Assembly: GCF_004765815.2 (NCBI RefSeq)
Contig: NZ_SBIS02000011.1
Coordinates: 62,001-126,000 of the forward strand
DNA length: 64,000 bases
Reading direction: 5' to 3'
Origin: Halorussus salinus
Lineage (GTDB): Archaea > Halobacteriota > Halobacteria > Halobacteriales > Haladaptataceae
The notes under the pieces are model-generated. The model searched no databases, was not told the DNA's origin, and saw only the letters and a program-made list of their open reading frames with translations. Both the position numbers and the translations under genes were made by a program. This document shows positions 1 through 64,000 of this stretch, one piece after another (within the stretch, counting starts at the first letter, position 1; each line of letters begins with the position of its first letter).

Positions 1-1115
1 CGCTCGTTGGCGGCCTTCCACGCGGGGTAGAGTCCGCTGATGACCGCCGCACCGACCCCGAACGCGAGTCCGAGTCCGATGTACTGGAACCCCTTCGCGG
101 TGAACGCGAATGGGTCCCCGAGCAGTTGCCGGTTGATGAGCAGCCCGAGTCCGAGACTCAACACGGCACCGACGAGCGCGCCGACGAGTCCGAGGAGCGC
201 CGACTCCCCGAGCATGAGCTTGAGGATGTCGAACCGGCCGTAGCCGACCGCCCGGAGGACGCCGATCTCCTCGCGGCGCTCGATGACGCTCATCAACTGG
301 ACGTTCAGGATGGAGATGCCCGCCACGAGCAACGAGATGCCCCCGACCCCGAGGAGAAAGAGGTTGATGGTCGACATCTGCTCGTTGAACCGCTCGATGG
401 AGTCTTTGAAATCGACGATGCGGTAGCGGTCCTCGCGGCCGAAGCCCAGACGCTCACGGAGCATCACCGCGGTCCGGTTGGCTTCGGTCGGCGAATCGGT
501 CCGAATCTGAACCTGCGAGTACTGATCCTCCTCGAACGTCGACATCGGGACGAGAACGCCATCGTCGAGGCTCTGGAACGCGCCGCCGCGGGGTTGGTCT
601 TCGAGGACGCCCGCGACTCGGTACGACTTGCCGTCGAGCGTGACGCTACTGCCGGGACCTACGCCGTAGGTGGCGGCGGTCTCCGCGCCGACCAGCACCT
701 GCTTGCGCCACGTGTTCGGTATCCGCCCGCGCTTCGTCGAGAGGTACTGGCGGGCCTCCTCGAGACCGTAGACGGAGACCGGCCCGGACTGCCGGAGATG
801 CGACAGCCGCCCGCGGCGCTGTTTCATCGCGTACACCTCGTCGTCGGCGTCCACGTTCGACTTCACCTTCGAGACCTGACTCTGCGAGAGCGTGAAGTTG
901 GCGTCCTCGCCCGGCATGACGAGGACCGTGTTCCCGAACGTCGCGCCTTGGAGGAACGACAGTTTGAACGCGACGCCGAACACGCCGAGCGAGGCGATGG
1001 CGACGACGCCGATGACGACGCCGAGCATCGCCAGCGCCGACCGAGTTTTGGCCCGAGAGAGGTTCCTGCGGGCGAGCATCGCCAGCGGAAACCGCTCGAA
1101 CAGCCACTCCATCAT
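1..1115 (-). CDS. ABC transporter permease, MacB/LolC (FtsX) type, 3' end outside window
   Basis: This is the membrane subunit of an ABC exporter of the MacB/LolCDE group. An N-terminal membrane segment follows the start (LGVVIGVVAIASLGVFGVAF), then a long extracytoplasmic MacB-type periplasmic domain, then FtsX-type membrane segments (INLFLLGVGGISLLVAGISI) and the family motif RREEIGVLRAVGY. The ATG at 1115 overlaps the stop of the upstream ATPase gene by four bases (ATGA), so the two are translationally coupled. About 371 codons are visible and the C-terminus runs off the window. Substrate is unknown; lipoprotein release, or export of a lipid or peptide, are the family precedents. Confidence 0.9.
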   Translation of the reverse strand, partial: MMEWLFERFPLAMLARRNLSRAKTRSALAMLGVVIGVVAIASLGVFGVAFKLSFLQGATFGNTVLVMPGEDANFTLSQSQVSKVKSNVDADDEVYAMKQRRGRLSHLRQSGPVSVYGLEEARQYLSTKRGRIPNTWRKQVLVGAETAATYGVGPGSSVTLDGKSYRVAGVLEDQPRGGAFQSLDDGVLVPMSTFEEDQYSQVQIRTDSPTEANRTAVMLRERLGFGREDRYRIVDFKDSIERFNEQMSTINLFLLGVGGISLLVAGISILNVQLMSVIERREEIGVLRAVGYGRFDILKLMLGESALLGLVGALVGAVLSLGLGLLINRQLLGDPFAFTAKGFQYIGLGLAFGVGAAVISGLYPAWKAANE

Positions 1116-1927
1116 CGTATTCGTCCGTCCACGAGTTCGATGGTTCGGTCGGCGAACTCCGTCACCTGTTCGTCGTGGGTGACGGCGACGACCGCGACGC
1201 CGTCGTCGGTGATGCGACCGAACTCCGCGAGGACCTGCGACCCGGTGTCTTGGTCCAAGTTCCCGGTGGGTTCGTCGGCCAGCACGAGGTCGGGTTCGTT
1301 GACCAGCGACCGCGCGACCGCGACGCGCTGTTTCTGGCCGCCGGAGAGTTCGTTCGGGAGGTGGCCGAGTCGGTCGCCGAGACCGACCCGTTCCAGCAGG
1401 TCCGTGGCGAGGTCGTGGGTCGCCGACCGGTCGCCGTCGAGCAGCCGAGGCACCTTCACGTTCTCGACGGCCGACAGCGTCGGGATGAGATAGAAGTTCT
1501 GGAAGACGAACCCGACGGTGCGCTTGCGCAGTCGCGTCCGCTCGGCGATAGAGAGGTCGCTCACCGCGGTTCCCCGGACCGAGACCGTGCCCTCCGTGGG
1601 CGTGTCGAGCAGTCCGAGTTGGTTCAACAGCGTCGATTTGCCGCTCCCGCTCGGGCCGACGACCGCGACGAACTCGCCGGGACGAACTTCGATATCGATA
1701 CCCTTGAGCGCACGCAGGACCTCCTCGCCGGAGTCGTACTCTTTGACGACGTTTCGCGAGCGGATAACGGGCGACGTGTCGGCGGCCGACTCGCCGTCGT
1801 TCCCGCCGGATTCGCCGTCGGTCGTGGCGGGGGTAGCGTCGGTCGCTCCGGTCTCGCCGTCGGTCGTCGCGTCGGTCGCGTCGGCGAGACCCGCGGTAGT
1901 TCCCTCGGTCGATTCGTCAGTCGCCAC
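1112..1927 (-). CDS. ABC transporter ATP-binding protein, LolD/MacB type
   Basis: Cytoplasmic ATPase subunit of the exporter whose permease follows. It has Walker A (GPSGSGKST), signature motif (LSGGQKQR) and Walker B (DLVLADEPTGNLD), the NLD ending being typical of the LolD/MacB/FtsE group. The first 50 or so residues are a low-complexity Thr/Ala/Gly/Asp stretch before the ATPase domain, which starts near IRSRNVVKEY. Translation starts at a GTG that overlaps the end of the upstream gene by 11 bases. The three-gene order exported protein, ATPase, permease looks like one operon. Confidence 0.93.
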   Translation of the reverse strand: MATDESTEGTTAGLADATDATTDGETGATDATPATTDGESGGNDGESAADTSPVIRSRNVVKEYDSGEEVLRALKGIDIEVRPGEFVAVVGPSGSGKSTLLNQLGLLDTPTEGTVSVRGTAVSDLSIAERTRLRKRTVGFVFQNFYLIPTLSAVENVKVPRLLDGDRSATHDLATDLLERVGLGDRLGHLPNELSGGQKQRVAVARSLVNEPDLVLADEPTGNLDQDTGSQVLAEFGRITDDGVAVVAVTHDEQVTEFADRTIELVDGRIR

Positions 1928-3188
1928 GGAACCACCTCCAACCGCCCGCGAGCGCGACCAGTCCGACGAGACCGCCGCCGACGAGCGGCAGTGATAGCGG
2001 GAGCGACGACCCCGACTCGGAAGTGGCCGGTTCCGCGGGGCGTTGGGGTACGTCGTAGGTCACCGAGACGGTCCGATTCCGGCGCACGTCGTCCACGATG
2101 TAGCTGACCCGCAGCGGAACCGTCACCGTCGAGACGTTCCCGTCGAGTTGCGCCCGAACCTTGAACGAGGTGAAGTCGCTCGACGCCACTTTACCGACGA
2201 AGTATTCGGCGGTCGATTGACCGGGCGAGACGTTCTCGCCCGACTTCACGCCGACGGTCACGCCGAGTACGTCGGTCGTCCCGACGTTGCTCGCGCTCCC
2301 GGAAATCTGGAGCGTCTGGCCGCGGCGCACGACCGAGAGGCCGGTGAGTTCGATGGCTCCGGGACTCGAAAGCGGGGTGAACGTCGGCCGAAGCGTCCGG
2401 GTGACGCTCCGGTGAGTCCCGTTCGCAGTCGTGTATTCGAGATCTGCGGTCAGATTCGCGGTTCCCTCGGTATCGCCGCTCACCTCGAACGCGAACTGCT
2501 CGGTAGACGTTGCGGCCAGTTTCGCGACGCTTCGGCGGTTGTCCTTCACCGACACGCCGTCACCCCGGAGTCGGACTTCGACGCTCCGAATCTCCTCGTC
2601 GTTTCCGTTCGACAGCGAGAAGTTCAGCGTCGTTCGACTGCCGGGGAGGGTCGGTTCGGTCTCGACCGTCATCTTGGGATGGGGGTCGTAGACGGTGATT
2701 CCGACCGGTTGCTCGACTACGTAGTCGGTCTTATCGGTGCGGCGTAACTCGAGGTGGACCGTGAGGTCGTGTTCGCCCGGTTCCTCCAAGGCGAACGACT
2801 GTGCGCTTTCGAGACGCTGGCCGGACCAGAGTCGCTTGTTCGGGGTCTTCTCCGCGAGTACCTCGCCGTCGGACTGTCGGCGTATCTCGACGGTCTCGAC
2901 GTACACGTCGCCGTCTCCGTCTTCGACGTTCTCGACGTGCGTCGTGAGCGTGACGTTCGACCCCGCTTCCGGTTGGGTGTCGTTCAGCGATGTCCTGACC
3001 GTCACGAGCGTCGGCGTACTGGACTGGGCCGCGGCGGTGTCGAGGGCGGCAGGTTCTTCGCCAGAGGAGACCGACTCCTTCGCGGGAGTATCGGCCGCTC
3101 CGGCGGAGGCGGCGACCGCGGGGGCGACTCCGGAGGCGGCCGCCGAGACGACGACGACCAGACACGCGAGGAGTCGTGCCGTCGTCAT
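1917..3188 (-). CDS. exported, membrane-anchored protein with Ig-like/CARDB-type domains
   Basis: A 423-residue surface protein. It has an N-terminal signal peptide (LLACLVVVVSAAASGVAPAV), two or three beta-rich repeats with CARDB-like wording (LNDTQPEAGSNVTLTTHVEN and similar), and a C-terminal membrane segment (LVGGGLVGLVALAGG) followed by WRWFRGD. I prefer the ATG at 3188 over the GTG at 3200 because it puts the signal peptide at the very N-terminus. It leads the operon with the ABC ATPase and permease, so it may be the extracellular partner of the exporter. Function beyond that is unknown. Confidence 0.8.
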   Translation of the reverse strand: MTTARLLACLVVVVSAAASGVAPAVAASAGAADTPAKESVSSGEEPAALDTAAAQSSTPTLVTVRTSLNDTQPEAGSNVTLTTHVENVEDGDGDVYVETVEIRRQSDGEVLAEKTPNKRLWSGQRLESAQSFALEEPGEHDLTVHLELRRTDKTDYVVEQPVGITVYDPHPKMTVETEPTLPGSRTTLNFSLSNGNDEEIRSVEVRLRGDGVSVKDNRRSVAKLAATSTEQFAFEVSGDTEGTANLTADLEYTTANGTHRSVTRTLRPTFTPLSSPGAIELTGLSVVRRGQTLQISGSASNVGTTDVLGVTVGVKSGENVSPGQSTAEYFVGKVASSDFTSFKVRAQLDGNVSTVTVPLRVSYIVDDVRRNRTVSVTYDVPQRPAEPATSESGSSLPLSLPLVGGGLVGLVALAGGWRWFRGD

Positions 3189-3501
3189 CGCGGCGCACAC
3201 CTCTCGGTCGTCGGTTCGGCGTCTGTCGGTGAGGAGGGGCGAACGTGGCGGAGGGCGGGCGTGCCGTCGTCGCCGGACCGGTCCGCACGCGTCGGACCGT
3301 CCCGCCGAGTTCGGACGCCGCGCCGCGTCGTGTTCGGGGACATGTCGGTACGGGTTGATATCTCTGCTTTCATTAATAACGTTAGGATTTCTTCGAGCGA
3401 CGGTCCGCCGTCCTCGATTCTTCCGCTCGATTCACCGCTCGGAGAAAGGCCCGTTCAGTCGATTACTGGGGTTCCCGGTCTGTGCCGTCCCGGCCGACGC
3501 G
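3189..3501. other. intergenic region, no gene seen
   Basis: This 313-base gap lies between the exporter operon and the end of the FAD oxidoreductase gene. An AT-rich stretch around 3370-3382 (TTATTAATG on the minus strand) could be a promoter for the exporter operon, but it would imply a leader of about 150 bases. The short Arg-rich reading frames here look like GC artefacts. Confidence 0.4.
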
Positions 3502-4653
3502 TCACGCGACGTTCTGCTCGACCAACTCCCCGCCCTCGTCGCCGAACCGGTCGCTCGACAGTGAACTCACGTCTACGAGCGACGCCTCGCCGTCCAGACA
3601 GAGTTGGGCGACCAACGTCCCGGTCGCCGGGGCGTGCTGGAAGCCGTGACCCGAGAACCCGGCCGCGGTGACGAACCCCGGCGCGGTCTCCTCGATAATC
3701 GGGTGGTGGTCGGGCGTCACGGCGTACAACCCGGCCCACCCGCGCTTGATGCGCGAGTCGGCGTCGAAGTAGGTCGCGCAGTCGGCCGCGCGCTCGACCG
3801 CGGTCGCCGCCCACTCGATGTCCATCGACTCCGAGTAGGCGTCCGGGTCCACGTCGGGGTCCTCGTCGCCAAACTGTCCCCCGACCAGCGCCGCGCCGTC
3901 GCGCTCGGGTCGGAAGTACGACCCCGTGTCGAGGTCGATGGTCAGAGGCACGTCTTCGGGGACCGGCGTCGTCGGTTCGACCGTCGCAATCTGGCGTCGC
4001 CGGGGGTGTATCGGCAGGTCGAGGCCAGCCAGTTCGGCGACCCGACTCGCCCACGCTCCGGCGGCGTTCACCACGAAGTCGGCGTCGATGCGCTCGTCGT
4101 CGGTCTCGACGCCGACGACGCCCGAATCGTCGGTCAGCACGTCCCGAACCGCCGTCTTCGTTCGAATGTCCGCTCCGGCCTCGCGGGCCGCCTCGGCGTA
4201 CCCCTGTACGGCGAGGTTCGGGTCCGCGAAACCGTCCTCGGCGTTGTACTGGGCCGCGACGAACTCCTCGTCCCGGAGTCCGGGGCAGTGTTCGCGGGCC
4301 TCGGCGGGCGAGAGGTACTCACTGCCGACGCCGAGGTCGTTCTGCATCGCCACGTCGGCCCGGAACCGTTCGGCGGTCCCGTCGCTCCGCGCGAGAAAGA
4401 GATAGCCCGGTCGCCGATGTTCGATGTTCACGCCGAACTCGTCGGCGAAGCCGTCCCAGACTTCCATGCTCGCCAGCGAGAGCCTGACGTTGACCTCCGT
4501 CGAGAACTGCATCCTGATGCCGCCCGCCGAACGCGCGGTGCTTCCCATCCCGAGCGACCCCTTCTCCGCGAGCGTGACGTTCGCGCCGCGCTCCGCGAGC
4601 GCGTACGCCGAGGAGAGTCCGACGATTCCGCCGCCGACCACGACAACGTCCAT
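3502..4653 (-). CDS. FAD-dependent oxidoreductase of the D-amino-acid/sarcosine oxidase (DAO) family
   Basis: A 383-residue cytoplasmic flavoenzyme. The N-terminus carries the dinucleotide-binding motif GGGIVGLSSAYALAERG, followed by STARSAGGIRMQF, and the C-terminus has the DAO-type HPIIEETAPGFVTAAGFSGHG segment. Family members oxidise glycine, sarcosine, dimethylglycine or D-amino acids; the substrate here cannot be read off. It has its own promoter (TATA-like site 4678-4686) and lies just after the Liv importer operon, which suggests it oxidises an imported amine or amino acid. That link is inference from position only. Confidence 0.88.
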   Translation of the reverse strand: MDVVVVGGGIVGLSSAYALAERGANVTLAEKGSLGMGSTARSAGGIRMQFSTEVNVRLSLASMEVWDGFADEFGVNIEHRRPGYLFLARSDGTAERFRADVAMQNDLGVGSEYLSPAEAREHCPGLRDEEFVAAQYNAEDGFADPNLAVQGYAEAAREAGADIRTKTAVRDVLTDDSGVVGVETDDERIDADFVVNAAGAWASRVAELAGLDLPIHPRRRQIATVEPTTPVPEDVPLTIDLDTGSYFRPERDGAALVGGQFGDEDPDVDPDAYSESMDIEWAATAVERAADCATYFDADSRIKRGWAGLYAVTPDHHPIIEETAPGFVTAAGFSGHGFQHAPATGTLVAQLCLDGEASLVDVSSLSSDRFGDEGGELVEQNVA

Positions 4654-4677
4654 ATCTCCAGATACTCGACGCCACGG

Positions 4678-4686
4678 CTAAATAAG
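4678..4686 (-). promoter_or_regulatory. TATA box of the FAD oxidoreductase gene
   Basis: CTTATTTAG on the minus strand, centred about 29 bases before the ATG at 4653. The spacing predicts an almost leaderless transcript and supports that start. Confidence 0.55.
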
Positions 4687-4748
4687 TGTACTGTTACCAC
4701 ATGGCGAGAAAGATTCGCAGGTCGAAGGTGTCGGTCGGTTCGAACGCT

Positions 4749-5453
4749 TCAGCCGCCGAGGAACTGCTTGCGAACCTCGTCGTCGCCGAGGAGGTCCCGG
4801 CCCGAGCCTTCGTAGCGGTTCTCGCCTTGGGCCAACACGTAGCCGCGGTCGCACCGCCGCAGGGCCTCCTTGGCGTTCTGTTCGACCATCAGGACGGCCG
4901 TGCCCGAGTCGTTGACCGCGTCCACGCGGTCGAACATCTCGGTCACGAGGTCGGGCGCGAGTCCAGCCGACGGCTCGTCGAGTAAGAGGAGGTCGGGGTC
5001 CAGCATCAGCGCCGCGCCCATCGCGAGCATCTGCTGTTGGCCGCCCGAGAGCGTCCCGGCGTTCGCGTCGAGTCGCTCTTCGAGGATGGGGAACCGCTCG
5101 AAGACGGCCCGGCGGCGTTCCTCGGGCGTCTCGTCGAGGATGTACGCGCCGAGTCGCAGGTTCTCCTCGACCGTCAGCGACGGGAACACGTTGTCCACCT
5201 GCGGGACGTAGCTCAGTCCCTCGTGGATGACCTCCTCGGGGTCCATGTCGCCGATGTCGCCCCCGTCGAAGGTGATGGAGCCGTCCAGTCGGTCGGCGAT
5301 GCCGAAGACGGCCTTCATCGCGGTGGACTTGCCAGCCCCGTTCGGACCGACGATGGTGACGTACTCGCCCTCCTCGACGTGGAGGTCCACGTTCGAGAGG
5401 ACCTGTAGCTCGCCGTAGCCCGCGTCGAGGGCCGACACGTCGAGGAGGCTCAC
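4749..5453 (-). CDS. livF: branched-chain amino acid-type ABC transporter ATP-binding protein LivF
   Basis: Second ATPase of a Liv (HAAT family) importer, 234 residues, the usual LivF length. Walker A is GPNGAGKST, signature LSGGQQQML, Walker B LLLLDEPSAGLAP. The GTG start at 5453 overlaps the stop of the 37-residue ORF upstream (GTGA), so it is coupled to it. It is the last gene of the operon livK-livH-livM-livG-ORF-livF. Real substrates of this family include branched-chain amino acids, amides, urea and aromatic compounds. Confidence 0.93.
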   Translation of the reverse strand: MSLLDVSALDAGYGELQVLSNVDLHVEEGEYVTIVGPNGAGKSTAMKAVFGIADRLDGSITFDGGDIGDMDPEEVIHEGLSYVPQVDNVFPSLTVEENLRLGAYILDETPEERRRAVFERFPILEERLDANAGTLSGGQQQMLAMGAALMLDPDLLLLDEPSAGLAPDLVTEMFDRVDAVNDSGTAVLMVEQNAKEALRRCDRGYVLAQGENRYEGSGRDLLGDDEVRKQFLGG

Positions 5454-5563
5454 GCGACCACCTCCGTCGCTCGCTCGGCGGTCTCCCGTCGCTCGCCGAC
5501 CGCCAGTCGCTCGCGGGCCGTCTCGTCTCGGTCCAACTGCTCGTGAGTGTATCGTGCGTTCAT
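5450..5563 (-). CDS. 37-residue ORF between livG and livF
   Basis: A small charged, membrane-free peptide beginning MNARYTHEQLDRDETARERL. It starts two bases after the livG stop and its own stop overlaps the livF GTG (GTGA), so it fits exactly in the chain of coupled starts seen along the whole operon. The composition (Arg, Glu, Ala, no hydrophobic core) gives no functional clue. It may be a real micro-protein or merely a translated bridge that carries ribosomes from livG to livF. Confidence 0.5.
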   Translation of the reverse strand: MNARYTHEQLDRDETARERLAVGERRETAERATEVVA

Positions 5564-5565
5564 GG

Positions 5566-6321
5566 TCACTCTCCGAGGTACGCCTCGATGACGCGCTCGT
5601 CCGCCAGTACCTCCTCGGGGTCGCCCTCCACGAGGAGGCTCCCCTGCTGGAGGACGACGAGTCGGTCCACGAGTTCGGTCAGCGTCTCCAACTCGTGTTC
5701 GATGATGACGACCGTCATCCCCTCGTCGTTCAGTTCGCGGATGCGGTCGGCGATGTCGCGGGTCAGCGAGGGGTTGACCCCCGCGAACGGTTCGTCCAGC
5801 ATCAGCAGGTCCGGTTCGAGCATCAGCACCCGCGCGAGTTCCAGCAGTTTGCGCTGGCCGCCCGAGAGGTTGCTGGAGTACTCGTCTTCGAGGTGGTCCA
5901 ACTCGAACGCCTCGATGAGTTCGTCCGCGCGCTCGCGGACCTCGCGCTCGGTGGTCTGCATTCCGTCCGTGCGCAGGAGCGCGGGAAGCGTCCGCTCGCC
6001 GGGTTGCTCGGGCGCGGCCAGTCGCACGTTGTCCCGGACGGTCATCGTCTCCAACTCGCGGGTCCGCTGGAACGTCCGGACCAGTCCCTTCCGGGCTAGC
6101 TCCTCGGGGGAGTCGCCGGTCACCTCCTCGCCCGCGAATCGGACCTGTCCGTCGTCGGGCGTCAGCACGCCGCTGACGCAGTTGAAGAACGTGGACTTCC
6201 CGGCCCCGTTGGGACCCATCACGCCCACGAGTTCGCCCTCCTCGACCGACAGCGAGAGCCGGTCGATGGCCCGGAGGCCGCCGAACTCCTTGACGATGCC
6301 GTCCACGTCGAGGAGGGTCAC
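5566..6321 (-). CDS. livG: branched-chain amino acid-type ABC transporter ATP-binding protein LivG
   Basis: First ATPase of the Liv importer, 251 residues. Walker A GPNGAGKST, signature LSGGQRKL, Walker B LLMLDEPFAGVNP, and the longer LivG C-terminus ending EEVLADERVIEAYLGE. The start is a GTG at 6321 that overlaps the livM stop (GTGA). A much longer reading frame continues upstream through livM in another frame, but its sequence is Arg-rich nonsense, so I start at the coupled GTG. Confidence 0.93.
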   Translation of the reverse strand: MTLLDVDGIVKEFGGLRAIDRLSLSVEEGELVGVMGPNGAGKSTFFNCVSGVLTPDDGQVRFAGEEVTGDSPEELARKGLVRTFQRTRELETMTVRDNVRLAAPEQPGERTLPALLRTDGMQTTEREVRERADELIEAFELDHLEDEYSSNLSGGQRKLLELARVLMLEPDLLMLDEPFAGVNPSLTRDIADRIRELNDEGMTVVIIEHELETLTELVDRLVVLQQGSLLVEGDPEEVLADERVIEAYLGE

Positions 6322-7385
6322 GTGTCCACCCCCAGTTCCTTCGCGTCGCCCCAGATGCCCGCCGGGCGGTACCGGATGACCGCGACGAGGACGAGACCGA
6401 CGAAGATGAGTCGGATGGAGGCGAACGCGTCCGCCGAGACCGGCGCGACGCCGAGCGCGAACCGCGAGGCGAGTCGCAGGCCCATGATGACCGCGAGGCC
6501 AGCCAGCACCGCGCGGTGGTTCGACGCGCCGCCCAAAAGCATCCCAATCCAGACCGTCACCGTCACCTGAATCGTGAAGTAGCCGGGCGCGACCGCGCCG
6601 TTGTAGAGCGCGAACAGGCCGCCAGCGAGTCCGGCGAGCGCCGCGCCGTAGACGAACGACTGCATCTTGTAGGTGAACGTGGACTTGCCGACCGATCGCG
6701 TGACGAGTTCGTCGGCGCGGATGGCCCGCAGGACCCGGCCGTACGGCGAGTCGGTGAGTCGCGTCACGACCGCGAAGACGATTGCGCAGACGCCGCCGAA
6801 CAACAGCAGGGTCGCCAGTAGCGTCGTGTCGGTGTTGCCCGCGAGGTCCTTGATCGGCTGTGGCACGCCGAGGATGCCGGTGTTCCCGCCGAAGACGCCG
6901 CGGAAGTTGACGAACAGCGAGTGGAATATCTCGGCGGTCGCCAGCGTGGCGATGGCCAGAAAGTCGTCCCGGAGTCGGAGCGAGGTCGCCCCGACGACCG
7001 CGCCGAGGAGTCCCGCGACGACGATTCCGGCGACGAGCGCCAGCGGCCACGGGAAGCCGAGGCCGATACCCGCGAAGGGGTCCTCGGCCGACAGCATCGC
7101 GACCGTGTAGCCCCCGGCCGCGAAGAAGACCACGTGGCCGAAGTTGACCAGCCCAGTGTGGCCGTACTGGAGGTCCAACCCCAGCACGAGGACGCCGTAG
7201 ATGGCGAACAGGATGGCGACCTCCAAGAAGACGTACAGCGCGCCGGGGAGCGTCGCGCTGATGGGCGTCAGCAGGAACAGCGCCGCCAGCAGGGCCAACG
7301 CGCCCCCGAAGACGAGCGCCGTGTCGCCGCTCCCGTCGGGGAGGCGGTCGCCGATGCTTCCGGGGAGGCGGTCGGCGACGCTCAC
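6318..7385 (-). CDS. livM: branched-chain amino acid-type ABC transporter permease LivM
   Basis: Membrane permease of the Liv importer, 355 residues with about eight to ten hydrophobic segments. It carries the LivM family region LDLQYGHTGLVNFGHVVFF and the loop LRLRDDFLAIATLATAEIF that precedes the EAA-like contact with the ATPase. Starts at GTG 7385, overlapping the livH stop by four bases. The N-terminal 25 residues before the first membrane segment are variable and hydrophilic. Confidence 0.92.
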   Translation of the reverse strand: MSVADRLPGSIGDRLPDGSGDTALVFGGALALLAALFLLTPISATLPGALYVFLEVAILFAIYGVLVLGLDLQYGHTGLVNFGHVVFFAAGGYTVAMLSAEDPFAGIGLGFPWPLALVAGIVVAGLLGAVVGATSLRLRDDFLAIATLATAEIFHSLFVNFRGVFGGNTGILGVPQPIKDLAGNTDTTLLATLLLFGGVCAIVFAVVTRLTDSPYGRVLRAIRADELVTRSVGKSTFTYKMQSFVYGAALAGLAGGLFALYNGAVAPGYFTIQVTVTVWIGMLLGGASNHRAVLAGLAVIMGLRLASRFALGVAPVSADAFASIRLIFVGLVLVAVIRYRPAGIWGDAKELGVDT

Positions 7386-8296
7386 GCCTCACGCACCTCC
7401 TGACCGGCGATACCGCTGGGCTTGACCAGCAGGACGACGACGAGGATGAAGAACGCCACCGCCGTCGAGATGCCCGTCATCCCTGCGGGGAGGAACGCCG
7501 TCGAGAGCGCCAGCACGAGACCGATGACGTAGGCTCCCGCGATGGCTCCGTACGGACTCCCGGCACCGCCCAAGATGGCGGCCGCGAGAATCTGCAGGAT
7601 GTGGCTGAACCCGGTACTCGAACTGACGTTCGTCTGGATGCCGATGAGGACGCCCGCGAGTCCGGCCAGCACGCCCGCCAGCACCCACACGCTGTCCCGG
7701 ATGAACTGCGTGTCGATGCCCCGGACGCGGGCCAGACTCTCGTCGTCGCCCATCGCGCGCATCGCGATGCCCACGTCGGTCCGGGTCAGCATCGCGTGCA
7801 GGACGACGAAGACCGCGACCGCACTGCCGACGACCACGAGTTGTTCGGACGTGACGAACAGGTCGCCCAGCAGGTCCACCGGGCCGACCGCGAGGGCCGG
7901 GAGACCGTCGAACTGGTAGGTCGTGGTCTCGGTGTCGAAGTAGCGCGCGCTCCGGCCGCCGGTGAGTCGGATGAGATTCCGGAGCGCCAGCCCGAGACCG
8001 ATGGACGTGAGCAGCATCGGCACCGGACCGGTGTCGTTGATGGGCGTGAAGAACGCCCGTGCGAGGACGAGACTGGCGATGCCGCCACCAGCCATCGCGA
8101 CGAGCGCCGCGACCGGCAGGGGCAACGGGAGCATCCCCGCCGAGAGGACGCCGACGAACGCGCCGATGGTGAGATACTCGCCGTACGCGAAGTTTATCAT
8201 GTTCACGATGCCGTAGATGAGCGTGAACCCGATGGCGGCGATAGCGATGTACGAACCCGTGACGAGGCCGAAGACGACGTTCTGAGCCAACCCCAT
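7382..8296 (-). CDS. livH: branched-chain amino acid-type ABC transporter permease LivH
   Basis: Second permease of the Liv importer, 304 residues, a normal length for LivH. The N-terminus is VFGLVTGSYIAIAAIGFTLI followed by YGIVNMINFAYGEYLTIGAF, the canonical LivH opening; the conserved AMGDDESLARVRGID and GAGSPYGAIAGAYVIG regions follow. The ATG at 8296 is three bases after the stop of the binding-protein gene, so it belongs to the same transcript. Confidence 0.93.
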   Translation of the reverse strand: MGLAQNVVFGLVTGSYIAIAAIGFTLIYGIVNMINFAYGEYLTIGAFVGVLSAGMLPLPLPVAALVAMAGGGIASLVLARAFFTPINDTGPVPMLLTSIGLGLALRNLIRLTGGRSARYFDTETTTYQFDGLPALAVGPVDLLGDLFVTSEQLVVVGSAVAVFVVLHAMLTRTDVGIAMRAMGDDESLARVRGIDTQFIRDSVWVLAGVLAGLAGVLIGIQTNVSSSTGFSHILQILAAAILGGAGSPYGAIAGAYVIGLVLALSTAFLPAGMTGISTAVAFFILVVVLLVKPSGIAGQEVREA

Positions 8297-8299
8297 AGC

Positions 8300-9610
8300 T
8301 TAGTACTCGTCTTCGCTGACGAACTGGCGCAGTTCCTCGGCCGGGATGGTCTCCAACGTGGAGAACGACCCGCCTCTCGCTTCGTTGATGGTCACGGAGC
8401 CGAAGACGTTGCCGAAGTTCGTGAACGAGGTCGCGGTCGCCGCGCCCCGGTAGACGATTTCGTCGCCGTCGGCCAGCGCCTCCTTGCCCTCCTCGAACGA
8501 GGCGACTTCGGTGCCCTCGCCGCGCGTGACCGGCCCGAGGTTCTTCTCGACGGCCTCTCTACTGGCCTCTCCGGCGCGCTCGACTGCGAGCGCGGCCACC
8601 TGCGTCGCGTCCCACGCCGGGGCGGTCCAGCCGTTTATCTCGGCGTCGCCGTCCATGCTGTTGTACTCGCTCTCGAATGTGTCGTAGTTCGGCCCGGCGT
8701 CGCCGGGGCTGGCGGCCCACGCGCCGTCGAGGGCGCTCCCGACCTGCTTGGGCAGTTCGTCCTGCGCGAGGGGGTCCGAGAGGATGGGCTGGCGGCCGTA
8801 GCCGCCGTCGGCCCAGTCGCCCATCAGGGTGATGGCGTCTTCGAGCGGGATGCTCACCGCGAAGGCGTCGAACTCCGCGTCGAAGAGCCGACTCAGCGCC
8901 GACTGGTAGCTCGAACTGCCCTGACTGACCTCGACCTCTCGGGCGACGGTACCGCCGCCCTCCTCGTAGGCGGTGACGAAGCCGTCGGCCCAACTGCGCG
9001 CGCCCTCGGTGTTGCCGTTGATGACGCCGACCGTCTCGTGGCCTTGGTCGAGCGCCCGCTTGGCCGCGCCCGCGGTGTGGACCGTGTCGCTGATGACGGT
9101 CCGCCAGATCCACTCGTCGTCACTGAGGTCGTCGGGGGTCCCGTGGTCGCCGCCGCGGGTGTCGAGGAAGTTCGACCCCGGCCACGGCGTCACGACGGGA
9201 GTCTCCTGTTCCTGCAGGAAGTCGAACAGGGGGTTGATTTCGCTGGAGAACAGCCCCAGCAGTGCCAGCGCGTCGTCGTTCTCCACGAGTTGCGTGACGA
9301 CCGACCGGGCCTCCTGTGGCTTGACGGCGGTGTCGCGCCGGACGACTTCGAAGTCAGCGTCGAGCGGGCCGCCAGCGTCGTTGATGTGCTTCACCGCGGC
9401 GTCGGTCGCCTGCGAGACGCCCGGTTGGAGGAAGTCCCACTGACCGGTCTGGGCCGCAGGCTGGCCGAACACTATCTTGTCGGGACCGTCGCCACCGCCG
9501 TCCCCGCTGCCACCGAGTCCGATACAACCGGCCGTCGCGGCCAGTCCACCCGCACCCGCGAACTTGAGAAACGTTCGCCGATTCGCCCGTTCCGTGTCAT
9601 TGTCTCTCAT
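8300..9610 (-). CDS. Liv-type ABC transporter substrate-binding lipoprotein
   Basis: Extracellular solute receptor of the Liv importer, 436 residues, type-1 periplasmic-binding fold. The N-terminus has a twin-arginine motif (RRTFLKFAG) and a lipobox ending in Cys (TAGCIG), followed by a Gly/Asp linker, so it is a Tat-exported lipoprotein anchored outside the membrane. The body begins KIVFGQPAAQTGQWDF, typical of LivK/AmiC-like proteins. The sequence does not say which solute is bound. First gene of the operon, with a promoter and a palindromic site upstream. Confidence 0.93.
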   Translation of the reverse strand: MRDNDTERANRRTFLKFAGAGGLAATAGCIGLGGSGDGGGDGPDKIVFGQPAAQTGQWDFLQPGVSQATDAAVKHINDAGGPLDADFEVVRRDTAVKPQEARSVVTQLVENDDALALLGLFSSEINPLFDFLQEQETPVVTPWPGSNFLDTRGGDHGTPDDLSDDEWIWRTVISDTVHTAGAAKRALDQGHETVGVINGNTEGARSWADGFVTAYEEGGGTVAREVEVSQGSSSYQSALSRLFDAEFDAFAVSIPLEDAITLMGDWADGGYGRQPILSDPLAQDELPKQVGSALDGAWAASPGDAGPNYDTFESEYNSMDGDAEINGWTAPAWDATQVAALAVERAGEASREAVEKNLGPVTRGEGTEVASFEEGKEALADGDEIVYRGAATATSFTNFGNVFGSVTINEARGGSFSTLETIPAEELRQFVSEDEY

Positions 9611-9634
9611 TACAATGGGAAGAAGTCACTACCA

Positions 9635-9643
9635 GCATATAAC
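9635..9643 (-). promoter_or_regulatory. TATA box of the liv operon
   Basis: GTTATATGC on the minus strand, centred about 29 bases before the ATG at 9610. This predicts a leaderless or nearly leaderless start for the operon. Confidence 0.55.
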
Positions 9644-9707
9644 GTTATTCGTCTATCGCCGCCAAACAGCGACCATTCACAGCCATTTAGGCAGTTATAT
9701 ACCTGAA

Positions 9708-9730
9708 AATTAGTCTAATTGCATAATTAG
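9708..9730. promoter_or_regulatory. palindromic AATTAG/CTAATT site upstream of the liv operon
   Basis: Three half-sites in a row: AATTAG, T, CTAATT, GCAT, AATTAG. The first pair (9708-9720) is a perfect 13-base palindrome and the middle half-site also pairs with the third across GCAT. It lies in the 282-base gap between the amidohydrolase stop and the liv start, about 70 bases upstream of the liv TATA box. The rest of the gap shows no gene. Operator role is inferred from symmetry and position. Confidence 0.45.
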
Positions 9731-9892
9731 TTGACAGAACTGGAAATTTTGGATTGCGGTAGGCGGGGCGCGACAGTGGGAAGATGGGAGTGGTCGGCGG
9801 GCTGCGGTCGTAGGAAGACAGGAGTGGCCGAGGGGTCACGGTCGCAGGAGGAGGGCAGTAGGACGGCTTTCGACTCGCTCGCGTCTCCCGAC

Positions 9893-11194
9893 TCACTCGG
9901 GACCGACCGGGAGGTCGTACTCCCGCGCTCGCCGTCGAATCGCGTCGGCGTCGCCGGTCCGCAACTCGCCGTCGTCGTAGACGACCTCGCCATCTACCAT
10001 CGTGAACTCCACGTCGTCGCCGTGCGCCGAGAAGACGAGGTGTGAGTACACGTCGTGGAGCGGCGTGGCGCGCGTGATGTCGGTCGTCAGGCCCACGATA
10101 TCGGCCTTCCACCCCGGCCGGAGTCGGCCGACGTTCTCGAACCCGGCGGCCTTCGCGCCGTTCCGCGTCGCCATCTCGAAGACCAACTCGGCGGGCGTCG
10201 TGGTCGGGTCGAGATGTTCGACTTTCTGGAGGAGACTCGCCTGTCGCATCTCGGTGAACGGGTCGAGCGTGTTGTTACAGGGCGGGCCGTCGTTGCCCAG
10301 CGCGACGTTGATGCCTCGCTCGGCGTAGTCCATCACGGGCGCGATTCCCGAGGCCAACTTCATGTTCGAGGAGGGACAGTAGGTGACGTGGGTGCCGGTC
10401 TCCGCGAGGACTTCCCGCTCGCTCTCGTCGGTCCAGATGCAGTGGGCCAGCACCACGTCCTCGCCGGTCAGGCCCACCTCGTCCAGCCAGTGGATGTTCC
10501 GGCGGCCGGTGCGCTCCTCGACGGTCGCCACCTCGTCGCGGTTCTCGCTGGCGTGGGTGTGGATGCGCACGCCCTCGTAGGCGTCCGCGAGGTCGCGCGA
10601 ACCGCGCAGGCACTCCTCGGTGCAACTCACCGCGAAGCGCGGCGTGACCGCGTACTGGATGCGCCCGCCGTGCGTGTCGTGATATCTCTGAATCAGGCGC
10701 TCGGTCTCGTCCAAGCCCTCCTGCGTCTCTTCGAGCAGGCCGTCGGGCGACTCGGTGTCCATCAGCACCTTGCCCATCCGGGCGCGGATTCCCAACTCCC
10801 CGGCGGCCTCGAACGCCTCGTCGGCGTGGCGCACCGACAGGTGGTCGATGGCGGTCGTGACGCCCGATTCCAGCAGTTCCAGATAGCCCAACTCCGCGGC
10901 AATCCGCATCCCTTCAGCGTCGAGTCCGGCCTCCATCGGCAACACGTAGTCGAACAGCCAGTCCAGCAGGGCCGTGTCGTCGGCGATGCCCCGGCCCAGC
11001 GACTGGACGGAGTGGACGTGGCCGCCGACCACGCCCGGCGCGAGGAGGTCGTACTCCCTGCGCTGGTGGTCCGGGTACGTCTCGACCAACTCGTCGCGGT
11101 CGCCGACGGCGACGATTTCGTCGTCGTCGGTGACGACCGCGCCCTCCTCGATGACCGTCTCGGCGTCGGCGACGACCGTTCCCTGTAGTAGCAT
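9893..11194 (-). CDS. amidohydrolase, SAH/MTA deaminase or ATZ/TRZ-like family
   Basis: A 433-residue cytoplasmic metal-dependent amidohydrolase. Metal-ligand regions are visible in order: GGHVHSVQSLGRG (HxH), HTHASENRDEV, LAHCIWTDE and GNDGPPCNNTLD (catalytic Asp). Family members deaminate S-adenosylhomocysteine, methylthioadenosine, guanine or triazines, or hydrolyse related ring compounds. I start at ATG 11194, which has a TATA-like site about 30 bases upstream; the frame stays open for 83 more codons, but that stretch is low-complexity repeat sequence. It lies upstream of the liv operon in the same direction, so the imported solute may feed it. Confidence 0.88.
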   Translation of the reverse strand: MLLQGTVVADAETVIEEGAVVTDDDEIVAVGDRDELVETYPDHQRREYDLLAPGVVGGHVHSVQSLGRGIADDTALLDWLFDYVLPMEAGLDAEGMRIAAELGYLELLESGVTTAIDHLSVRHADEAFEAAGELGIRARMGKVLMDTESPDGLLEETQEGLDETERLIQRYHDTHGGRIQYAVTPRFAVSCTEECLRGSRDLADAYEGVRIHTHASENRDEVATVEERTGRRNIHWLDEVGLTGEDVVLAHCIWTDESEREVLAETGTHVTYCPSSNMKLASGIAPVMDYAERGINVALGNDGPPCNNTLDPFTEMRQASLLQKVEHLDPTTTPAELVFEMATRNGAKAAGFENVGRLRPGWKADIVGLTTDITRATPLHDVYSHLVFSAHGDDVEFTMVDGEVVYDDGELRTGDADAIRRRAREYDLPVGPE

Positions 11195-11220
11195 CCCGAA
11201 ACCAGTAGGGCACGAACTCG

Positions 11221-11229
11221 GAAAATAGC
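11221..11229 (-). promoter_or_regulatory. TATA-like site of the amidohydrolase gene
   Basis: GCTATTTTC on the minus strand, about 31 bases before the ATG at 11194. It supports the shorter start over the in-frame extension. Confidence 0.45.
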
Positions 11230-11240
11230 TGTCGATTCCG

Positions 11241-11503
11241 GAGCGCCCCGCGGTGCGGTGAGTCGCGGCGTTCACGGTGCTGTCGGCGGCGGTTGCGGCG
11301 CTGTCGGCGGTGCAGTTCTGACAGGTGTCGGCTATCGGACTGGCGTCGGCGGTCGCTGTCGAGCGGTTTGCGGTACCGTCGGCGGAGGCGATTGCGGTGC
11401 GGTTCTGATTGGCGTCGGCTTCTGGACTGTCGGCGATGTTCACCGTCGGGCGGTCGGCGGTGCGGTTCTCGTCGGTGCCGGTTTCCGGACCGGATTCCTC
11501 GAA
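11241..11503 (+). repeat. GC-rich low-complexity element (copy E, divergent)
   Basis: This intergenic stretch is built from degenerate units of the kind GCGGTGCGGTTCTGATTGGC followed by GTCGGC and a TAG/TCGG-like end, repeated about four to five times. The same units occur at 43920-44030 and, on the other strand, 18497-18530. It lies directly upstream of the amidohydrolase and stays open in that gene's frame. It lacks the hairpin and GGGGAGG parts of copies A, B and D. Confidence 0.55.
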
Positions 11504-11510
11504 GCCCGCC

Positions 11511-11575
11511 CGACTAAGAAATCTATAGGTTTCTAAGAAACTTCTATACTCACCCTAGACAAACTTCTACATTTC
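11511..11575. other. AT-rich 3' region with palindrome GTTTCTAAGAAAC
   Basis: Directly after the stop of the 12520-11576 gene lies a 65-base AT-rich block with a 13-base palindrome at 11529-11541 and repeated TTCTA/AGAAA words. Position suggests a terminator region for the minus-strand gene; an operator is the alternative. Confidence 0.35.
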
Positions 11576-12520
11576 TTATTCGTCGTCGGCTAGCGACCGA
11601 ATCTCGTCGTCCAGTCGCTCGAAGTGGCGTCTGCGCCGGTCGTCGTGCGACTCGGAGATGCGAATCGTGGGGCGCTCGTCCACGTCGAACACGTCCTCCT
11701 CTTCGAGGTCGGTCTCCTCGATTGCGTCTTTCAGCTTGGACTTGTCGAAGCTCCGGACCTCCTCGGGGTCCACTCCGGCGTCGGCGAGCGCGCGATGGAC
11801 GCGCTCCTCGTCGGCGACTTGCCGGTAGTTGTAGGTCGTGCGACTGACGCTCCCGAGGTCCGCCGGGATGGTGCGGTCCTCGCTCACGTGTTCCAGTAGT
11901 TCGTCCCGAACGTCCTGCCGGGCGTCGTCGGCGGAGTTCTTCAAATCCGCCAGCAGGGAGTAGAGGTCGGCCAACTGCCACGTCCCGAGGTCCTCCAGCG
12001 ACGACAGGTCGTACTCGCGGGCGAGTTCCAGCAGGACCAGCGCGTCGCGCTCGAAGCCGAGTTCGAAGGGGGTCTCGTCGGCGGCGTCCGGGTCGCCGTC
12101 GGACGGCTTGGACCGGCCACCGGACGATTCCGACCCGCCGCCGGACGACTCGTCGTCGGATTGGGACGCCGCGGTGAACTCGCCGCTCCCCGTCCCACCG
12201 GCCGCCGGGTCGCGGGCCTCCTCGGCGGTCGCGGTGTCGGCGGTCGCCGTGTTGGCGGTCGTGGTCTCCTCGGTCGCGGTATCACCAGTCGAACCCGTGC
12301 GTTCGGTCGAACCGCGATTCCCAGCGCCACCGCCGTGCTGGCGCTGGCGGCGCTTCTCGGTCTCCACGAAGTCCCGCGCTCCGGCGTAGCCGAGTCGGTC
12401 CCACGCGTGGGCGTCGTCGTCGGTTTGGGCGACGTGGGCGGCGACCGAGCGCACCGCGTCGCGGTACGCGCAGTCGCTCACCGGACAGCCGACGGGGTCG
12501 TAGTCGGTCGCGTCGGTCAT
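11576..12520 (-). CDS. haloarchaeal hypothetical protein with an N-terminal Cys/His motif
   Basis: A 314-residue acidic protein I cannot name. The N-terminus holds a zinc-finger-like pattern (GCPVSDC, then a VAAHVAQTDDDAHAWDRLGY segment containing two His). A low-complexity linker of about 80 residues (Thr/Ala then Ser/Gly/Asp) follows, and its DNA resembles the GC-rich repeat elements nearby. The C-terminal half is helical and contains DLGSVSRTTYNYRQVADEER, which could be a DNA-binding helix-turn-helix, but that is a guess. It is monocistronic, with a TATA box at 12546-12553 and transcription divergent from the kinase gene. Confidence 0.7.
   Translation of the reverse strand: MTDATDYDPVGCPVSDCAYRDAVRSVAAHVAQTDDDAHAWDRLGYAGARDFVETEKRRQRQHGGGAGNRGSTERTGSTGDTATEETTTANTATADTATAEEARDPAAGGTGSGEFTAASQSDDESSGGGSESSGGRSKPSDGDPDAADETPFELGFERDALVLLELAREYDLSSLEDLGTWQLADLYSLLADLKNSADDARQDVRDELLEHVSEDRTIPADLGSVSRTTYNYRQVADEERVHRALADAGVDPEEVRSFDKSKLKDAIEETDLEEEDVFDVDERPTIRISESHDDRRRRHFERLDDEIRSLADDE
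12212..12292 (+). repeat. repeat-like Thr/Ala-coding stretch inside the 12520-11576 gene
   Basis: Plus-strand units such as GGTCGCGGTGTCGGCGGTCG resemble those in the intergenic GC-rich elements. On the coding (minus) strand they give a Thr/Ala/Glu linker. The reading frame is kept. Confidence 0.4.
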
Positions 12521-12545
12521 CTACCCGGAACTGACTCGCCATCGG

Positions 12546-12553
12546 GGATAAAC
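12546..12553 (-). promoter_or_regulatory. TATA box of the 12520-11576 gene
   Basis: GTTTATCC on the minus strand, centred about 30 bases before the ATG at 12520. Confidence 0.5.
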
Positions 12554-12614
12554 TTTCGTCGGCGACGTGCGCCGAGGAGTCCCCGGAAGCGCGCCGAGGA
12601 GTCTCCGGAATCGA

Positions 12615-12626
12615 GTAAATTATTGC
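12615..12626 (+). promoter_or_regulatory. TATA box of the KDG kinase gene
   Basis: GTAAATTATTGC centred about 29 bases before the ATG at 12649, so a leaderless transcript is expected. Confidence 0.5.
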
Positions 12627-12648
12627 TCGCCGGGGAGAGGAGCGACGT

Positions 12649-13602
12649 ATGACCGACCTCGTGACCTTCGGCGAGACGATGCTACGACTCTCGCCGCCCG
12701 ACGGCGAGCGACTGGAGACCACCGACGAAGTCGAGTTCCGGGCCGCCGGAGCGGAGAGCAACGTCGCGGTCGCGGCCGCGCGCCTCGGCGCGGACGCGGC
12801 GTGGACCTCCAAACTCCCCGACTCGCCGCTCGGGCGGCGCGTCGTCTCGGGCCTGCGGCGTCACGGCGTCGAGACCGACGTGGTGTGGACCGACGAGGGG
12901 CGACAGGGCACCTACTACCTCGAACACGGCGGCAAGCCCCGCGGGTCGAACGTCATCTACGACCGGTCGGGCGCGGCGGTCACGACCGCCGAGACCGACG
13001 AGTTGCCCGTCGAGCGCGTCCGCGAGGCCGACCGGTTCCACACCACCGGCATCACGCCCGCGCTCTCGGACACCCTCGAATCGACGACCGCCGACCTGCT
13101 GGCGGAGGCCAGCGAGGCCGGGACCACGACCTCCTTCGACGTGAACTACCGCTCGAAGCTCTGGAGTCCGGAGTCGGCCCGCGAGACGCTGGAATCGCTG
13201 TTCCCGGACGTGGACCTCCTGCTGGTCGCGGAGCGCGACGCCCGCGAGGTGCTGGGCCGCGAGGGCGACCCCCGAGACATCGCGGCGGGACTCGCCGACG
13301 AGTTCGGCTTCGAGACGGTCATCGTCACCCGCGGCGAGGAGGGCGCGCTGGCGCTCCGCGACGGCGAGACCCACGAGCAACCCGCCATCGAGACCGAGAC
13401 GCTGGACCCCATCGGGACCGGCGACGCGTTCCTCGGAGCCTTCCTCTCGCGGCGCATCGCTGGCGACGACGTACCGACTGCGCTCGAATACGGCTCCGCG
13501 ACCGCCGCGCTCAAGCGCACGATTCCCGGCGACGTGGCGGTCGTCACCCGCGAGGAGGTCGAGGGCGTGCTGGCCGCGGAGGGCGGCGAAATCTCCCGGT
13601 GA
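12649..13602 (+). CDS. kdgK: 2-keto-3-deoxygluconate kinase, PfkB family
   Basis: A 317-residue cytoplasmic sugar kinase of the ribokinase/PfkB family. The opening [19 protein letters not shown] with [18 protein letters not shown] is the KDG kinase form of PfkB signature 1, and [18 protein letters not shown] is signature 2 with the catalytic Asp. In haloarchaea this enzyme phosphorylates 2-keto-3-deoxygluconate in the semi-phosphorylative Entner-Doudoroff pathway. No other pathway gene is adjacent; the divergent neighbour is unrelated. 2-keto-3-deoxygalactonate or fructose kinase activity is the alternative. Confidence 0.85.
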
Positions 13603-13677
13603 GGGGCGAGTTCCTATCACGCGATTTCCACGTAGCCAGAAGACGTATGACGGCCACACGGTTCACCGCCGACTATC

Positions 13678-15057
13678 GTGAACCGAGTCGTGACCGCCCT
13701 ACTGGTACTCGTCGTGACCGCGAGCGTCGCACCCGCGCCAGTCGCGGGGGGCGTCGCCGCCGCGGGTAGCACCGACACCGCAACGACGCGACAGGCGTCC
13801 GAATACGCCGGAACGTACGTCTCGTTCGACGCCGGAGAGCGCGCCGTGACCGACTACGCGGTCCGCGGCGAGGAGATGCTGGACTCGGTGCGCGTCGCGT
13901 CCGAGCGGTCGGTCGAGAACGGCAGTCTCGCCGACCTCGACGCCGGACTGTCCGCCGTGACCGAAATCGAGGGCGCGGGCCTCGACTTCTCGGCGACGAG
14001 TCGGACCGAAGCCACCGTCGCGGCCGAGACCGGCGCGACGCTCACGGCCCACGACAACCCCCGCGGTCTCTTCGTGGTCGCCGGAAGTGACGAGTCGAAT
14101 CAGTCGAACCGGTCGAGCCAGCAGTCCAACCGGTCGAACCAGTCGAACTACGTGGTCGCGGACCTCGCGGCGGGCGCGAACGCGACCGCCGACGGCGACT
14201 CGCGGGTCGAGGTAACGACCGAAAACGGGACGGAAGCCACCTTCCTCGTCGTCGGCGCGGGCGAGGCGACCGTCACCGACGAGGGCGACGTGACCGCCCG
14301 CCTCGGCGAGGGGGGTCTCCTCGTCTTCCGGGCGTACCCCGACGGGAAGGACGACCGTGACGAGAAACAGGAGGCGCTGATCGCCGAGGGAACCGCCACG
14401 GCCGAAGCGTACGTGATGGTCGAAAATACGACGACAGTCGTGGACACCGTGAGCTACGGGGCGAACACGACCGTCGAGACGACCGAGACCGCGGTCGGTG
14501 AAGTCACCGTCGCGGTCTCGCGGACGACCGACGAGGGGACAATTCTCCTGACCAGCGTCTCCGAGCGCGCGCTCGCCGCCGCCGACCTCGAAGTCGCGGT
14601 GGACGGCGAGGCCGCCGCGGAGGCCCGCACCTACACCCAACTGAAGAGCGCCCTCGGGAGCGACCGGTCGCGCTACGTGGTTGAGCGCACGATAGACGCG
14701 GGGAAAGCGAGCGCGTCGGCCGACGCCAGCGCGGACGTGCTAATCGCGGTCAACCGCTTCTCGGAGCGGACGGTCTCCATCGCGTCCGCGTCGGCGAGCG
14801 AACCGACGACCGGCAGTAAAGAGGCAACTGGCGGTGAGGAGACGACCGGCGGTGAGACGACGACCGATACCGGTGATTCCGGAACGAACGAGACGACGAC
14901 CGACGCCGGGGAGCGCGCCGAGGAGTCCGGCGGCGAGACGGCCACTGCGACGGTCGTGGACGACGAGACCGGCAACGGCGCGGGCGTCCCCGGATTCACC
15001 GCGAGCGCGGCCCTCCTCGCGCTGGTCGCCGCGGCGATGCTGGCGAGACTGCGATGA
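13678..15057 (+). CDS. secreted surface protein with PGF-CTERM sorting tail
   Basis: A 459-residue surface protein of unknown function. A GTG start gives a clean signal peptide (VVTALLVLVVTASVAPAPVAG). The body has beta-rich sequence and an Asn/Ser repeat around residues 140-155 (SNQSNRSSQQSNRSNQSN), rich in N-glycosylation sequons. A Thr/Gly/Glu-rich spacer precedes the C-terminal GVPGFTASAALLALVAAAML followed by Arg: this is a PGF-CTERM signal, which archaeosortase A cuts to attach a lipid. Start choice is by signal-peptide fit; no strong promoter is visible. Confidence 0.85.
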   Translation: MNRVVTALLVLVVTASVAPAPVAGGVAAAGSTDTATTRQASEYAGTYVSFDAGERAVTDYAVRGEEMLDSVRVASERSVENGSLADLDAGLSAVTEIEGAGLDFSATSRTEATVAAETGATLTAHDNPRGLFVVAGSDESNQSNRSSQQSNRSNQSNYVVADLAAGANATADGDSRVEVTTENGTEATFLVVGAGEATVTDEGDVTARLGEGGLLVFRAYPDGKDDRDEKQEALIAEGTATAEAYVMVENTTTVVDTVSYGANTTVETTETAVGEVTVAVSRTTDEGTILLTSVSERALAAADLEVAVDGEAAAEARTYTQLKSALGSDRSRYVVERTIDAGKASASADASADVLIAVNRFSERTVSIASASASEPTTGSKEATGGEETTGGETTTDTGDSGTNETTTDAGERAEESGGETATATVVDDETGNGAGVPGFTASAALLALVAAAMLARLR

Positions 15058-15085
15058 GTCTGTGAGCCGATACTTTGGGAAGAAA

Positions 15086-15094
15086 CGTTTATGC
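15086..15094 (+). promoter_or_regulatory. TATA box of the pilin-like gene
   Basis: CGTTTATGC centred about 29 bases before the ATG at 15119. Confidence 0.5.
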
Positions 15095-15118
15095 TGGCTC
15101 TTTTCGAGAACTCGATAC

Positions 15119-15733
15119 ATGAGCGAGAGCCGAGGAGCGTCGCCCGTCGTCGGAACCGTGGTGTTGGTCGCGGTCGTCGTCATCGTCGGCGTCTCGTTGA
15201 CCGTGCCGTTCCTCGGCATCGTGCAGGACGGCATCGACACCAACGAGAAACCCGTGCCCGTGACCGACAACCTCCTGTCGGACCCCGGATTCGAGGACGA
15301 CGACGGGAGTTGGAGACACTACGGGCCGGGAGCGGTCGTCGCCGAGCAAGCGAACTACGGCGCGGCCGCGCTGAAGGTCCCGCCGGGGTCGAACGACGCC
15401 TACCACGCCCAAGACGTGACGAAGAAGATGCGCGCCGGGAGTACCTACCGACTCTGCGCGTGGTCGAAGCGCACCGACTCCGACGGCGAGACGTGGGTCG
15501 GCGTCCAGTTCTACGAGACCGAAGCGAAGAACAACATCATCGAGAAGCAGACGTGGAGAGTCGAGTGGAACGCCTACCGCGAGGAGTGCGTCCTCGCCGA
15601 GACGCCCAACGAGACGAGCGTCCACACGGCCGAGGTTTGGGTCTACCGACCGGCGGACACGCAGGGCGTCGCCTACGTGGACGACGTGTCGCTAGTCCGG
15701 ATGGCGTACCTCGCCGACCCCGACGAGCGGTAG
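15119..15733 (+). CDS. type IV pilin-like protein with a carbohydrate-binding-like domain
   Basis: A 204-residue exported protein. The N-terminus SESRGASPVVGTVVLVAVVV matches the haloarchaeal type IV pilin signal (DUF1628 type), in which PibD peptidase cuts after the small residue before SPVVG and the hydrophobic helix stays. The rest, from NLLSDPGFEDDDGSWRHYG onward, resembles the jelly-roll carbohydrate-binding modules seen in secreted hydrolases. The fusion suggests a minor pilin used for adhesion. The ATG at 15119 follows a TATA box at normal spacing. Confidence 0.75.
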   Translation: MSESRGASPVVGTVVLVAVVVIVGVSLTVPFLGIVQDGIDTNEKPVPVTDNLLSDPGFEDDDGSWRHYGPGAVVAEQANYGAAALKVPPGSNDAYHAQDVTKKMRAGSTYRLCAWSKRTDSDGETWVGVQFYETEAKNNIIEKQTWRVEWNAYREECVLAETPNETSVHTAEVWVYRPADTQGVAYVDDVSLVRMAYLADPDER

Positions 15734-15800
15734 AAAGAACAGTTCCGCGAGTACACGCGTTCGTGTGACCGCCACGCGGCCGCCCGTGCCGCGGGCCGAA

Positions 15801-15810
15801 CCTCTAAATC
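15801..15810 (+). promoter_or_regulatory. TATA-like site of the disulfide oxidoreductase gene
   Basis: CCTCTAAATC, about 28 bases before the ATG at 15834. It supports this start over an in-frame GTG 69 bases upstream. Confidence 0.45.
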
Positions 15811-15833
15811 CGCCGGGCGTCGTGAATGTAGGC

Positions 15834-17279
15834 ATGACCACTCACGTCGTCATCGTCGGCGCGTACGGGAGCGCCGGGGTCGCGGTCGCACAGGAGTTAG
15901 CAGACGAGGAGGACGTTCGACTGACCCTCGTGGACGACGGCGAACCCGGCGGCGGCCTCTGCATCCTGAAGGGGTGTATGCCCTCGAAAGAGATTCTCTC
16001 GGCCGGGAAACACCGATTTCAGGCGCGCCACGACGACCGCGTCGAAGGCGTGCCCGAGGTGGACCTCGAATCGGTCGTGGCGACCAAGGACGAACACGTC
16101 GGCAACTGGGCGGAACACCGACGCGCCGCGGTGAAGCAACTGGCACAGCGCGAGAACGTCGAATTCGTCCACCGGACCGCCCGGTTCGTGGACGACCGCA
16201 CCGTCGCGGTCGGCGACCGAGAAATCGAGGCCGATTACGTCGTGGTCGCCACCGGGTCGTCGGTCAACGTGCCGGAACTGAACGGCATCGGCGAGGTGAA
16301 CTACGCGACCAGCGCGGACGTGCTGGACGCGACCGAGTTCCCCGACTCGGGCCTCGTGATGGGCTTCGGCTACGTCGGGTTGGAGATGGTGCCCTACCTC
16401 GCGGAGGCCGCCGAGATGGATATCACCGTTATCGAACACGACGACTACCCGCTGGACGAGGCCGACGAGCAGTTCCGCGCGACGATGCTAGACCTCTACC
16501 GCGAGGAGTTCGACGTGGACGTGCTGACCAACACCTACGAGCAGTCGGTCGAGGAGACCGCCGACGGCGGCGTTCGGCTCCACGTCAGGCGCGGCGTGAC
16601 CGGCGGGCGCGGCGGGTCCACTGGAGGTGGCGAGTCCGGAGGCCGACGCGAGACCGTCGAAGCCGACGAACTGTTCCTGTTCACCGGTCGCAGGCCGAAC
16701 GTGGCGGATTTGGGACTGGAGAACACCGCGCTCGACCCCGGCGCGGGGTGGGTCGCCGACACGATGCAGGCCCGCGACGACGAGCGCGTCTTCGTCCCCG
16801 GCGACGCCAACGGCCACGAACCCATCCTACACGTCGCCAAGGAGCAGGGCTTTCTGACCGCCGACAACATCCTGCGACACCGCGCGGACGAGGAGCTAGA
16901 GCCGTACCGGAACGTCCACCACCACGTCATCTTCTCGGGGCTGGGCGTCTACCCCTTCGCTCGCGTCGGCACCTCCGAGGAGGCGCTGGCCAGCGAGGAC
17001 CGCGACTACGTGGCGGTCTCCCGCGAGGCGAGTAGCGACGGCGTGTTCAAGACCAAGGCGGTCCCGCGCGGACTGGCGAAACTCGTCGTGGACGCCGACG
17101 ACGGCACCGTGCTGGGCTATCAGGGCCTGCACTTCCACGCCGACGTAATGGCCAAGACGATGCAGGTCGCGGTGGAGATGGAACTGGACGTGCGCGAGAT
17201 TCCCGACCGGGCGTACCACCCCACGACGCCCGAGATTCTGGATGGTCTAATCCGCGACGCGAGCGACGAGTTGACCTAA
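15834..17279 (+). CDS. pyridine nucleotide-disulfide oxidoreductase (dihydrolipoamide dehydrogenase-like)
   Basis: A 481-residue cytoplasmic class I flavoprotein disulfide reductase. FAD-binding motif VVIVGAYGSAGVAVAQEL opens the protein, the redox-active pair sits in GGGLCILKGCMPSKE (CxxxxC), the NAD(P)H-binding region is LVMGFGYVGLEMVPYL, and the C-terminal dimer motif is YHPTTPE with the active-site His. Between the NAD and central domains there is a Gly-rich insertion (GRGGSTGGGESGGRR) not typical of the family. It could be a lipoamide dehydrogenase, mercuric reductase-like or glutamylcysteine reductase-like enzyme; no 2-oxoacid dehydrogenase genes are nearby. Confidence 0.85.
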   Translation: MTTHVVIVGAYGSAGVAVAQELADEEDVRLTLVDDGEPGGGLCILKGCMPSKEILSAGKHRFQARHDDRVEGVPEVDLESVVATKDEHVGNWAEHRRAAVKQLAQRENVEFVHRTARFVDDRTVAVGDREIEADYVVVATGSSVNVPELNGIGEVNYATSADVLDATEFPDSGLVMGFGYVGLEMVPYLAEAAEMDITVIEHDDYPLDEADEQFRATMLDLYREEFDVDVLTNTYEQSVEETADGGVRLHVRRGVTGGRGGSTGGGESGGRRETVEADELFLFTGRRPNVADLGLENTALDPGAGWVADTMQARDDERVFVPGDANGHEPILHVAKEQGFLTADNILRHRADEELEPYRNVHHHVIFSGLGVYPFARVGTSEEALASEDRDYVAVSREASSDGVFKTKAVPRGLAKLVVDADDGTVLGYQGLHFHADVMAKTMQVAVEMELDVREIPDRAYHPTTPEILDGLIRDASDELT

Positions 17280-17449
17280 GCGTACTCCTCGGGAGCTTTT
17301 TCGAACGTCTCGCGGTGTTCCTCGCTACAGAACCGGTAGGTCTCGCCCTCGTACTCGACCTGCGCGACCGCGAACTGCTCGTCCCGGTAGTCGGTCTCCT
17401 CGGGGCTGGTCTTCTCTACGTCGGCACCGCAGACGGCGCATTGAGCCAT
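17276..17449 (-). CDS. YHS/TRASH-like small metal-binding protein
   Basis: A 57-residue protein with CAVCGADV at the N-terminus and FCSEEHRETFEKAPEEY at the C-terminus. The CxxC plus C...H pattern and the HRETFEKAPEEY ending are those of YHS/TRASH domains, which bind metal, often copper or zinc. The stop overlaps the end of the convergent oxidoreductase gene by four bases. Partner unknown. The repeat element A starts about 140 bases upstream. Confidence 0.8.
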   Translation of the reverse strand: MAQCAVCGADVEKTSPEETDYRDEQFAVAQVEYEGETYRFCSEEHRETFEKAPEEYA

Positions 17450-17585
17450 GTCGGCTGTCGGGCGGCCAGCGCGGAAAGGGTTCGGGCCGGAGGACGAACG
17501 ACCGCGACGAGACGAGTGAGGACGATACGACGACGAGTGGCGAGTGACGGTCGATACCGAGACAGGCCCGTACCGATACAACGAC

Positions 17586-17823
17586 CCGGCGCGTGGGGGC
17601 GCGCCCTCGTGGCGCGCCCATCCGCGCGAGGTCTGCGCGAGCGGTTGCGCGGCGCTCCGCGCCGCGATGAGCGAACGGTGCAACCGTGAGCGGACGCGAG
17701 TGCAGGCTCGGAGGACGCGGTTCGTCCTCCGGTGGACGCGGCCGCGTTCAGGCGGCCGCGAGGCTGGGGAGGAGTGAGGCTCGCGGTCGCGGTGCGGTAG
17801 ACTCCTGTGTTCAAGCCTGAAGC
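17586..17823 (+). repeat. dispersed hairpin repeat element, copy A
   Basis: Begins CCGGCGCGTG, continues with a hairpin and CCGCGCGAGG, then more hairpins, then GCTGGGGAGGAGTGAGGC, then GCGGTCGCGGTGCGGTAG and a tail ending TTCAAGCCTGAAGC. The same order of parts is seen in copies B (18643-18497, minus) and D (61410-61630). Six stem-loops can be drawn in 17597-17760: stems at 17597-17605/17611-17619, 17623-17627/17635-17639, 17648-17655/17659-17666, 17675-17679/17683-17687, 17710-17717/17723-17730 and 17737-17745/17752-17760. No reading frame is convincing. It lies between divergent genes; 17450-17585 and 17824-17958 hold nothing else I recognise. Confidence 0.75.
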
Positions 17824-17958
17824 CGGTCTCTCCTCAGTCCGTTCGTCTGCTCACGATTCATCGAGGCTGTTTTCGTTTACTCTCGGTCTCGCTGCCAGCC
17901 GAGTGACATCGAGTACGTAGCCGCAATCTATTCGTGTTTGACTAGCGAAGTGGATGGC

Positions 17959-18372
17959 ATGGCAATCCTAGAGATAAATCTGGAGAAGCCCGCCCTGATA
18001 GAGGAGTACCAGTTCCCGGCCGAATCGTCGGCTGGCCACGCCGTCGCGTCCGAGTCCGCCGAGTCCGAAGCCACCGACTCCGGCGCGTCCGACTCCGGCG
18101 GGTCGGGCGGTTCCAAAGGCAAACTCGTCGGCCTCCTCGCGGTGGCCGCGGGCGTCGGCCTGCTGGTCTGGAAACTCAAGAACCGCGGCGGCGACGACCA
18201 GACGGACTTCGACGAGTTCGAGACCGACGACGAGTCCGAGGCCGACGACGAGTCCCCGGAGTGGGAAATCGAGGAGGACGGCGGCAGTAGCAAGGGCAAG
18301 GTCGCGGGCCTGCTCGGACTGGTCGTCGCGGCGGTGGGTCTCGTGGTCGCGGTTCAGAAGCGTCGGAACTGA
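17959..18372 (+). CDS. small membrane protein with two hydrophobic segments
   Basis: A 137-residue hypothetical protein. Two similar Gly/Lys-led membrane segments are present (GKLVGLLAVAAGVGLLVWKL and GKVAGLLGLVVAAVGLVVAV), separated by a very acidic loop, suggesting an internal duplication. The Ser/Ala/Glu-rich region before the first segment is low complexity. I start at ATG 17959; a TTG seven codons upstream is in frame. Function unknown. Confidence 0.7.
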   Translation: MAILEINLEKPALIEEYQFPAESSAGHAVASESAESEATDSGASDSGGSGGSKGKLVGLLAVAAGVGLLVWKLKNRGGDDQTDFDEFETDDESEADDESPEWEIEEDGGSSKGKVAGLLGLVVAAVGLVVAVQKRRN

Positions 18373-18496
18373 ACAAGGACGGTTTTCGTCGTTCTGTTTT
18401 CAGTCGATTCTATTTCGAGGGAGGTGGAGCGACTGTCAGTTCCGGAGATTCGTCGGTCTCCTCGCACGACGACAGTGGCCGTCGAGAGGGAGCTAA

Positions 18497-18643
18497 CTAC
18501 TGCCGACAACAATCAGACCGCAACCGCCACCGCACCGCGAGGGCCACCTCCTCCCCACCCGATTGCGGTCCTCACTTCGTTGCGGTCCTCATCCCTCGCG
18601 CGTGTCGGCGTGACCCACGAGGAGTCACGCCAGCACACGCCGG
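18497..18643 (-). repeat. dispersed hairpin repeat element, copy B
   Basis: Read on the minus strand it has CCGGCGTGTGCTGGCGTGAC, an 8-base-pair stem (18607-18614 with 18624-18631), CGCGCGAGGGATGAGGACCG, GTGGGGAGGAGGTGG, then GCGGTGCGGTGGCGGTTGCG and a TCTGA...GTCGGC...TAG end. It matches copy D part for part. It fills most of the 449-base gap between the membrane protein gene and the FlaD/E gene; 18373-18496 is a T-rich tail region and 18644-18777 shows nothing recognisable. Confidence 0.75.
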
Positions 18644-18777
18644 GATGGAAATCGAGGTGTCGCTCTTCCCGACCGGAAAGCTATCGGGACGCAAAACTGA
18701 GTAGGGGCCGCGTAGTCCGGCGATTTCGGGTCAGAAATCGGGGAATTCTCTTTGCCCCATCACTCGAATGGCAAGAA

Positions 18778-18787
18778 AGTTTAAATG
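18778..18787 (+). promoter_or_regulatory. TATA box of the FlaD/E-like gene
   Basis: AGTTTAAATG, centred about 39 bases before the ATG at 18822, allowing a leader of about 12-15 bases. Confidence 0.45.
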
Positions 18788-18821
18788 GACCGTCCGAGAT
18801 AGCCGAACGTACCCGAGTACC

Positions 18822-19301
18822 ATGCCGACGACGCCCGGAGATTACGACCTGCGCGAACTGCGTCGCCTCGCGGACCCGCACCGCGAGACCCCCGAGGAGT
18901 TCGAGGAGGGCGAGGAGTTGCCAGCGCCGCCCGACGAGGTGTTGCGCCACAGCGAGCGAAACGAACTCGTCCAGTTGCAGAGCCAGTTCGCCGCGGCGGG
19001 CGCGCTCCCCGAGAAGCCGTATCTCGACGCCCTGCCCGACCAGTACAGCACGGAGGTCGTGGTGTTCGAGTGGCTCGACTTCCTCATCAACAAGGCCGGG
19101 TTCGAGAACACCGGCAACGCCCTCCAGTACTACGAGGAGGTCGAGTGGATAACCGCGTCGGTCCGCGAGGGGTTGCGCGACTACATGCGCGGGTTCTCGG
19201 AGGTCGAGAGCTTCGACCCCGACAAGCCCGGCCCGGCCGACCTCGACGTGGACGACCACGTGTTGAGTCTGGTGTACATCGCGCGACTGGCGTCCGTCTG
19301 A
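18822..19301 (+). CDS. archaellum-type FlaD/E domain protein
   Basis: A 159-residue cytoplasmic protein. The central region, from KPYLDALPDQYSTEVVVFEW through LDFLINKAGFENTGNALQYY to EEVEWITASVREGLRDYM, matches the archaeal flagella accessory FlaD/E domain. In the archaellum FlaC/D/E proteins form the cytosolic ring and link the motor to the chemotaxis adaptor CheF. No other archaellum or chemotaxis gene is adjacent, so this is a stand-alone copy, perhaps serving another signalling complex. It lies directly upstream of a large sensor kinase on the same strand. Confidence 0.75.
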   Translation: MPTTPGDYDLRELRRLADPHRETPEEFEEGEELPAPPDEVLRHSERNELVQLQSQFAAAGALPEKPYLDALPDQYSTEVVVFEWLDFLINKAGFENTGNALQYYEEVEWITASVREGLRDYMRGFSEVESFDPDKPGPADLDVDDHVLSLVYIARLASV

Positions 19302-19462
19302 GGCCAGCGAGGAGCGGTCCGCGTCCCGCGAGAGGGAGGCAGTCGTGGCGAGCGTCGCGCCCGACGAGCGTCGTTTTCTGCGGAGAAGAGTAGTAGGACG
19401 AGTCGTTCAGGCGTGGGACTATTGAGTCCGCGGTGTGTATCGGGGACAAGAGATTCCCAACC

Positions 19463-22400
19463 ATGAGCGGCCACAGCGAACAGTCGGCGGAGGGCGGCGG
19501 GAAGTCGCCGGGTCCCGACTTCGGCGACGACTTCTTCGAGCGGATGGTGGAGTCGGCCAGCGACGCCGTGGTCACGGCCGCCGCGGACGGGACGCTCGTC
19601 TACGCGAACCCGGCGGTCGAGGACCTACTGGGCTACGAACCCGCCGAGGTCCGCGGCAAGCGGTTCCCCGAGTTCGTCCCCGAACGGCTCCGGGACAGGT
19701 ACGACGGCTGGTTCGACCGCTACACCGACGGCGACGGCGGGACGCCGCTCGACGACGAGAGCTACGAGGTGACGTGGGTGGCCGCCGACGGCGAGGAGGT
19801 CCGCCTCTCGGTCTCGGGATTCGCCCACGAGAGCGACGGCGAGCAGTGGTTCACCGGCTTTCTCCGGGAGGCCGACGACGAAGAGGCGTCGGCCGAGCGC
19901 CTCCGCGAGGAGGAGGCGCTCATCGAGGAGATATTCGAGACGAGTCCGGTAGCGTTCGCGGTGCGGGACGAGAACGGCGACCTCCTGCGGGCGAACGAGC
20001 GGGCCGCCGAACTGGTCGGGGTCGGGTTCGACGAGCTTCCGGCCGACGCCGACGGCGAGCAGGCGTGGGACATCTACGACGCGGACGGCGAACCGCTGGC
20101 CGACAGCGAGTACCCCGTCAACCGAGTTTTGGAGACCGGCGAACCGGTCTACAACGAGGAGGTCGTCGTGGAGCAACCGAGCGGGCGGCGCGTCCACCTC
20201 TCGGTCAGCGCGGCCCCGGTCCGAGAGGGCGACGAGGTTCGGCGGGTCGTCAGCGCGGCCGAGGACGTGACCGAACTTAAGGAGACGCAGTTCGAACTCG
20301 AACGCCGCCGAGACGAGTTAGAGACCGAACTCTCCGAGGTGTTCAGCCGAATCGCGGACGCCTTCTTCGCGCTGGACGACGATTGGAACTTCACCTACGT
20401 CAACGACGAGGCCGAGAACTTGCTGGACCAGTCGGAAGAAGAACTCGTCGGCGAGAACGTCTGGGAGATGTTCTCCGAGGCAGTCGGCACGACGTTCCAA
20501 CACGAGTACGAGCGAGCGATGGAGACCCAAGAACCCACCTCGTTCGTGGAGTACTACCCGCCGCTGGCGGCGTGGTTCGAGGTGCAGGCCTACCCCTCCG
20601 AGACCGGTCTCTCGGTGTACTTTCAGGACGTGAGCGAGCGCGTCGAGCGCGAGGGCGAGTTGCAGAACCGAGTCAAGCAACAGCGCGCGGTCGCGGAGTT
20701 CTCCCAGTCCGCGCTCGAAGACCGGTCGCTCGACAGCCTGTTCGACGAGGCGGTCGAAGTCGTCGCCGAGACGCTCGACCACGACTACTGCAAGGTGTTG
20801 GAGTTGGACGCCGACGCCGACGAACTGTTGCTCCGGAGCGGTGTCGGCTGGCGCGAGGGCATCGTCGGCGAGGCGACGGTCGCCAACGACCGCGGCTCGC
20901 AGGCGGGCTACACCCTCGTCTCCGAGGAGCCCGTGGTCGTGACGGACCTCGAAACCGAACCCCGGTTCTCGGGTCCCGACCTGTTGACCGCCCACGGCGT
21001 GAAAAGCGGCATCAGCACCATCATCGGGTCGGCCGACGAGCCGTGGGGAATCTTGGGGACTCACCACGCCGAGACGCGCGAGTACGCCGACCACGACGTG
21101 CAGTTCGTCCAGTCCATCGCCCACATCCTGACGACCGCCATCCAGCGCCGCGAGCGCGAGCGACGGCTCGAACGCTACGAGACCATCGTGGAGACGGTCG
21201 AAGACGGCGTGTACGCGCTGGACGCCGACGAGCGATTCGTCATGGTCAACGACGCGTTCTGCGAGATGACGGGCTACGACCGCGAGGAACTGCTCGGCGA
21301 ACCCGCCTCGGTCGTCCACAGCGAGGCCGTCAGCGAGCAGGCCGCCGAGATGAGCGAGGCGGTCACCGACGAACTCGGGAGCGTGATGCTCGAACTCGAA
21401 CTCCGGACGAAGGACGGCGACGCCGTGCCGGTCGAGGCGCGGTTCGGACCGTACCGCGACGACGCGGGCGCGTTCGCCCGGACCGGCGTCGTCCGGGACA
21501 TCACCGAGCGCAAGGAGCGCGAGCGCGAACTTCGCAACCGCGTCAGCCAGCAACAGGCCCTCTCGGAGTTCTCCCGGCACGCGCTCGAAGACCGACCGCT
21601 GGACGACCTGATGGACGAGGCGACCGAACTCGTCGCCGAGACGCTCGACCACGAGTTCGGCAAGGTGTTGCAACTCCGGCCCGAGGAGGACGACCTGCTC
21701 CTCCGGGCGGGGTACAACTGGGACGAGGAGACCGTCGGGTCGGCGACGGTCGGCACCGAACGCGACTCGCAGGCGGGCTACACGCTCCTGTCGAGAGAGC
21801 CGGTCGTGGTCGAGGACTTCCCGAACGAGGACCGCTTCTCGTATCCCGACCTCAAAGCCGCGAAGGGCATGATAAGCGGCGTCAGCACCATCGTCGGGTC
21901 GCCGGACGAGCCGTGGGGCATCCTCGAAACTCACACGACCGAGCGCCGGGAGTACGCCGACTACGAGGTCCAGTTCCTCCAGTCCATCGCCCACATCCTC
22001 TCGACGGCGATTCGCCGCCGGGAACGCGAACAGCAACTCGAACGCTACGAGACTATCATCGAGACCGTCGAGGACGGCATCTACATCGTCGGACCCGACG
22101 GGACGTTCTCGCTGGTGAACTCGTCGTTCGCCGAGTTGGTGGGCTACGACCGCGACGAACTCGTCGGCACGTCGCCCGCGCGACTCTACGACGACGAGAC
22201 CGCGGCGACGGTGAGCAACCTCCAAGGGGAGATACGCGACGGCGAGCGCACCTCCGCGACTCTCGAACACGACCTCCGAACGAAGGACGACGCAACCGTC
22301 CCGGCCGAGACCACATTCACCCTCCGACCGACCGGGGCGGGCCACGAGCGCGTGGGCGTGACCCGCGACATCACCGAGCGCAAGCGATTCGAGCAGACCC

Positions 22401-23527
22401 TGACCGCGCTCCACGAGTCGAGTCGGGAACTCCTCCAACTGGAGACCGCCGACGCGGTGGCCGAATCGGTCCTCCGGACGACGACCGACGTGTTGGGGAT
22501 TCGGGGCGCGGGAATCTACCTCTACGACGGCGAGGCCGACGAACTCGCCCCGGTAGCGGTCTCGGAGTACGTCGTGGACCTCCTCGGCGAGTTGCCGACG
22601 TTCGAGGAGGGCGACGAGGCGCTGACGTGGCGGGCGTTCGCCGACGGCGAGACCATCGCGTTCGAGGACGTGTCCGAGACCCACCTGACCTACCGGGACG
22701 ACACGCCGTTGCAGAGCGGCCTCTGGATTCCGCTCGGCGACCACGGGGTCCTCGCGGTGGTGTCGTCGGAGCGCGACGCGTTCGACGCCGACGACCGGAC
22801 GCTCGCGGACCTGCTGGCGGCGACCGCGGAGGCCGCGCTCGACCGGGTGGAGCGCGAGCGCGAGCGCCGCCAGCACGAGCAGGAACTGGAGGTCCAGAAC
22901 GAGCGGTTGGACGCGTTCGCCAGCATGCTGGCTCACGAACTCCGCAACCCGCTCGAAATCGCGCAAATATACCTCGACATGGGCGTCGAGTCGGCGGTCG
23001 GCGACGGCGACGACGCCGATTCGTTCCGGGAGGTCGAGCGCGCCCTCGACCGCATCGAGGAGATGATAGACACCCTGCTGGTCGTGACTCGGCGGGGCGG
23101 AGCGGTCGAGACGACCGAGGCACTGGACCTCGGCGAGGTGGCCCGCGAGTGGTGGAACGAGTTGGACCCCGACGGCACGCTCGCCGTCGAGACCGACCGG
23201 GAAATCGTCGCCGACTCGTCGCGGCTCCGCCAACTGTTAGAGAACCTGTATCGCAACGCCGAGGAACACGCCGGGCCGGACGCGACGGTCCGGGTCGGCG
23301 ACCTGCCGGGCGGGTTCTACGTCGAGGACGACGGGCCGGGCATCCCCGCGGACGAACGGCGCGAGGTGTTCGACCCCGGCTACTCGACCAGCAACGTCGG
23401 CATCGGCTTCGGTCTCGCGGTGGTCGAGCAGTTGGTCGAGGCCCACGGCTGGGACTGCGAAATCACCGAGAGCGCGTCGGGCGGCGCGCGCTTCGAGTTC
23501 ACGAACGTCGAGACGCCTGCGGAGTAG
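19463..23527 (+). CDS. multi-PAS/GAF sensor histidine kinase
   Basis: A 1354-residue soluble kinase with no membrane segment. Domains in order, approximate residues: PAS (25-135), PAS (155-270), PAS (285-390), GAF (400-560), PAS (570-685), GAF (690-850), PAS (860-970), GAF (975-1130), HisKA with the phosphorylated His near 1158 in MLAHELRNPLEIAQ, and HATPase with N box NLYRNAEEHAG, G1 box VEDDGPGIP and G2 box GIGFGLAVV. The second GAF-PAS pair is a near copy of the first. No response regulator is adjacent. I start at ATG 19463 rather than the GTG ten codons upstream because MSGHSEQSAEGG is a normal haloarchaeal opening. Signal unknown. Confidence 0.92.
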   Translation: MSGHSEQSAEGGGKSPGPDFGDDFFERMVESASDAVVTAAADGTLVYANPAVEDLLGYEPAEVRGKRFPEFVPERLRDRYDGWFDRYTDGDGGTPLDDESYEVTWVAADGEEVRLSVSGFAHESDGEQWFTGFLREADDEEASAERLREEEALIEEIFETSPVAFAVRDENGDLLRANERAAELVGVGFDELPADADGEQAWDIYDADGEPLADSEYPVNRVLETGEPVYNEEVVVEQPSGRRVHLSVSAAPVREGDEVRRVVSAAEDVTELKETQFELERRRDELETELSEVFSRIADAFFALDDDWNFTYVNDEAENLLDQSEEELVGENVWEMFSEAVGTTFQHEYERAMETQEPTSFVEYYPPLAAWFEVQAYPSETGLSVYFQDVSERVEREGELQNRVKQQRAVAEFSQSALEDRSLDSLFDEAVEVVAETLDHDYCKVLELDADADELLLRSGVGWREGIVGEATVANDRGSQAGYTLVSEEPVVVTDLETEPRFSGPDLLTAHGVKSGISTIIGSADEPWGILGTHHAETREYADHDVQFVQSIAHILTTAIQRRERERRLERYETIVETVEDGVYALDADERFVMVNDAFCEMTGYDREELLGEPASVVHSEAVSEQAAEMSEAVTDELGSVMLELELRTKDGDAVPVEARFGPYRDDAGAFARTGVVRDITERKERERELRNRVSQQQALSEFSRHALEDRPLDDLMDEATELVAETLDHEFGKVLQLRPEEDDLLLRAGYNWDEETVGSATVGTERDSQAGYTLLSREPVVVEDFPNEDRFSYPDLKAAKGMISGVSTIVGSPDEPWGILETHTTERREYADYEVQFLQSIAHILSTAIRRREREQQLERYETIIETVEDGIYIVGPDGTFSLVNSSFAELVGYDRDELVGTSPARLYDDETAATVSNLQGEIRDGERTSATLEHDLRTKDDATVPAETTFTLRPTGAGHERVGVTRDITERKRFEQTLTALHESSRELLQLETADAVAESVLRTTTDVLGIRGAGIYLYDGEADELAPVAVSEYVVDLLGELPTFEEGDEALTWRAFADGETIAFEDVSETHLTYRDDTPLQSGLWIPLGDHGVLAVVSSERDAFDADDRTLADLLAATAEAALDRVERERERRQHEQELEVQNERLDAFASMLAHELRNPLEIAQIYLDMGVESAVGDGDDADSFREVERALDRIEEMIDTLLVVTRRGGAVETTEALDLGEVAREWWNELDPDGTLAVETDREIVADSSRLRQLLENLYRNAEEHAGPDATVRVGDLPGGFYVEDDGPGIPADERREVFDPGYSTSNVGIGFGLAVVEQLVEAHGWDCEITESASGGARFEFTNVETPAE

Positions 23528-23570
23528 CCGACCGGCTTCGGCAATCCATATCGTTTCAAAAAAGTCCTTG

Positions 23571-23587
23571 GCGTTTTCAAAGAACGC
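23571..23587. terminator. possible terminator between convergent kinase and copA genes
   Basis: GCGTT, loop TTCAAAG, AACGC: a five-base-pair stem in a T/A-rich 78-base gap between two convergent stops. It could end transcription from both sides; the stem is short. Confidence 0.35.
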
Positions 23588-23605
23588 TAACGGTTTCTCG
23601 ACCCG

Positions 23606-26314
23606 TTACGTTCGTCCGCCGTCCGACCCGCGAGACTGCCCGCCGAGCGACCGCGAGGAGTTCGCCACGACGACCAGACTGCTGGTGCCCATCGCCAGCG
23701 CGGCGAACAGCGGGTTCAGCAGACCAGCGAGCGCGAGCGGGACCGCCACGGCGTTGTAGAGGAACGCCCACCCGAGGTTGTGGCGAATCCGGCGGTTGGT
23801 CCCGCGGGCCACGTCGAACGCCGCGACCACGGCGTCGAGGCCGCCCTCCACGATGACGGCGTCGGCGGCGTCGCCCGCGAGGTCGGTCCCGCTCCCGAGC
23901 GCCACGCCGATGTCGGCGGTCGCCAACGCGGGCGCGTCGTTGCTCCCGTCGCCGACCATCGCCACGGTGCCCCGCGATTCGAGTCGTTCGACGGTCTCGG
24001 CCTTCGCCTCGGGCGGCACTCCGGCGAACACCTCCGAGACGTTCGGGTCCGCGCGGAACCGCGCGGCCGCCCGCTCGTCGTCGCCCGTCAGGACGACGAC
24101 TTCCCGACCGTCAGCGAGGTCGGCCACCGAGTCGCGCCACCCCTCTCGGGGACTATCGCCGACGACCACAACGCCACGCGCTCGGCCCGCCCACCCGACC
24201 GCGACGGGGACGTGACCCTCGGCGCGAGCCGCGGCGGCGGCCTCGCGGAGCGAGTCGGCGACCGCGAATCCGCGCGAGTCGAGCATGTCGGGGTGGCCGA
24301 CCGCAATTTCGTCGCCGCCGAGTTCGCCGGTCTCGGATTCGCCGGTTTCGACCTCGCCGGTCACTCCTCGGTCGTGGGTCTCGACGTTTCGGGCGTCGAG
24401 TAGGGTCGCAGTGCGGTCTGCGGTCGCGGTGCTGTCGGCGGTTGCGGTCTCACTGATGTCGGCATCAGCGGCGGTCGCTGTCGTCGCGGTCGCAGTGCGG
24501 TCTGCGGTCGTTGTCGCTGTTGCGGCGCGGTCTGCGGTCTCCTCGGAGTCGGCTTCAGGAGCGGTCGCAGTGGCGGTGCTGTCGGCGGTCACAGGTCCGG
24601 TTCCGGATTCCGAGCCAGCATCGACCGCCGTGTCAGAACCGCCAGCCGCCACGATGGCCTCCGCGATGGGGTGGGCCGAGTAGCGTTCGAGCGCCGCGGC
24701 GCGGGCGACGACCTCCTCGGACGCCACTTCCGACTCGCGGGAATCGTCCACCACCACGTCCTGCACCGCCATTCGCCCGTCGGTCAGCGTCCCGGTCTTG
24801 TCGAGGAGAACCACGTCGGCCTCGGACGCGGACTCGAACACGGCGTCGGAGGCGACGACGACGCCGCGGTCGGCCGCCTCGCGAATGCCCGAGGCCACGG
24901 CCAGCGGGGTCGCCAGCCCGAGCGCGCAGGGACACGAGACGATGAGGACCGTCAGGCCCGCCAGCAGCGCGTCGGCGACCGGCGCGCCAGTCACGAGTCG
25001 CCAACCGGTCGCTACCGCGGCGAGGAGAAGCACCGTCGGCACGAACAGCGTCGCCAGCTTGTCGGCGAGTCGCTGGACGCCCGACCGGGAACTCTGAATC
25101 TCCCAGAGCAGGTCCACGAGCCTGTCGAGGGTACTCTCGGCCTCGTCGCCGACTTCGACCACGAGCGGGTCGTCGGTGACGACGGTGCCCCCGAGAACCG
25201 AATCGCCGGGCCTGCGGGTCTCGGGCAACGACTCGCCGGTCACGAGCGACTCGTCCACCGCGGCGGTGCCCTCCGCGACTTCGCCGTCCACGGGCACGCG
25301 CTCGCCCGGCCGGACGAGGAGACGGTCGCCCGGCGCGAGGTCGGCGACCGGGACCGATTCGTGGCTTCCGTCCGCCGTGACGCGGGTAGCCTCTGAGACT
25401 CTGGCGCTGGTCAGTTCCGAGAGGCCGCTGGCGGCTCTCCGCTTGATGCGCTCCTCGTAGTAGTTGCCCAGCGTCACGACCAGCACGATGGCGACGGTCA
25501 CGTCGAAGTAGACGTGCGTTCGGCCGACCAGCACCGCGACGCTGCTGTAGGCGTAGGAACTCAGCGCCGCGAGCGAGACCAGCAGGTCCATGTTGGGCTG
25601 TCCGGCCCGCAAGCTGACCACCGCGCCGCGCAGGATGGGGTAGCCCGTGTAGAACAGCACGAGCGAGGACATCAGCCAGACGTTGCCGAACAGGTAGAGG
25701 CCCGCGTAGTCGCCGAGGTCCACGAGGGGGTCGAAACCGAGGTAAGTGGGATAGAGGAACAAGACGTACCACAGCATCACCATCATGCCGAAGACGCCGC
25801 CGCCGAGCAGGAACCGGACGATTTGGGTGTCGGCCCGGTCGTCGGCGGCGGTTCCGCCCTCGGGGTCGCCGACCGCGTAGCCGTACCGGTCGAGTGTGCG
25901 CCCGAGCGCGTCGAGGTCGGTCTCCTCGTCGTGAGCGACCCGGAGCATGTCGGTGGCGTAGCTCGCGTCGGCGGCGTGGACGCCCTCGGCGTCGGCGGCG
26001 GCCGACTCGATGAACGTCTCGCAGGTCGCGCAGTGCATCCCCTCGACGCCGAGGTACGTGTGGTCGGCGTCGTCGGGCGCGTCTTCGACCCCGCCGCCAC
26101 CGCGCTCGTCGCGGACCACCTCGGCGTCGGCCGACTCCACTTCCTCGACGGTCCGCGCGATTTCGAGACACCCCCGACAGCAGTACGCGCCGGGGACCTC
26201 CTCGGCGGACTCCAGCACGTCGTCGGTTATCGGCGCGTCGCCGGTCGGCAGTCCACAGAGGGTACACTCGTCGGGGGCGTCTTCGGGGTAACTCTCCGCG
26301 TGTTTCTCACTCAT
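23606..26314 (-). CDS. copper-type P1B ATPase (CopA/CcoI-like)
   Basis: A 902-residue heavy-metal ATPase. In order: an N-terminal Cys-rich domain (CTLCGLPTGDAP ... YCCRGCLE) of the CcoI/FixI type; an HMA domain with GMHCATCETF near residue 93; eight membrane segments with the ion motif SCPCALGLATP; the phosphorylated Asp in DKTGTLTDG near 507; the HP motif in SAHPIAEAIV; and GDGSNDAPALA. The N-domain after the HP motif is swollen by a Thr/Ala-rich insertion, about residues 568-638. It is followed in genome order by a TauE-type gene and the oxidase operon, so copper delivery to the oxidase is likelier than plain copper detoxification. Confidence 0.92.
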   Translation of the reverse strand: MSEKHAESYPEDAPDECTLCGLPTGDAPITDDVLESAEEVPGAYCCRGCLEIARTVEEVESADAEVVRDERGGGGVEDAPDDADHTYLGVEGMHCATCETFIESAAADAEGVHAADASYATDMLRVAHDEETDLDALGRTLDRYGYAVGDPEGGTAADDRADTQIVRFLLGGGVFGMMVMLWYVLFLYPTYLGFDPLVDLGDYAGLYLFGNVWLMSSLVLFYTGYPILRGAVVSLRAGQPNMDLLVSLAALSSYAYSSVAVLVGRTHVYFDVTVAIVLVVTLGNYYEERIKRRAASGLSELTSARVSEATRVTADGSHESVPVADLAPGDRLLVRPGERVPVDGEVAEGTAAVDESLVTGESLPETRRPGDSVLGGTVVTDDPLVVEVGDEAESTLDRLVDLLWEIQSSRSGVQRLADKLATLFVPTVLLLAAVATGWRLVTGAPVADALLAGLTVLIVSCPCALGLATPLAVASGIREAADRGVVVASDAVFESASEADVVLLDKTGTLTDGRMAVQDVVVDDSRESEVASEEVVARAAALERYSAHPIAEAIVAAGGSDTAVDAGSESGTGPVTADSTATATAPEADSEETADRAATATTTADRTATATTATAADADISETATADSTATADRTATLLDARNVETHDRGVTGEVETGESETGELGGDEIAVGHPDMLDSRGFAVADSLREAAAAARAEGHVPVAVGWAGRARGVVVVGDSPREGWRDSVADLADGREVVVLTGDDERAAARFRADPNVSEVFAGVPPEAKAETVERLESRGTVAMVGDGSNDAPALATADIGVALGSGTDLAGDAADAVIVEGGLDAVVAAFDVARGTNRRIRHNLGWAFLYNAVAVPLALAGLLNPLFAALAMGTSSLVVVANSSRSLGGQSRGSDGGRT
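24398..24612 (+). repeat. repeat-like Thr/Ala-coding insertion inside the copper ATPase
   Basis: Plus-strand units such as GCAGTGCGGTCTGCGGTCGC and GTCTCCTCGGAGTCGGCTTC resemble those of intergenic copies C and E. Read on the coding strand they give a run of Thr/Ala/Asp residues in the nucleotide-binding domain. The frame is intact on both sides. Confidence 0.5.
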
Positions 26315-26318
26315 GCGT

Positions 26319-27206
26319 TTATCCCAACGGTTGGTACTCCGGTGCCGGGAGCGGGAGCATCACGCGGGGCGCGTCGATGCCGAGCAGCGCGAGTCCGTGC
26401 GCGACCATCAGATACCCCAGCACGACGAACGCGACGCCCAACACCTGATGGACTCGCTTGCTCGCCGACAGCGACCCGAAGACGGTGCCGTACACCAACA
26501 GCGTCGGGAACGTGCCGAGACCGACGAGCGCCAGCAGGAACGCCCCGCGAACCGGGTCGCCGAGCGCGAAGGCGTAGACGTACGCCGGGTACGTGATGGG
26601 ACACGGGAGGAGGGCGTGAACCACGCCGAGTCCCGCGATGCGGGCGTCGCCGACGAAGGCGTCCACCCGGCGGGTCAACGCCGCGCTCACCCGGCCGAAC
26701 AGGTCGTCGAACGGTCCGAGCGAGGGGTGGGCGGCCGACCCGCCGACGTAGCTGACTCCGGTCACGCCGATGAACGCTCCCGCGAGCAACGCGGTCGTCG
26801 CCTGCACGCCGGTCCCGGCCGCTAGCACCTGTTCCATCGCGCCGACCGTGACCGCACCGACGAAGCCGAGCAACGCCCCGACGGCGGCGTAGCCCGCCGT
26901 CCGCCCGAGGTTGAACAGGACGTGCTGGCGGACCTGCCGGAGCGTGAGGTCGTTCGACTCACCGGCGGCCTCCTCCTGCGCTCGGAGTCGGTCGGCGTAG
27001 ACGCTCACCAGCGGACCGCACATCCCGAGACAGTGGGCACCCCCGAGGAGGCCGACCACGAGGAACACCGCGGCGTCCACGTTCCCGGTCGGGAGCGGGC
27101 CGCCGTGACCGTGGAGCGGGAGCGGCGCGGCGTGGGCGAGTGACGACGCCAGCGCGCGGTAATCGAGCGACGAGGCCAGCGCGCCGTGGCCGAGGAGCGC
27201 GAGCAT
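26319..27206 (-). CDS. TauE/SafE-type (DsbD_2) six-helix membrane protein, CcoH/UreH-like
   Basis: A 295-residue membrane protein with about six segments. The key motif FLVVGLLGGAHCLGMCGPLV near residue 55 is the paired-Cys first helix of the DsbD_2/TauE-SafE group found beside CcoI copper ATPases in cytochrome oxidase clusters. An additional His-rich N-terminus (LPLHGHGGPLP) may bind metal. Its stop is four bases before the ATPase start, so the two are co-transcribed. Role by context: copper or thiol handling for oxidase maturation. Sulfite export is unlikely despite the family name. Confidence 0.8.
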   Translation of the reverse strand: MLALLGHGALASSLDYRALASSLAHAAPLPLHGHGGPLPTGNVDAAVFLVVGLLGGAHCLGMCGPLVSVYADRLRAQEEAAGESNDLTLRQVRQHVLFNLGRTAGYAAVGALLGFVGAVTVGAMEQVLAAGTGVQATTALLAGAFIGVTGVSYVGGSAAHPSLGPFDDLFGRVSAALTRRVDAFVGDARIAGLGVVHALLPCPITYPAYVYAFALGDPVRGAFLLALVGLGTFPTLLVYGTVFGSLSASKRVHQVLGVAFVVLGYLMVAHGLALLGIDAPRVMLPLPAPEYQPLG

Positions 27207-27211
27207 GGGAC

Positions 27212-27481
27212 TCAGACCGTCGAGTCACTGGCTTCGACAGTCTCGTCGGTCGCGTCGCCGTGGTCGTCGTGACCGTGCCCGCCCTCGGTCGGCGAGGTGA
27301 GGAGGTAGAGGCTCCCGGTGATGAGGGCGACGTTGACGACGGCGACGACTGCCAGCATACTCCGGCCGAGCGCGAAGAGGACCACCGGAGCGAGCGCCAG
27401 TAGCGCGACGACACTTAAACTCCGAGGCGAACGGTTAGCCACTATCCTTTTAATACCAGACTGTCCCTGTGACTGCTCCAT
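27212..27481 (-). CDS. small two-segment membrane protein with His-rich tail
   Basis: An 89-residue protein with two membrane segments (SLSVVALLALAPVVLFALG and MLAVVAVVNVALITGSLYLL) and an acidic His-rich C-terminus (GGHGHDDHGD) that could bind copper. It heads the minus-strand copper operon and is divergent from the oxidase operon. I start at ATG 27481; the frame stays open further upstream but the extra sequence is not protein-like. I do not recognise the family. Confidence 0.7.
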   Translation of the reverse strand: MEQSQGQSGIKRIVANRSPRSLSVVALLALAPVVLFALGRSMLAVVAVVNVALITGSLYLLTSPTEGGHGHDDHGDATDETVEASDSTV

Positions 27482-27550
27482 ACGAACCGATAGTAACGGT
27501 AGTACCAATCCGATTTCGCCCGTTTTCAGGGTCTGGGAATCGGATGTCCG

Positions 27551-27560
27551 CATTAAATAT
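27551..27560 (+). promoter_or_regulatory. TATA box of the terminal oxidase operon
   Basis: CATTAAATAT, centred about 26 bases before the ATG at 27582. The core is nearly symmetrical and could also serve the divergent copper operon, with a leader of about 45 bases on that side. Confidence 0.5.
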
Positions 27561-27581
27561 TCCCTGTTCGTACCCTCGTTT

Positions 27582-27815
27582 ATGTCGATGGAACCGAAGA
27601 CGGAGAGTACGGTCCGCGAGGACGTTCCCGAACGTCCCCGCGGGTACGTGGTCGGCTCCGCGCCCGACAGCATCGAGCGCGAAATCGGCCACGACGAGTT
27701 CGACCCCGTGGGAACGCTGGTCCTGATACTGGGCTACTTCGCCATCTTGGTCGTCATGTGGGTGTTCATGTACTTCGTGGAGTTCCTCGGTCGGGGACTG
27801 ACGGTGGTCGGATAG
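27582..27815 (+). CDS. small single-span subunit at the head of the ba3 oxidase operon
   Basis: A 77-residue protein: a hydrophilic acidic N-terminus (to about residue 45) and one membrane helix (GTLVLILGYFAILVVMWVFM). In the Natronomonas ba3 oxidase cluster a gene of this kind (cbaD) precedes the subunit II gene. The assignment is by position and topology, not by a diagnostic motif. Subunit II starts 13 bases after its stop. Confidence 0.75.
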   Translation: MSMEPKTESTVREDVPERPRGYVVGSAPDSIEREIGHDEFDPVGTLVLILGYFAILVVMWVFMYFVEFLGRGLTVVG

Positions 27816-27828
27816 GAGGTGATTCAGG

Positions 27829-28341
27829 ATGGAGATACACGCATACGAGAAGTTCTGGCTCGCGGCGGCGCTCCTGCTCATCGTCGGCTTCATCGCGACC
27901 GTCTCCTACGGCGCAGTCGGGGCTGGCGTCGAGATGATAGCCGACGACGGCGGGACCGTGGACCCCCAAGCACTCGACGAGCATCCGAAGTTTAGCGACC
28001 CCGGCGTCTACGAGTCCGGCCCGAACGAGTACGACGTGTACGTCGTCGCCCAGCAGTTCGCGTTCCGACCGGGCACCGCCGAACCGATTCGGGTGCCCGC
28101 CGACAGCACCGTGACGTTCCACGTGACCTCCGCCGACGTGATTCACGGCTTCGAGGTCGTGGGCACCAACGGCAACACGATGGCCATCCCCGGACAGGTC
28201 GCGACGTTCACGGTCGAAGTCGGCGGCCCGAAGGAGTACGGCCTGCTCTGCAACGAGTACTGCGGGTCGGCCCACCACGCGATGGAGGGGAGCATGGAAG
28301 TCGTCCCGAAAGACGAGTTCAACGCGACGGGAGGTGCCTGA
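27829..28341 (+). CDS. coxB: cytochrome c oxidase subunit II, ba3 type
   Basis: A 170-residue subunit with one N-terminal membrane helix (FWLAAALLLIVGFIATVSYG) and an extracellular cupredoxin domain holding the CuA centre. The ligands are visible: the first His in DVIHGFEVVG and the loop CNEYCGSAHHAMEGSM (C-x3-C-x3-H-x2-M). Length and single helix fit ba3-type (B family) oxidases rather than the larger A-family subunit II. It accepts electrons from a halocyanin or cytochrome and passes them to subunit I. Overlaps or abuts the subunit I start. Confidence 0.93.
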   Translation: MEIHAYEKFWLAAALLLIVGFIATVSYGAVGAGVEMIADDGGTVDPQALDEHPKFSDPGVYESGPNEYDVYVVAQQFAFRPGTAEPIRVPADSTVTFHVTSADVIHGFEVVGTNGNTMAIPGQVATFTVEVGGPKEYGLLCNEYCGSAHHAMEGSMEVVPKDEFNATGGA

Positions 28342-28342
28342 G

Positions 28343-30070
28343 ATGGCGACGTTCGTAGACCGCTATCCGGAGGAGGCGTCGGTCGTCAAGGCGACGCTCG
28401 TCGTCTCGTTCCTCTCGCTCGGTATCGGGGCGCTGTTCGGGCTGGTGCAGGCGCTCCACCGGACGGGCTACTTGCGCTTCCTCGACTCGGTGGACTACTA
28501 CACCATCCTGACGGGCCACGGGGTACTCCTCGCGCTGGTGTTCACCATCTTCTTCCTGATGGGACTGTTCACGTGGGCGGTCGTCCAGAGTCTGGAACGC
28601 CCGCTTCCGGACATCAGACTGTCGTGGGCGTGGGTCGGCCTCACGACGACCGGCGCGACGTTCGCGGCGGTCGCCATCCTCGCGGGCCTGATTCCGAGCA
28701 TCGACATGAGCGCGGACGTGCTGTACACCTTCTACGCGCCGCTGATGGCTCACCCGCTGTTCTACGTCGGGCTGGCGATGTTCATCGTCGGGACGTGGCT
28801 GGCGGGGGCCGACTGGTTCCTCGCGTACCGCGAGTGGCGCGCCGAGAACCCCGACGAGCGCATCCCGCTCCAGACGTTCATGGTGCTGACGACGATGCTG
28901 ATGTGGTATCTGGCCACGCTCGGCGTCGCCGTCTCGACGGTGTTCTTCCTCATCCCGTGGTCGTTCGGCTGGGTCGAGACCGTCAATCCGCTGCTCACGC
29001 GGACGCTGTTCTGGTTCTTCGGCCACCCCGTCGTGTACTTCTGGCTGATGCCAGCCTACCTGATGTGGTACACCGTTCTGCCGAAGCTGGCGGGCGGACG
29101 GCTGTTCAGCGACCCCCTCGCGCGGGTCGTGTTCGTGCTGTTCCTCCTGCTCTCGACCCCGGTCGGCATCCACCACCAGTATCTCGACCCCGGCATCGCG
29201 GAGGGCTTCAAGTTCATCGCGATGACCAACACGATGTTCCTCCTGTTGCCGAGTCTGCTGACCGCGTTCACCGTGGTCGCCAGCATGGAACACGGCGCGC
29301 GACAGCGCGGCGGCGAGGGCTACGTGAGTTGGCTCGGGTCGCTCCCGTGGCGCGACCCCGCGTTCACCGGGATGGCGCTGGCGGGCGTGATGTTCGCGGC
29401 TGGCGGCTTCTCGGGCATGATAAACGCCGGGATGAACATCAACTACCTCATCCACAACACGCTGTGGGTGCCGGGGCACTTCCACCTGACCGTCGGCACC
29501 GCGGTCGCGCTGACGATGATGGCCGGGTCCTACTGGCTCGTCCCGCAACTGACCGGTAAGCGCCTGTACAGCCGCCCCATCGGCCTGCTACAGGTCGTCG
29601 TGTGGTTCGTCGGGATGGTGCTGATGTCGAACGCGATGCACCGCGGCGGTCTCGCCGGAATCCCGCGCCGGACCGCCGAACCCCAGTACCAGAACTTCGA
29701 CTTCTCGATGGCGCTCGGGACCGTCGGCGAGATTCGCGCCGGAATCGCCATCGGCGGGACGCTGCTGTTCGTCTCGGTCGTGCTGTTCCTCGTCAACATC
29801 CTGCTGTCGGCGTTCGAGGAGCCAATCGAGAACCCGGTGGACGACAGCCTGCCCGAACCGCTCTCGGGCGCGAGCGGGAGTCCGGTCGTCCTCGACAACC
29901 TCCGGCTCTGGACCGCCATCGCGGTCGTGCTGGTGATTCTGGCCTACACGCTCCCGCTGGCTGGCATCGTCGGCGACGCCGGGCTGTTGGGCGACGTGCC
30001 GGGCGTCCCGGTCTGGGTGTCCGCGAACGCCGAGGCCACGCTCGACCTGCTAACGGAGGTGATAGCATGA
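28343..30070 (+). CDS. coxA: cytochrome c oxidase subunit I, ba3 type
   Basis: The 575-residue catalytic core with about 13 membrane helices. Ligand motifs in order: LTGHGVLLALVF (low-spin haem His), WFFGHPVVYFWLMPAYLMWY (CuB His with the cross-linked Tyr), GIHHQYLDPG (two CuB His) and LWVPGHFHLTVG (haem His pair). HPVVYF and the absence of the D-channel Asn/Asp pattern fit the B family. It reduces O2 to water and pumps protons. I start at ATG 28343, one base after the subunit II stop; a GTG three codons earlier is in frame. Confidence 0.95.
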   Translation: MATFVDRYPEEASVVKATLVVSFLSLGIGALFGLVQALHRTGYLRFLDSVDYYTILTGHGVLLALVFTIFFLMGLFTWAVVQSLERPLPDIRLSWAWVGLTTTGATFAAVAILAGLIPSIDMSADVLYTFYAPLMAHPLFYVGLAMFIVGTWLAGADWFLAYREWRAENPDERIPLQTFMVLTTMLMWYLATLGVAVSTVFFLIPWSFGWVETVNPLLTRTLFWFFGHPVVYFWLMPAYLMWYTVLPKLAGGRLFSDPLARVVFVLFLLLSTPVGIHHQYLDPGIAEGFKFIAMTNTMFLLLPSLLTAFTVVASMEHGARQRGGEGYVSWLGSLPWRDPAFTGMALAGVMFAAGGFSGMINAGMNINYLIHNTLWVPGHFHLTVGTAVALTMMAGSYWLVPQLTGKRLYSRPIGLLQVVVWFVGMVLMSNAMHRGGLAGIPRRTAEPQYQNFDFSMALGTVGEIRAGIAIGGTLLFVSVVLFLVNILLSAFEEPIENPVDDSLPEPLSGASGSPVVLDNLRLWTAIAVVLVILAYTLPLAGIVGDAGLLGDVPGVPVWVSANAEATLDLLTEVIA

Positions 30071-30264
30071 AGATGTCCCGCGCGGGTCTCCTCGTGGCAG
30101 TCGCGTTCGGCATCCCGGTCGCCATCGAACTCCGAGTGCTGTTCAGCTTCTTCGGGGTCGAACTCCCGCTAGTGTCGGTGGTCGTGTTCGAGGCGCTGTT
30201 CTTGCTCCTCGTCGCGGTCCTCTACAGCCTCAACGCGGAACCGAAATCGGCGAGCAAGCACTGA
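30067..30264 (+). CDS. small two-helix protein of the oxidase operon
   Basis: A 65-residue protein with two hydrophobic stretches (GLLVAVAFGIPVAIELRVLF and LPLVSVVVFEALFLLLVAVL) and a short Lys-rich tail. ATGA overlap with the subunit I stop shows tight coupling. Similar small genes (cbaC or cbaE) follow subunit I in other haloarchaeal ba3 clusters; which one this is cannot be told by eye. Confidence 0.75.
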   Translation: MKMSRAGLLVAVAFGIPVAIELRVLFSFFGVELPLVSVVVFEALFLLLVAVLYSLNAEPKSASKH

Positions 30265-30269
30265 GCGAC

Positions 30270-30959
30270 ATGACGACCGACGCCTCCTCGAACGCCGACG
30301 CCGATTCGTCGGTTCCGGAGTCGGGTCGGTCGCTCGGCCGCCCGGCGCGGGCCGCCCGGACGTTCGTCGCGCTGACGGTCGCGGAGGCGGTGGTCGTCCT
30401 CGCGTATCTGGCGCTCGCCGGGACCGAGGTGGTCTCGCTCCGGTACCTCGCCTACCCCTTCGTCTGGATAAACGCGGCGCTCCTCGCGGTCGCGTACGCG
30501 CCGATTCCGCGACCGACCGACCGATGGCAGGTCGGCGCGACCGCGGTCGGCGTCGGTTACTTCGGGGCGCTCTGCGTCGCGGGCGGTCTCGCGTCGCTGG
30601 GCGACGGCTCGGGAGTCGGGACACTGACGGTCGCCGCAGCCGCGCCCGGCTGGGGACCGCTGGTCGTCGTCTCGGGTGGCGCACTCCACCTCACGCTCGT
30701 CCCGTTCAAACTGGTCGGCTACGCCGGGCTGGCGACGCTCGCGTCCGCCGCGGTCGCCCGTGCGAGTCGCGGCCTGTTAGGCGGTGCGCTCGGTCTCGTG
30801 ACCTGCGTCAGTTGCACCGGGTCGGTGCTGGGCACACTGCTGGCTGGCGTCGGCGGCTCGTCGGTCGCCGTCTCGGCGGTGCTGGCTCGGTCCTACGACC
30901 TCTCGACCGCGGTGTTCCTGCTCGCAATCGGCGGGCTGTGGGTCGGCCTACAGCGGTGA
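30270..30959 (+). CDS. multi-span membrane protein at the end of the oxidase operon
   Basis: A 229-residue protein with six or so membrane helices. The distinctive motif is GLVTCVSCTGSVLGTLLAGV, a CxxC placed inside a membrane helix near the C-terminus. It starts five bases after the previous stop, so it is part of the oxidase operon. The family is a haloarchaeal hypothetical; a role in copper or haem insertion is suggested by the CxxC and the company it keeps, not shown. Confidence 0.8.
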   Translation: MTTDASSNADADSSVPESGRSLGRPARAARTFVALTVAEAVVVLAYLALAGTEVVSLRYLAYPFVWINAALLAVAYAPIPRPTDRWQVGATAVGVGYFGALCVAGGLASLGDGSGVGTLTVAAAAPGWGPLVVVSGGALHLTLVPFKLVGYAGLATLASAAVARASRGLLGGALGLVTCVSCTGSVLGTLLAGVGGSSVAVSAVLARSYDLSTAVFLLAIGGLWVGLQR

Positions 30960-31045
30960 GCGGACGAATCGAATTTCCGGCTTCGGGTCCCCCGAGCAAC
31001 TCTGCTGTCGGACCAGACTCCGACTCTCACGTTTCGGAAAACAGT

Positions 31046-31297
31046 TCAGGCGCTTCCGCGACGCCGACGCCGCTCGTGGCGGTCAGTAGTGTTGTTGAGC
31101 CACGCGGTCAGCACCGCCGCGAACACCACTAGCGAAACACCCGACAGCACCGCAACTGCGAGGTCGGCGGAGATAGCGACGTTCGCGGGTGCGAGCAGGG
31201 CGTACCCCGCGACGGCGGTCAGGACGACGCCGAGGAGAACGAACAGTCCGATTGCCACGCGTAACACGTCGAACCGCTGGGTCGGTTGGGTGGTCAT
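31046..31297 (-). CDS. small two-helix membrane protein
   Basis: An 83-residue hypothetical with two membrane segments (VAIGLFVLLGVVLTAVAGYA and ISADLAVAVLSGVSLVVFAA) and an Arg-rich C-terminus (RHERRRRRG). It converges with the oxidase operon. No family recognised. 31298-31487, after it, contains nothing I can support. Confidence 0.6.
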   Translation of the reverse strand: MTTQPTQRFDVLRVAIGLFVLLGVVLTAVAGYALLAPANVAISADLAVAVLSGVSLVVFAAVLTAWLNNTTDRHERRRRRGSA

Positions 31298-31487
31298 GGC
31301 TCACTCTCCGGTACGCGGAAGACCCACATCAAGGATGAACGCGATTCTCAGGTTCTGAAAACGAAGGGGCGACGGACGGGAGCGGCGAGCGTAGCCGGAA
31401 GGTCCGGAACTGTCGTTTGGCTGGGAGCATCGACCCGTCTCCGCGTTTCGCTTCGTCGCGCGTCGGACGGGCGGACGGCGCTGGAAG

Positions 31488-32699
31488 CTACTCCTCGCGT
31501 TCGGGCACGTCGCCGAGGGCCGCGAGACCGTCGATGTTGTTGGCGGTAAAGAACACGGCCCCATCGACCAGCACCGGCGGTGACGTTACGTCGTCGTGGA
31601 AGTTCGAATCGAGCGCGTAGTACCAGCGCATCTCTCCCGAGTCGCGATGGAACGCGCTGATCGTCTTCTCGTTGGGTTCGAACTCGGGGGCGTCGAGCGG
31701 GAACACGACCGTTTCGGTCCCGACACAGATTCCCGAGTCGTAGACCGGCGTGTCGCGACGCCATCGCTCCGCTCCGGTTTCGCTATCGACCGCGACGGCA
31801 CCGGACTCGCTGGTGACGAACAGGGTCCCGTCGGCGGCGGCGACCGTCCGAGGAGCCACCTCCTCACCGAACGAGACGAGTTCACAGCACCGGTCGCCGG
31901 TCTCCTCGTCGTAGACCACGAGCGTCCGGTCGTCGGAGACGACCACTCCCTCTCGGGTCGCGACGGGCGCGGCGGATTCGGGCACGGACGCGAGTTCGCT
32001 CCGCCAGCGCTCCGAGCCGTCCTCCAGCGAGAGGGCAACGAGCGACGGCGCTCCGTCCACGCTTCCAACTGCGAACACGCGCCCGTCGTACACCGCGGGC
32101 GAACGGACGAGTCGGCGTACCGCGTCGGTCTCCCAGCGTCGCTCCCCGTTCGCCGCCCGAAACGCCTCGATGCCCTCGTCGGAACCGACCAGTACGGTTT
32201 CGGTGGCCTCGTCCGCGACGAGCAGTTCCGAAAAGTCGAGTCCGTTCGTCGTCGCCCTCCAGACCCGCTCGCCCGTTCGGGAGTCGAGTCCGACGAGTTC
32301 CGTGTCGTACGCCACGACACATCGGTCGCCGACGACGACGGTCGCGTTCTCCCCGCTGGCGTCGAGGGTGGTCCGCCACCGTTCGGTGCCGTCCTGCGCG
32401 TCGAGTGCGATAGCGCTCCCGTCGTTGCTGGGGTCGAAGTTCGTCGTGTACACCGTCCCGTCGGAAACGACAGGTTGCCAGCGTGTGAAGGCCTCCGATG
32501 TCCACGCTAAGTTTCCCCGCGATGGTGCGGAGACGTTCGTCGCGAACGTGTTCGCCCCGTCGGCGCCGTACTGTGTCCACGCTCCCGTGGGAGCGTCCGG
32601 CAAAGACGTATCCGAGTCCGACGACGGAAGCATCGACAGACAGCCCGAGGAGGCACTCGCGCCGACGACAGCCGTCGAGAGGAACGTCCTTCGGTTCAC
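31488..32699 (-). CDS. PQQ-type beta-propeller lipoprotein (BamB-like)
   Basis: A 403-residue extracellular protein. GTG start, Tat motif NRRTFLSTAVVG and lipobox SSGCLS give a membrane-anchored lipoprotein. The rest is a seven- or eight-bladed propeller with repeats of the type ALDAQDGTERWRTTLDASGE, GLDSRTGERVWRATTNGL and AVDSETGAERWRRDTP. These lack the residues needed to call a PQQ dehydrogenase, so a scaffold or binding role is likelier. Monocistronic with its own TATA box. Confidence 0.85.
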   Translation of the reverse strand: MNRRTFLSTAVVGASASSGCLSMLPSSDSDTSLPDAPTGAWTQYGADGANTFATNVSAPSRGNLAWTSEAFTRWQPVVSDGTVYTTNFDPSNDGSAIALDAQDGTERWRTTLDASGENATVVVGDRCVVAYDTELVGLDSRTGERVWRATTNGLDFSELLVADEATETVLVGSDEGIEAFRAANGERRWETDAVRRLVRSPAVYDGRVFAVGSVDGAPSLVALSLEDGSERWRSELASVPESAAPVATREGVVVSDDRTLVVYDEETGDRCCELVSFGEEVAPRTVAAADGTLFVTSESGAVAVDSETGAERWRRDTPVYDSGICVGTETVVFPLDAPEFEPNEKTISAFHRDSGEMRWYYALDSNFHDDVTSPPVLVDGAVFFTANNIDGLAALGDVPEREE

Positions 32700-32718
32700 A
32701 TCTGGAGAGTAGAATGCT

Positions 32719-32730
32719 AATTTTATAACC
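32719..32730 (-). promoter_or_regulatory. TATA box of the propeller lipoprotein gene
   Basis: GGTTATAAAATT on the minus strand, centred about 26 bases before the GTG at 32699; supports the GTG start. Confidence 0.55.
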
Positions 32731-32813
32731 TTTCTTCCCGCGTAGCGGTCGTCGGCCGAGCCGGAACGACCGCCGGGTGACGACGAGAGCGGTCAGCGAC
32801 GCTCCGGCCGTGG

Positions 32814-34124
32814 CTACAGATTGTTGATCGCTCCGCGAGAGTAGGCCCCGGCGAACCACATGCAAGCGTACGCCGAGTTTTCCACGAAGTCGTCCCAGTC
32901 GTCACGGTTGTTGGGACCGTTGTTGACGATGGTCTCGTAGACCTGTTCGGAGTAGTTCGTCGAGTCGTTCGCTATCGCCTTGCACGCTTCTTCCATCGAG
33001 CCGTCCCACTGCGGGTTGTTTGTGCCCTCGTCGAACCTCTCGGAGAAGTCCTTCGAGGTGTCGCTGGCGTTGTTCCAGTTGTCCTGAATGAAGCGTTTGT
33101 ACGCGTAATGAATCGTACCTTGCGTGTCCAGTACCTGCGGTCCGATCGAGCCGGTGTGCAGGGGCTGGGACATGTCCTGCAGGAAGTGGAACGACCGCCC
33201 GAGTTCGTCGATGTTGGTGTAGGACCCGATGGTGGCGTTCTCCCAGTGGGCTTGGGCATCCTGTGGTGCGGCTCCGATGAGTTCCACTTCGAGCAGGGTG
33301 ATCGACGGTGGCAGGACTATCGAGAGGAGGCCGGTGACCTCGAACTCCTCTCCTCCCGGAACGTACATGTGATGGGGGCTGGCCGAGTCGTCGATGTCTC
33401 GGATGGCCCGCCGGAGATCGTCCTCGACCGCGCTGAGAGAGATATCGACCAGATCGAATCTGTCGCCCAAGTTCACCCAGCCGTCGGAACAGACCCGGCA
33501 CTTTTGGTCCCACTGGTCGGGGTCGGTCGATGCGTCTTTCAGGTCGTCGGCCGAGTTGTCGTAGGCAGTGCCCTGAACTGCACGGCCCGCCATTTTCCGG
33601 TGAATCGTCCCGGAGTGCATCGGTTCGACCCCCGACTGGGCCTCCCGTTGCAGGCCAGCGCTCACGCTGTCGGCGACGCTTTTGACGGCTTCCTTTCCGC
33701 TCTTCGACCCTTCCAGCGTGTCCTTTCCGATCTTCGTCTCCTGTAGCGAGGGAACTGCCGGTTCGGCGAGGTGATAGGTGAGTTCCCGGTCGTTTTGTTC
33801 GTCCCGTTCGAGTTCCACCTCGTAGGCCGAACGCAACGCGTCTATCATCTCCTGTTGTCGGGTTACGTCCGTTCTCACGGGTGATTTCTTCAACAGCTCG
33901 CCGATTCTGTCGCGATCGACGGTCAGCAACCACCACAGGTGGCCGACGGCGTCGCGAACGTCGTCTCCGACCGTTTTGTACTCGAAGTCGAACGGTGGCT
34001 CCGAGAGTTCCGCCACCGTGCCCTGTCTGGTCGCCGCGTTGCCGACTCCCGTAGCACCTGCGAAGGCCGCGGTGCCGCCGATCGCTTTCAACACGGTTCG
34101 CCGAGAGGTTTTTTCAGACTCCAT
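32814..34124 (-). CDS. secreted zinc-dependent phospholipase C / S1-P1 nuclease-like protein
   Basis: A 436-residue Tat-exported protein (SRRTVLKAIGGTAAFAGAT). The sequence GRSFHFLQDMSQPLHTGSIG places His313, Asp317 and His323 with the 4- and 6-residue spacings of the zinc ligands in bacterial phospholipase C (H118, D122, H128 in Bacillus cereus). Twenty residues on, IHYAYKRFIQDNW resembles the next ligand pair H-x3-E, but Lys stands where Glu is expected. An extra CRVCSDGW motif and a MHSGTIHRKM segment are present. Likely a secreted lipase, nuclease or an inactive relative. It has lower GC wording than its neighbours (more Asn, Lys), hinting at transfer. Confidence 0.6.
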   Translation of the reverse strand: MESEKTSRRTVLKAIGGTAAFAGATGVGNAATRQGTVAELSEPPFDFEYKTVGDDVRDAVGHLWWLLTVDRDRIGELLKKSPVRTDVTRQQEMIDALRSAYEVELERDEQNDRELTYHLAEPAVPSLQETKIGKDTLEGSKSGKEAVKSVADSVSAGLQREAQSGVEPMHSGTIHRKMAGRAVQGTAYDNSADDLKDASTDPDQWDQKCRVCSDGWVNLGDRFDLVDISLSAVEDDLRRAIRDIDDSASPHHMYVPGGEEFEVTGLLSIVLPPSITLLEVELIGAAPQDAQAHWENATIGSYTNIDELGRSFHFLQDMSQPLHTGSIGPQVLDTQGTIHYAYKRFIQDNWNNASDTSKDFSERFDEGTNNPQWDGSMEEACKAIANDSTNYSEQVYETIVNNGPNNRDDWDDFVENSAYACMWFAGAYSRGAINNL

Positions 34125-34139
34125 ATTAGATTAATTGAA

Positions 34140-34158
34140 GTATATATAGATAAAATTA
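34140..34158 (-). promoter_or_regulatory. AT-rich promoter of the phospholipase C-like gene
   Basis: TAATTTTATCTATATATAC on the minus strand, 16-34 bases before the ATG at 34124. Confidence 0.5.
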
Positions 34159-34167
34159 ATGGTTAGG

Positions 34168-34187
34168 ACTATGCTTTGTAGCATAGT
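34168..34187. promoter_or_regulatory. hairpin just upstream of the phospholipase C-like promoter
   Basis: ACTATGCT, loop TTGT, AGCATAGT: a perfect 8-base-pair inverted repeat ten bases upstream of the TATA region. Could be an operator. The rest of the 290-base gap to the tRNA gene holds nothing I can support. Confidence 0.35.
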
Positions 34188-34415
34188 ATCGGCTCCGCAC
34201 GTGGTCGCCCGAAGACAGCGGAAGCAGTTCTCCACTGTCGTCTGCTCCGAGGGTACCGTTCTCACCGTCGGCCGTCAGCGAACCCACGACGGAGCAACCG
34301 CCGTCCGACAGTTGGAGAAGCCGCCCGCTCGGCGAGACTGCCTCCGACTGCGAGAAACGAATCCGCCGAGCGAACGACACCGAATCCGACGACCCCGAGC
34401 AGGACGAAAACTGGA

Positions 34416-34490
34416 TGGGCCCTGACGGATTCGAACCATCGACCACTCGGTTATGAGCCGAGCGCTCTAACCAGACTGAGCTAAGGGCCC
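34416..34490 (-). tRNA. tRNA with CAU anticodon, probably tRNA-Ile2
   Basis: A 75-nucleotide cloverleaf: acceptor GGGCCCT/AGGGCCC, anticodon stem CTCGG/CCGAG with loop CTCATAA (anticodon CAT), T stem GATGG/CCGTC, discriminator A. There is no intron and no encoded CCA. G1-C72 excludes the initiator type. Haloferax volcanii elongator tRNA-Met carries an intron and its Ile tRNAs share a GGGCCC acceptor, so the Ile2 type, read as AUA after agmatidine modification, is favoured; elongator Met remains possible. Confidence 0.93.
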
Positions 34491-34742
34491 GTCGGATACA
34501 CGTTTTCCGTCGGACCCTTTTAGCCTATCGTTTCTGGTGATACGGACGGCTTTCGGGGGACGGGAGTGCGGGTCTCCTCCGACCGAAGCGTCGGGCGAAC
34601 GAAAGTTCCCGAACGACGAGTCGCTACGTCTCGCTTCCGAGCGTGCGACTCGTCCGCTCGACTCCCCGTCGAGGAGACCCCGGTACTCGCGGATGGAAGT
34701 CGTTCGGAGATAGCTCCTCGCGCGATGTCCGTGAGAAAGTAG

Positions 34743-34815
34743 CGCCGCCGCCAGGGCTCGAACCTGGGACAACCTGGGTAACAACCAGGTGCTCTACCAT
34801 CTGAGCTACGGCGGC
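34743..34815 (-). tRNA. tRNA-Asn (GTT)
   Basis: A 73-nucleotide cloverleaf: acceptor GCCGCCG/CGGCGGC, anticodon stem CCTGG/CCAGG with loop TTGTTAC (anticodon GTT), T loop TTCGAGC, discriminator G. No intron and no encoded CCA. The CCA-adding enzyme gene starts 135 bases away on the other strand. Confidence 0.97.
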
Positions 34816-34949
34816 TTTTCGCTGCATTTGGTCTTATGCGCGAGTCATTTGATAGGGCTTTCGTTTTCGCCCGAAGGGAGTCAGTCGTTGACGAGGCAGG
34901 GCCGGGCGAGGCGACACGTTTTCGGCCGGGGGCCGAGAATCCACGGTCG

Positions 34950-36323
34950 ATGACCGGCGAGGAGACCGACGAGAAATTCGAGGCGGTGGTTCGGCGGGTC
35001 GGCGAGCGAATCGACCCCGACGAGCGCGAGCGCGAGCGAATGTGCGACGCCGTGGCCGCGCTGACCGAGCGTGCGGAAGACGCCATCGCCGACCTGCCCG
35101 TCTCCGGCGACGCGATTCAGGTCGGGAGTACCGCCCGCGGGACGTGGATTAGCGGCGACCGGGACATCGACCTGTTCGTGCGGTTTCCCGCCGACGTGGA
35201 CCGCGAGGAGCTAGAGTCCTACGGGCTGGCGGTCGGCCACGCCGTCCTGCCGGAGGGCCGCGAGGACTTCGCCGAACACCCCTACGTGACCGGCGAGTTC
35301 GACGGCTTCGACGTGGACCTCGTGCCCTGCTACCGTCTCGACTCGGCGACCGAGATTCAGTCCGCAGTAGACCGGACGCCGTTCCACAACGAGTACCTGA
35401 ACGAACGCATCGACGCCGACCTCGCCGGGGAAGTGCGCCTGTTCAAGCAGTTCTTGAAAGGCATCGGCGCGTACGGGAGCGACCTCCGGACCCGCGGGTT
35501 CTCGGGCTACCTGACCGAACTCCTCGTCGTGGAGTACGGGAGTTTCCGCGCGGTAATCGAGGCCGCGGCCGACGAGTGGCACCCTCCGGTCCGGTTCGAC
35601 CCCGAGGACCACGCCACCGCAACGTTCGAGGACCCGCTAGTCGTCGTGGACCCGACCGACCCCGAGCGCAACGTGGCGGCGGTCTGCGCCGCCGAGAACG
35701 TCGCGCGCCTCCAGCACTACGCGCGGGACCTCCTCGGCGACCCCCGCGACGAGCTATTCTTCCCCGACGAGGCCGACCTCCTCGACGCGGCGGCGGTCCG
35801 CGATGCGGTCCGGGACCGCGCGACGACCCCGGTCGCGGTGCGCTTCGACGCGCCCGACGTGGTCGAGGACCAACTCTACCCCCAACTCCGGAAGTCGCTC
35901 GCTGGCGTCCGCGACGAGTTGTCGCGCCGGGGGTTCGACCCGCTCCGGGCCGAGGCGTTCGCCGCCGATTCGGCGGTTCTCCTCGTGGAGTTGGAGGTCG
36001 CCGAGCGCCCCGCGGTCGAGCGCCACGAGGGGCCGCCGGTCCACGTCCGACAGCACGCCGAGGGCTTCTTCGGGAAGTATGCGGACGACCCCGACGCCTA
36101 CGGCCCCTTCATCGATGGCGACCGCTACGTCGTGGAGCGCGACCGGGAGTTCGAGACCGCCGAGGAGTTCCTGCGGAGCGACGCGCTGTTCGACGTGGCG
36201 CTGGGCGTCCACGTCGAGTCGGCGCTCGAAGACGGCTACGACGTGCTGGTCGGCGACGAGGTCGCGCAACTGGCCGACGAGTTCGGCGCGCGACTGGCCG
36301 ACTACTTCGACCCCGCGCCGTGA
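34950..36323 (+). CDS. cca: CCA tRNA nucleotidyltransferase, archaeal class I
   Basis: A 457-residue enzyme that adds or repairs the 3' CCA of tRNAs from CTP and ATP without a template. The nucleotidyltransferase signature VGSTARGTWISGDRDIDLFV has the GS...DxD catalytic pattern; the archaeal tail regions RLFKQFLKGIGAYGSDLRTR and HAEGFFGKYADDPDAYGPFI follow. I start at ATG 34950, where the conserved EKFEAVVRRVGERIDPDE opening begins; an in-frame ATG 38 codons upstream would overlap the tRNA-Asn promoter region. Neighbouring tRNA genes lack encoded CCA and need this activity. Confidence 0.93.
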   Translation: MTGEETDEKFEAVVRRVGERIDPDERERERMCDAVAALTERAEDAIADLPVSGDAIQVGSTARGTWISGDRDIDLFVRFPADVDREELESYGLAVGHAVLPEGREDFAEHPYVTGEFDGFDVDLVPCYRLDSATEIQSAVDRTPFHNEYLNERIDADLAGEVRLFKQFLKGIGAYGSDLRTRGFSGYLTELLVVEYGSFRAVIEAAADEWHPPVRFDPEDHATATFEDPLVVVDPTDPERNVAAVCAAENVARLQHYARDLLGDPRDELFFPDEADLLDAAAVRDAVRDRATTPVAVRFDAPDVVEDQLYPQLRKSLAGVRDELSRRGFDPLRAEAFAADSAVLLVELEVAERPAVERHEGPPVHVRQHAEGFFGKYADDPDAYGPFIDGDRYVVERDREFETAEEFLRSDALFDVALGVHVESALEDGYDVLVGDEVAQLADEFGARLADYFDPAP

Positions 36324-36426
36324 GACGGTCAGTTCCGACCACCGACGAGGCGCGTTGAATACGCCCGAGTGTGTCCGAATCCGTCCCGGAGATTCATGCT
36401 CCGGCCCGCCGTCTCCGTGAGAGGGA

Positions 36427-39156
36427 ATGACAGGGAGACGGATTTCGATACTGCTCGTCGCGGCGGCGCTGGTCGTCTGGCCCGTCGCGGGCGCGGCGAG
36501 CCCCGGGGGCGGAGCGAGCGACGAGCGAGCGACCGGCGCGTTCGGGGTGCAGGCCGCGAACGGACCGACCGAAATCGACTCGTGTACGACGATTACCGAG
36601 TCCGGTCGATACGTCCTCGCCGACGACGTGGAGAGTAACGCGAGCAGTCCCTGCGTGCGGATTCGCGCCAGCAACGTCGTGCTGGACGGTGCGGGCAACG
36701 CGCTCGTCGGGTCGGCGACCATCGACGCCGAGAGCGTCCGCGACCGGTTCTTCCGGGGACTGGAGAATCCCCTCGACCCGCGGGCCTCGGTCGGCGTGGC
36801 CGTGAGCGCGAATCGGCCGCTATCGAACGTCACCGTGGCGAATCTCACGGTTCGGAACTGGCGGTGGGGAATTGTCGCCGACGGCCTCCGAGGAGGCCGG
36901 GTCGCGGGCGTCCGCGCGACCGAGACCGCCTTCGGCGTCGCGGCCTTCCGCTCGCCCCGGTTCCGCGTGACCGAGACCACGGCGGCGGACAACGCGGTCT
37001 TCGGCGTCGGCGTCTTCGGCGGGCCGGGCGCGACCGTCACGACCGTCACCGCCAGCGGGAACGGCGTCGCTGGCGTCTATCTCGGGCAGGGGCGGAACGG
37101 CGTGGTCGCCGACGTGACCGCGCGGGACAGCGAGTTGGCGGGCCTCCTGTTGGACCGGACCCGCGGGGCGACGGTCCGCGACGTGGAGACCGCGGGGAGT
37201 CGATTCGGCGTCTACCTCTTCGAGACCCGGACCAGCGAGGTCGTCGGCGCGACCGCGACGCAGGCCCGGACCGCGGGCGTCTACGCGCTCAACGCGACCG
37301 GACCGCGAATCACCGACACCGAAGCGACGAACAACGGTCTCGCGGGACTCCTCCTGCAGGGCACCGTCGGCGCGGAGGTCACGACGACCAACGCCTCGCG
37401 AAACCGCTACGGCGTCTACCTCTTCTTCGCGGAGGACACCGGCGTCACCGACTCGACCGCCAACGACGGCGTGATGGGCGTGTTCGTCCGGAACGCGACC
37501 GACGCCGCGGTGCTGAACAACACCGTCCTCGACAACAGTTTCGACGGAATCTACGCCGAGAACTCGACCGACGTGCGAGTCGAGAACAACCGCGACGGCG
37601 CGCTCGTCATCGAGTCCACGGGCAACGAGAGCCTCGGCGAGGAGGGCGGCTACGCCGCGAACGCGACCATCGACGTGAACCAGTCGGACGGACTCACCGA
37701 CGAGGAGCTACGCGCCTACGTCTACCGGGCCATCGCCCGCGCCGAGGAGTTGCGCGGACTGGAGTTCGAGGAGTCGTTCTCGATAGAAGTCGTCACGCAG
37801 GAGGAACTCCGGCGGCGGAACGCGGTCGAACCCGAGCAGTCGGCGACCGTCGCGGCGTGGGAGAACCAGCTCTGGGAGGCGCTGTTCGTCGTCGGCGAGG
37901 ACCGCAACTCGACGCAAGTGACGGAGAACGAGTCGGGGCGCGTCGCGGGGTTCTACAACTTCTACGCCGACAAGATGGTCATCGTCTCCGACGACGACCC
38001 GCCGACGGTCAGTAGCACGACGCTGGTCCACGAAATCGTCCACGCGCTACAGGACCAGCACTTCGACCTGACCAGCGACCAACTCCGGCCCCGGACCGAG
38101 GACGCGATTCGCGCCCGGAGCGGGCTGGTCGAGGGCGACGCCAGATTCGTCGAGGAGCGATTCGAACAGCTCTGTGGCGTCGTCTGGAACTGCGTGCAGG
38201 TCGAATCCGAGGAGCCGCCGGGCGGCGAGATTTCGCCGACGCGCAACTTCGCGTTCCGCCAGCTAATTCTGGCTCCCTACTCGGACGGTCCGAACTACGT
38301 CGCCACCCTCCGGAGCGAGGACGGCTGGCAGGCGGTCAACGACGCCTACGAGACGCCGCCGAACTCGACCGAGCAGTTCGTCCACCCCGAGCGCCGGACC
38401 GAGGAGCCGATTTCCATCGACTACGAGGACACCGCCACCGCGGGGTGGGAGAAGTTCGAGCAGTCGAATCTCTCGTTCAGCGGCGTGAACGCCACCACGA
38501 CCGTCGGCGAGGTCGGCATCTTCACCATGTTCTGGTATCAGGGCTACGAGTACGGCAACGAAATCGTCGGCGTGAACGATCACCTCTACCCGAACGACGC
38601 GACGTTCGACTGGTTCGACTACACCGCCGACCCCTCCGAGGGGTGGGGCAACGACGTGCTGGTGCCCTACCAGCGGGAGACCGCCGACGGCACCGACTAC
38701 GGCTACGTCTGGCGGACCGCGTGGGACACCGACCGCGACGCCGACGAGTTCCACCGGGCGTATCTGGACCTCTTGGACGGACAGGGAGCCGAGCGCGTCG
38801 CTCCGAACACGTGGGTCGTCCGGTCGGGACCGTTCGCCGACGCCTTCCGGGTCGTCCGCGAGGGGTCGAACGTGACCGTCGTGAACGCGCCGACGGTCGA
38901 TGCGCTCGGGGACCTGCGGCCCGGTCTCGGTCCCGAGTCGGGCGAGCGAGCGACCGCGACGACCACCGGAGCGCGCGAGACGACGACCGGCGAGAACCGG
39001 ACCGCTGGAACCGCGACGACGACCGGCGAAAACGCGACTACTATCGCCGCAAACGCGGCCACGACCACCGCCGAAAACGCAACCGTGACGACTACCGGCG
39101 AAAACGCGGCCACGACCACCGCCGAAAACGCGACCGTGACGGCCACTGGCGAGTAA
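36427..39156 (+). CDS. secreted Hvo_1808-like surface protein with NosD-type beta-helix and HExxH site
   Basis: A 909-residue exported protein. Signal peptide SILLVAAALVVWPVAGAASP; residues about 45-400 form a right-handed parallel beta-helix of NosD type (ASNVVLDGAGNALVGSATI, then repeated RVTETTAADNAVFGVGVFGG-like turns); residues about 410-840 match the Hvo_1808 surface-protein region, with TLVHEIVHALQDQHFDL giving HEIVH at residue 535, a possible zinc protease site. The last 80 residues are Thr/Glu/Asn-rich repeats (TTTGENATT) with many glycosylation sequons. No C-terminal anchor is present although a Thr-rich stalk normally precedes one. Confidence 0.82.
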   Translation: MTGRRISILLVAAALVVWPVAGAASPGGGASDERATGAFGVQAANGPTEIDSCTTITESGRYVLADDVESNASSPCVRIRASNVVLDGAGNALVGSATIDAESVRDRFFRGLENPLDPRASVGVAVSANRPLSNVTVANLTVRNWRWGIVADGLRGGRVAGVRATETAFGVAAFRSPRFRVTETTAADNAVFGVGVFGGPGATVTTVTASGNGVAGVYLGQGRNGVVADVTARDSELAGLLLDRTRGATVRDVETAGSRFGVYLFETRTSEVVGATATQARTAGVYALNATGPRITDTEATNNGLAGLLLQGTVGAEVTTTNASRNRYGVYLFFAEDTGVTDSTANDGVMGVFVRNATDAAVLNNTVLDNSFDGIYAENSTDVRVENNRDGALVIESTGNESLGEEGGYAANATIDVNQSDGLTDEELRAYVYRAIARAEELRGLEFEESFSIEVVTQEELRRRNAVEPEQSATVAAWENQLWEALFVVGEDRNSTQVTENESGRVAGFYNFYADKMVIVSDDDPPTVSSTTLVHEIVHALQDQHFDLTSDQLRPRTEDAIRARSGLVEGDARFVEERFEQLCGVVWNCVQVESEEPPGGEISPTRNFAFRQLILAPYSDGPNYVATLRSEDGWQAVNDAYETPPNSTEQFVHPERRTEEPISIDYEDTATAGWEKFEQSNLSFSGVNATTTVGEVGIFTMFWYQGYEYGNEIVGVNDHLYPNDATFDWFDYTADPSEGWGNDVLVPYQRETADGTDYGYVWRTAWDTDRDADEFHRAYLDLLDGQGAERVAPNTWVVRSGPFADAFRVVREGSNVTVVNAPTVDALGDLRPGLGPESGERATATTTGARETTTGENRTAGTATTTGENATTIAANAATTTAENATVTTTGENAATTTAENATVTATGE

Positions 39157-39174
39157 TCTCGAAATCGAGGAGCC

Positions 39175-39456
39175 TCAGAACCCGAGAATCTCGTCGGCGC
39201 GCTCGCGCTTCTCGTCGTCGTCCATCCCGTCGGTGGCGAACGAGCCTTGGGGCATCCAGCCGTCTATCTCGTACAGCAGGACGTGGGCGGTCCCGTCCGT
39301 TTCGAGGACCCACGCGTCCACCATGTTCTCGCGCTCGTTGACCCCGCTTCGGAGCGGTTCGACCCACTCCACGGCGTCGCCGTCCGCGAGACCGTCGAGT
39401 TCCGACTGCTTCATCGCCCGGTCCGGAAGCGATTCGAGGACGCTCTGTTCGGACAT
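39175..39456 (-). CDS. small haloarchaeal hypothetical protein
   Basis: A 93-residue acidic cytoplasmic protein beginning MSEQSVLESLPDRAMKQSEL, with a beta-rich middle (MVDAWVLETDGTAHVLLYEI) and a helical end. No motif identifies a function. It converges with the surface-protein gene at 18 bases and is divergent from the HtrA-like gene. Confidence 0.7.
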   Translation of the reverse strand: MSEQSVLESLPDRAMKQSELDGLADGDAVEWVEPLRSGVNERENMVDAWVLETDGTAHVLLYEIDGWMPQGSFATDGMDDDEKRERADEILGF

Positions 39457-39561
39457 GACCGTCGGTTGAGGGAGCGAGGCTAAAAGTCCCGTCGGTAGCG
39501 GAGCGACCGAGTTCCCGACCGGCCCGCACTTTCTTTGTGGTTCCGGCCGTCTCGGTTCCCG

Positions 39562-40695
39562 ATGCACGGACAGACGCGTGTACTCGTCGGAGTAGTCGTC
39601 GTGATGCTCCTCGGAATGGGACCGGTGGGGGCGGTGGGACCGGCAGGGGAAATAGGTCACGCAGGGGAAGCGAGACCAGCGGGAGACGTTGGGGTATCGC
39701 CGAGCGAAGACACCGCGAGACAGCAGGTGTCGTGTGACTACGAATCGCTGTACGACCGGACGATAGGCTCGGTCGTCTCGGTGCGGGTGTTGACCGGGCA
39801 AGGACAGGGACTCGGCTCCGGGTTCGTCTACGACGACGAGGGCCACGTCGTCACGAACCAACACGTCGTCGGGAACGCCTCAACGGTCGAGGTCCAGTTC
39901 AACCGCGGGCAGTGGCGCACCGCCGAGGTCGTCGGGACGGACGTGTACAGCGACCTCGCGGTGCTGGACGTGAACCGCGTGCCGGACTACGCGACGCCGC
40001 TCGAACTCGCGGACGACGCGCCCGAGCAGGGCCAACCGGTCGGCGCGCTCGGGAGTCCGCTCGGCTTCGACGCCACCATCACGGACGGCATCGTCAGCGG
40101 GACCAATCGGTCGCTCCCCGCTGGCGGGCCGGAGGGACCGCTGTTCACCATCCCGAACACTGTCCAGACTACCGCGGCCATCAACCCCGGTAACTCCGGC
40201 GGGCCGCTGGTGAACTGCGAGGGACAGGTCGTCGGCGTCAACACCGCGACCCTCGCCGAGAGCGAGAACACTGGGTTCGCGGTCCCGGCGAGTCGAGTCG
40301 CGCGCGTCGTCCCGGCGCTCATCGAGAACGGGTCGTACGCCCACTCGTACCTCGGTATCTCCTCGGTTGACGTGTCGCCGCTCGTCGCGCAAGGGAACGA
40401 CCTCGACGTGACCCGCGGCGTGCTGGTCCGTGAGGTCCTGCCGGGCGGTCCCGCCGACGGCGTGTTGCAGGGCGACACCGGGACCGCACAGGTCCAAGGC
40501 GTCGAGGTGCCCCGCGGCGGCGACGTGATTCTCGCCATCGACGGCAACCGGATTCGCTCGGGCGAGGACCTGTCGAGCTATCTCACGCAGACTCGACCCG
40601 GCCAGACGGTGACGATGACCATCCTGCGCGACGGCGAGCGGATGCGGGTCCAAGTCGAGTTGGGCGAGCGTCCGGAACCGGGCGAGGAGTTGTAG
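39562..40695 (+). CDS. secreted HtrA/DegP-type serine protease with one PDZ domain
   Basis: A 377-residue S1C protease. Signal peptide VLVGVVVVMLLGMGPVGAVG, then the trypsin-like domain with catalytic His in VVTNQHVVGNAS, Asp in VYSDLAVLDVN and Ser in INPGNSGGPLVNCEG, all present. A single PDZ domain follows (GVLVREVLPGGPADGVLQGD). Role: degradation or quality control of surface proteins. I start at ATG 39562, the codon that leaves a normal signal peptide; an in-frame codon nine residues earlier adds only a hydrophilic lead. Confidence 0.92.
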   Translation: MHGQTRVLVGVVVVMLLGMGPVGAVGPAGEIGHAGEARPAGDVGVSPSEDTARQQVSCDYESLYDRTIGSVVSVRVLTGQGQGLGSGFVYDDEGHVVTNQHVVGNASTVEVQFNRGQWRTAEVVGTDVYSDLAVLDVNRVPDYATPLELADDAPEQGQPVGALGSPLGFDATITDGIVSGTNRSLPAGGPEGPLFTIPNTVQTTAAINPGNSGGPLVNCEGQVVGVNTATLAESENTGFAVPASRVARVVPALIENGSYAHSYLGISSVDVSPLVAQGNDLDVTRGVLVREVLPGGPADGVLQGDTGTAQVQGVEVPRGGDVILAIDGNRIRSGEDLSSYLTQTRPGQTVTMTILRDGERMRVQVELGERPEPGEEL

Positions 40696-40753
40696 GAGAG
40701 CGCGAGAACTCCTCGCGGAGACGCGGCGTTCTTTTCACCGCAATCGGCCGCCG

Positions 40754-40763
40754 ACTATTATAG
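40754..40763 (+). promoter_or_regulatory. TATA box of the SDR gene
   Basis: ACTATTATAG centred about 28 bases before the ATG at 40787. Confidence 0.5.
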
Positions 40764-40786
40764 CCCTCGGACCGTAGACGTATCAA

Positions 40787-41677
40787 ATGCGCGTACTGGT
40801 GACTGGAGCGACGGGGTTCGTCGGGGGACGCCTCGTGCCCGCTCTACTGGACGCTGGCCACGAGGTCGTCTCGCTCGTGAGGGACGCCGAGGACTACGAC
40901 GCCCCGGAAGGAGCGGCGGTCGTAGAGGCCGACTTGTTGGAACCCGAGAGCTTGGAGGGCGTCTTCGAGGGCGTCGAGGCGGCCTACTACCTCGTCCACT
41001 CGATGCGGACCGGGAGCGGCTTCGCCGAGCAGGACCGGCTCGCGGCCCGGAACTTCGTGGCGGCCGCACGCGGGTCGGACCTCCGGCGGGTGGTCTATCT
41101 GGGCGGTCTCGGCGAGACCGGCGACGTGCTGTCCGAACACCTCAAATCCCGCCGGGAGGTCGAGACGATTCTGACCGAGGGCGCGAGCTTCGAGTTGACG
41201 ACGCTCCGGGCCGCCATCGTCGTCGGCGACGGGAGCGCGGGGTTCGAGATGATTCGGGAGTTGGTCGGCAAGCTACCCGTGATGGTCGCGCCGAAGTGGG
41301 TCCACAACGAGTGTCAACCCATCGCCGTCGACGACGTGGTGGCCTACCTCGTCGGCGTCCTCGACCACCCGGAGACGGCGGGCGAGACCTACGAGGTCGG
41401 CGGACCGGACGTGCTGACCTACGCCGAGATGATGCGGGAAACCGGACGAGTAATGGGTTACGAGCCCCGAATCGTCTCCGTGCCCGTGTTGACGCCGAAC
41501 CTCTCGGCCTACTGGGTCGATTTGGTGACCGACGTGCCCAAGTCCATCGCTCACCCCCTCATCTCGGGGCTGAAGAATCCCGTCGTCGCCGACGACGCGC
41601 CCATCCGCGAGCTACTGCCGATAGAGCTGACGACCTTCGAGGAGGCAGTCGAGCGCGCGCTGGCCGACGCGGAATGA
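40787..41677 (+). CDS. NAD(P)-binding atypical SDR protein (NDUFA9/NmrA-like)
   Basis: A 296-residue Rossmann protein. MRVLVTGATGFVGGRLVPAL carries the atypical-SDR glycine motif; YYLVHSMRTGSGFAEQDRLA and RRVVYLGGLGETGDVLSEHL follow as in the NAD(P)H-binding SDR a5 group. Members act as nucleoside-diphosphate-sugar epimerase relatives or complex I-linked proteins; no substrate is evident here. Its stop overlaps the next start (ATGA), so it is coupled to the membrane protein downstream. Confidence 0.85.
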   Translation: MRVLVTGATGFVGGRLVPALLDAGHEVVSLVRDAEDYDAPEGAAVVEADLLEPESLEGVFEGVEAAYYLVHSMRTGSGFAEQDRLAARNFVAAARGSDLRRVVYLGGLGETGDVLSEHLKSRREVETILTEGASFELTTLRAAIVVGDGSAGFEMIRELVGKLPVMVAPKWVHNECQPIAVDDVVAYLVGVLDHPETAGETYEVGGPDVLTYAEMMRETGRVMGYEPRIVSVPVLTPNLSAYWVDLVTDVPKSIAHPLISGLKNPVVADDAPIRELLPIELTTFEEAVERALADAE

Positions 41678-42417
41678 GCCGGGAGCAAAGCGAACGTGGC
41701 TCCTCGGGGGAGACCCCGGCGACGCGGTACGGCGAGACGTGGGTCTACGAGAGCATCGTCGGCGCGATTCCGGGCCTATCGCTGTCCCAGCCGGTCGCGG
41801 TCGGCGTCCAGTTCGCGCTGTTCGAGGGCCTGATTCTTCTGTTCGCGGCGGTCTACAACCTCTGGCCCGCGGTGCCCGCGGGGACCGCCGCGGTCGCGGT
41901 CGCGGCCGCGGGGAGCTACCTCATGCTGGCGCTCGGCGACGAGATACGCCGGATGGAGACCCCCGACGCGTACCGGCGGCTCCTGTTCTCGTCCAGCATC
42001 GAGGTCGTCCTCGGCGTGGTGTCGTTCGTCGCGCTCCTGACGTACCTGTTCACGCTGGACGCCCGGAGCGGGCAGGTGCCCCTGCTGGCGTTGCTCCTCG
42101 GCGAGTCTCCGCCAGCACCCGCGGTGTTTCTCACCCTGCTGGTGCTGTGGGACCTCTGTTACCGCATCGGCACGGGGTGGTGGGCCAGCCTCACGGGACT
42201 CGTCCGGACGGTACAGTACGGCGACCAGTTCGACGCAGTGGGCCGCAAGCAACTGCTCCGCATCGACCTGCTGACCATCGGGTTCGCGGTGGTCCAACTG
42301 CTACTGGTACCGTTCGTCTGGGGCCGGAGCCTGCTGGTCGTGGCCATCGTCGGCCACGTCGTCGCGGTGACGCTGGTCTCGGGGGCGTCGGCGGTGCTGT
42401 TGGGGCGCGAACAGTAG
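41674..42417 (+). CDS. haloarchaeal multi-span membrane protein
   Basis: A 247-residue hypothetical with about six membrane helices (LSQPVAVGVQFALFEGLILL, VPAGTAAVAVAAAGSYLMLA, VVLGVVSFVALLTYLFTL and others) and a hydrophilic N-terminus. The loop ETPDAYRRLLFSSSIEVVLG and WDLCYRIGTGWWASLTGLVR look conserved but match no function I know. Coupled by ATGA to the SDR gene, hence perhaps its membrane partner. Confidence 0.75.
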   Translation: MSREQSERGSSGETPATRYGETWVYESIVGAIPGLSLSQPVAVGVQFALFEGLILLFAAVYNLWPAVPAGTAAVAVAAAGSYLMLALGDEIRRMETPDAYRRLLFSSSIEVVLGVVSFVALLTYLFTLDARSGQVPLLALLLGESPPAPAVFLTLLVLWDLCYRIGTGWWASLTGLVRTVQYGDQFDAVGRKQLLRIDLLTIGFAVVQLLLVPFVWGRSLLVVAIVGHVVAVTLVSGASAVLLGREQ

Positions 42418-42425
42418 AACCGTTC

Positions 42426-43484
42426 TCAGTATCGCTCGGCGATTCGCTCGCCGGTCTCCAGTCCCGACCGGAGCGCGGCGTGGATGCGTCCCTCGCCCGC
42501 CACCCAGTCACCGGCGAAGAACAGGTCGGCCTCGGCTCCTCGGTCGAGGATTTGGGCGTCTGCCCCGCGGTCGGGGAGCGCGTCGCGCCAGCGCACCACG
42601 TCGGCCCAGTCGAACTCGTAGCGGTCGGGGTCGTCCAACAGTTCGGCGGCCGCGTCGGCGGCCTGCACCGCGATTTCGTCGTCGGCGTCGTCGTAGCGGT
42701 GGCGCGACCACTCGGGCGAGGGCTGGACGACCAGCAGGCTCTCGCCGTCGGGGACGTGGCCGGGCTTGCACTCCTCGCGGGAGACCCACCCGAGGTCGTG
42801 GCTCTTGTCGGTGTTGACGAGCGCGTAGTACGGCAGGTCGGCCCGGTCGGGGTAGTGGAGCGCGACCGAGAGGAGCGTCCGGTAGGGCACGTCGGCGGCC
42901 GCCTCCACGAGGTCCTCGCGGAGCGCGTCGTCGCCCGCGCCCCAGTCGGCCCGGTCAAGGAGGTACGCGGTTGTCGGCGCGGGCGGCGTGAGGACCACGG
43001 CGTCCGCGCGCTCGTCGCCCGCCATCGGCGAGTCGGGGTCGGCGACCTCGAACTCGACGCGCCACTCGTCGTCCCCCTCGCGGGTGAGCGCCGTGACCTC
43101 CACGCCGGTGCGGACCGTCGCGTCGCTCGCGTCGCGGAGTCGCTCGCCGAGCGTCGCCAGTCCATCGCGGTAGGACCACTTGCGGTCGTCGTCGCCGCGG
43201 CCCGCCGAAATCTCGCCGTCGGCGTCGAACGTCCAGACCGGTCCCGCGGTGTCCACGAGTCCGTCGGCGAGGTCGCCCGACAGCAGGTCGGCGACGCGCT
43301 CGTCGTCGTCCTTGCAGTAATTCGCGCCCACGTCGTACACGCAGTCGTCTCGCCGGTGGGTGGCCGCGCGGCCGCCGACCTCCTCGCGGCGCTCGAACAC
43401 CGTCACCTCGGCGTCCGTCTCGCGGAGCGCGTACGCGACCCCGAGTCCGGCCACGCCCGCGCCCACGACGGCGATGTCGGTCAT
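42426..43484 (-). CDS. FAD/NAD(P)-dependent amine oxidoreductase, renalase-like
   Basis: A 352-residue flavoprotein. The opening DIAVVGAGVAGLGVAYALRE with TVFERREEVGGRAATHRRDD is the FAD-binding GxGxxG and GG-R motif of the renalase/amine oxidase group, and the C-terminus ends with DLFFAGDWVAGEGRIHAALR, the second FAD contact. Substrate unknown. I start at ATG 43484; the frame continues upstream through a tandem repeat region and gives Pro/Arg nonsense there. Confidence 0.85.
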   Translation of the reverse strand: MTDIAVVGAGVAGLGVAYALRETDAEVTVFERREEVGGRAATHRRDDCVYDVGANYCKDDDERVADLLSGDLADGLVDTAGPVWTFDADGEISAGRGDDDRKWSYRDGLATLGERLRDASDATVRTGVEVTALTREGDDEWRVEFEVADPDSPMAGDERADAVVLTPPAPTTAYLLDRADWGAGDDALREDLVEAAADVPYRTLLSVALHYPDRADLPYYALVNTDKSHDLGWVSREECKPGHVPDGESLLVVQPSPEWSRHRYDDADDEIAVQAADAAAELLDDPDRYEFDWADVVRWRDALPDRGADAQILDRGAEADLFFAGDWVAGEGRIHAALRSGLETGERIAERY

Positions 43485-43543
43485 GGGAGGAGGGTAGGCC
43501 GCTCGGGGGAAAAGGGTACTCCTCGGGTCGGGCGGCGGAAGTG

Positions 43544-43624
43544 GTCGAGGCGGACGACGGGGGAGTCGAGGCGGACGGCGGGGGAGTCGAGGCGGACGGC
43601 GGGGGAGTCGAGGCGGACGGCGGG
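43544..43624 (+). repeat. 21-base tandem repeat, about four copies
   Basis: GTCGAGGCGGACGGCGGGGG plus A, repeated at 43544, 43565, 43586 and 43607 (last copy truncated; first with one change). It lies immediately upstream of the renalase-like gene. Confidence 0.85.
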
Positions 43625-43668
43625 AGTGGGGCGAGCGCGCATCGTCATCGGCCACTACGAGCGCACGA

Positions 43669-43810
43669 CTCCGCAGACCACCGCACACGTCTCCACAGAC
43701 TACCGCAGGCACACGTCTCCACAGACCACCGCAGGCACACGACTCCACAGACCACCGCAGGCACACGACTCCACAGACCACCGCAGGCACACGACTCCAC
43801 AGACCACGGG
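43669..43810 (+). repeat. 26-base tandem repeat, about five copies
   Basis: Unit CTCCACAGACCACCGCAGGC followed by ACACGA, at 43691, 43717, 43743 and 43769, with partial copies at 43669 and 43795. Copies are contiguous without spacers, so this is not a CRISPR. The unit is not a multiple of three, and no protein is encoded. Confidence 0.88.
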
Positions 43811-44030
43811 ATGCGCCGCCCGCTCGGCCGCGCCTGCGGTTCCGCGCGGCCGAGCGCGCAGGCGGGGAGGTTCGGGGCGCGGTGCCGTGCGGTCGCCGTG
43901 CGGTCGCGGTCTGACAGGAGTCGGAGATAGTCCGCGTTGCCGTCGCGGTGCGGTTGCCGTCGCGGTGCGGTCTCGGGCCGCGTTACCGTGCAGTCGCAGT
44001 GCTGACCTCATCGGAGTCGGCGGTAGCGAA
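43811..44030 (+). repeat. dispersed GC-rich element, copy C
   Basis: Starts with a 13-base-pair hairpin (43821-43833 with 43844-43856, arm CGCTCGGCCGCGC), then GGCGGGGAGGTTCGGG, then GTGCGGTCGCCGTGCGGTCG and several TCTGAC...GTCGG...TAG units. Order of parts agrees with copies A, B and D, with more repeat units at the end. Confidence 0.65.
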
Positions 44031-44180
44031 CAGCGGAATAAAAACACCAATATATTGTTATTGAACTTCTATAGCTGCTTCTAAAACACACATATATGTC
44101 TCTAAAACGCACATAGATACCTCTACCGCAGGCGGACTTACTACGTCTCCACGCCGCAGTCGGCCGCACCAAAAGAAATC
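44031..44180. other. AT-rich gap after hsp20 with short direct repeats
   Basis: This stretch is strongly AT-rich against the surrounding DNA and holds two copies of CTAAAAC(A/G)CACATA (44081-44094 and 44103-44116) and a weaker third. No gene is seen. It may hold the hsp20 terminator. Confidence 0.4.
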
Positions 44181-44693
44181 CTAGTCTCGGATGTCGATTC
44201 TGCCCTCGTCGTCGGTCTCCTCGACGGGTTCCGCGAGGGGCAGGTGGACCTCCAGCACGCCGTTGCGGTACGAGGCCGTAATCTCGTCTTCGAGAATCTC
44301 CTCGGGAATCGTCACCTGCTCGGCGACGCGCCGGGAGCGCGTGACTTTGCTCCGGACCGCGATTTCGTCCGCGCGAGCGGGCTTGCGGGCGTCGGTGCGC
44401 TCGTCGCCAGCGCGCTCGCCGCCGGTCTCCTCGTGCGTCTCGTTCTCCGCGGCGAGGGTCAGCACGCCGTCGGCGAATTTGAGGTCGATCTCCTCGCGCT
44501 CGAAGCCCGGCAGGTCCGCGACGAAGACGTACTCGTCGTCGTGGCGCTTGAGGTCCATGCGTACGTCCTCGCCCGTGCGAGAGCGTCCGCCGCGGGGCGT
44601 CCCGAGGTCGCCGAGCGAACCCTCGGTCCACATTCGGGTGCGCATCTGTTCGAACATCCGGTTCATCTCCTCGAAGGGGTCGTGTCGCTCCAT
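44181..44693 (-). CDS. hsp20: small heat shock protein, Hsp20/alpha-crystallin family
   Basis: A 170-residue ATP-independent chaperone that holds unfolding proteins in large oligomers. The N-terminal arm is DPFEEMNRMFEQMRTRMW; the alpha-crystallin domain has DEYVFVADLPGFEREEIDLK and the closing SYRNGVLEVHLPLAEPVEE with the family A-x-x-x-N-G-V-L box. A charged insertion (about residues 85-110, GGERAGDERTDARKPARADE) enlarges the middle of the domain. Monocistronic; the upstream AT-rich bases 44711-44739 probably hold its promoter. Confidence 0.92.
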   Translation of the reverse strand: MERHDPFEEMNRMFEQMRTRMWTEGSLGDLGTPRGGRSRTGEDVRMDLKRHDDEYVFVADLPGFEREEIDLKFADGVLTLAAENETHEETGGERAGDERTDARKPARADEIAVRSKVTRSRRVAEQVTIPEEILEDEITASYRNGVLEVHLPLAEPVEETDDEGRIDIRD

Positions 44694-44838
44694 TCTAATT
44701 CACCGACTACCTATAGGCGAGCTGAGGAGATAAAGATAGCAGGATACGTGCTATCACGCGGCCGAAATCGAAAGATACTGCTCTGCCGACGGTCGGCGAC
44801 CGGCGGTCGTTTCCGGCGAGACCGGGCGCGAGAGTGGG

Positions 44839-44848
44839 TTATTTTTAC
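44839..44848 (+). promoter_or_regulatory. TATA box of the 126-residue protein gene
   Basis: TTATTTTTAC centred about 27 bases before the ATG at 44871; fixes that start against upstream in-frame codons. Confidence 0.55.
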
Positions 44849-44870
44849 GCTCGATACGTTCGTCCAAAGT

Positions 44871-45251
44871 ATGTCGGAGAGTAAAAGTTCGGACTGGGAG
44901 TTCTACGTCGAGGAGAACGTCATCGTCGGGGAGTTCCCGGAGGAGACGGAACTCACCGGTCCCGAGAGCGACAAGATGGTCGAGGAGTTCGGGAAACTGC
45001 TGGAGCGGCCGGAAACCGACGCTCACGTGACGGTCCTCCGTTCGAGGGAACCGTACTCCAAAGAGGGCCAAGAGAACCTCCGCAAGTCCGCGGAGGCGAG
45101 CGTTGACCACGGCGTCACGCGGTGGGCCGTGGTCGCGGCGGGAACGAAGCAGTTGACGATGAAGACCACAGCGGACATCGACGGTCTCGAAGTCGAGACG
45201 TTCGACCTCGGCGAGAAAACCGACGCCATCGAGTGGGCGCGAGGCGACTGA
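44871..45251 (+). CDS. small STAS/SpoIIAA-like hypothetical protein
   Basis: A 126-residue acidic protein. The pattern WEFYVEENVIVGEFPEETEL, then a helix (DKMVEEFGKLLERPETDAHV) and AVVAAGTKQLTMKTTADIDG, resembles STAS-like alpha/beta folds that bind phosphorylated partners, but this is fold-level guesswork. Monocistronic and leaderless. Confidence 0.65.
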   Translation: MSESKSSDWEFYVEENVIVGEFPEETELTGPESDKMVEEFGKLLERPETDAHVTVLRSREPYSKEGQENLRKSAEASVDHGVTRWAVVAAGTKQLTMKTTADIDGLEVETFDLGEKTDAIEWARGD

Positions 45252-45310
45252 CGTAGTGGGGAGTCGTCCGAACGGTTCCGCGGCGGCGTGCCGACTCGAC
45301 CGAAAACGCG

Positions 45311-45949
45311 TCAGTCGAGCAGTCCCTCTTCCTCGAAAACGTCCCGCAGTTTCTCCATCGTGGCGACCACCACGTCGCAGGAAGGCCGGACCGCCGACTT
45401 CGGGACGAACCCGACCGCGAGGCCAGCGATTTCGAGCATGGGAAGGTCGTTCGCGCCGTCGCCGACCGCGATGGTGTCCCGGATGTCTATCTCGCGCTCG
45501 CCAGCGAGGCGTTCGAGGGCGTCGTCTTTCGTGCCCTCGATGAGCGGCCCCTCGACCTCGCCGGTGAGTTCGCCCTCCTCGACTGGGAGGCGATTGGCGA
45601 CGATGGTGTCCACCGAGACGCCCTCGCGTTCGAGGGCGACTTCGACGCCGCGCTCGAACCCGCCGGTCAGGACCGCGGTGGTCACGCCCGCCTCGTTGAG
45701 TTCCCGGATGACCGTCGCCGCGTCGGGGCGCAGGTAGACCTGCTCGAAGGCCTCCTCGGCCTTCGCGTCCGGGAGTCCTTCCAGCAGGGCCGCCCGGTCC
45801 CGGAGACTCTTGGCGTAGCTAATTTCGTCGTTCATCGCTCGCTCGGTGATATCGGCCATCTCGTCGGCGACCCCCATCTGCTCGCCGAGGAGGACCGTCA
45901 TCTCCGAGTCCGAGAGCGTGCCGTCGAAGTCGAACGCGACCAGCGTCAT
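45311..45949 (-). CDS. serB: phosphoserine phosphatase, HAD superfamily
   Basis: A 212-residue enzyme that makes serine from phosphoserine. HAD motif I VAFDFDGTLSDSE with the nucleophile Asp, motif II AVLTGGFERG, the Lys in LIEGTKDDALERL, and motif III/IV TIAVGDGANDLPMLEIAGLA are all present, in the SerB order. I start at ATG 45949, directly before the catalytic strand; an upstream in-frame codon adds 38 unlikely residues. Confidence 0.9.
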   Translation of the reverse strand: MTLVAFDFDGTLSDSEMTVLLGEQMGVADEMADITERAMNDEISYAKSLRDRAALLEGLPDAKAEEAFEQVYLRPDAATVIRELNEAGVTTAVLTGGFERGVEVALEREGVSVDTIVANRLPVEEGELTGEVEGPLIEGTKDDALERLAGEREIDIRDTIAVGDGANDLPMLEIAGLAVGFVPKSAVRPSCDVVVATMEKLRDVFEEEGLLD

Positions 45950-46089
45950 GGCCGGGGGTTGGTCTGCCGGGGGCTTGAAACGAACGGAAGGCGCGGGCGT
46001 TGCGAGTCGAAATCCCGACGAGCGAACGGTCGACTCGGAAACGAGACGGCGCCGGGACAACACTCATTACGGACACAAACACAAACAAA

Positions 46090-46356
46090 ATGGCGACCAA
46101 GAACATCGGCATCAGAGAGGACGTGTACGAACACCTCAAAGCTCACAAGCAGGGCGACGAGAGCTTCTCGGACACTATCCAGCGACTCCTCGAAGACGCC
46201 GAGGGAGACTGGCGAACGAACTTCGGCTTCCTCGACAGTGAAGCGGGCGAGTCGTTGGCCGAAGCCGTCGAAGCCGAACGCGAAAAGTTCGACGCCGAGG
46301 TAACCGAGCGACAACGCGAAATCGTTGACGCCTTCAGCGAGGACGACGGCGAATGA
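46090..46356 (+). CDS. VapB-type antitoxin
   Basis: An 88-residue protein: N-terminal ATKNIGIREDVYEHLKAHKQ with DESFSDTIQRLLEDAEGDW is the ribbon-helix-helix-like opening of haloarchaeal VapB antitoxins; the acidic C-terminus should wrap the toxin. Its stop overlaps the vapC start by four bases. Such pairs usually repress their own promoter. Confidence 0.85.
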   Translation: MATKNIGIREDVYEHLKAHKQGDESFSDTIQRLLEDAEGDWRTNFGFLDSEAGESLAEAVEAEREKFDAEVTERQREIVDAFSEDDGE

Positions 46357-46742
46357 AACTGCTCGACGCCTCGGTTCTCGTCGGCTACGCACAGGGCGAG
46401 CGAGCCGCCGCAAAGTACCTCGAACGGAACGACGACACGGTCTTCGGTGCGCCGAGCATCGTTCTTTCGGAGGTGTACACGGGTCTCTTCCGAACGACGG
46501 AGATGAGTCGTGAAGAAGTGAAAGCGAAGTACGGGTGGGTCCGAGCGGTCCCGTTTACCGACGAAGTCGCGCTCGAAACCGCCGACATCCGTGCCGCGCT
46601 CAGTTCGCGTGGGGAGAAAATCAACGCGAACGACACCTACATCGCTGGAACTGCACGAGCGTTCGACGTACCGCTCGTCACGGCCGACGGGGACTTCGAG
46701 AAGGTGGACGGTCTCGAACTCGAACGATACCGCGAGCAGTAG
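46353..46742 (+). CDS. vapC: VapC-type toxin, PIN-domain ribonuclease
   Basis: A 129-residue PIN nuclease. Acidic catalytic residues are all present: Asp5 (MKLLDASVLVGY), Glu in IVLSEVYTGL, Asp in NANDTYIAGTA and Asp in LVTADGDFEKVDG. Starts with ATGA overlap on the antitoxin gene. VapC toxins cut tRNA or rRNA when the antitoxin is lost. It appears intact. Confidence 0.9.
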   Translation: MKLLDASVLVGYAQGERAAAKYLERNDDTVFGAPSIVLSEVYTGLFRTTEMSREEVKAKYGWVRAVPFTDEVALETADIRAALSSRGEKINANDTYIAGTARAFDVPLVTADGDFEKVDGLELERYREQ

Positions 46743-46757
46743 GACCGACACGTACTG

Positions 46758-47165
46758 TTATCGACCGACGACCGTCTCCACGTTCGCGTCCACGTCGAAG
46801 TGCTTGCCGCCGCGAAGCACGTCGTAGCCGAAGAAGAGGAGCGAGAGCGCGCCGACCGAGGAGACGACGAACAGTGCGACCTCCGCCTGCGAAGCGGTGC
46901 CCGCGAGAACGCTCGACAGGTAGCTGCCGGGGAGTATCACCGCGAACAGCGCGTAGGTGAGCGCGACGAAGTGCCGCCACGAGAGCGCGAGCGGGCCGAC
47001 CGACACCGACTTCACGCTTCCGGCGACGAGCGCGGCGACGCCAGCGAGCGCCATCGCGGGGACGACGACGCTCGCGGTGAACGCCCCGACCCCGAAGACG
47101 GCGACGAACGCTCCGACGAGGAGCAGGTCGAAGACGCCGAGATACCGGAACGAAGATTGTTTCAT
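46758..47165 (-). CDS. four-helix membrane protein, unknown
   Basis: A 135-residue hypothetical with four membrane helices (FDLLLVGAFVAVFGVGAFTA, VVVPAMALAGVAALVAGSV, FVALTYALFAVILPGSYLSS, VALFVVSSVGALSLLFFGYD). It converges with vapC at 15 bases. No family recognised. Confidence 0.7.
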   Translation of the reverse strand: MKQSSFRYLGVFDLLLVGAFVAVFGVGAFTASVVVPAMALAGVAALVAGSVKSVSVGPLALSWRHFVALTYALFAVILPGSYLSSVLAGTASQAEVALFVVSSVGALSLLFFGYDVLRGGKHFDVDANVETVVGR

Positions 47166-47205
47166 AGCGACACGTCCACCGGAAGCGACCTAAAAGTAGC
47201 GTCCG

Positions 47206-47330
47206 GCGGCCGCGAGCATTCGACGAACGTCAAGGTCTGGCGACCGCGAGCGTTCGGCGACCGCCAAGGTCTGGCGGCCGCGAGCGTTCGGCGACCGTCA
47301 AGGTTTGGCGACCGCGAACGTCCGACTGTC
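47206..47330 (+). repeat. 34-base tandem repeat, 3.5 copies
   Basis: Unit GCGGCCGCGAGCGTTCGGCG followed by ACCGTCAAGGTCTG, at 47206, 47240, 47274 and a partial at 47308. It fills most of the 219-base gap between a divergent membrane protein gene and hisA and ends about 25 bases before the hisA TATA box. Confidence 0.88.
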
Positions 47331-47352
47331 ACGAGTCCCCGCCGAAGAGTGA

Positions 47353-47362
47353 GTCTTTAACC
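47353..47362 (+). promoter_or_regulatory. TATA box of hisA
   Basis: GTCTTTAACC centred about 27 bases before the ATG at 47385. Confidence 0.5.
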
Positions 47363-47384
47363 GACGCTCCGCCTATCGACGCAC

Positions 47385-48113
47385 ATGACACACTTCCCGG
47401 AGTTCGAAGTCGTGCCCGCGGTGGACATGCAGGACGGCGAGGTCGTCCAGTTGGTCGCTGGCGAGCGCGGCACCGAGACGACCTACGGCGACCCCGTGGC
47501 GGCCGCCGAGCAGTGGGTCGAGCGTGGTGCCGAGACCCTGCACCTCGTGGACTTGGACGGCGCGTTCGAGGGCGAGCGCGGGAACGCCCCGGCGGTCGAG
47601 GCGGTCCTTGACGCGGTGGGCGAGGGCGTGGACGTGCAGTTGGGCGGGGGCATCCGGACCGTCGAGGACGCGACCGACCTCCTCGGTCGCGGCGTGGACC
47701 GCGTAATTTTGGGCACCGCGGCGGTCGAGAACCCCGAAATCGTCGCGGAGATATCGGCGGAGTACCCCGGTTCGGTCACGGTGAGCCTCGACGCGAAGGA
47801 CGGCGAGGTCGTCGTCTCGGGGTGGACCGAGGGCACGGGACTCGACCCCGCCGAGGCCGCGGCGCGCTACGAAGAACTGGGCGCTGGCGCGATTCTGTTC
47901 ACCGACGTGGACGTGGAGGGCCAACTCGCTGGCGTCCAGACCGACCGCGTGCGCGAGGTGGTCGAAGCGGTCGATATCCCGGTCGTGGCGTCCGGCGGCG
48001 TCGCCACACTGGACGACGTGCGGGCGCTCCGCGACGCGGGGGCCGCCGCCGTCGTCGTCGGAACCGCGCTCTACGAGGGCGAGTTCACGCTCGAAGAAGC
48101 GAAGTCGATTTGA
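47385..48113 (+). CDS. hisA: ProFAR isomerase HisA
   Basis: A 242-residue TIM barrel that isomerises ProFAR to PRFAR in histidine synthesis. The opening EVVPAVDMQDGEVVQLVAGE has the catalytic Asp, and the phosphate-binding motifs QLGGGIRTVEDATDLLGRGV and VVASGGVATLDDVRALRDAG are present. IlvGTAAVENPE-like wording and the second Asp (LFTDVDVEGQ) complete the active site. hisB follows 335 bases on but with an opposing small gene between, so they are not one operon. Confidence 0.93.
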   Translation: MTHFPEFEVVPAVDMQDGEVVQLVAGERGTETTYGDPVAAAEQWVERGAETLHLVDLDGAFEGERGNAPAVEAVLDAVGEGVDVQLGGGIRTVEDATDLLGRGVDRVILGTAAVENPEIVAEISAEYPGSVTVSLDAKDGEVVVSGWTEGTGLDPAEAAARYEELGAGAILFTDVDVEGQLAGVQTDRVREVVEAVDIPVVASGGVATLDDVRALRDAGAAAVVVGTALYEGEFTLEEAKSI

Positions 48114-48121
48114 GTCGCGGG

Positions 48122-48319
48122 TCAGCGAGCGAGCGCACCGACGGCGGCGGTCAGTCGGGCGGTCAACCGCCGTTCGGCCGGTCGCGCTCGCCGTTCGGCC
48201 AGCAGGTACGCGCTGGTGACGAGCAGTGGCACACCGAGGACTCCTCCGTCGCCGAGCGACAGGAGTCCGCCCACGAACAGTCCGAGGAGCGTCAGGGCGT
48301 CTCTCTTTTGTATCTCCAT
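48122..48319 (-). CDS. small membrane protein, unknown
   Basis: A 65-residue protein with one or two membrane segments (TLLGLFVGGLLSLGDGGVLG, VPLLVTSAYLLAERRA) and an Arg-rich tail. The TATA box at 48344-48357 lies 30 bases before ATG 48319, favouring this start over an upstream in-frame codon. It converges with hisA at eight bases. Confidence 0.6.
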   Translation of the reverse strand: MEIQKRDALTLLGLFVGGLLSLGDGGVLGVPLLVTSAYLLAERRARPAERRLTARLTAAVGALAR

Positions 48320-48343
48320 CTTCCCAACAGGAATTACGGTCAA

Positions 48344-48357
48344 CTATTTAATATAAG
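48344..48357 (-). promoter_or_regulatory. TATA box of the small membrane protein gene
   Basis: CTTATATTAAATAG on the minus strand, about 30 bases before the ATG at 48319. Confidence 0.55.
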
Positions 48358-48447
48358 TTCGTCAGACGCTCGTCACATCCCCGCGCCGGAGGCCGTCACT
48401 GCGCGCCGGAGGGCAACGACCTTGTGGCTCGGGACGAACTGTCGGGT

Positions 48448-49035
48448 ATGAGCGACCGAACCGCCGCGGTGACCCGCGAGACCGCGGAGACCGACATCGA
48501 CGTGACCCTCGACGTGGACGGCGACGGCGACGCCACCGTCGAGACCGGCGTGGGCTTTTTCGACCACATGCTCGAAAGCTTCGCCAAGCACGGCCTGTTC
48601 GACCTGACGGTGCGCTGTGACGGCGACCTCGACATCGACGACCACCACACCGTCGAGGACGTGGCCATCACGTTGGGCGACGCCTTCGAGGAGGCCCTCG
48701 GCGACAAGCGCGGCATCGAGCGATTCGCCGACCGAAAGGTCCCGCTGGACGAGGCGGTCGCGGGCGTCGTCGTGGACGTGAGCGGGCGACCCCTCTTCGA
48801 GTTCGACGGCGAGTTCTCCCAGTCCAGCGTCGGCGAGATGACGAGTCACATGGCCAAGCACTTCACCCGCTCGCTGGCCATGAACGCGGGCCTGACCCTG
48901 CACGTCGCTATCTCGGGCGAGAACGCCCACCACGAAATCGAGGCGATGTTCAAGTCGCTCGCGCGGGCGCTGGACGACGCGACGAGGATAGACGAACGCC
49001 GGAGCGACGTGGCGAGTACAAAGGGACAGTTGTAA
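48448..49035 (+). CDS. hisB: imidazoleglycerol-phosphate dehydratase HisB
   Basis: A 195-residue enzyme of histidine synthesis. Metal-binding motifs are visible: [36 protein letters not shown] and the C-terminal [19 protein letters not shown]. Length is that of the monofunctional dehydratase with no fused phosphatase. I start at ATG 48448, which gives the conserved R-x-T-x-E-T opening. Confidence 0.95.
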
Positions 49036-49071
49036 CGCCGAGCGAAGTCGCCACGGCGCTTCGGACCGGAA

Positions 49072-50421
49072 TCAGTCCTCGGCTTCGGCCGTGATTCGGT
49101 ACACGTCGCCGTCGTACTCGACGAAGTACGGTTCGCAAACGCCGAAGGGCGGCCGAGACGAGTCGTACTCCTCTATCGTGATCGCCTCGGAGTCGTACTC
49201 GCGGAGGAGTCCGAGCGCGTCGCGCAGTTGGTCGCGCCGCAGGACCTGCTCGGCGATCAGTCGCCGAGGGTCTGCGTCCGCGGGCGGAGTATCGACTCGG
49301 GCGAGGTCGTATTTCGCGGGACGACTCCACTCGTCGTCGGGGTCCCCGCGCGTCGAGGTCGCGGTCAACGAGTCGCCACCGCGCTCGACGCTCGCAATCG
49401 CGTCGCTCGGCGTCACTTTCACGGGGTCGCCGAGCAGGTCGAACGCGACTGCGTGGGTCACGCGGTCGTCCATGCCGACGGTGAAGGCGTACCGACCGCC
49501 GCCCAGATATCCCACGTCGTGGCCATCCTCGCATGTGACTGGTTCGCCGTGGAAGACGCGCAGGGCGTCCGTTCGGGTGGTTCCGGGAGAAAGATGCGTG
49601 AGTGGAAGCGGCGTCACCTCCGGCGCGACGCGGTACCAATCTCCGTCCGAGAGTTTGTAGAGGTGCCACTCCAGCGGGTTCCCCTCGACGACATCGTGGG
49701 AACGGTTGACGAACTCGAAGTCGAGGCGACCCGGAACGACGGCCTCCTCCGCACTCGGTGTCAGATACACCTCGGTCGTCGAGTCGGCCTCGTGGTACCA
49801 CGCCATCTCGTCGGCGTCCGGAAGCAGAGGGAGGCCGATTCCGGCGAACTGCGAGTCCCCGTCCGGACCGGGAGCGTCGGTGTCCCAAATAGCGACCGAG
49901 AACCCCTCAGACGGGCTACCGAAACGGTATCGACCCGGCGCGACGTCGTCCGCGTCGGGGTGGCCGAGCAGGTAGTACTCCCCGGCTACCTCCTCGTCGG
50001 GGTCGAGCCAGAGGGATTCGGGTTGTTCCGGCGGGACCTCGGTTACGTGCCAGTGGCCGTTTTCTCGGCGTTCGTACTCCGGAGACGACTCGACGAGCGG
50101 GTGTTCCTCGGTCGGCGCGAGATAGAGAGTCGCGTCGTCGGAACGGTCCGACCCACGTAGGCGTGAGAAACTGACGCGGTCGAACGGTGGTATCGAACTC
50201 GTCCGGAACTTGGCTCGGAACTCGTTCCAGTTGGTAGCCGTCGCTCGGAGGACGGCTGGCGCGTCGCTGGTCGCCGTCGTGACCCACTCCAACTGGACGC
50301 TGGCCCCGGTCGCGGTGCCGTATCCCGTCGAGACGAGCGACGCGGTGCGAGGCCCTGTCTGCAGGTCGATGACCTCCGGTTGGCGTCGCGACATGTAGTG
50401 ACCGACGGCCCAGTCCCACAT
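49072..50421 (-). CDS. haloarchaeal hypothetical protein of 449 residues
   Basis: I do not recognise this protein. It is acidic, beta-rich, has no signal peptide or membrane helix, and contains segments like GRYRFGSPSEGFSVAIWDTD and WHLYKLSDGDWYRVAPEVTP with a helical region near residue 400 (LIAEQVLRRDQLRDALGLLR). Start at ATG 50421 matches the shared TATA site 50447-50457; a second ATG nine codons in (50394) is possible. The open frame continues upstream under the divergent gene but is antisense there. Confidence 0.7.
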   Translation of the reverse strand: MWDWAVGHYMSRRQPEVIDLQTGPRTASLVSTGYGTATGASVQLEWVTTATSDAPAVLRATATNWNEFRAKFRTSSIPPFDRVSFSRLRGSDRSDDATLYLAPTEEHPLVESSPEYERRENGHWHVTEVPPEQPESLWLDPDEEVAGEYYLLGHPDADDVAPGRYRFGSPSEGFSVAIWDTDAPGPDGDSQFAGIGLPLLPDADEMAWYHEADSTTEVYLTPSAEEAVVPGRLDFEFVNRSHDVVEGNPLEWHLYKLSDGDWYRVAPEVTPLPLTHLSPGTTRTDALRVFHGEPVTCEDGHDVGYLGGGRYAFTVGMDDRVTHAVAFDLLGDPVKVTPSDAIASVERGGDSLTATSTRGDPDDEWSRPAKYDLARVDTPPADADPRRLIAEQVLRRDQLRDALGLLREYDSEAITIEEYDSSRPPFGVCEPYFVEYDGDVYRITAEAED

Positions 50422-50446
50422 GAAGATGGTAGGAACGACCGGGAGA

Positions 50447-50457
50447 CCCTTAAGAGG
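50447..50457. promoter_or_regulatory. palindromic TATA-like site shared by two divergent genes
   Basis: CCCTTAAGAGG, with the 6-base palindrome CTTAAG centred 26 bases before the plus-strand ATG at 50477 and 31 bases before the minus-strand ATG at 50421. Each gene has no better TATA candidate. Confidence 0.45.
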
Positions 50458-50476
50458 CGCTTCCGTTAGCAAAGCC

Positions 50477-50980
50477 ATGTTCGACGAGATTATGCAGAAG
50501 TTCGAGGGCAGTCCCTCCCAACAGGCGGTCATCCGACTGCTCCTCGAACGGGGCTTCTCGGTCAACGACGAGGGGCGGGTCGTCTCCGGGAGCATCGAGA
50601 TTCCCAACACCCAAATCGCCCGCGAAATCGACGTAGACCGGCGCGTCGTGGACTCCACGACCGACGCCATCCTCGAAGACGAGGAGTTGCGCCGCATCTT
50701 CCAGAACATCTCCTCGATTCCGAGCCTGATGGACCTCGCGCCCGTCCTCGATTTGCACGTCCTGACCGTGGACGTGTCCGACGCCGACCGGCCCGGCATC
50801 GTGGCGACCATCACGACCCTGCTGGCCGACGACGGCATCTCCATCCGCCAGACCGTCAGCGAGGACCCCGAGTTCACCGACGACCCGCGCCTCTATCTGG
50901 TGACCGACGAGGAGGTCCCCGGCGACCTGCTGAACGAACTGAAGCGCCTCGACTTCGTGCGGAAAATAGAACTCCAGTGA
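50477..50980 (+). CDS. ACT-domain regulator
   Basis: A 167-residue protein. The N-terminal half (QKFEGSPSQQAVIRLLLERG ... TQIAREIDVDRRVVDSTTDA) is a winged-helix-like DNA-binding region; the C-terminal half from LHVLTVDVSDADRPGIVATI is an ACT domain, which binds amino acids. It is a conserved haloarchaeal amino-acid-responsive regulator type. Targets are unknown; neighbouring hisB and serB make amino acid control plausible but this is not shown. Confidence 0.85.
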   Translation: MFDEIMQKFEGSPSQQAVIRLLLERGFSVNDEGRVVSGSIEIPNTQIAREIDVDRRVVDSTTDAILEDEELRRIFQNISSIPSLMDLAPVLDLHVLTVDVSDADRPGIVATITTLLADDGISIRQTVSEDPEFTDDPRLYLVTDEEVPGDLLNELKRLDFVRKIELQ

Positions 50981-51016
50981 GTCGTCGCGGAGTCTCCACC
51001 GACCCGCGCCAACCGG

Positions 51017-51499
51017 TCAGGGGGACGCGTCGTCGAGCGACTTGCGGTAGGTGAGGACCTCGAACCGGCCGCGCTCGCGGGCGTCGGTCCGCTCGTAGCC
51101 GTGTTTCTCGTAGAGACCCTGCGCGGCCCGCTGGCGGGCGGTCGTTTCGAGGACGAGTTCGCCGTAGCCGAGTCTCGCGGCGGCCGCTTCGAGTTCGACC
51201 AGCACGGCCTCGCCGAACCCTCGGCGGTGGTGGTCGGGGTCTACCCGCATCCGAGTCACCTCGGCCGTCTCGCCGTCGCGGGGTTTCAGGCCGCCCATCG
51301 CGACGACCGCGCCGTCGAGTTCGCCGACCAGAAACTCCCCGCCGGGGTCGATGTAGGTCTCCTCGACCGCCCGCAGGTCGTCGGTCCAGCCCTCCTCGTC
51401 GGGTCTCGCGTCCACCGCTTCGAGGGCCTCGCGCTCTAAGGTCAGCACGCGGTCGCCGTCGCTCGGTTCGTAGCGCCGCAGTCGGAGGTCCGCCGTCAC
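51017..51499 (-). CDS. GNAT-family N-acetyltransferase
   Basis: A 160-residue GNAT enzyme using acetyl-CoA. The acetyl-CoA loop is in RMRVDPDHHRRGFGEAVLVE (R-x2-G-x-G/A pattern) and the C-terminal GYGELVLETTARQRAAQGLY with EKHGYERT is typical. Start is a GTG at 51499. Substrate unknown. It converges with the ACT regulator gene at 36 bases. Confidence 0.88.
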   Translation of the reverse strand: MTADLRLRRYEPSDGDRVLTLEREALEAVDARPDEEGWTDDLRAVEETYIDPGGEFLVGELDGAVVAMGGLKPRDGETAEVTRMRVDPDHHRRGFGEAVLVELEAAAARLGYGELVLETTARQRAAQGLYEKHGYERTDARERGRFEVLTYRKSLDDASP

Positions 51500-51634
51500 G
51501 CTCGGACCGAGGAGAGCCGCGCTGAAAAGCCGCCCGCCTCCGAGCGGGACCGGGCGGTGCGGTCGCCGCGCCGGTGGCTCCCCCGCGGAGCGTCGCGCCC
51601 ACCTATTTCCGTGTCCGACCCGTAGACGACTGCC

Positions 51635-53095
51635 ATGACCTTCGACTCGAACCGACGCCGGTTCCTCGCGCTCGCGGGCGCGACCGGCGCGGTCGGACTC
51701 GCTGGCTGTGCCGGAGACGCGCCGTCGGCCGACGGGAACGCGACCACCGAGGAGACCGACTCGGACGGGACGACGACCGGGACGACGGACGCCGAGAGTG
51801 GCGACTCGCTCCCCGAGGAGGTCGGACTGGAGACGCTGGCGACCGGGTTCGAGATTCCGCTGGACGTGGCGTTCGCGCCCGGCGCCGACCGGCGCTACGT
51901 CGCCGACCAGCGGGGTCGCGTCTTCGTCAACGAGGGCGAGGGGGTGCGCGAGGAGCCCTTCCTCGACCTCCGGGAGACCGTCACCGTGGGGAGCGAGACC
52001 GGCCTGCTCGGCATCGCGCTCCACCCGGACTTCGCGCAGAACCGCCGCGTCTTCGTCCGGTACAGCGCCCCGCCGCGCGAGGGCACGCCCGACGGCTACA
52101 GCCACACCTTCGTCCTCGCGGAGTTCGAGGCGACCGACGACGGTCGCCGAGCGAAGCGCGACTCCGAGGAGACGATTCTCGAAATCCCCGAACCGCAGGG
52201 CAACCACAACGCCGGGTCGGTCGTCTTCGGTCCCGACGGTCTCCTCTACGTCGGCGTCGGCGACGGCGGGTCGGGCGGCGACCAAGGCACCGGCCACGTC
52301 GAGGACTGGTACGACGCCGTGGAGGGCGGCAACGGACAGGACGTGACCGAGAACCTGTTAGGGAGTGTCTTGCGAATCGACGTGGACGGCGAGGCGTCGG
52401 AGACGCCTCGAAACGGAGGCGGTGAAACCGCCGACGGCGGGCAGGGAGGGAAGCCCTACGCCATCCCCGAGGAGAACCCCTTCGCTGGCGACGACAGCGC
52501 GGGTCTCCCCGAACACTTCGCGTGGGGCTTCCGGAATCCGTGGCGGATGACCTTCGACCGCGGAGACCTGCTGGTCGCCGACGTGGGCCAGAGCGGTTAC
52601 GAGGAGGTCTCGCTGGTCAAGCGGGGCGGCAACTACGGCTGGAACGTCAAGGAGGCGACCCACTGCTACTCCGCGGACGACTGCCCGGACAGCACGCCCG
52701 AGGACGTGCGCGGCGGGGAACCGCTCGTGGACCCCGTCATCGAGTACCCTCACGGCGGCGAGGGCGTGACCGGCGTCTCGGTCATCGGCGGGGCGGTCTA
52801 CCGCGGGTCGGCGATGCCCGACCTCTCTGGGGTCTACCTCTTCGCGGACCTCGCGGCCCGCGGGCGACTGTTCGCCGCGACGCCGCCCGAGTCGCGGGGC
52901 GGTAACGACGGTGCTGGCGGTGCTGGCGGTGGGTCGGGCGACGGCGACCTCTGGCCGACCCGAGTCGTGGACGTGGCCGACGACGCCGGGAAAGTGAGTC
53001 GGGTCTACTCGTTCGGCCGGGACGCCGACGGCGAGGTGTACGTCTTAGCGAGCGGCGACGACGGCGGCGGTCTGCATCGGGTCGTCCCGGCGTAG
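51635..53095 (+). CDS. PQQ-dependent sugar dehydrogenase-like lipoprotein
   Basis: A 486-residue extracellular protein of the glucose/sorbosone dehydrogenase family. Tat motif RRRFLALAGATG and lipobox LAGCAG show a lipid-anchored product, followed by an acidic Thr-rich linker. The propeller carries GLLGIALHPDFAQNRRVFVR, PQGNHNAGSVVFGPDGLLYV and WGFRNPWRMTFDR, all family signatures including the His and Arg near the cofactor. Two Gly-rich low-complexity insertions are present. It would oxidise aldoses outside the cell; no PQQ synthesis gene is in the window. Confidence 0.88.
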   Translation: MTFDSNRRRFLALAGATGAVGLAGCAGDAPSADGNATTEETDSDGTTTGTTDAESGDSLPEEVGLETLATGFEIPLDVAFAPGADRRYVADQRGRVFVNEGEGVREEPFLDLRETVTVGSETGLLGIALHPDFAQNRRVFVRYSAPPREGTPDGYSHTFVLAEFEATDDGRRAKRDSEETILEIPEPQGNHNAGSVVFGPDGLLYVGVGDGGSGGDQGTGHVEDWYDAVEGGNGQDVTENLLGSVLRIDVDGEASETPRNGGGETADGGQGGKPYAIPEENPFAGDDSAGLPEHFAWGFRNPWRMTFDRGDLLVADVGQSGYEEVSLVKRGGNYGWNVKEATHCYSADDCPDSTPEDVRGGEPLVDPVIEYPHGGEGVTGVSVIGGAVYRGSAMPDLSGVYLFADLAARGRLFAATPPESRGGNDGAGGAGGGSGDGDLWPTRVVDVADDAGKVSRVYSFGRDADGEVYVLASGDDGGGLHRVVPA

Positions 53096-53140
53096 TCGCG
53101 TCTCGCCGACCAAGCGATTCGGGCTCCTGTGGCCCGCGGA

Positions 53141-53150
53141 ACTTTACCGC
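53141..53150 (+). promoter_or_regulatory. TATA-like site of the AI-2E transporter gene
   Basis: ACTTTACCGC centred about 26 bases before the ATG at 53171. Confidence 0.45.
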
Positions 53151-53170
53151 GTCGGTGACAAGACGAGGGT

Positions 53171-54373
53171 ATGGTCGAACTCCCCGACGAGCGCGAACGC
53201 CTCGCGTGGTGGGGCCTCACGTTGGCGGTCGCGGGCGTCTTCGCGTTCGTCCTCTGGTCGTTCGTCGGGACCATCGTGCTGGGCATCTTCATCTACTACG
53301 GCGCGCGACCGCTCTACCGGCGGCTCAGGACCGAGTTCTCGTCGGACCACGCCGCCGACCTCACCCTTCTCATCGTCCTCGTGCCGGTGTTCGCGCTGGT
53401 CGGCTACACCGTCCTCGTGGGCCTCGACCAGTTGAGCCAACTGACCGGGACCGACCTCGAATCCTACGCCCGGTTCGTGCCGGGGTCGCCCGAGCAGGCG
53501 ACCGCGCTGGTCGAGAACGCGCGGGGCCTCCTCGGTTCCGGCCCGATGCGGGGCCAGATGGAGCAGGCCCTCTCGGCGGCAATCGGGGTGTTCACGACGC
53601 TGACCGGGGGACTCGCCCACCTCGTCCTCGCCTTTCTGCTGGCGTTCACGCTCCTACGCGAGGACGACCGCATCGCGGCGTGGTTCCGCGACCAGTTCGG
53701 TGCAGAGGGGTCGGCGGTCTACGCCTACGCCGAGGCCGTGGACGAGGACCTCCGGACGGTGTACGTCGGCAACGTCCTGACCGTCTTCGCGGTCATCGTG
53801 CTGGGACTGGTGGTGTACAACGGACTGGACCTCCTCGCGCCGCCCACCATCGGCGTGCCGGTGCCGACCCTCCTCGCACTGCTGACCGGACTGGCGACGC
53901 TCGTGCCGCTCGTCGTCGGGAAGATAGTCTACGTGCCCGTTGGCATCTATCTCGCGTATCTGGCCGCGACCGGGCCGGGACCGCTCTGGTTCCCCGCGGT
54001 CTTCTTCGGGGCCTGCTTCGTCCTGCTGGACTTGCTTCCGGTCGCGGTCCTCCGGCCGTACATCGCCGGGCGGAACATCCACGGCGGACTGATGATATTC
54101 GCCTACATCGGCGGGACGATGCTGTTCGGCTGGTACGGTCTCTTCCTCGGCCCCCTGCTGGTCGTGGTGGGCGTCCACCTCGCCAGAATCGTCCTGCCGG
54201 GACTGGTCCACGGCGAACCGGTCACGGGCGTCGTCCGGGCCGCCGAATCGCTCGGGGCCGACCCCGAGACCGTGGCCGAAGGGCCGACGGCCGACGAGTC
54301 CGGGGCCGAGGAGCCGACGACCGACGGAGGGAAGACCGGGGAGGACGAAGCCGCGAGCGAGCGCGAGGAATGA
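53171..54373 (+). CDS. AI-2E family transporter
   Basis: A 400-residue membrane protein with about eight helices. It has the family's N-terminal pair (LAVAGVFAFVLWSFVGTIVL, FIYYGARPLYRRLR) and the C-terminal regions VGKIVYVPVGIYLAYLAATG and GLFLGPLLVVVGVHLARIVL. Family members export small solutes or act as sodium-proton antiporters in halophiles, so the family name should not be taken as function. An acidic cytoplasmic tail ends the protein. ATGA-coupled to the next gene. Confidence 0.88.
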   Translation: MVELPDERERLAWWGLTLAVAGVFAFVLWSFVGTIVLGIFIYYGARPLYRRLRTEFSSDHAADLTLLIVLVPVFALVGYTVLVGLDQLSQLTGTDLESYARFVPGSPEQATALVENARGLLGSGPMRGQMEQALSAAIGVFTTLTGGLAHLVLAFLLAFTLLREDDRIAAWFRDQFGAEGSAVYAYAEAVDEDLRTVYVGNVLTVFAVIVLGLVVYNGLDLLAPPTIGVPVPTLLALLTGLATLVPLVVGKIVYVPVGIYLAYLAATGPGPLWFPAVFFGACFVLLDLLPVAVLRPYIAGRNIHGGLMIFAYIGGTMLFGWYGLFLGPLLVVVGVHLARIVLPGLVHGEPVTGVVRAAESLGADPETVAEGPTADESGAEEPTTDGGKTGEDEAASEREE

Positions 54374-55065
54374 CCGACGACACGTATCTCACGCTGGCGG
54401 GCCGGGGGCAGGCGACCTTCGAGATTCGCGGCTCGGAATTTATCGGCCACGCCGCGCCCGCCGCCGACCGCGACGAGGCCGAGGAGTTCGTCGCCGAGGT
54501 TCGGGCCGAGTACGACGACGCGACGCACAACGTCCCGGCCTACCGGGTCCGGGAGTCGAGCGGCGGCGGGTCGGCGTCCGGTGGCGACGCCGGGACCAGT
54601 CGCGGGATGCTCCGGGAGTACGGCGACGACGACGGCGAACCCTCCGGGTCGGCGGGCAAACCCGCGCTGAACGTCCTCCAGCAGGAGGGCGTCGAGAACG
54701 CCGTCGCGGTCGTGACCCGCTACTACGGCGGGACGAACCTCGGCGTCGGCGGACTGGCGCGGGCCTACTCGCAGGGCGTCAAGGAGGCCATCGAGGAGGC
54801 CGGAATCGTCACGGAGCGCCCCCACGAGCGGTTCTCGGTCGGCGTCGAGTACGACGATTCGGGGACCGTGCGGGGAATTTTAGAGAGCGCGAGCGGCGAG
54901 GAGGGCGCGACGTTCGACGCCGAGTACGCCGAGCGCGTGACGTTCGAGGTCCGAGTGCCCGTCGAGGAGGCCGAGGGGCTTCGGGACCGCATCCGGAGCG
55001 CGACGAGCGGTCGGGCCGACATCGGCGGCGCTAGCGGCGGCGACGCTACCGGTGGCGACGAGTGA
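54370..55065 (+). CDS. YigZ/IMPACT family protein
   Basis: A 231-residue cytoplasmic protein. The core motif AVVTRYYGGTNLGVGGLARA and the opening SEFIGHAAPAADRDEAEEFV are the UPF0029/IMPACT signatures. A Ser/Gly/Asp-rich insertion separates the two halves before GEPSGSAGKPALNVLQQ. IMPACT relatives act in translational stress control in eukaryotes; the archaeal role is unclear. Coupled to the AI-2E gene by a four-base overlap. Confidence 0.9.
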   Translation: MTDDTYLTLAGRGQATFEIRGSEFIGHAAPAADRDEAEEFVAEVRAEYDDATHNVPAYRVRESSGGGSASGGDAGTSRGMLREYGDDDGEPSGSAGKPALNVLQQEGVENAVAVVTRYYGGTNLGVGGLARAYSQGVKEAIEEAGIVTERPHERFSVGVEYDDSGTVRGILESASGEEGATFDAEYAERVTFEVRVPVEEAEGLRDRIRSATSGRADIGGASGGDATGGDE

Positions 55066-55122
55066 GCGAAATCGGCTTTTCTGCCGTCACGAGACCTGAA
55101 CGTCCGCTAACTGCTTGGCGAA

Positions 55123-55132
55123 CGTTTATACC
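55123..55132 (+). promoter_or_regulatory. TATA box of the calcium-repeat metalloprotease gene
   Basis: CGTTTATACC centred about 27 bases before the ATG at 55155. Confidence 0.55.
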
Positions 55133-55154
55133 AGCCGCGTGAATTATCGAGTTC

Positions 55155-56363
55155 ATGAAACCACCGAGTGCGAGCGCGGTCGCGGGCCTGTTCGTCGTGG
55201 TTCTCGCCGTGGGGGCCGGGTCGGCGTTCCTCCTCGACGTGGACGGCGACGGCATCCCGACCCGCGAGGAGGTCGGCGCGACCGACCCCCTCTCGGCCGA
55301 CACCGACGGCGACGGACTGGACGACGACGTGGAACCCGGATTCGGGTCGGACCCGACCGTCGCGGACACCGACGGCGACGGCCTGACCGACAGCGAGGAG
55401 TACTGGGGAAACCGGGGTTACGATAGCCTCGGCGTCGGTACCGACTCGCCGTTCGAGTGGAAGCGGTCGGACCCCGCCTCGAAGGACTCCGACGGCGACG
55501 GCATCGCGGACGCCGCGGAGGTCGAGGCGGGACTGAATCCGACCGCGAAAGACAGCGACGGCGACGGCCTGTCGGACCCCCGCGAGCGGGAGGGACCGAC
55601 CGACCCGGCGAACCGGGACACCGACGGCGACCAGTTGCTCGACGGATGGGAGGTCCGCGGCGAGACCGACGGAGGCGCGAACATCGCGGAGGCTGACCCG
55701 CTCCACAAGGACGCGTTCGTCCACGTCCTCTACCTGCGCGGAGCCGACGAGACGCTTCCCCTGCCGGTGTTCTCTCGGACGAAGGAGTGGTTTCGTGAGA
55801 TGCCCGTCCGGAACCCCGACGGCGAGACGGGCATCGACGTTCACGTCACCGACGAACAGCGCACCGACCGCTCCATCGACGAGTGGGTTCACGAGGACGG
55901 GAACACGACGTTCGGCGTCGGCGGGTACATGGTGATGCGGGAGTTCTACAACCGCGAGACCATCGGCGCGAACACGGGGAGCCACTTCCTCGTCGTGATT
56001 CCGGGCGACGACGTGCCGGTCCGGGGCGGCGGGAACGCTGGCGGGTCGAAGACCTCCATCATCCGCCAGTGGCAGGGCGGCGACAGCACGACCGAGCGGC
56101 GGTACGCCCGGACCATCGTCCACGAGATGCTTCACAACATGGTCCGGGAAGTCGGCGGGCAGGACTGCAACGGTCAGATGCACACCTGCGAGGGGTTCCT
56201 CTCGTACACCGAGGACACCTACCTCTCGGAGCGAGCGACCCGGAAACTGAACCGAAGCGGGTTCGTCGGACCGGTGTACCCCGAGCAGATGAACGCGACG
56301 AACTGCGAGGAGACCATGTACTACGAGGACCAGTGCGGCGTCGAACCGGGTCCCGAGCGGTGA
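55155..56363 (+). CDS. secreted metalloprotease-like protein with thrombospondin type 3 repeats
   Basis: A 402-residue exported protein. Signal-anchor SAVAGLFVVVLAVGAGSAF; residues 25-190 hold about six DxDGDG calcium repeats (DVDGDGIPTREEVGATDPLS, DTDGDGLTDSEEYWG and so on); the C-terminal half carries TIVHEMLHNMVREVGG, an HExxH zinc site at residue 323. Four Cys near the end (QDCNGQMHTCEG, TNCEETMYYEDQCG) could form disulfides. The catalytic half is not one I can name. Confidence 0.85.
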   Translation: MKPPSASAVAGLFVVVLAVGAGSAFLLDVDGDGIPTREEVGATDPLSADTDGDGLDDDVEPGFGSDPTVADTDGDGLTDSEEYWGNRGYDSLGVGTDSPFEWKRSDPASKDSDGDGIADAAEVEAGLNPTAKDSDGDGLSDPREREGPTDPANRDTDGDQLLDGWEVRGETDGGANIAEADPLHKDAFVHVLYLRGADETLPLPVFSRTKEWFREMPVRNPDGETGIDVHVTDEQRTDRSIDEWVHEDGNTTFGVGGYMVMREFYNRETIGANTGSHFLVVIPGDDVPVRGGGNAGGSKTSIIRQWQGGDSTTERRYARTIVHEMLHNMVREVGGQDCNGQMHTCEGFLSYTEDTYLSERATRKLNRSGFVGPVYPEQMNATNCEETMYYEDQCGVEPGPER

Positions 56364-56384
56364 GTCGCGGCGTCGAGACCGGTC

Positions 56385-57596
56385 TCAGCCGCCGAGGGGG
56401 ACCCCGCCGAACACGACCAGCGCAATCGCCCAGTACGCTACGTAGAGACCGCCCAACAGGTAGCCGTGCCACCGCTTCAGGCGGCCCTCGTGGAAGAAGT
56501 AGGCCGCGAGCGCGGTCACGAGGACGACCGCCGGGAGGTGGAACGTCGCCACCGACGACGAGACGGTGAGTTCGCTCAACAGCAGGATGACGCCGACGTT
56601 GCCCGTCACCGAGAAGAGGACGCTCCCGATGACGTTGCCCACGCCGATTTCGGGGACGCCGCGTCGGACCGGTTCGAGCGTGAGCAACAGGTCCTCAAAG
56701 GTCAGAATCGCGGTCAGCACGGTCGCGCCGAAGACGGTCCCGTCGATGCCGACCCCCTCCACGACGACCCCGGAGCCCGCTTCGAGGAGCATCGACGCGA
56801 AGACGATGCCGACCAGCGAGACGACCGCCAGTCCGACCCACAGCCACCCCGCGCCGGTGCGGCCGGAGACGAGGCGGTCTTCCGGAATCTCGGACACCGA
56901 CGCGGGCAGGGCGCGGCCGCCGTCCGAGCGAACCGACTCGCCGAGTTCGGTGTTCCGGAAGACGGGCGTGTCGCGCCGGTACTCCCGGACGATGACGTAG
57001 CCGAACGTCAGGACGAACGACCCGACGAGTAGGACGCCGTGGACGGCGGTCAGTGTCCCCGCGAGGACGAACGGGACCAACAGGAGCGGCCCGACCGCGA
57101 ACAGGACCACGTAGTCGGTCGGCAGGTCCACCGGAAACGGCTCCACGACGGCGGCCAGCGCGAGCGTGACCCCGACGATGGCGAGGCCGGTCCCGAGTGC
57201 CGTCCCGAGCGCCGCGCCTTCGAGTCCGCCCGCCGAGAGGACCAGCGCCAACACCGTGTCGTCGAACTCGAACCCCGTGAAGACGATGGCGAGCGCGAAC
57301 AGCGACAACCGCAACCCGAACGCGGCCCGCGTCAGATAGCTGATGAGCTTCTCGACGCAGACCGTCATCAAGGCCGCGCCCCCGAGCAGGACGAGTACCG
57401 CACCGGCCAGCCCCTGTCCGCCGACGACCTCCTCGATTGCGCCCTCGATGCCGCCCTCGCCCTCCTCGCCGTCGTCCTGCGCGAAAGTCGCGTCGTGCGG
57501 GCGTCCGTGGCTCTGCCCGGCCACCGGCGCGACGCCACCCGCGACGACGAGCAACGCGACCGCTACCAACCCGATTCCCACCCCCCAGCGTGACAT
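56385..57596 (-). CDS. cation exchanger of the Na/Ca antiporter (CaCA) superfamily
   Basis: A 403-residue membrane protein. After a signal-like N-terminal helix and an acidic stretch, about ten helices follow with the two alpha-repeats: [20 protein letters not shown] and [20 protein letters not shown] (the G-N-x-x-G-S/T pattern). The first repeat has FDD in place of the usual Glu-Pro-x-x, so ion choice may differ. It would exchange Ca2+ or another cation for Na+ or H+. Confidence 0.82.
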
Positions 57597-57712
57597 ACTC
57601 GATTACACGACGCGGAGCCTCATGTACCCTCGATTCCCGGTAGACGAGTCCGTTGAAAGATTATACACGCGAGGCCGAGCGACGAGCCGACGGGTCGCGC
57701 CGAGCGACACAC

Positions 57713-57722
57713 AAAACATATC
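57713..57722 (+). promoter_or_regulatory. TATA-like site of hisI
   Basis: AAAACATATC centred about 31 bases before the ATG at 57748; a second candidate, GATTATACAC, lies about 85 bases upstream. Confidence 0.3.
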
Positions 57723-57747
57723 GCCGGGAAAGCCGAACTACCGCGAC

Positions 57748-58203
57748 ATGAGCGACGCCCACACCGGCGACGCCGACCGCGACCCCGACGGCGACCGGAA
57801 TCCGGACGCCGAAATCGACGGCGACCCCGACACCGACCTCGCCGCCGTCGAACTCGACTTCGGCGAGACCGGTCGCATCCCCGCCATCGCACAGGACGCC
57901 GACACCGGCGACGTGCTGATGCTGGCCTACGTCACCCCCGAAGCCGTCGAACAGACCCGCGAGACCGGGCTGGCCCACTACTACTCCCGGAGCCGCGAGG
58001 AGTTGTGGCAGAAGGGCGCGACCAGCGGGCACGTCCAGCAGGTCCGGGAGGTCCGCGCGGACTGCGACGGCGACGCCCTGCTGTACCTCGTGGAGCAGGA
58101 GGGCGGCGCGTGTCACACCGGCTACGAGTCGTGTTTCTACCGCACCCTCGACGGCGAGGTCGTCGGCGAGAAAGCCTTCGACCCCGACGACGTGTATGAG
58201 TAG
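57748..58203 (+). CDS. hisI: phosphoribosyl-AMP cyclohydrolase HisI
   Basis: A 151-residue enzyme of histidine synthesis that opens the purine ring of PR-AMP. Core motifs: [40 protein letters not shown] with the conserved W-x-[22 protein letters not shown] with the metal-binding Asp and Cys. The first 35 residues are an extra acidic stretch not needed for the fold. The next gene starts inside its end. Confidence 0.93.
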
Positions 58204-59341
58204 CGCCACCGAAGCCGCGGCCGACGACCTGCCCGAGGAGTTAGCGGACGCCGACGCGGCCTACCGGGACGTGGAGGCCCGCATCGAGGACCACGGCGAG
58301 GAGACCGTCGAGCGAGTCGCCGACGCCTACGACCGGGCGACCGACCTGCTGGACCGCTACGAGGACCAAGCGACCGGCACCGGCAAGGAGAACTTCAAGA
58401 ACTTCATCCAGTTTCAGGAGCGGTTCTCCTCGCTGGTCGAGGAGTTGCCCGAGGACCTGCCCGAGCGCAACGCCTTCGAGGACGCCGACGACCGCTTCGA
58501 CAAGCGCCGACTCAGCGAGTCGGACTTCGCCGCGGCCCGCGACCGACTCGCCACCGCGAGCGACATCGCGGGTCTGCTGGACGAGCGCCGGGACGCCCTC
58601 GCGGAGTACCGCGAGGTCCGCCGGGAGGTCGGTCACGCTCTGGTGGACGTGCGCGAGGAGATTTCCGAGCGCGAGCGACTGGTCGAGTTGGGCGACGCCG
58701 ACTTGGACGCCCCGGTCGAGGAGATACGCGACCCCATCGAGGCGTACAACGAGGCGGTCGGCGAGGCGTTCGACTCGTTCCGGTCGTCGGCCAGCGCCCG
58801 CGAGGTGCTGTCGTTCGTCGCCGCGACGGAGGACTACTCGCTGGTCGAGTTCCGCGACCCGCCGGACGCCCTTCGGGAGTACGTCGAGACCCGCGACGTG
58901 GGGACCGAACCGATTTCTGACCTGCTGGAGTACGCCCGCTACTCGAACTCGAAGCTCGACCACTACGTCGAGGAGCCGACCGCGCTCAAGCGCGCGGTGG
59001 CGACCAACGAGACCTACCTCGAACGACTCGACGCCGACCCCCTGCGACTCGACTGGCCCCCGCGGTCGGCCGCCGACCTCCGGTGGCGCATCGAGGAGCT
59101 AATCTCGGTCGTCGCCCGGTTCGCCGACGACGAGGTGGTCGCCGACCTGCGCGCGGTCCAGTCGCTCGTGCGCGACGACGCCCGCTTCGAGCGCCTGCGG
59201 ACCGCCGCCGAGGCGAAGACGGAACTGTCCGATTCGGAGCGCGAGAAGGTAGCGAGCGGTGCGATAGAATCGGAACTGGCGGAGTTGCGCGAGAAGAAAG
59301 CGAGATTGGAAGACGCCCGCGAGGAGTATCCCGAGCGGTGA
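58196..59341 (+). CDS. haloarchaeal coiled-coil protein, unknown
   Basis: A 381-residue, very acidic, all-helical protein with heptad-like stretches ([40 protein letters not shown]). No membrane segment or catalytic motif. The start ATG overlaps the end of hisI by eight bases, so it is translated from the hisI message. The family appears restricted to haloarchaea; function unknown. Confidence 0.8.
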
Positions 59342-59373
59342 GCCGCTACGATTCCGGCCAGCGGCACGTCGGG

Positions 59374-59781
59374 TCACTCCAGTGATTGGTGAACGTTCCG
59401 GGAGATGTGGGGTAGCACGTGGCCCGACAGGTAGCCGGTGAACGCACCGCCGAACGCCGCGACCGGGACGATGGCGATCAACGGCATGGTCCCCCAGACT
59501 AGCGTCAGGAAGGTCAGGTCTAGTCTGGCCGCCGACGAGAGCGACGCCGCGTTGAACCACACCAACGCGCCGAAGGCGGCCCACGAGAGACCAGCGCCGA
59601 GCGTCGTCGTCAGGGCACCGTACCCGAGTTGGGCGTCCACGGTGGCGCTGGTCCGCCCCGCGACGAGACCACCGACGACGAGCGAGCCGCTGGAGACGAG
59701 CAACGAGTCGGTCGCCAGAAACAGGGCGGTGAAGACGGCGACCTGACCGAACGCACCGAGTGCGAGCGCCTTTCGATTCAT
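59374..59781 (-). CDS. four-helix membrane protein (DUF5518-like)
   Basis: A 135-residue protein with four Gly/Ala-rich helices (LGAFGQVAVFTALFLATDSL, LVSSGSLVVGGLVAGRTSAT, GALTTTLGAGLSWAAFGALV, LIAIVPVAAFGGAFTGYLSG). The Gly-rich helices and the size are like DUF5518 haloarchaeal proteins, an assignment I hold weakly. A strong TATA box precedes it. Confidence 0.7.
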   Translation of the reverse strand: MNRKALALGAFGQVAVFTALFLATDSLLVSSGSLVVGGLVAGRTSATVDAQLGYGALTTTLGAGLSWAAFGALVWFNAASLSSAARLDLTFLTLVWGTMPLIAIVPVAAFGGAFTGYLSGHVLPHISRNVHQSLE

Positions 59782-59800
59782 GGCGCAGTTTTAGTTCAGA

Positions 59801-59812
59801 TATAATATAAAT
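59801..59812 (-). promoter_or_regulatory. TATA box of the four-helix membrane protein gene
   Basis: ATTTATATTATA on the minus strand, about 25 bases before the ATG at 59781. Confidence 0.6.
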
Positions 59813-59836
59813 TTGTGGGAACAATCGGGCGGAGCG

Positions 59837-61201
59837 TCAGACCTCGGCTTTCGCGGCGCGAAGCTGACCTTCCAGTTCCGCGGCTAGCTCCTCGGCGCGG
59901 GCCTCGTCGCGGGCCTCGGCGTAGATGCGGACCATCGGTTCGGTCCCGCTCGGGCGGGCCAGCACCCACGCGTCGCCGTAGTCGATTCGGTAGCCGTCGA
60001 GGGTGGTGGTCTCGGCGTCGGACTCCTCGGCCTCGCGCTCGGCCGCGGCCAGCAGGGCGTCGCGCTCGGCGTCGGTGTCGTACTCGACGTTGATGCGGAC
60101 GTTGTGGTAGCCGTCGTAGGGCGCGACGACCTCGCTGGCGGGGCGGTCGGCCAGCAGTTCGAGGAACCGGGCGGCGGTGTAGGCACCGTCGCGCGAGAGC
60201 CGGTAGTCGGGGAAGAAGATGCCGCCGTTGCCCTCGCCAGCGACCGGGACCGGCTTGCCCTGCTCGCGGAGTTCCCGGATGCGAGTGATGATGTTGGTCG
60301 AGCCGATGGGCGTCAGTTCGAGGTAGGCGTCCTGCTCGTCGGCCACGTCCACGAGGCGCTGGGAGACGTTGACCGCCGAGACGACCGACTCGCCGGGGTC
60401 GAGTTCCGCGGCCGCGAGCGCGGCGAGCGTGGCGTCGCCCTCGACGTACTCGCCGTTCTCGTCGTAGAAGATGGCGCGGTCGGCGTCGCCGTCGTGGGCG
60501 ATTCCCACGTCGGCGTCGGTCGCCTCGACGAGTCGGCCGAGGTCGCCCAGATTCTCGGGGACGGGTTCGGGGTTCCGGCCGGGGAAGTGGCCGTCGGCCT
60601 GACTGTTGGCGGTGACGACCCGACAGCCGAGTTTCCGGAAGAACTCGGGGCTGGTGAGCGACCCGGCTCCGTGGCCGGGGTCGAGCGCGACGGTCAGGTC
60701 GGCGTCGGCGATGGTCTCGCGGTCTACCGCGTCCAGCAGGGCCTCGACGTACTCGCGGCCCGCGCCCTCGACGCGGCGGCTCTCGCCGGTCTCGCTCCAG
60801 CGCGCCGAGTCGAACTTCTCGGCGAGGAACTTCTGTTCGATGCGCTCTAGCTCCTCGACGGAGAGTTCCACGCCATCGACGCCGATTAGCTTGACGCCGT
60901 TGTACTCCGGCGGGTTGTGCGAGGCGGTTATCATCACGACCGGCATTTCGCGGCGCTCGGCGTAAGCCTGCGCGCCCGGCGTCGGGATGATGCCCAACCT
61001 GTCTACGTCCGCGCCGACGCTGGCGAGACCGCTCGCGGCCGCGTCGGCCAGCATCTCGCCGGTCGCGCGGGTGTCGCGTGCGACCGCCACTCGCTCGGTC
61101 CGCCAGACGGTGCCCGCCGCCTTGGCGACCTTGAGTACGAACTCGGGAGTCAGCGCCTCGTTGGCGACTCCGCGAGTACCACTGGACCCGAACACTTTCA
61201 T
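59837..61201 (-). CDS. glmM: phosphoglucosamine/phosphohexose mutase, GlmM-like
   Basis: A 454-residue alpha-D-phosphohexomutase. Start MKVFGSSGTRGVANEALTPE is the family opening; the active-site Ser is in VMITASHNPPEYNGVKL, the metal loop is AHDGDADRAIFYDENG (DGDxDR), the sugar loop GEGNGGIFFPD and the phosphate loop ARPSGTEPMVRIYAEA. The GlmM-type (rather than phosphomannomutase) label rests on overall similarity to archaeal GlmM and is tentative. ATG 61201 is chosen because it begins the conserved sequence. Confidence 0.9.
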   Translation of the reverse strand: MKVFGSSGTRGVANEALTPEFVLKVAKAAGTVWRTERVAVARDTRATGEMLADAAASGLASVGADVDRLGIIPTPGAQAYAERREMPVVMITASHNPPEYNGVKLIGVDGVELSVEELERIEQKFLAEKFDSARWSETGESRRVEGAGREYVEALLDAVDRETIADADLTVALDPGHGAGSLTSPEFFRKLGCRVVTANSQADGHFPGRNPEPVPENLGDLGRLVEATDADVGIAHDGDADRAIFYDENGEYVEGDATLAALAAAELDPGESVVSAVNVSQRLVDVADEQDAYLELTPIGSTNIITRIRELREQGKPVPVAGEGNGGIFFPDYRLSRDGAYTAARFLELLADRPASEVVAPYDGYHNVRINVEYDTDAERDALLAAAEREAEESDAETTTLDGYRIDYGDAWVLARPSGTEPMVRIYAEARDEARAEELAAELEGQLRAAKAEV

Positions 61202-61341
61202 ACGACACGCTCGGGACCCGCGGGCAAAAGTTATTCCGGAGCGCATCCAGCGAGGGAGTCGTTCACTCCCTTAGCGGGTTGACGGGTCGAGAGCGTGGCC
61301 GTTCGAGAACCGAATCGAGCGCGGCGTCGAAGGCACCGACT

Positions 61342-61407
61342 CGACGCGACGACGACACCGACCCGACGCGACGACGACACCGACCCGACGCGACGACGAC
61401 ACCGACC
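61342..61407 (+). repeat. 22-base tandem repeat, three copies
   Basis: Unit CGACGCGACGACGACACCGA plus CC, at 61342, 61364 and 61386, exact. It ends directly against the start of repeat element D. The stretch 61202-61341 before it contains no gene I can support. Confidence 0.88.
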
Positions 61408-61409
61408 AC

Positions 61410-61630
61410 CCGGCGCGTGCTGGTGCGACGCCGCCGTGGGTCGCACCAACCGCGCGAGGGAGGAGTAGCGCAGTGAAACGAGCAACGCAGTCGGTTGGGG
61501 AGGGTGTGGGCCGCGGTCGCGGTGCTGTGCGGTGCGGGGCGGAAAATCCTTGGAGTCGGCGATAGCTGGAGTCGGCGATAGCCCGCTGTGTGGGTGCTGT
61601 GCGGTAGACTCCCGTGTTCAAGCCTGAAGC
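61410..61630 (+). repeat. dispersed hairpin repeat element, copy D
   Basis: Parts in order: CCGGCGCGTGC; a 9-base-pair hairpin (61421-61429 with 61440-61448); ACCGCGCGAGGGAGGAGTAG; GCAGTCGGTTGGGGAGGGTG; GCGGTCGCGGTGCTGTGCGG; GGAGTCGGCGATAG twice; and a 32-base tail at 61599-61630 that matches 17792-17823 at 31 of 32 positions. It fills the gap between the divergent mutase and propeller genes. Confidence 0.8.
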
Positions 61631-61745
61631 TAGCTTCCTGCAGATTGGCGTTTCGTCTTCCAGTTCTCCGACGACCACCCAGACCGAAGCCCAACCAACA
61701 CATAGAACCCGAACGTTTTCCCGCCCGTCCGACGCTCCTTCGAAC

Positions 61746-62675
61746 ATGGGCATCAGCATCGACGAGAAGCGGGTGTACGACGCCAGCGAGGGACCGACCC
61801 CGGTGTTCGTCGTCGGCGAGTTCGGGGTCGCCCGCGTGGACACCTCCGACGACCTCGTGGGCGAGTTCGGACTGGCCCACCGGTGTACGGCCCGCGACGC
61901 CGCGGGACGAGGAGGGCTCCTCGGGATAGCGACCGACGAGGAGTTACTGGTCGGCGTCTTCGGCGACGCCGAAACGGAAGTTGAGTTCGAACCGCTGGGC
62001 CTCGGCCCGACCGCGGCGGTCGGATTCGCGGCCGACGGGGAACTGGTGGCGGCCCGCGAGGACGGCACGGTCGTCCGCGGAAACGCGACGGGCGGCGGCG
62101 AGACGGGAGACGCGACGGGCGGCGACGAGACGGGAGCGACGAGCGCGGACTCCGGCGGGAGCGCGAGCGGCTGGACCGAACTCGGCGAACTGGACGACGT
62201 GCGAGCCATCGACGGCGACCTCGTGGCCGCCGAATCGGGCGTCTACCGGGCCGTGGGCGACGACCTCCAACACGTGGGCTTGGAGGAGGTCCGCGACGTG
62301 TCCGCCGCGGGCGTGCCGCTGGCCGCGACCGACGACGGCCTCTACAGGCTCGGCAACGGGTGGATGGACGTACTGAACGGAGCGTTCCGGGCCGTCAGTG
62401 CCGCGCCCGCGGAGACGGGTTCGTCCGCGAGGAGCCTCGGGTGGGCGCACGCCGCGGGCGCGGACGGCCTGTTCGCCCGCGAGGAGGGCGCGTGGCAGGC
62501 CGTCGAGTTGCCCGTCTCCGGCGAAGTGGTGGCGCTCGACCACGGCGACGGCGCGTACGCGGTCACGGCCGACGGAACGTTCCTGCTGTCGGTCGGCGAC
62601 GGCTGGCACCACCAGGTTCTCGGATTACGGGGAGTCGAAGCGGTCGCCGTGCCGTCGGGCCAAAGAAACCTCTAG
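61746..62675 (+). CDS. HVO_0234-like beta-propeller protein
   Basis: A 309-residue cytoplasmic protein built of short propeller-type repeats (VFVVGEFGVARVDTSDDLVG, DGDLVAAESGVYRAVGDDLQ, AGADGLFAREEGAWQAVELP). It resembles the haloarchaeal HVO_0234 family of unknown function. A Gly/Thr-rich low-complexity insertion lies near residues 115-140. I start at ATG 61746; the frame is open upstream into repeat element D but that part is not protein-like. Confidence 0.78.
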   Translation: MGISIDEKRVYDASEGPTPVFVVGEFGVARVDTSDDLVGEFGLAHRCTARDAAGRGGLLGIATDEELLVGVFGDAETEVEFEPLGLGPTAAVGFAADGELVAAREDGTVVRGNATGGGETGDATGGDETGATSADSGGSASGWTELGELDDVRAIDGDLVAAESGVYRAVGDDLQHVGLEEVRDVSAAGVPLAATDDGLYRLGNGWMDVLNGAFRAVSAAPAETGSSARSLGWAHAAGADGLFAREEGAWQAVELPVSGEVVALDHGDGAYAVTADGTFLLSVGDGWHHQVLGLRGVEAVAVPSGQRNL

Positions 62676-62786
62676 CTATTTCTAAGCAATATATTCAATA
62701 GTCTTACAAACGGCGGGCTATCTCTATCCGCACCGCCGATGCCGGACACGTCAGTGACGCCGACCGACGAGCCGCGATTGAAAACC

Positions 62787-62795
62787 GATTTACCC
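62787..62795 (+). promoter_or_regulatory. TATA-like site of the PRPP synthetase gene
   Basis: GATTTACCC centred about 26 bases before the ATG at 62817; it decides for this start against an in-frame ATG 26 codons upstream. Confidence 0.5.
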
Positions 62796-62816
62796 GCCGA
62801 CGTACACCCCTCGCAC

Positions 62817-63674
62817 ATGATTATCAGCGGGTCAGCGTCCCAGTCGCTCGCGGCCGAACTCGCGGCCGCACTGGACGAACCTCTGGCGAGCGTCGAGTAC
62901 GAACGATTCCCCGACGGCGAACTGCTGGCGGGCGCGCCCGGCGTCGCCGACGCCGAGGAGTCCCGCGCGGTCGTCGTCGCCTCGACGGTCTCGTCGGACG
63001 CCCACGTCGAACTCCTCCAGTTGCAGGACGCCGCCCGCGAGTGGGGTGCCTCGGAGGTCGTCACCGTCCTGCCGTACATGGGCTACGCCCGCCAAGACGA
63101 GGCGTTCGAGGAGGGCCACCCGGTCTCGGCCCGCGCCGTCGCTCGCGCCATCTCGTCGGGGACCGACCGCGTGCTGACGGTCGAACCCCACGAGGAGGCG
63201 GTCTGTGACTTCTTCGACGTGCCCGCCGAGTCGGTCGACGCCGCGGGACTCCTCGCGGACCCGCTGCCCGCGGACCTCGAAGAGCCGGTCTTCCTCTCGC
63301 CCGACGCAGGAGCGGTGGACATCGCCGAGACGGTCCGGGACGCCTACGGGTCGGGCGCGACCGACTACTTCGAGAAGGTCCGCCACTCCGGGACCGAGGT
63401 CGAGTTGACGCCGAGCGACACGGCCGTTGCGGGCCGCGACGTGGTGGTGACCGACGACATCATCGCCACCGGCTCCACGATGTCCGGCGCGGTCGAGATT
63501 CTGCGCGAGAAGGGTGCCTCGCGCGTGTTCGTCACCTGCGTCCACCCGATGCTGGCCGCCGACGCCTACACGAAGCTCTCGAAGGCTGGCGTCGAGTCGA
63601 TTTGCGGGACCGACACTATCGAGCGACCGGTGAGTGAAGTCTCTGTCGCGCCCGTGCTGGCCGAAAAACTCTGA
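62817..63674 (+). CDS. prs: ribose-phosphate diphosphokinase (PRPP synthetase)
   Basis: A 285-residue archaeal-size PRPP synthetase; it makes PRPP from ribose 5-phosphate and ATP for purine, pyrimidine and histidine synthesis. Visible are VEYERFPDGELLAGAPG, the ATP/metal region TVLPYMGYARQDEAFEEGHP, the catalytic Lys-containing DYFEKVRHSGTEVEL and the PRPP loop VVTDDIIATGSTMSGAVEIL. The product feeds the his genes of this window. Confidence 0.93.
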   Translation: MIISGSASQSLAAELAAALDEPLASVEYERFPDGELLAGAPGVADAEESRAVVVASTVSSDAHVELLQLQDAAREWGASEVVTVLPYMGYARQDEAFEEGHPVSARAVARAISSGTDRVLTVEPHEEAVCDFFDVPAESVDAAGLLADPLPADLEEPVFLSPDAGAVDIAETVRDAYGSGATDYFEKVRHSGTEVELTPSDTAVAGRDVVVTDDIIATGSTMSGAVEILREKGASRVFVTCVHPMLAADAYTKLSKAGVESICGTDTIERPVSEVSVAPVLAEKL

Positions 63675-63692
63675 AAGAAAATCGTCGGTTTT

Positions 63693-64000
63693 CTACGCCT
63701 CTGCTTCCGCCAGCGGCGCAATCGCAATCTCCATCTCGACGCCTTCGACCTCCCACTCCTTGCGGTGGCCGTCCTCGACGCTCCCCACCTCGTCGGCGCG
63801 GACCTCCTCGCGTACGAGGTCCATGCGCTCGGCCACGAGGTCGGCCACGCGGTCGTCGGCGATAGCGAGTTCGAGGAGGATGCGTTCCTCGATGTCGAGG
63901 TCCATCTCCTTGCGCATCTCTTGGACGCGCCGGATGACCTCGCGGGCGTAGCCCTCGCTCTCGATGTCTTCGGTGAGTGCCGTGTCCACGTAGACGACGC
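63693..64000 (-). CDS. ileS: isoleucyl-tRNA synthetase, C-terminal part (5' end outside window)
   Basis: The last 102 codons or so of a minus-strand gene running off the window. The sequence VVYVDTALTEDIESEGYARE followed by VIRRVQEMRKEMDLDIEERI is the C-terminal domain typical of archaeal IleRS after the anticodon-binding region. It ends EIAIAPLAEAEA. IleRS would charge both Ile tRNAs, including the CAU tRNA candidate in this window. Confidence 0.85.
   Translation of the reverse strand, partial: VVYVDTALTEDIESEGYAREVIRRVQEMRKEMDLDIEERILLELAIADDRVADLVAERMDLVREEVRADEVGSVEDGHRKEWEVEGVEMEIAIAPLAEAEA

Follow-up and report, generated by a model that had tools for sequence, protein, structure and literature searches.

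The window analysed here is a stretch of 64,000 nucleotides from Halorussus salinus, which carries between positions 23,606 and 30,959 eight genes arranged as two divergent operons. The features are as follows.

23606-26314, minus strand: CcoI/CopA2-like Cu(I) P1B ATPase, 902 residues (Pfam and NCBIfam)
26319-27206, minus strand: DsbD_2 (PF13386) membrane protein, 295 residues, 'sulfite exporter TauE/SafE' in RefSeq (Pfam, 1.4e-40)
27212-27481, minus strand: CbaE-family two-helix protein, the 'His-rich' protein, 89 residues (HMM A4 and locus position)
27482-27581, no strand: divergent intergenic region, by the coordinates a gap of 100 bp that separates the two start codons, where promoters are expected
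27582-27815, plus strand: CbaD, or subunit IIa, one helix, 77 residues, FDPVGT...W motif (motif and position)
27829-28341, plus strand: CbaB, CuA subunit II, 170 residues, CxxxCxxxHxxM (Pfam COX2, 4.4e-8)
28343-30070, plus strand: CbaA, ba3 oxidase subunit I (Pfam COX1, 6.9e-88)
30067-30264, plus strand: CbaC, two helices, 65 residues (slot behind COX1 and HMM match)
30270-30959, plus strand: DUF7546 (PF24412) six-helix membrane protein, 229 residues (Pfam, 2e-52)

The first-pass annotation had described divergent ba3 oxidase and copper operons, and all eight of its genes are present where it placed them and on the same strands. The gaps and overlaps fit two operons, with intergenic distances of +13, ~0, -4 and +5 bp on the plus strand and +5 and +4 bp on the minus strand. 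Gene starts were corrected for the one-helix protein CbaD, which is 77 residues long from the ATG at 27582, and for CbaA, which probably starts at the ATG at 28343, preceded by a GGAGGTG stretch, rather than at the alternative GTG at 28334.

On the plus strand lies the known cba operon, which encodes a B-type (ba3) oxidase. The top PDB matches of CbaA are Thermus ba3 chains (E about 1e-122), subunit II carries its CuA motif at residue 141, and directly upstream of it lies a small one-helix protein that has the motif of the subunit IIa family, P-x(1-3)-G[T/A] plus Trp; the family is described in PMC3128077. The small two-helix protein directly behind cbaA is CbaC, its HMM matching the RefSeq 'CbaC protein' of Natrinema zhouii (E 7e-17), which occupies the same slot. 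This HMM (TM2_65) drifted onto overlapping wrong-frame ORFs in the locus survey, where CbaC was judged by position and a CbaC-like ORF is found behind COX1 in most of the loci listed; despite the drift, the Natrinema match agrees with the position. CbaD and CbaC would act as small subunits of the oxidase. At the Pfam cut-offs the 89-, 77- and 65-residue proteins belong to no family above threshold, and the small proteins of the locus had been presented as three unnamed partners, however they match CbaD (subunit IIa) and CbaC and, going by position in the locus, probably CbaE, and so would have names already. Divergent cbaE followed by cbaD, cbaB, cbaA and cbaC is also the order in the cytochrome ba3 loci (cbaDBAC and cbaE) of Natronomonas pharaonis and Natrialba magadii, and the family HMMs of the window match the Natrialba cba genes. 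Two genes of the window go beyond this arrangement, DUF7546 after cbaC and DsbD_2 within the copper operon; on Natrialba pNMAG01 the ATPase gene comes next after the cbaE-like gene, with no DsbD_2 gene listed.

This arrangement of genes is far beyond chance and is conserved across haloarchaea, where it was followed in the survey of gene neighbourhoods that had been suggested at the outset. In 74 loci, made up of the window and 73 of the 76 other ba3 COX1 hits (G040:C145, G043:C124 and G108 (L151) were left out), the neighbours of ba3 COX1 include CbaD and CuA in every case, the CbaE family in 70, the ATPase in 64 and the DsbD_2 protein in 47. CbaD has the P-x(1-3)-G[T/A] and W motif in all 74 loci, and in 63 of them CbaE lies on the opposite strand just upstream of the oxidase genes, the divergent layout being kept. 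Co-occurrence was followed in 146 genomes, 67 with a ba3 COX1 and 79 without; SCO, for instance, is found in 61 of the 67 ba3 genomes and in 31 of the 79 others.

The last gene on the plus strand encodes a protein that scores 178.4 bits against the DUF7546 model, for which the Pfam cut-off is 27. Its CVSC motif (C179 and C182) is placed in predicted helix 5, and a predicted beta loop with PGWGP is probably on the outside. All 89 rows of the family have the CxxC; the columns without any variation are P, W, Y, G, P, C and C, and no His is among them. An AlphaFold2 model (pLDDT 81, pTM 0.74) found no match in the PDB with Foldseek at E <= 0.001, and its best VIA-align score was weak, a Z of 3.7 at which rhodopsins were tied, with rmsd of 6.5 over 128 residues and of 4.7 over 126. 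The ba3 loci and the family rows were counted with a clean HMM, an earlier HMM having drifted onto wrong-frame ORFs, and DUF7546 lies within 18 of the 74 ba3 loci. In a tree of 88 rows (the duplicate L030, the same gene as L039, was omitted, the CxxC count being over 89) the members from ba3 operons form one group with support of 93/92. The family is present in 107 of the 146 genomes, and the idea that it is specific to ba3 was rejected, as it is carried by 40 of the 67 ba3 genomes compared with 67 of the 79 others; 27 ba3 genomes lack it, so that in these lineages ba3 can be assembled without it. Haloferax volcanii is among the species that have both cbaA and DUF7546. Oxidase or CtaAB genes adjoin it in all 36 named loci and in 33 of 40 loci chosen for diversity, the other seven having no oxidase or CtaAB gene nearby. 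DUF7546 is of interest as a family that is unstudied in the literature searched, where no mention of it was found, with a Cys pair constant in the rows examined and with links to the genes for oxidases and heme A synthase across haloarchaea.

In our reading DUF7546 serves the biogenesis of haloarchaeal heme-copper oxidases in general, is represented here by its ba3-linked branch, and most likely handles Cu(I) or thiols through the intramembrane CxxC. The 229-residue CxxC protein had been proposed as an assembly factor, and with its ties to genes for oxidases and for heme A biogenesis it is still a fair candidate, although the genome-wide counts do not link it to ba3. A possible, if somewhat doubtful, alternative is that DUF7546 acts on heme and not on copper, working alongside the CtaA-CtaB heme A/O synthase and delivering heme to subunit I in several oxidases. 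This would suit its position directly 3' of a CtaA-CtaB fusion in the 30 loci with the best scores and in the majority of the named ones, and also the ABC-2 exporter pair that is often next, however in six loci the ba3-linked members lie beyond the copper ATPase, the invariant columns offer no heme ligand such as His, and CtaA is present in 141 of the 146 genomes, more than the 107 with DUF7546, and so could not separate the genomes that carry DUF7546.

The usual metallochaperone for CuB is Cox11/CtaG, and a search for Cox11 in this genome did not find it; the locus bears on the route by which copper comes to the CuB of archaeal oxidases that lack Cox11. DUF7546 may work in a similar manner to Cox11/CtaG, as it too is a Cys-pair membrane protein linked to oxidase genes, but it has six helices and belongs to another Pfam family. 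A bolder version of the copper role, in which DUF7546 would take the place of Cox11/CtaG in haloarchaea, as a six-helix membrane metallochaperone carrying Cu(I) on its intramembrane CxxC to the CuB of several oxidases and with one branch specialised for ba3, strikes us as unlikely.

The minus strand, as judged from its motifs and gene neighbours, is a putative cbb3-style copper delivery system tied to a ba3 oxidase. The ATPase has the Pfam domains E1-E2 ATPase, Hydrolase and HMA, with an N-terminal CxLC..CCRGC in addition to the HMA domain and a CPC in the membrane. A membrane CPC and two N-terminal metal sites are the features of CcoI/FixI (CopA2), and for CcoI the CPC and two N-terminal Cys sites are described in PMC8475189. 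All 64 of the ba3-linked ATPases have the CPC and both N-terminal Cys motifs, a count taken over the 74 ba3 loci, and in 10 of these loci the ATPase is absent beside the oxidase. The N-terminus of the window ATPase does not pass the curated cut-off of PF12156 (14.9 bits vs 27), and 23 of the 25 N-termini aligned match it at E <= 0.1, the best at 1.2e-4. PF12156, a mark of CcoI/FixI, is a weak guide here, and the ATPase is named CcoI-like and not CcoI. Bacterial CcoI/FixI (CopA2-type) of cbb3 systems share with it the CPC, the HMA domain, the extra N-terminal Cys site and a gene adjoining the oxidase; the likeness is one of motifs and gene position. The bacterial proteins are tied to a C-type cbb3, whereas that of the window is tied to an archaeal B-type ba3.

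The adjoining membrane protein scores 139.8 bits for DsbD_2 against a Pfam cut-off of 24.9. It has the conserved motifs HCxxMC and PCP, and its ligands H58, C59, M62, C63, H95, H197 and C202 are conserved in 44-46 of 47 sequences. DsbD_2 is found in 66 of the 67 ba3 genomes vs 18 of the 79 others, and where it is not beside the oxidase (27 of 74 loci) it is usually present elsewhere in the genome. In the literature searched, no paper linked CcoI to TauE, or cbb3 and copper to the sulfite exporter TauE. The attachment of a CcoI-like ATPase and a DsbD_2 protein to a ba3 oxidase, as put forward in the first-pass annotation, is borne out and is conserved over many haloarchaea. It would seem improbable that the minus-strand operon is one of ordinary copper detoxification, with CopA-type efflux, that adjoins the oxidase by chance: the ATPase does pass the generic copper-ATPase models TIGR01511 and TIGR01525 and its solved relatives are CopA-type exporters, yet 64 of the 74 loci pair it with ba3, it has in every one of these 64 the extra CcoI-like N-terminal Cys site that is missing from the CopA-like paralog that was readable in this genome (which has two HMA domains), and DsbD_2 co-occurs strongly with ba3.

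The 89-residue protein corresponds by HMM match to Natrialba NMAG_RS18120, which adjoins cbaD, and a 'monocistronic cbaE' has been reported in PMC3403918; it is probably CbaE by locus position, the name resting on gene order and not on a CbaE-labelled sequence. It had been put forward as a candidate for a new copper-assembly factor, and its co-conservation with ba3 holds, as HMM A4 finds it in 67 of the 146 genomes, 66 of the 67 with ba3 and 1 of the 79 others, but the protein probably has a name already, it follows the oxidase, and its His tail is not family-wide. The last 28 residues of the 72 best members contain no His in 22 and one in 22; the tail is not conserved, the idea that the family's function centres on it was rejected, and it appears to be an optional lineage trait. 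In four second-copy loci CbaE is downstream of COX1 and stays with the oxidase, with no copper ATPase nearby, which suits a structural or stabilising role better than copper chelation. CbaE, an obligate small two-helix partner of the oxidase, is most likely a subunit or else a stabiliser at the assembly stage. That CbaE and DUF7546 are dedicated copper-insertion factors of ba3, the His tail holding copper and DUF7546 inserting it, might be suggested by the place of CbaE within the copper operon in most loci and by a DUF7546 family that has an invariant CxxC and enters 18 ba3 loci, but is very improbable with a His tail that is not conserved, a CbaE that in four loci is found apart from the ATPase, and a DUF7546 that 27 ba3 genomes lack and 67 genomes without ba3 possess. 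The lone genome with CbaE but no ba3 is G053, where the match (E 1.4e-4) falls inside a 555-residue frame; it was counted against specificity and is probably due to chance.

The explanation of the whole locus that we favour, and consider probable, is a cba (ba3) oxidase with a divergent and dedicated copper supply and with DUF7546 as a general biogenesis protein. Beyond the gene content, conservation, co-occurrence, motifs and predicted fold that were observed, we infer a direction of transport, a series of transfer steps and the protein contacts that they entail: the ATPase would act as CcoI does and export Cu(I) through the membrane, DsbD_2, by way of its conserved HCxxMC, His and PCP residues, would pass on or reduce either copper or acceptor thiols, and copper would then go to CuA, with SCO encoded elsewhere, and to CuB. 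The locus provides a short list of candidates for archaeal copper delivery, namely a CcoI-like pump, a DsbD_2 protein with soft-metal ligands, CbaE and DUF7546.

Finally, the subunit IIa of Thermus and of Aquifex shares with CbaD the one helix, the position upstream of the CuA gene, and the P-x(1-3)-G[T/A] and Trp, the subunit of the window being longer than the bacterial ones. In some relatives subunit IIa is fused to halocyanin, a fusion seen here that had already been reported.

Eight genes make up the locus, arranged as two divergent operons with 100 bp between them. The window (G000:C6:62001-126000) comes from a haloarchaeon for which Halorussus supplies the nearest named relatives.

Genes of the two operons in the window, with the families assigned from Pfam and NCBIfam
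plus strand, first gene: CbaD (subunit IIa), 77 aa
plus strand, second gene: CuA subunit II, 170 aa
plus strand, third gene: subunit I (COX1)
plus strand, fourth gene: CbaC, 65 aa
plus strand, fifth gene: DUF7546 protein, 229 aa
minus strand: putative CbaE family protein, 89 aa
minus strand: DsbD_2 protein, 295 aa
minus strand: P1B ATPase, 902 aa

We interpret the locus as encoding a ba3 oxidase together with a CcoI-like copper supply of its own, in which the ATPase would move copper for the oxidase in the presumed direction, the copper would be handed over to it, and CbaE and DUF7546 may each take part; gene content, conservation and co-occurrence are matters of direct observation and are described below. 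Subunit I is of the B-type: the Thermus ba3 chains are its best solved relatives in a PDB search, and the CuA motif CxxxCxxxHxxM is unbroken in subunit II. The source genome has seven COX1-family genes above the Pfam cut-off together with one weak match, and its terminal oxidases are therefore highly redundant.

The small partners of the oxidase had been described in the first-pass annotation as unnamed, yet names already exist for them. In B-type oxidases, according to an excerpt of PMC3128077, subunit IIa is a helix that lies upstream of subunit II and bears a Trp as well as the motif P-x(1-3)-G[T/A]; the annotation of Natronomonas and Haloferax calls it cbaD. An excerpt of PMC8305020 lists both cbaD and cbaA for Haloferax volcanii. 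CbaD was found in all 74 ba3 loci, the window included. In loci L090, L092, L094, L096-L098, L107, L108, L111, L114 and L115 it forms part of a longer ORF, at least about 400 aa in length, and relatives carry the annotation "halocyanin domain-containing"; these ORFs are the known halocyanin-CbaD fusion. RefSeq gives the name "CbaC protein" to the Natrinema zhouii gene that follows COX1. For the 89-residue protein the guide is Natrialba plasmid pNMAG01, whose COX1, absent from the PLSDB table, was located by tblastn and whose RefSeq record has five genes at the first cba place: a 65-aa gene behind COX1, COX1, CuA, a gene of 75 aa and, divergent from these, NMAG_RS18120 of 74 aa. The last of these matches the HMM of the 89-residue family at 6.6e-31, and from gene order and gene count in this plasmid we infer that the protein in the window is CbaE.

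A CbaE profile built from 22 rows was searched over 146 genomes, in which ba3-type COX1 was counted at E <= 1e-60. Each was found in 67 genomes and both in 66 (Fisher p 1.5e-39, a value that ignores shared ancestry). The only ba3 genome lacking a match to this profile, G120, had yielded a copy with an earlier CbaE HMM, and there was one weak match outside the ba3 genomes. CbaE is near COX1 in 70 of the 74 loci, on the opposite strand and just upstream in 63; in L083, L086, L099 and L109 it is downstream on the same strand as COX1, and no ATPase of the ba3-linked kind was found within 9 kb of these four loci. CbaE goes with the oxidase. The His-rich character previously ascribed to it is not family-wide, the C-terminal His being variable: among the 72 best members the last 28 residues hold no His in 22, one in 22, two in 12, three in 13 and four in 3. 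The window protein matched no Pfam family, and no Pfam family was matched by more than one of 22 members.

As for the copper genes, CPC and an HMA motif were seen in each of the 64 ba3-linked ATPases tested, as was a further CxxC...C(C)xxC at the N-terminus, with C45, C46, C49, C95 and C98 invariant in an alignment of 25 N-termini. PF12156, a metal-binding domain of cation-transport ATPases, was detected in 23 of these 25 at E <= 0.1, the window protein scoring below its cut-off. The one paralog compared, on contig C5 of the source genome, has two HMA domains and is without the extra Cys site. Two N-terminal metal sites are described as typical of CcoI in an excerpt of PMC8475189. Within its catalytic part the window ATPase has ~80 residues of low complexity (window 24395-24634, residues about 561-640), rich in Ala, Thr and Asp, in which ADRTATAT-like words recur; the ATPases of many relatives are shorter. 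A CcoI-type pump that serves the cbb3 but not the aa3 oxidase is known from Caulobacter (PMC12617631, in excerpt), and so a CcoI-like pump serving ba3, if true, would be a variation among such pumps and no new kind of pump.

The DsbD_2 protein is present in 66 of 67 ba3 genomes against 18 of 79 others; H58, C59, M62 and C63 are kept in 46 of the 47 ba3-linked members, and H197 and C202 in 44. SCO follows with 61 of 67 against 31 of 79, and one relative (L085, G018:C1:235394-235789) has a SCO gene inside its ba3 locus, flanked by DsbD_2 on one side and CbaE on the other, which supports a copper role for the minus-strand operon. Cox11 was not found in the source genome, and among 14 control genomes it was found in Caulobacter only.

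DUF7546 had also been tied to the ba3 oxidase, a link that its distribution at genome level does not bear out. The family is present in 107 of the 146 genomes, but in 40 of 67 ba3 genomes as opposed to 67 of 79 without ba3, so that its relation to ba3 at genome level is negative. In all 30 best-scoring loci it directly adjoins a CtaA-CtaB fusion (heme A/O synthase). Of 40 further places hand-picked for diversity, 33 have this fusion or an oxidase gene nearby, two (L148, L150) have a weak ATPase match alone and five have nothing recognised; a separate scan with organism names gave the fusion or oxidase genes in 36 of 36 loci, although its search patterns included the CxxC stretch and it is uninformative on conservation of that motif. 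The source genome has two copies, one beside the fusion and CoxB and the other in the window. In chromosomal locus L039 (7009-15253) coxB is divergent from the ctaA-ctaB fusion, DUF7546 comes next, and 3.4 kb on are an ABC ATPase and an ABC-2 permease; such a pair follows in most loci of this type and may belong to oxidase biogenesis. DUF7546 occurs in 18 of the 74 ba3 loci: 12 have it after CbaC, and in the other 6 it is found past the ATPase at the copper end. The 12 members that follow CbaC group together in a tree (support 93/92); a second, weakly supported group (83/25), labelled "ba3cu", has seven members, namely the 6 and L151, where the gene is on the oxidase strand, downstream of an ATPase. 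The node uniting both groups is weak (48/85).

All 89 DUF7546 rows found by HMM have the CxxC, and P63, W66, Y97, G127, P130, C179 and C182 are invariant among 27 diverse rows. An AlphaFold2 model from 37 sequences has six helices, with helices 3 and 4 separated by a beta loop (mean pLDDT 81, pTM 0.74; about 56-60 around CxxC). Loop 105-144 is without Lys or Arg, which suggests that it faces outside, and the CxxC of helix 5 would then be within the membrane, nearer the cytoplasm. We favour the handling of copper or thiols, since the Cys pair is invariant, no His is, and ba3-linked members also occur within the copper operon; handling of heme is, on the same grounds, the less favoured of the two.

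Behind DUF7546 the opposite strand encodes a protein of 83 aa (window 31046-31297, minus strand) that contains two hydrophobic stretches and had no above-cut-off match in Pfam or NCBIfam. At the other end a PAS/GAF histidine kinase of 1364 aa (window 19433-23527, plus strand), a possible sensor of redox state or oxygen, is convergent with the ATPase gene, and 78 bp separate the ends of the two genes. Finally, on Natrinema and Halobaculum plasmids (L198 3722-5740; L199 1-810) ba3 loci are adjoined by TusA, DsrE-like or DUF1641 genes, which are usually linked to sulfur handling.
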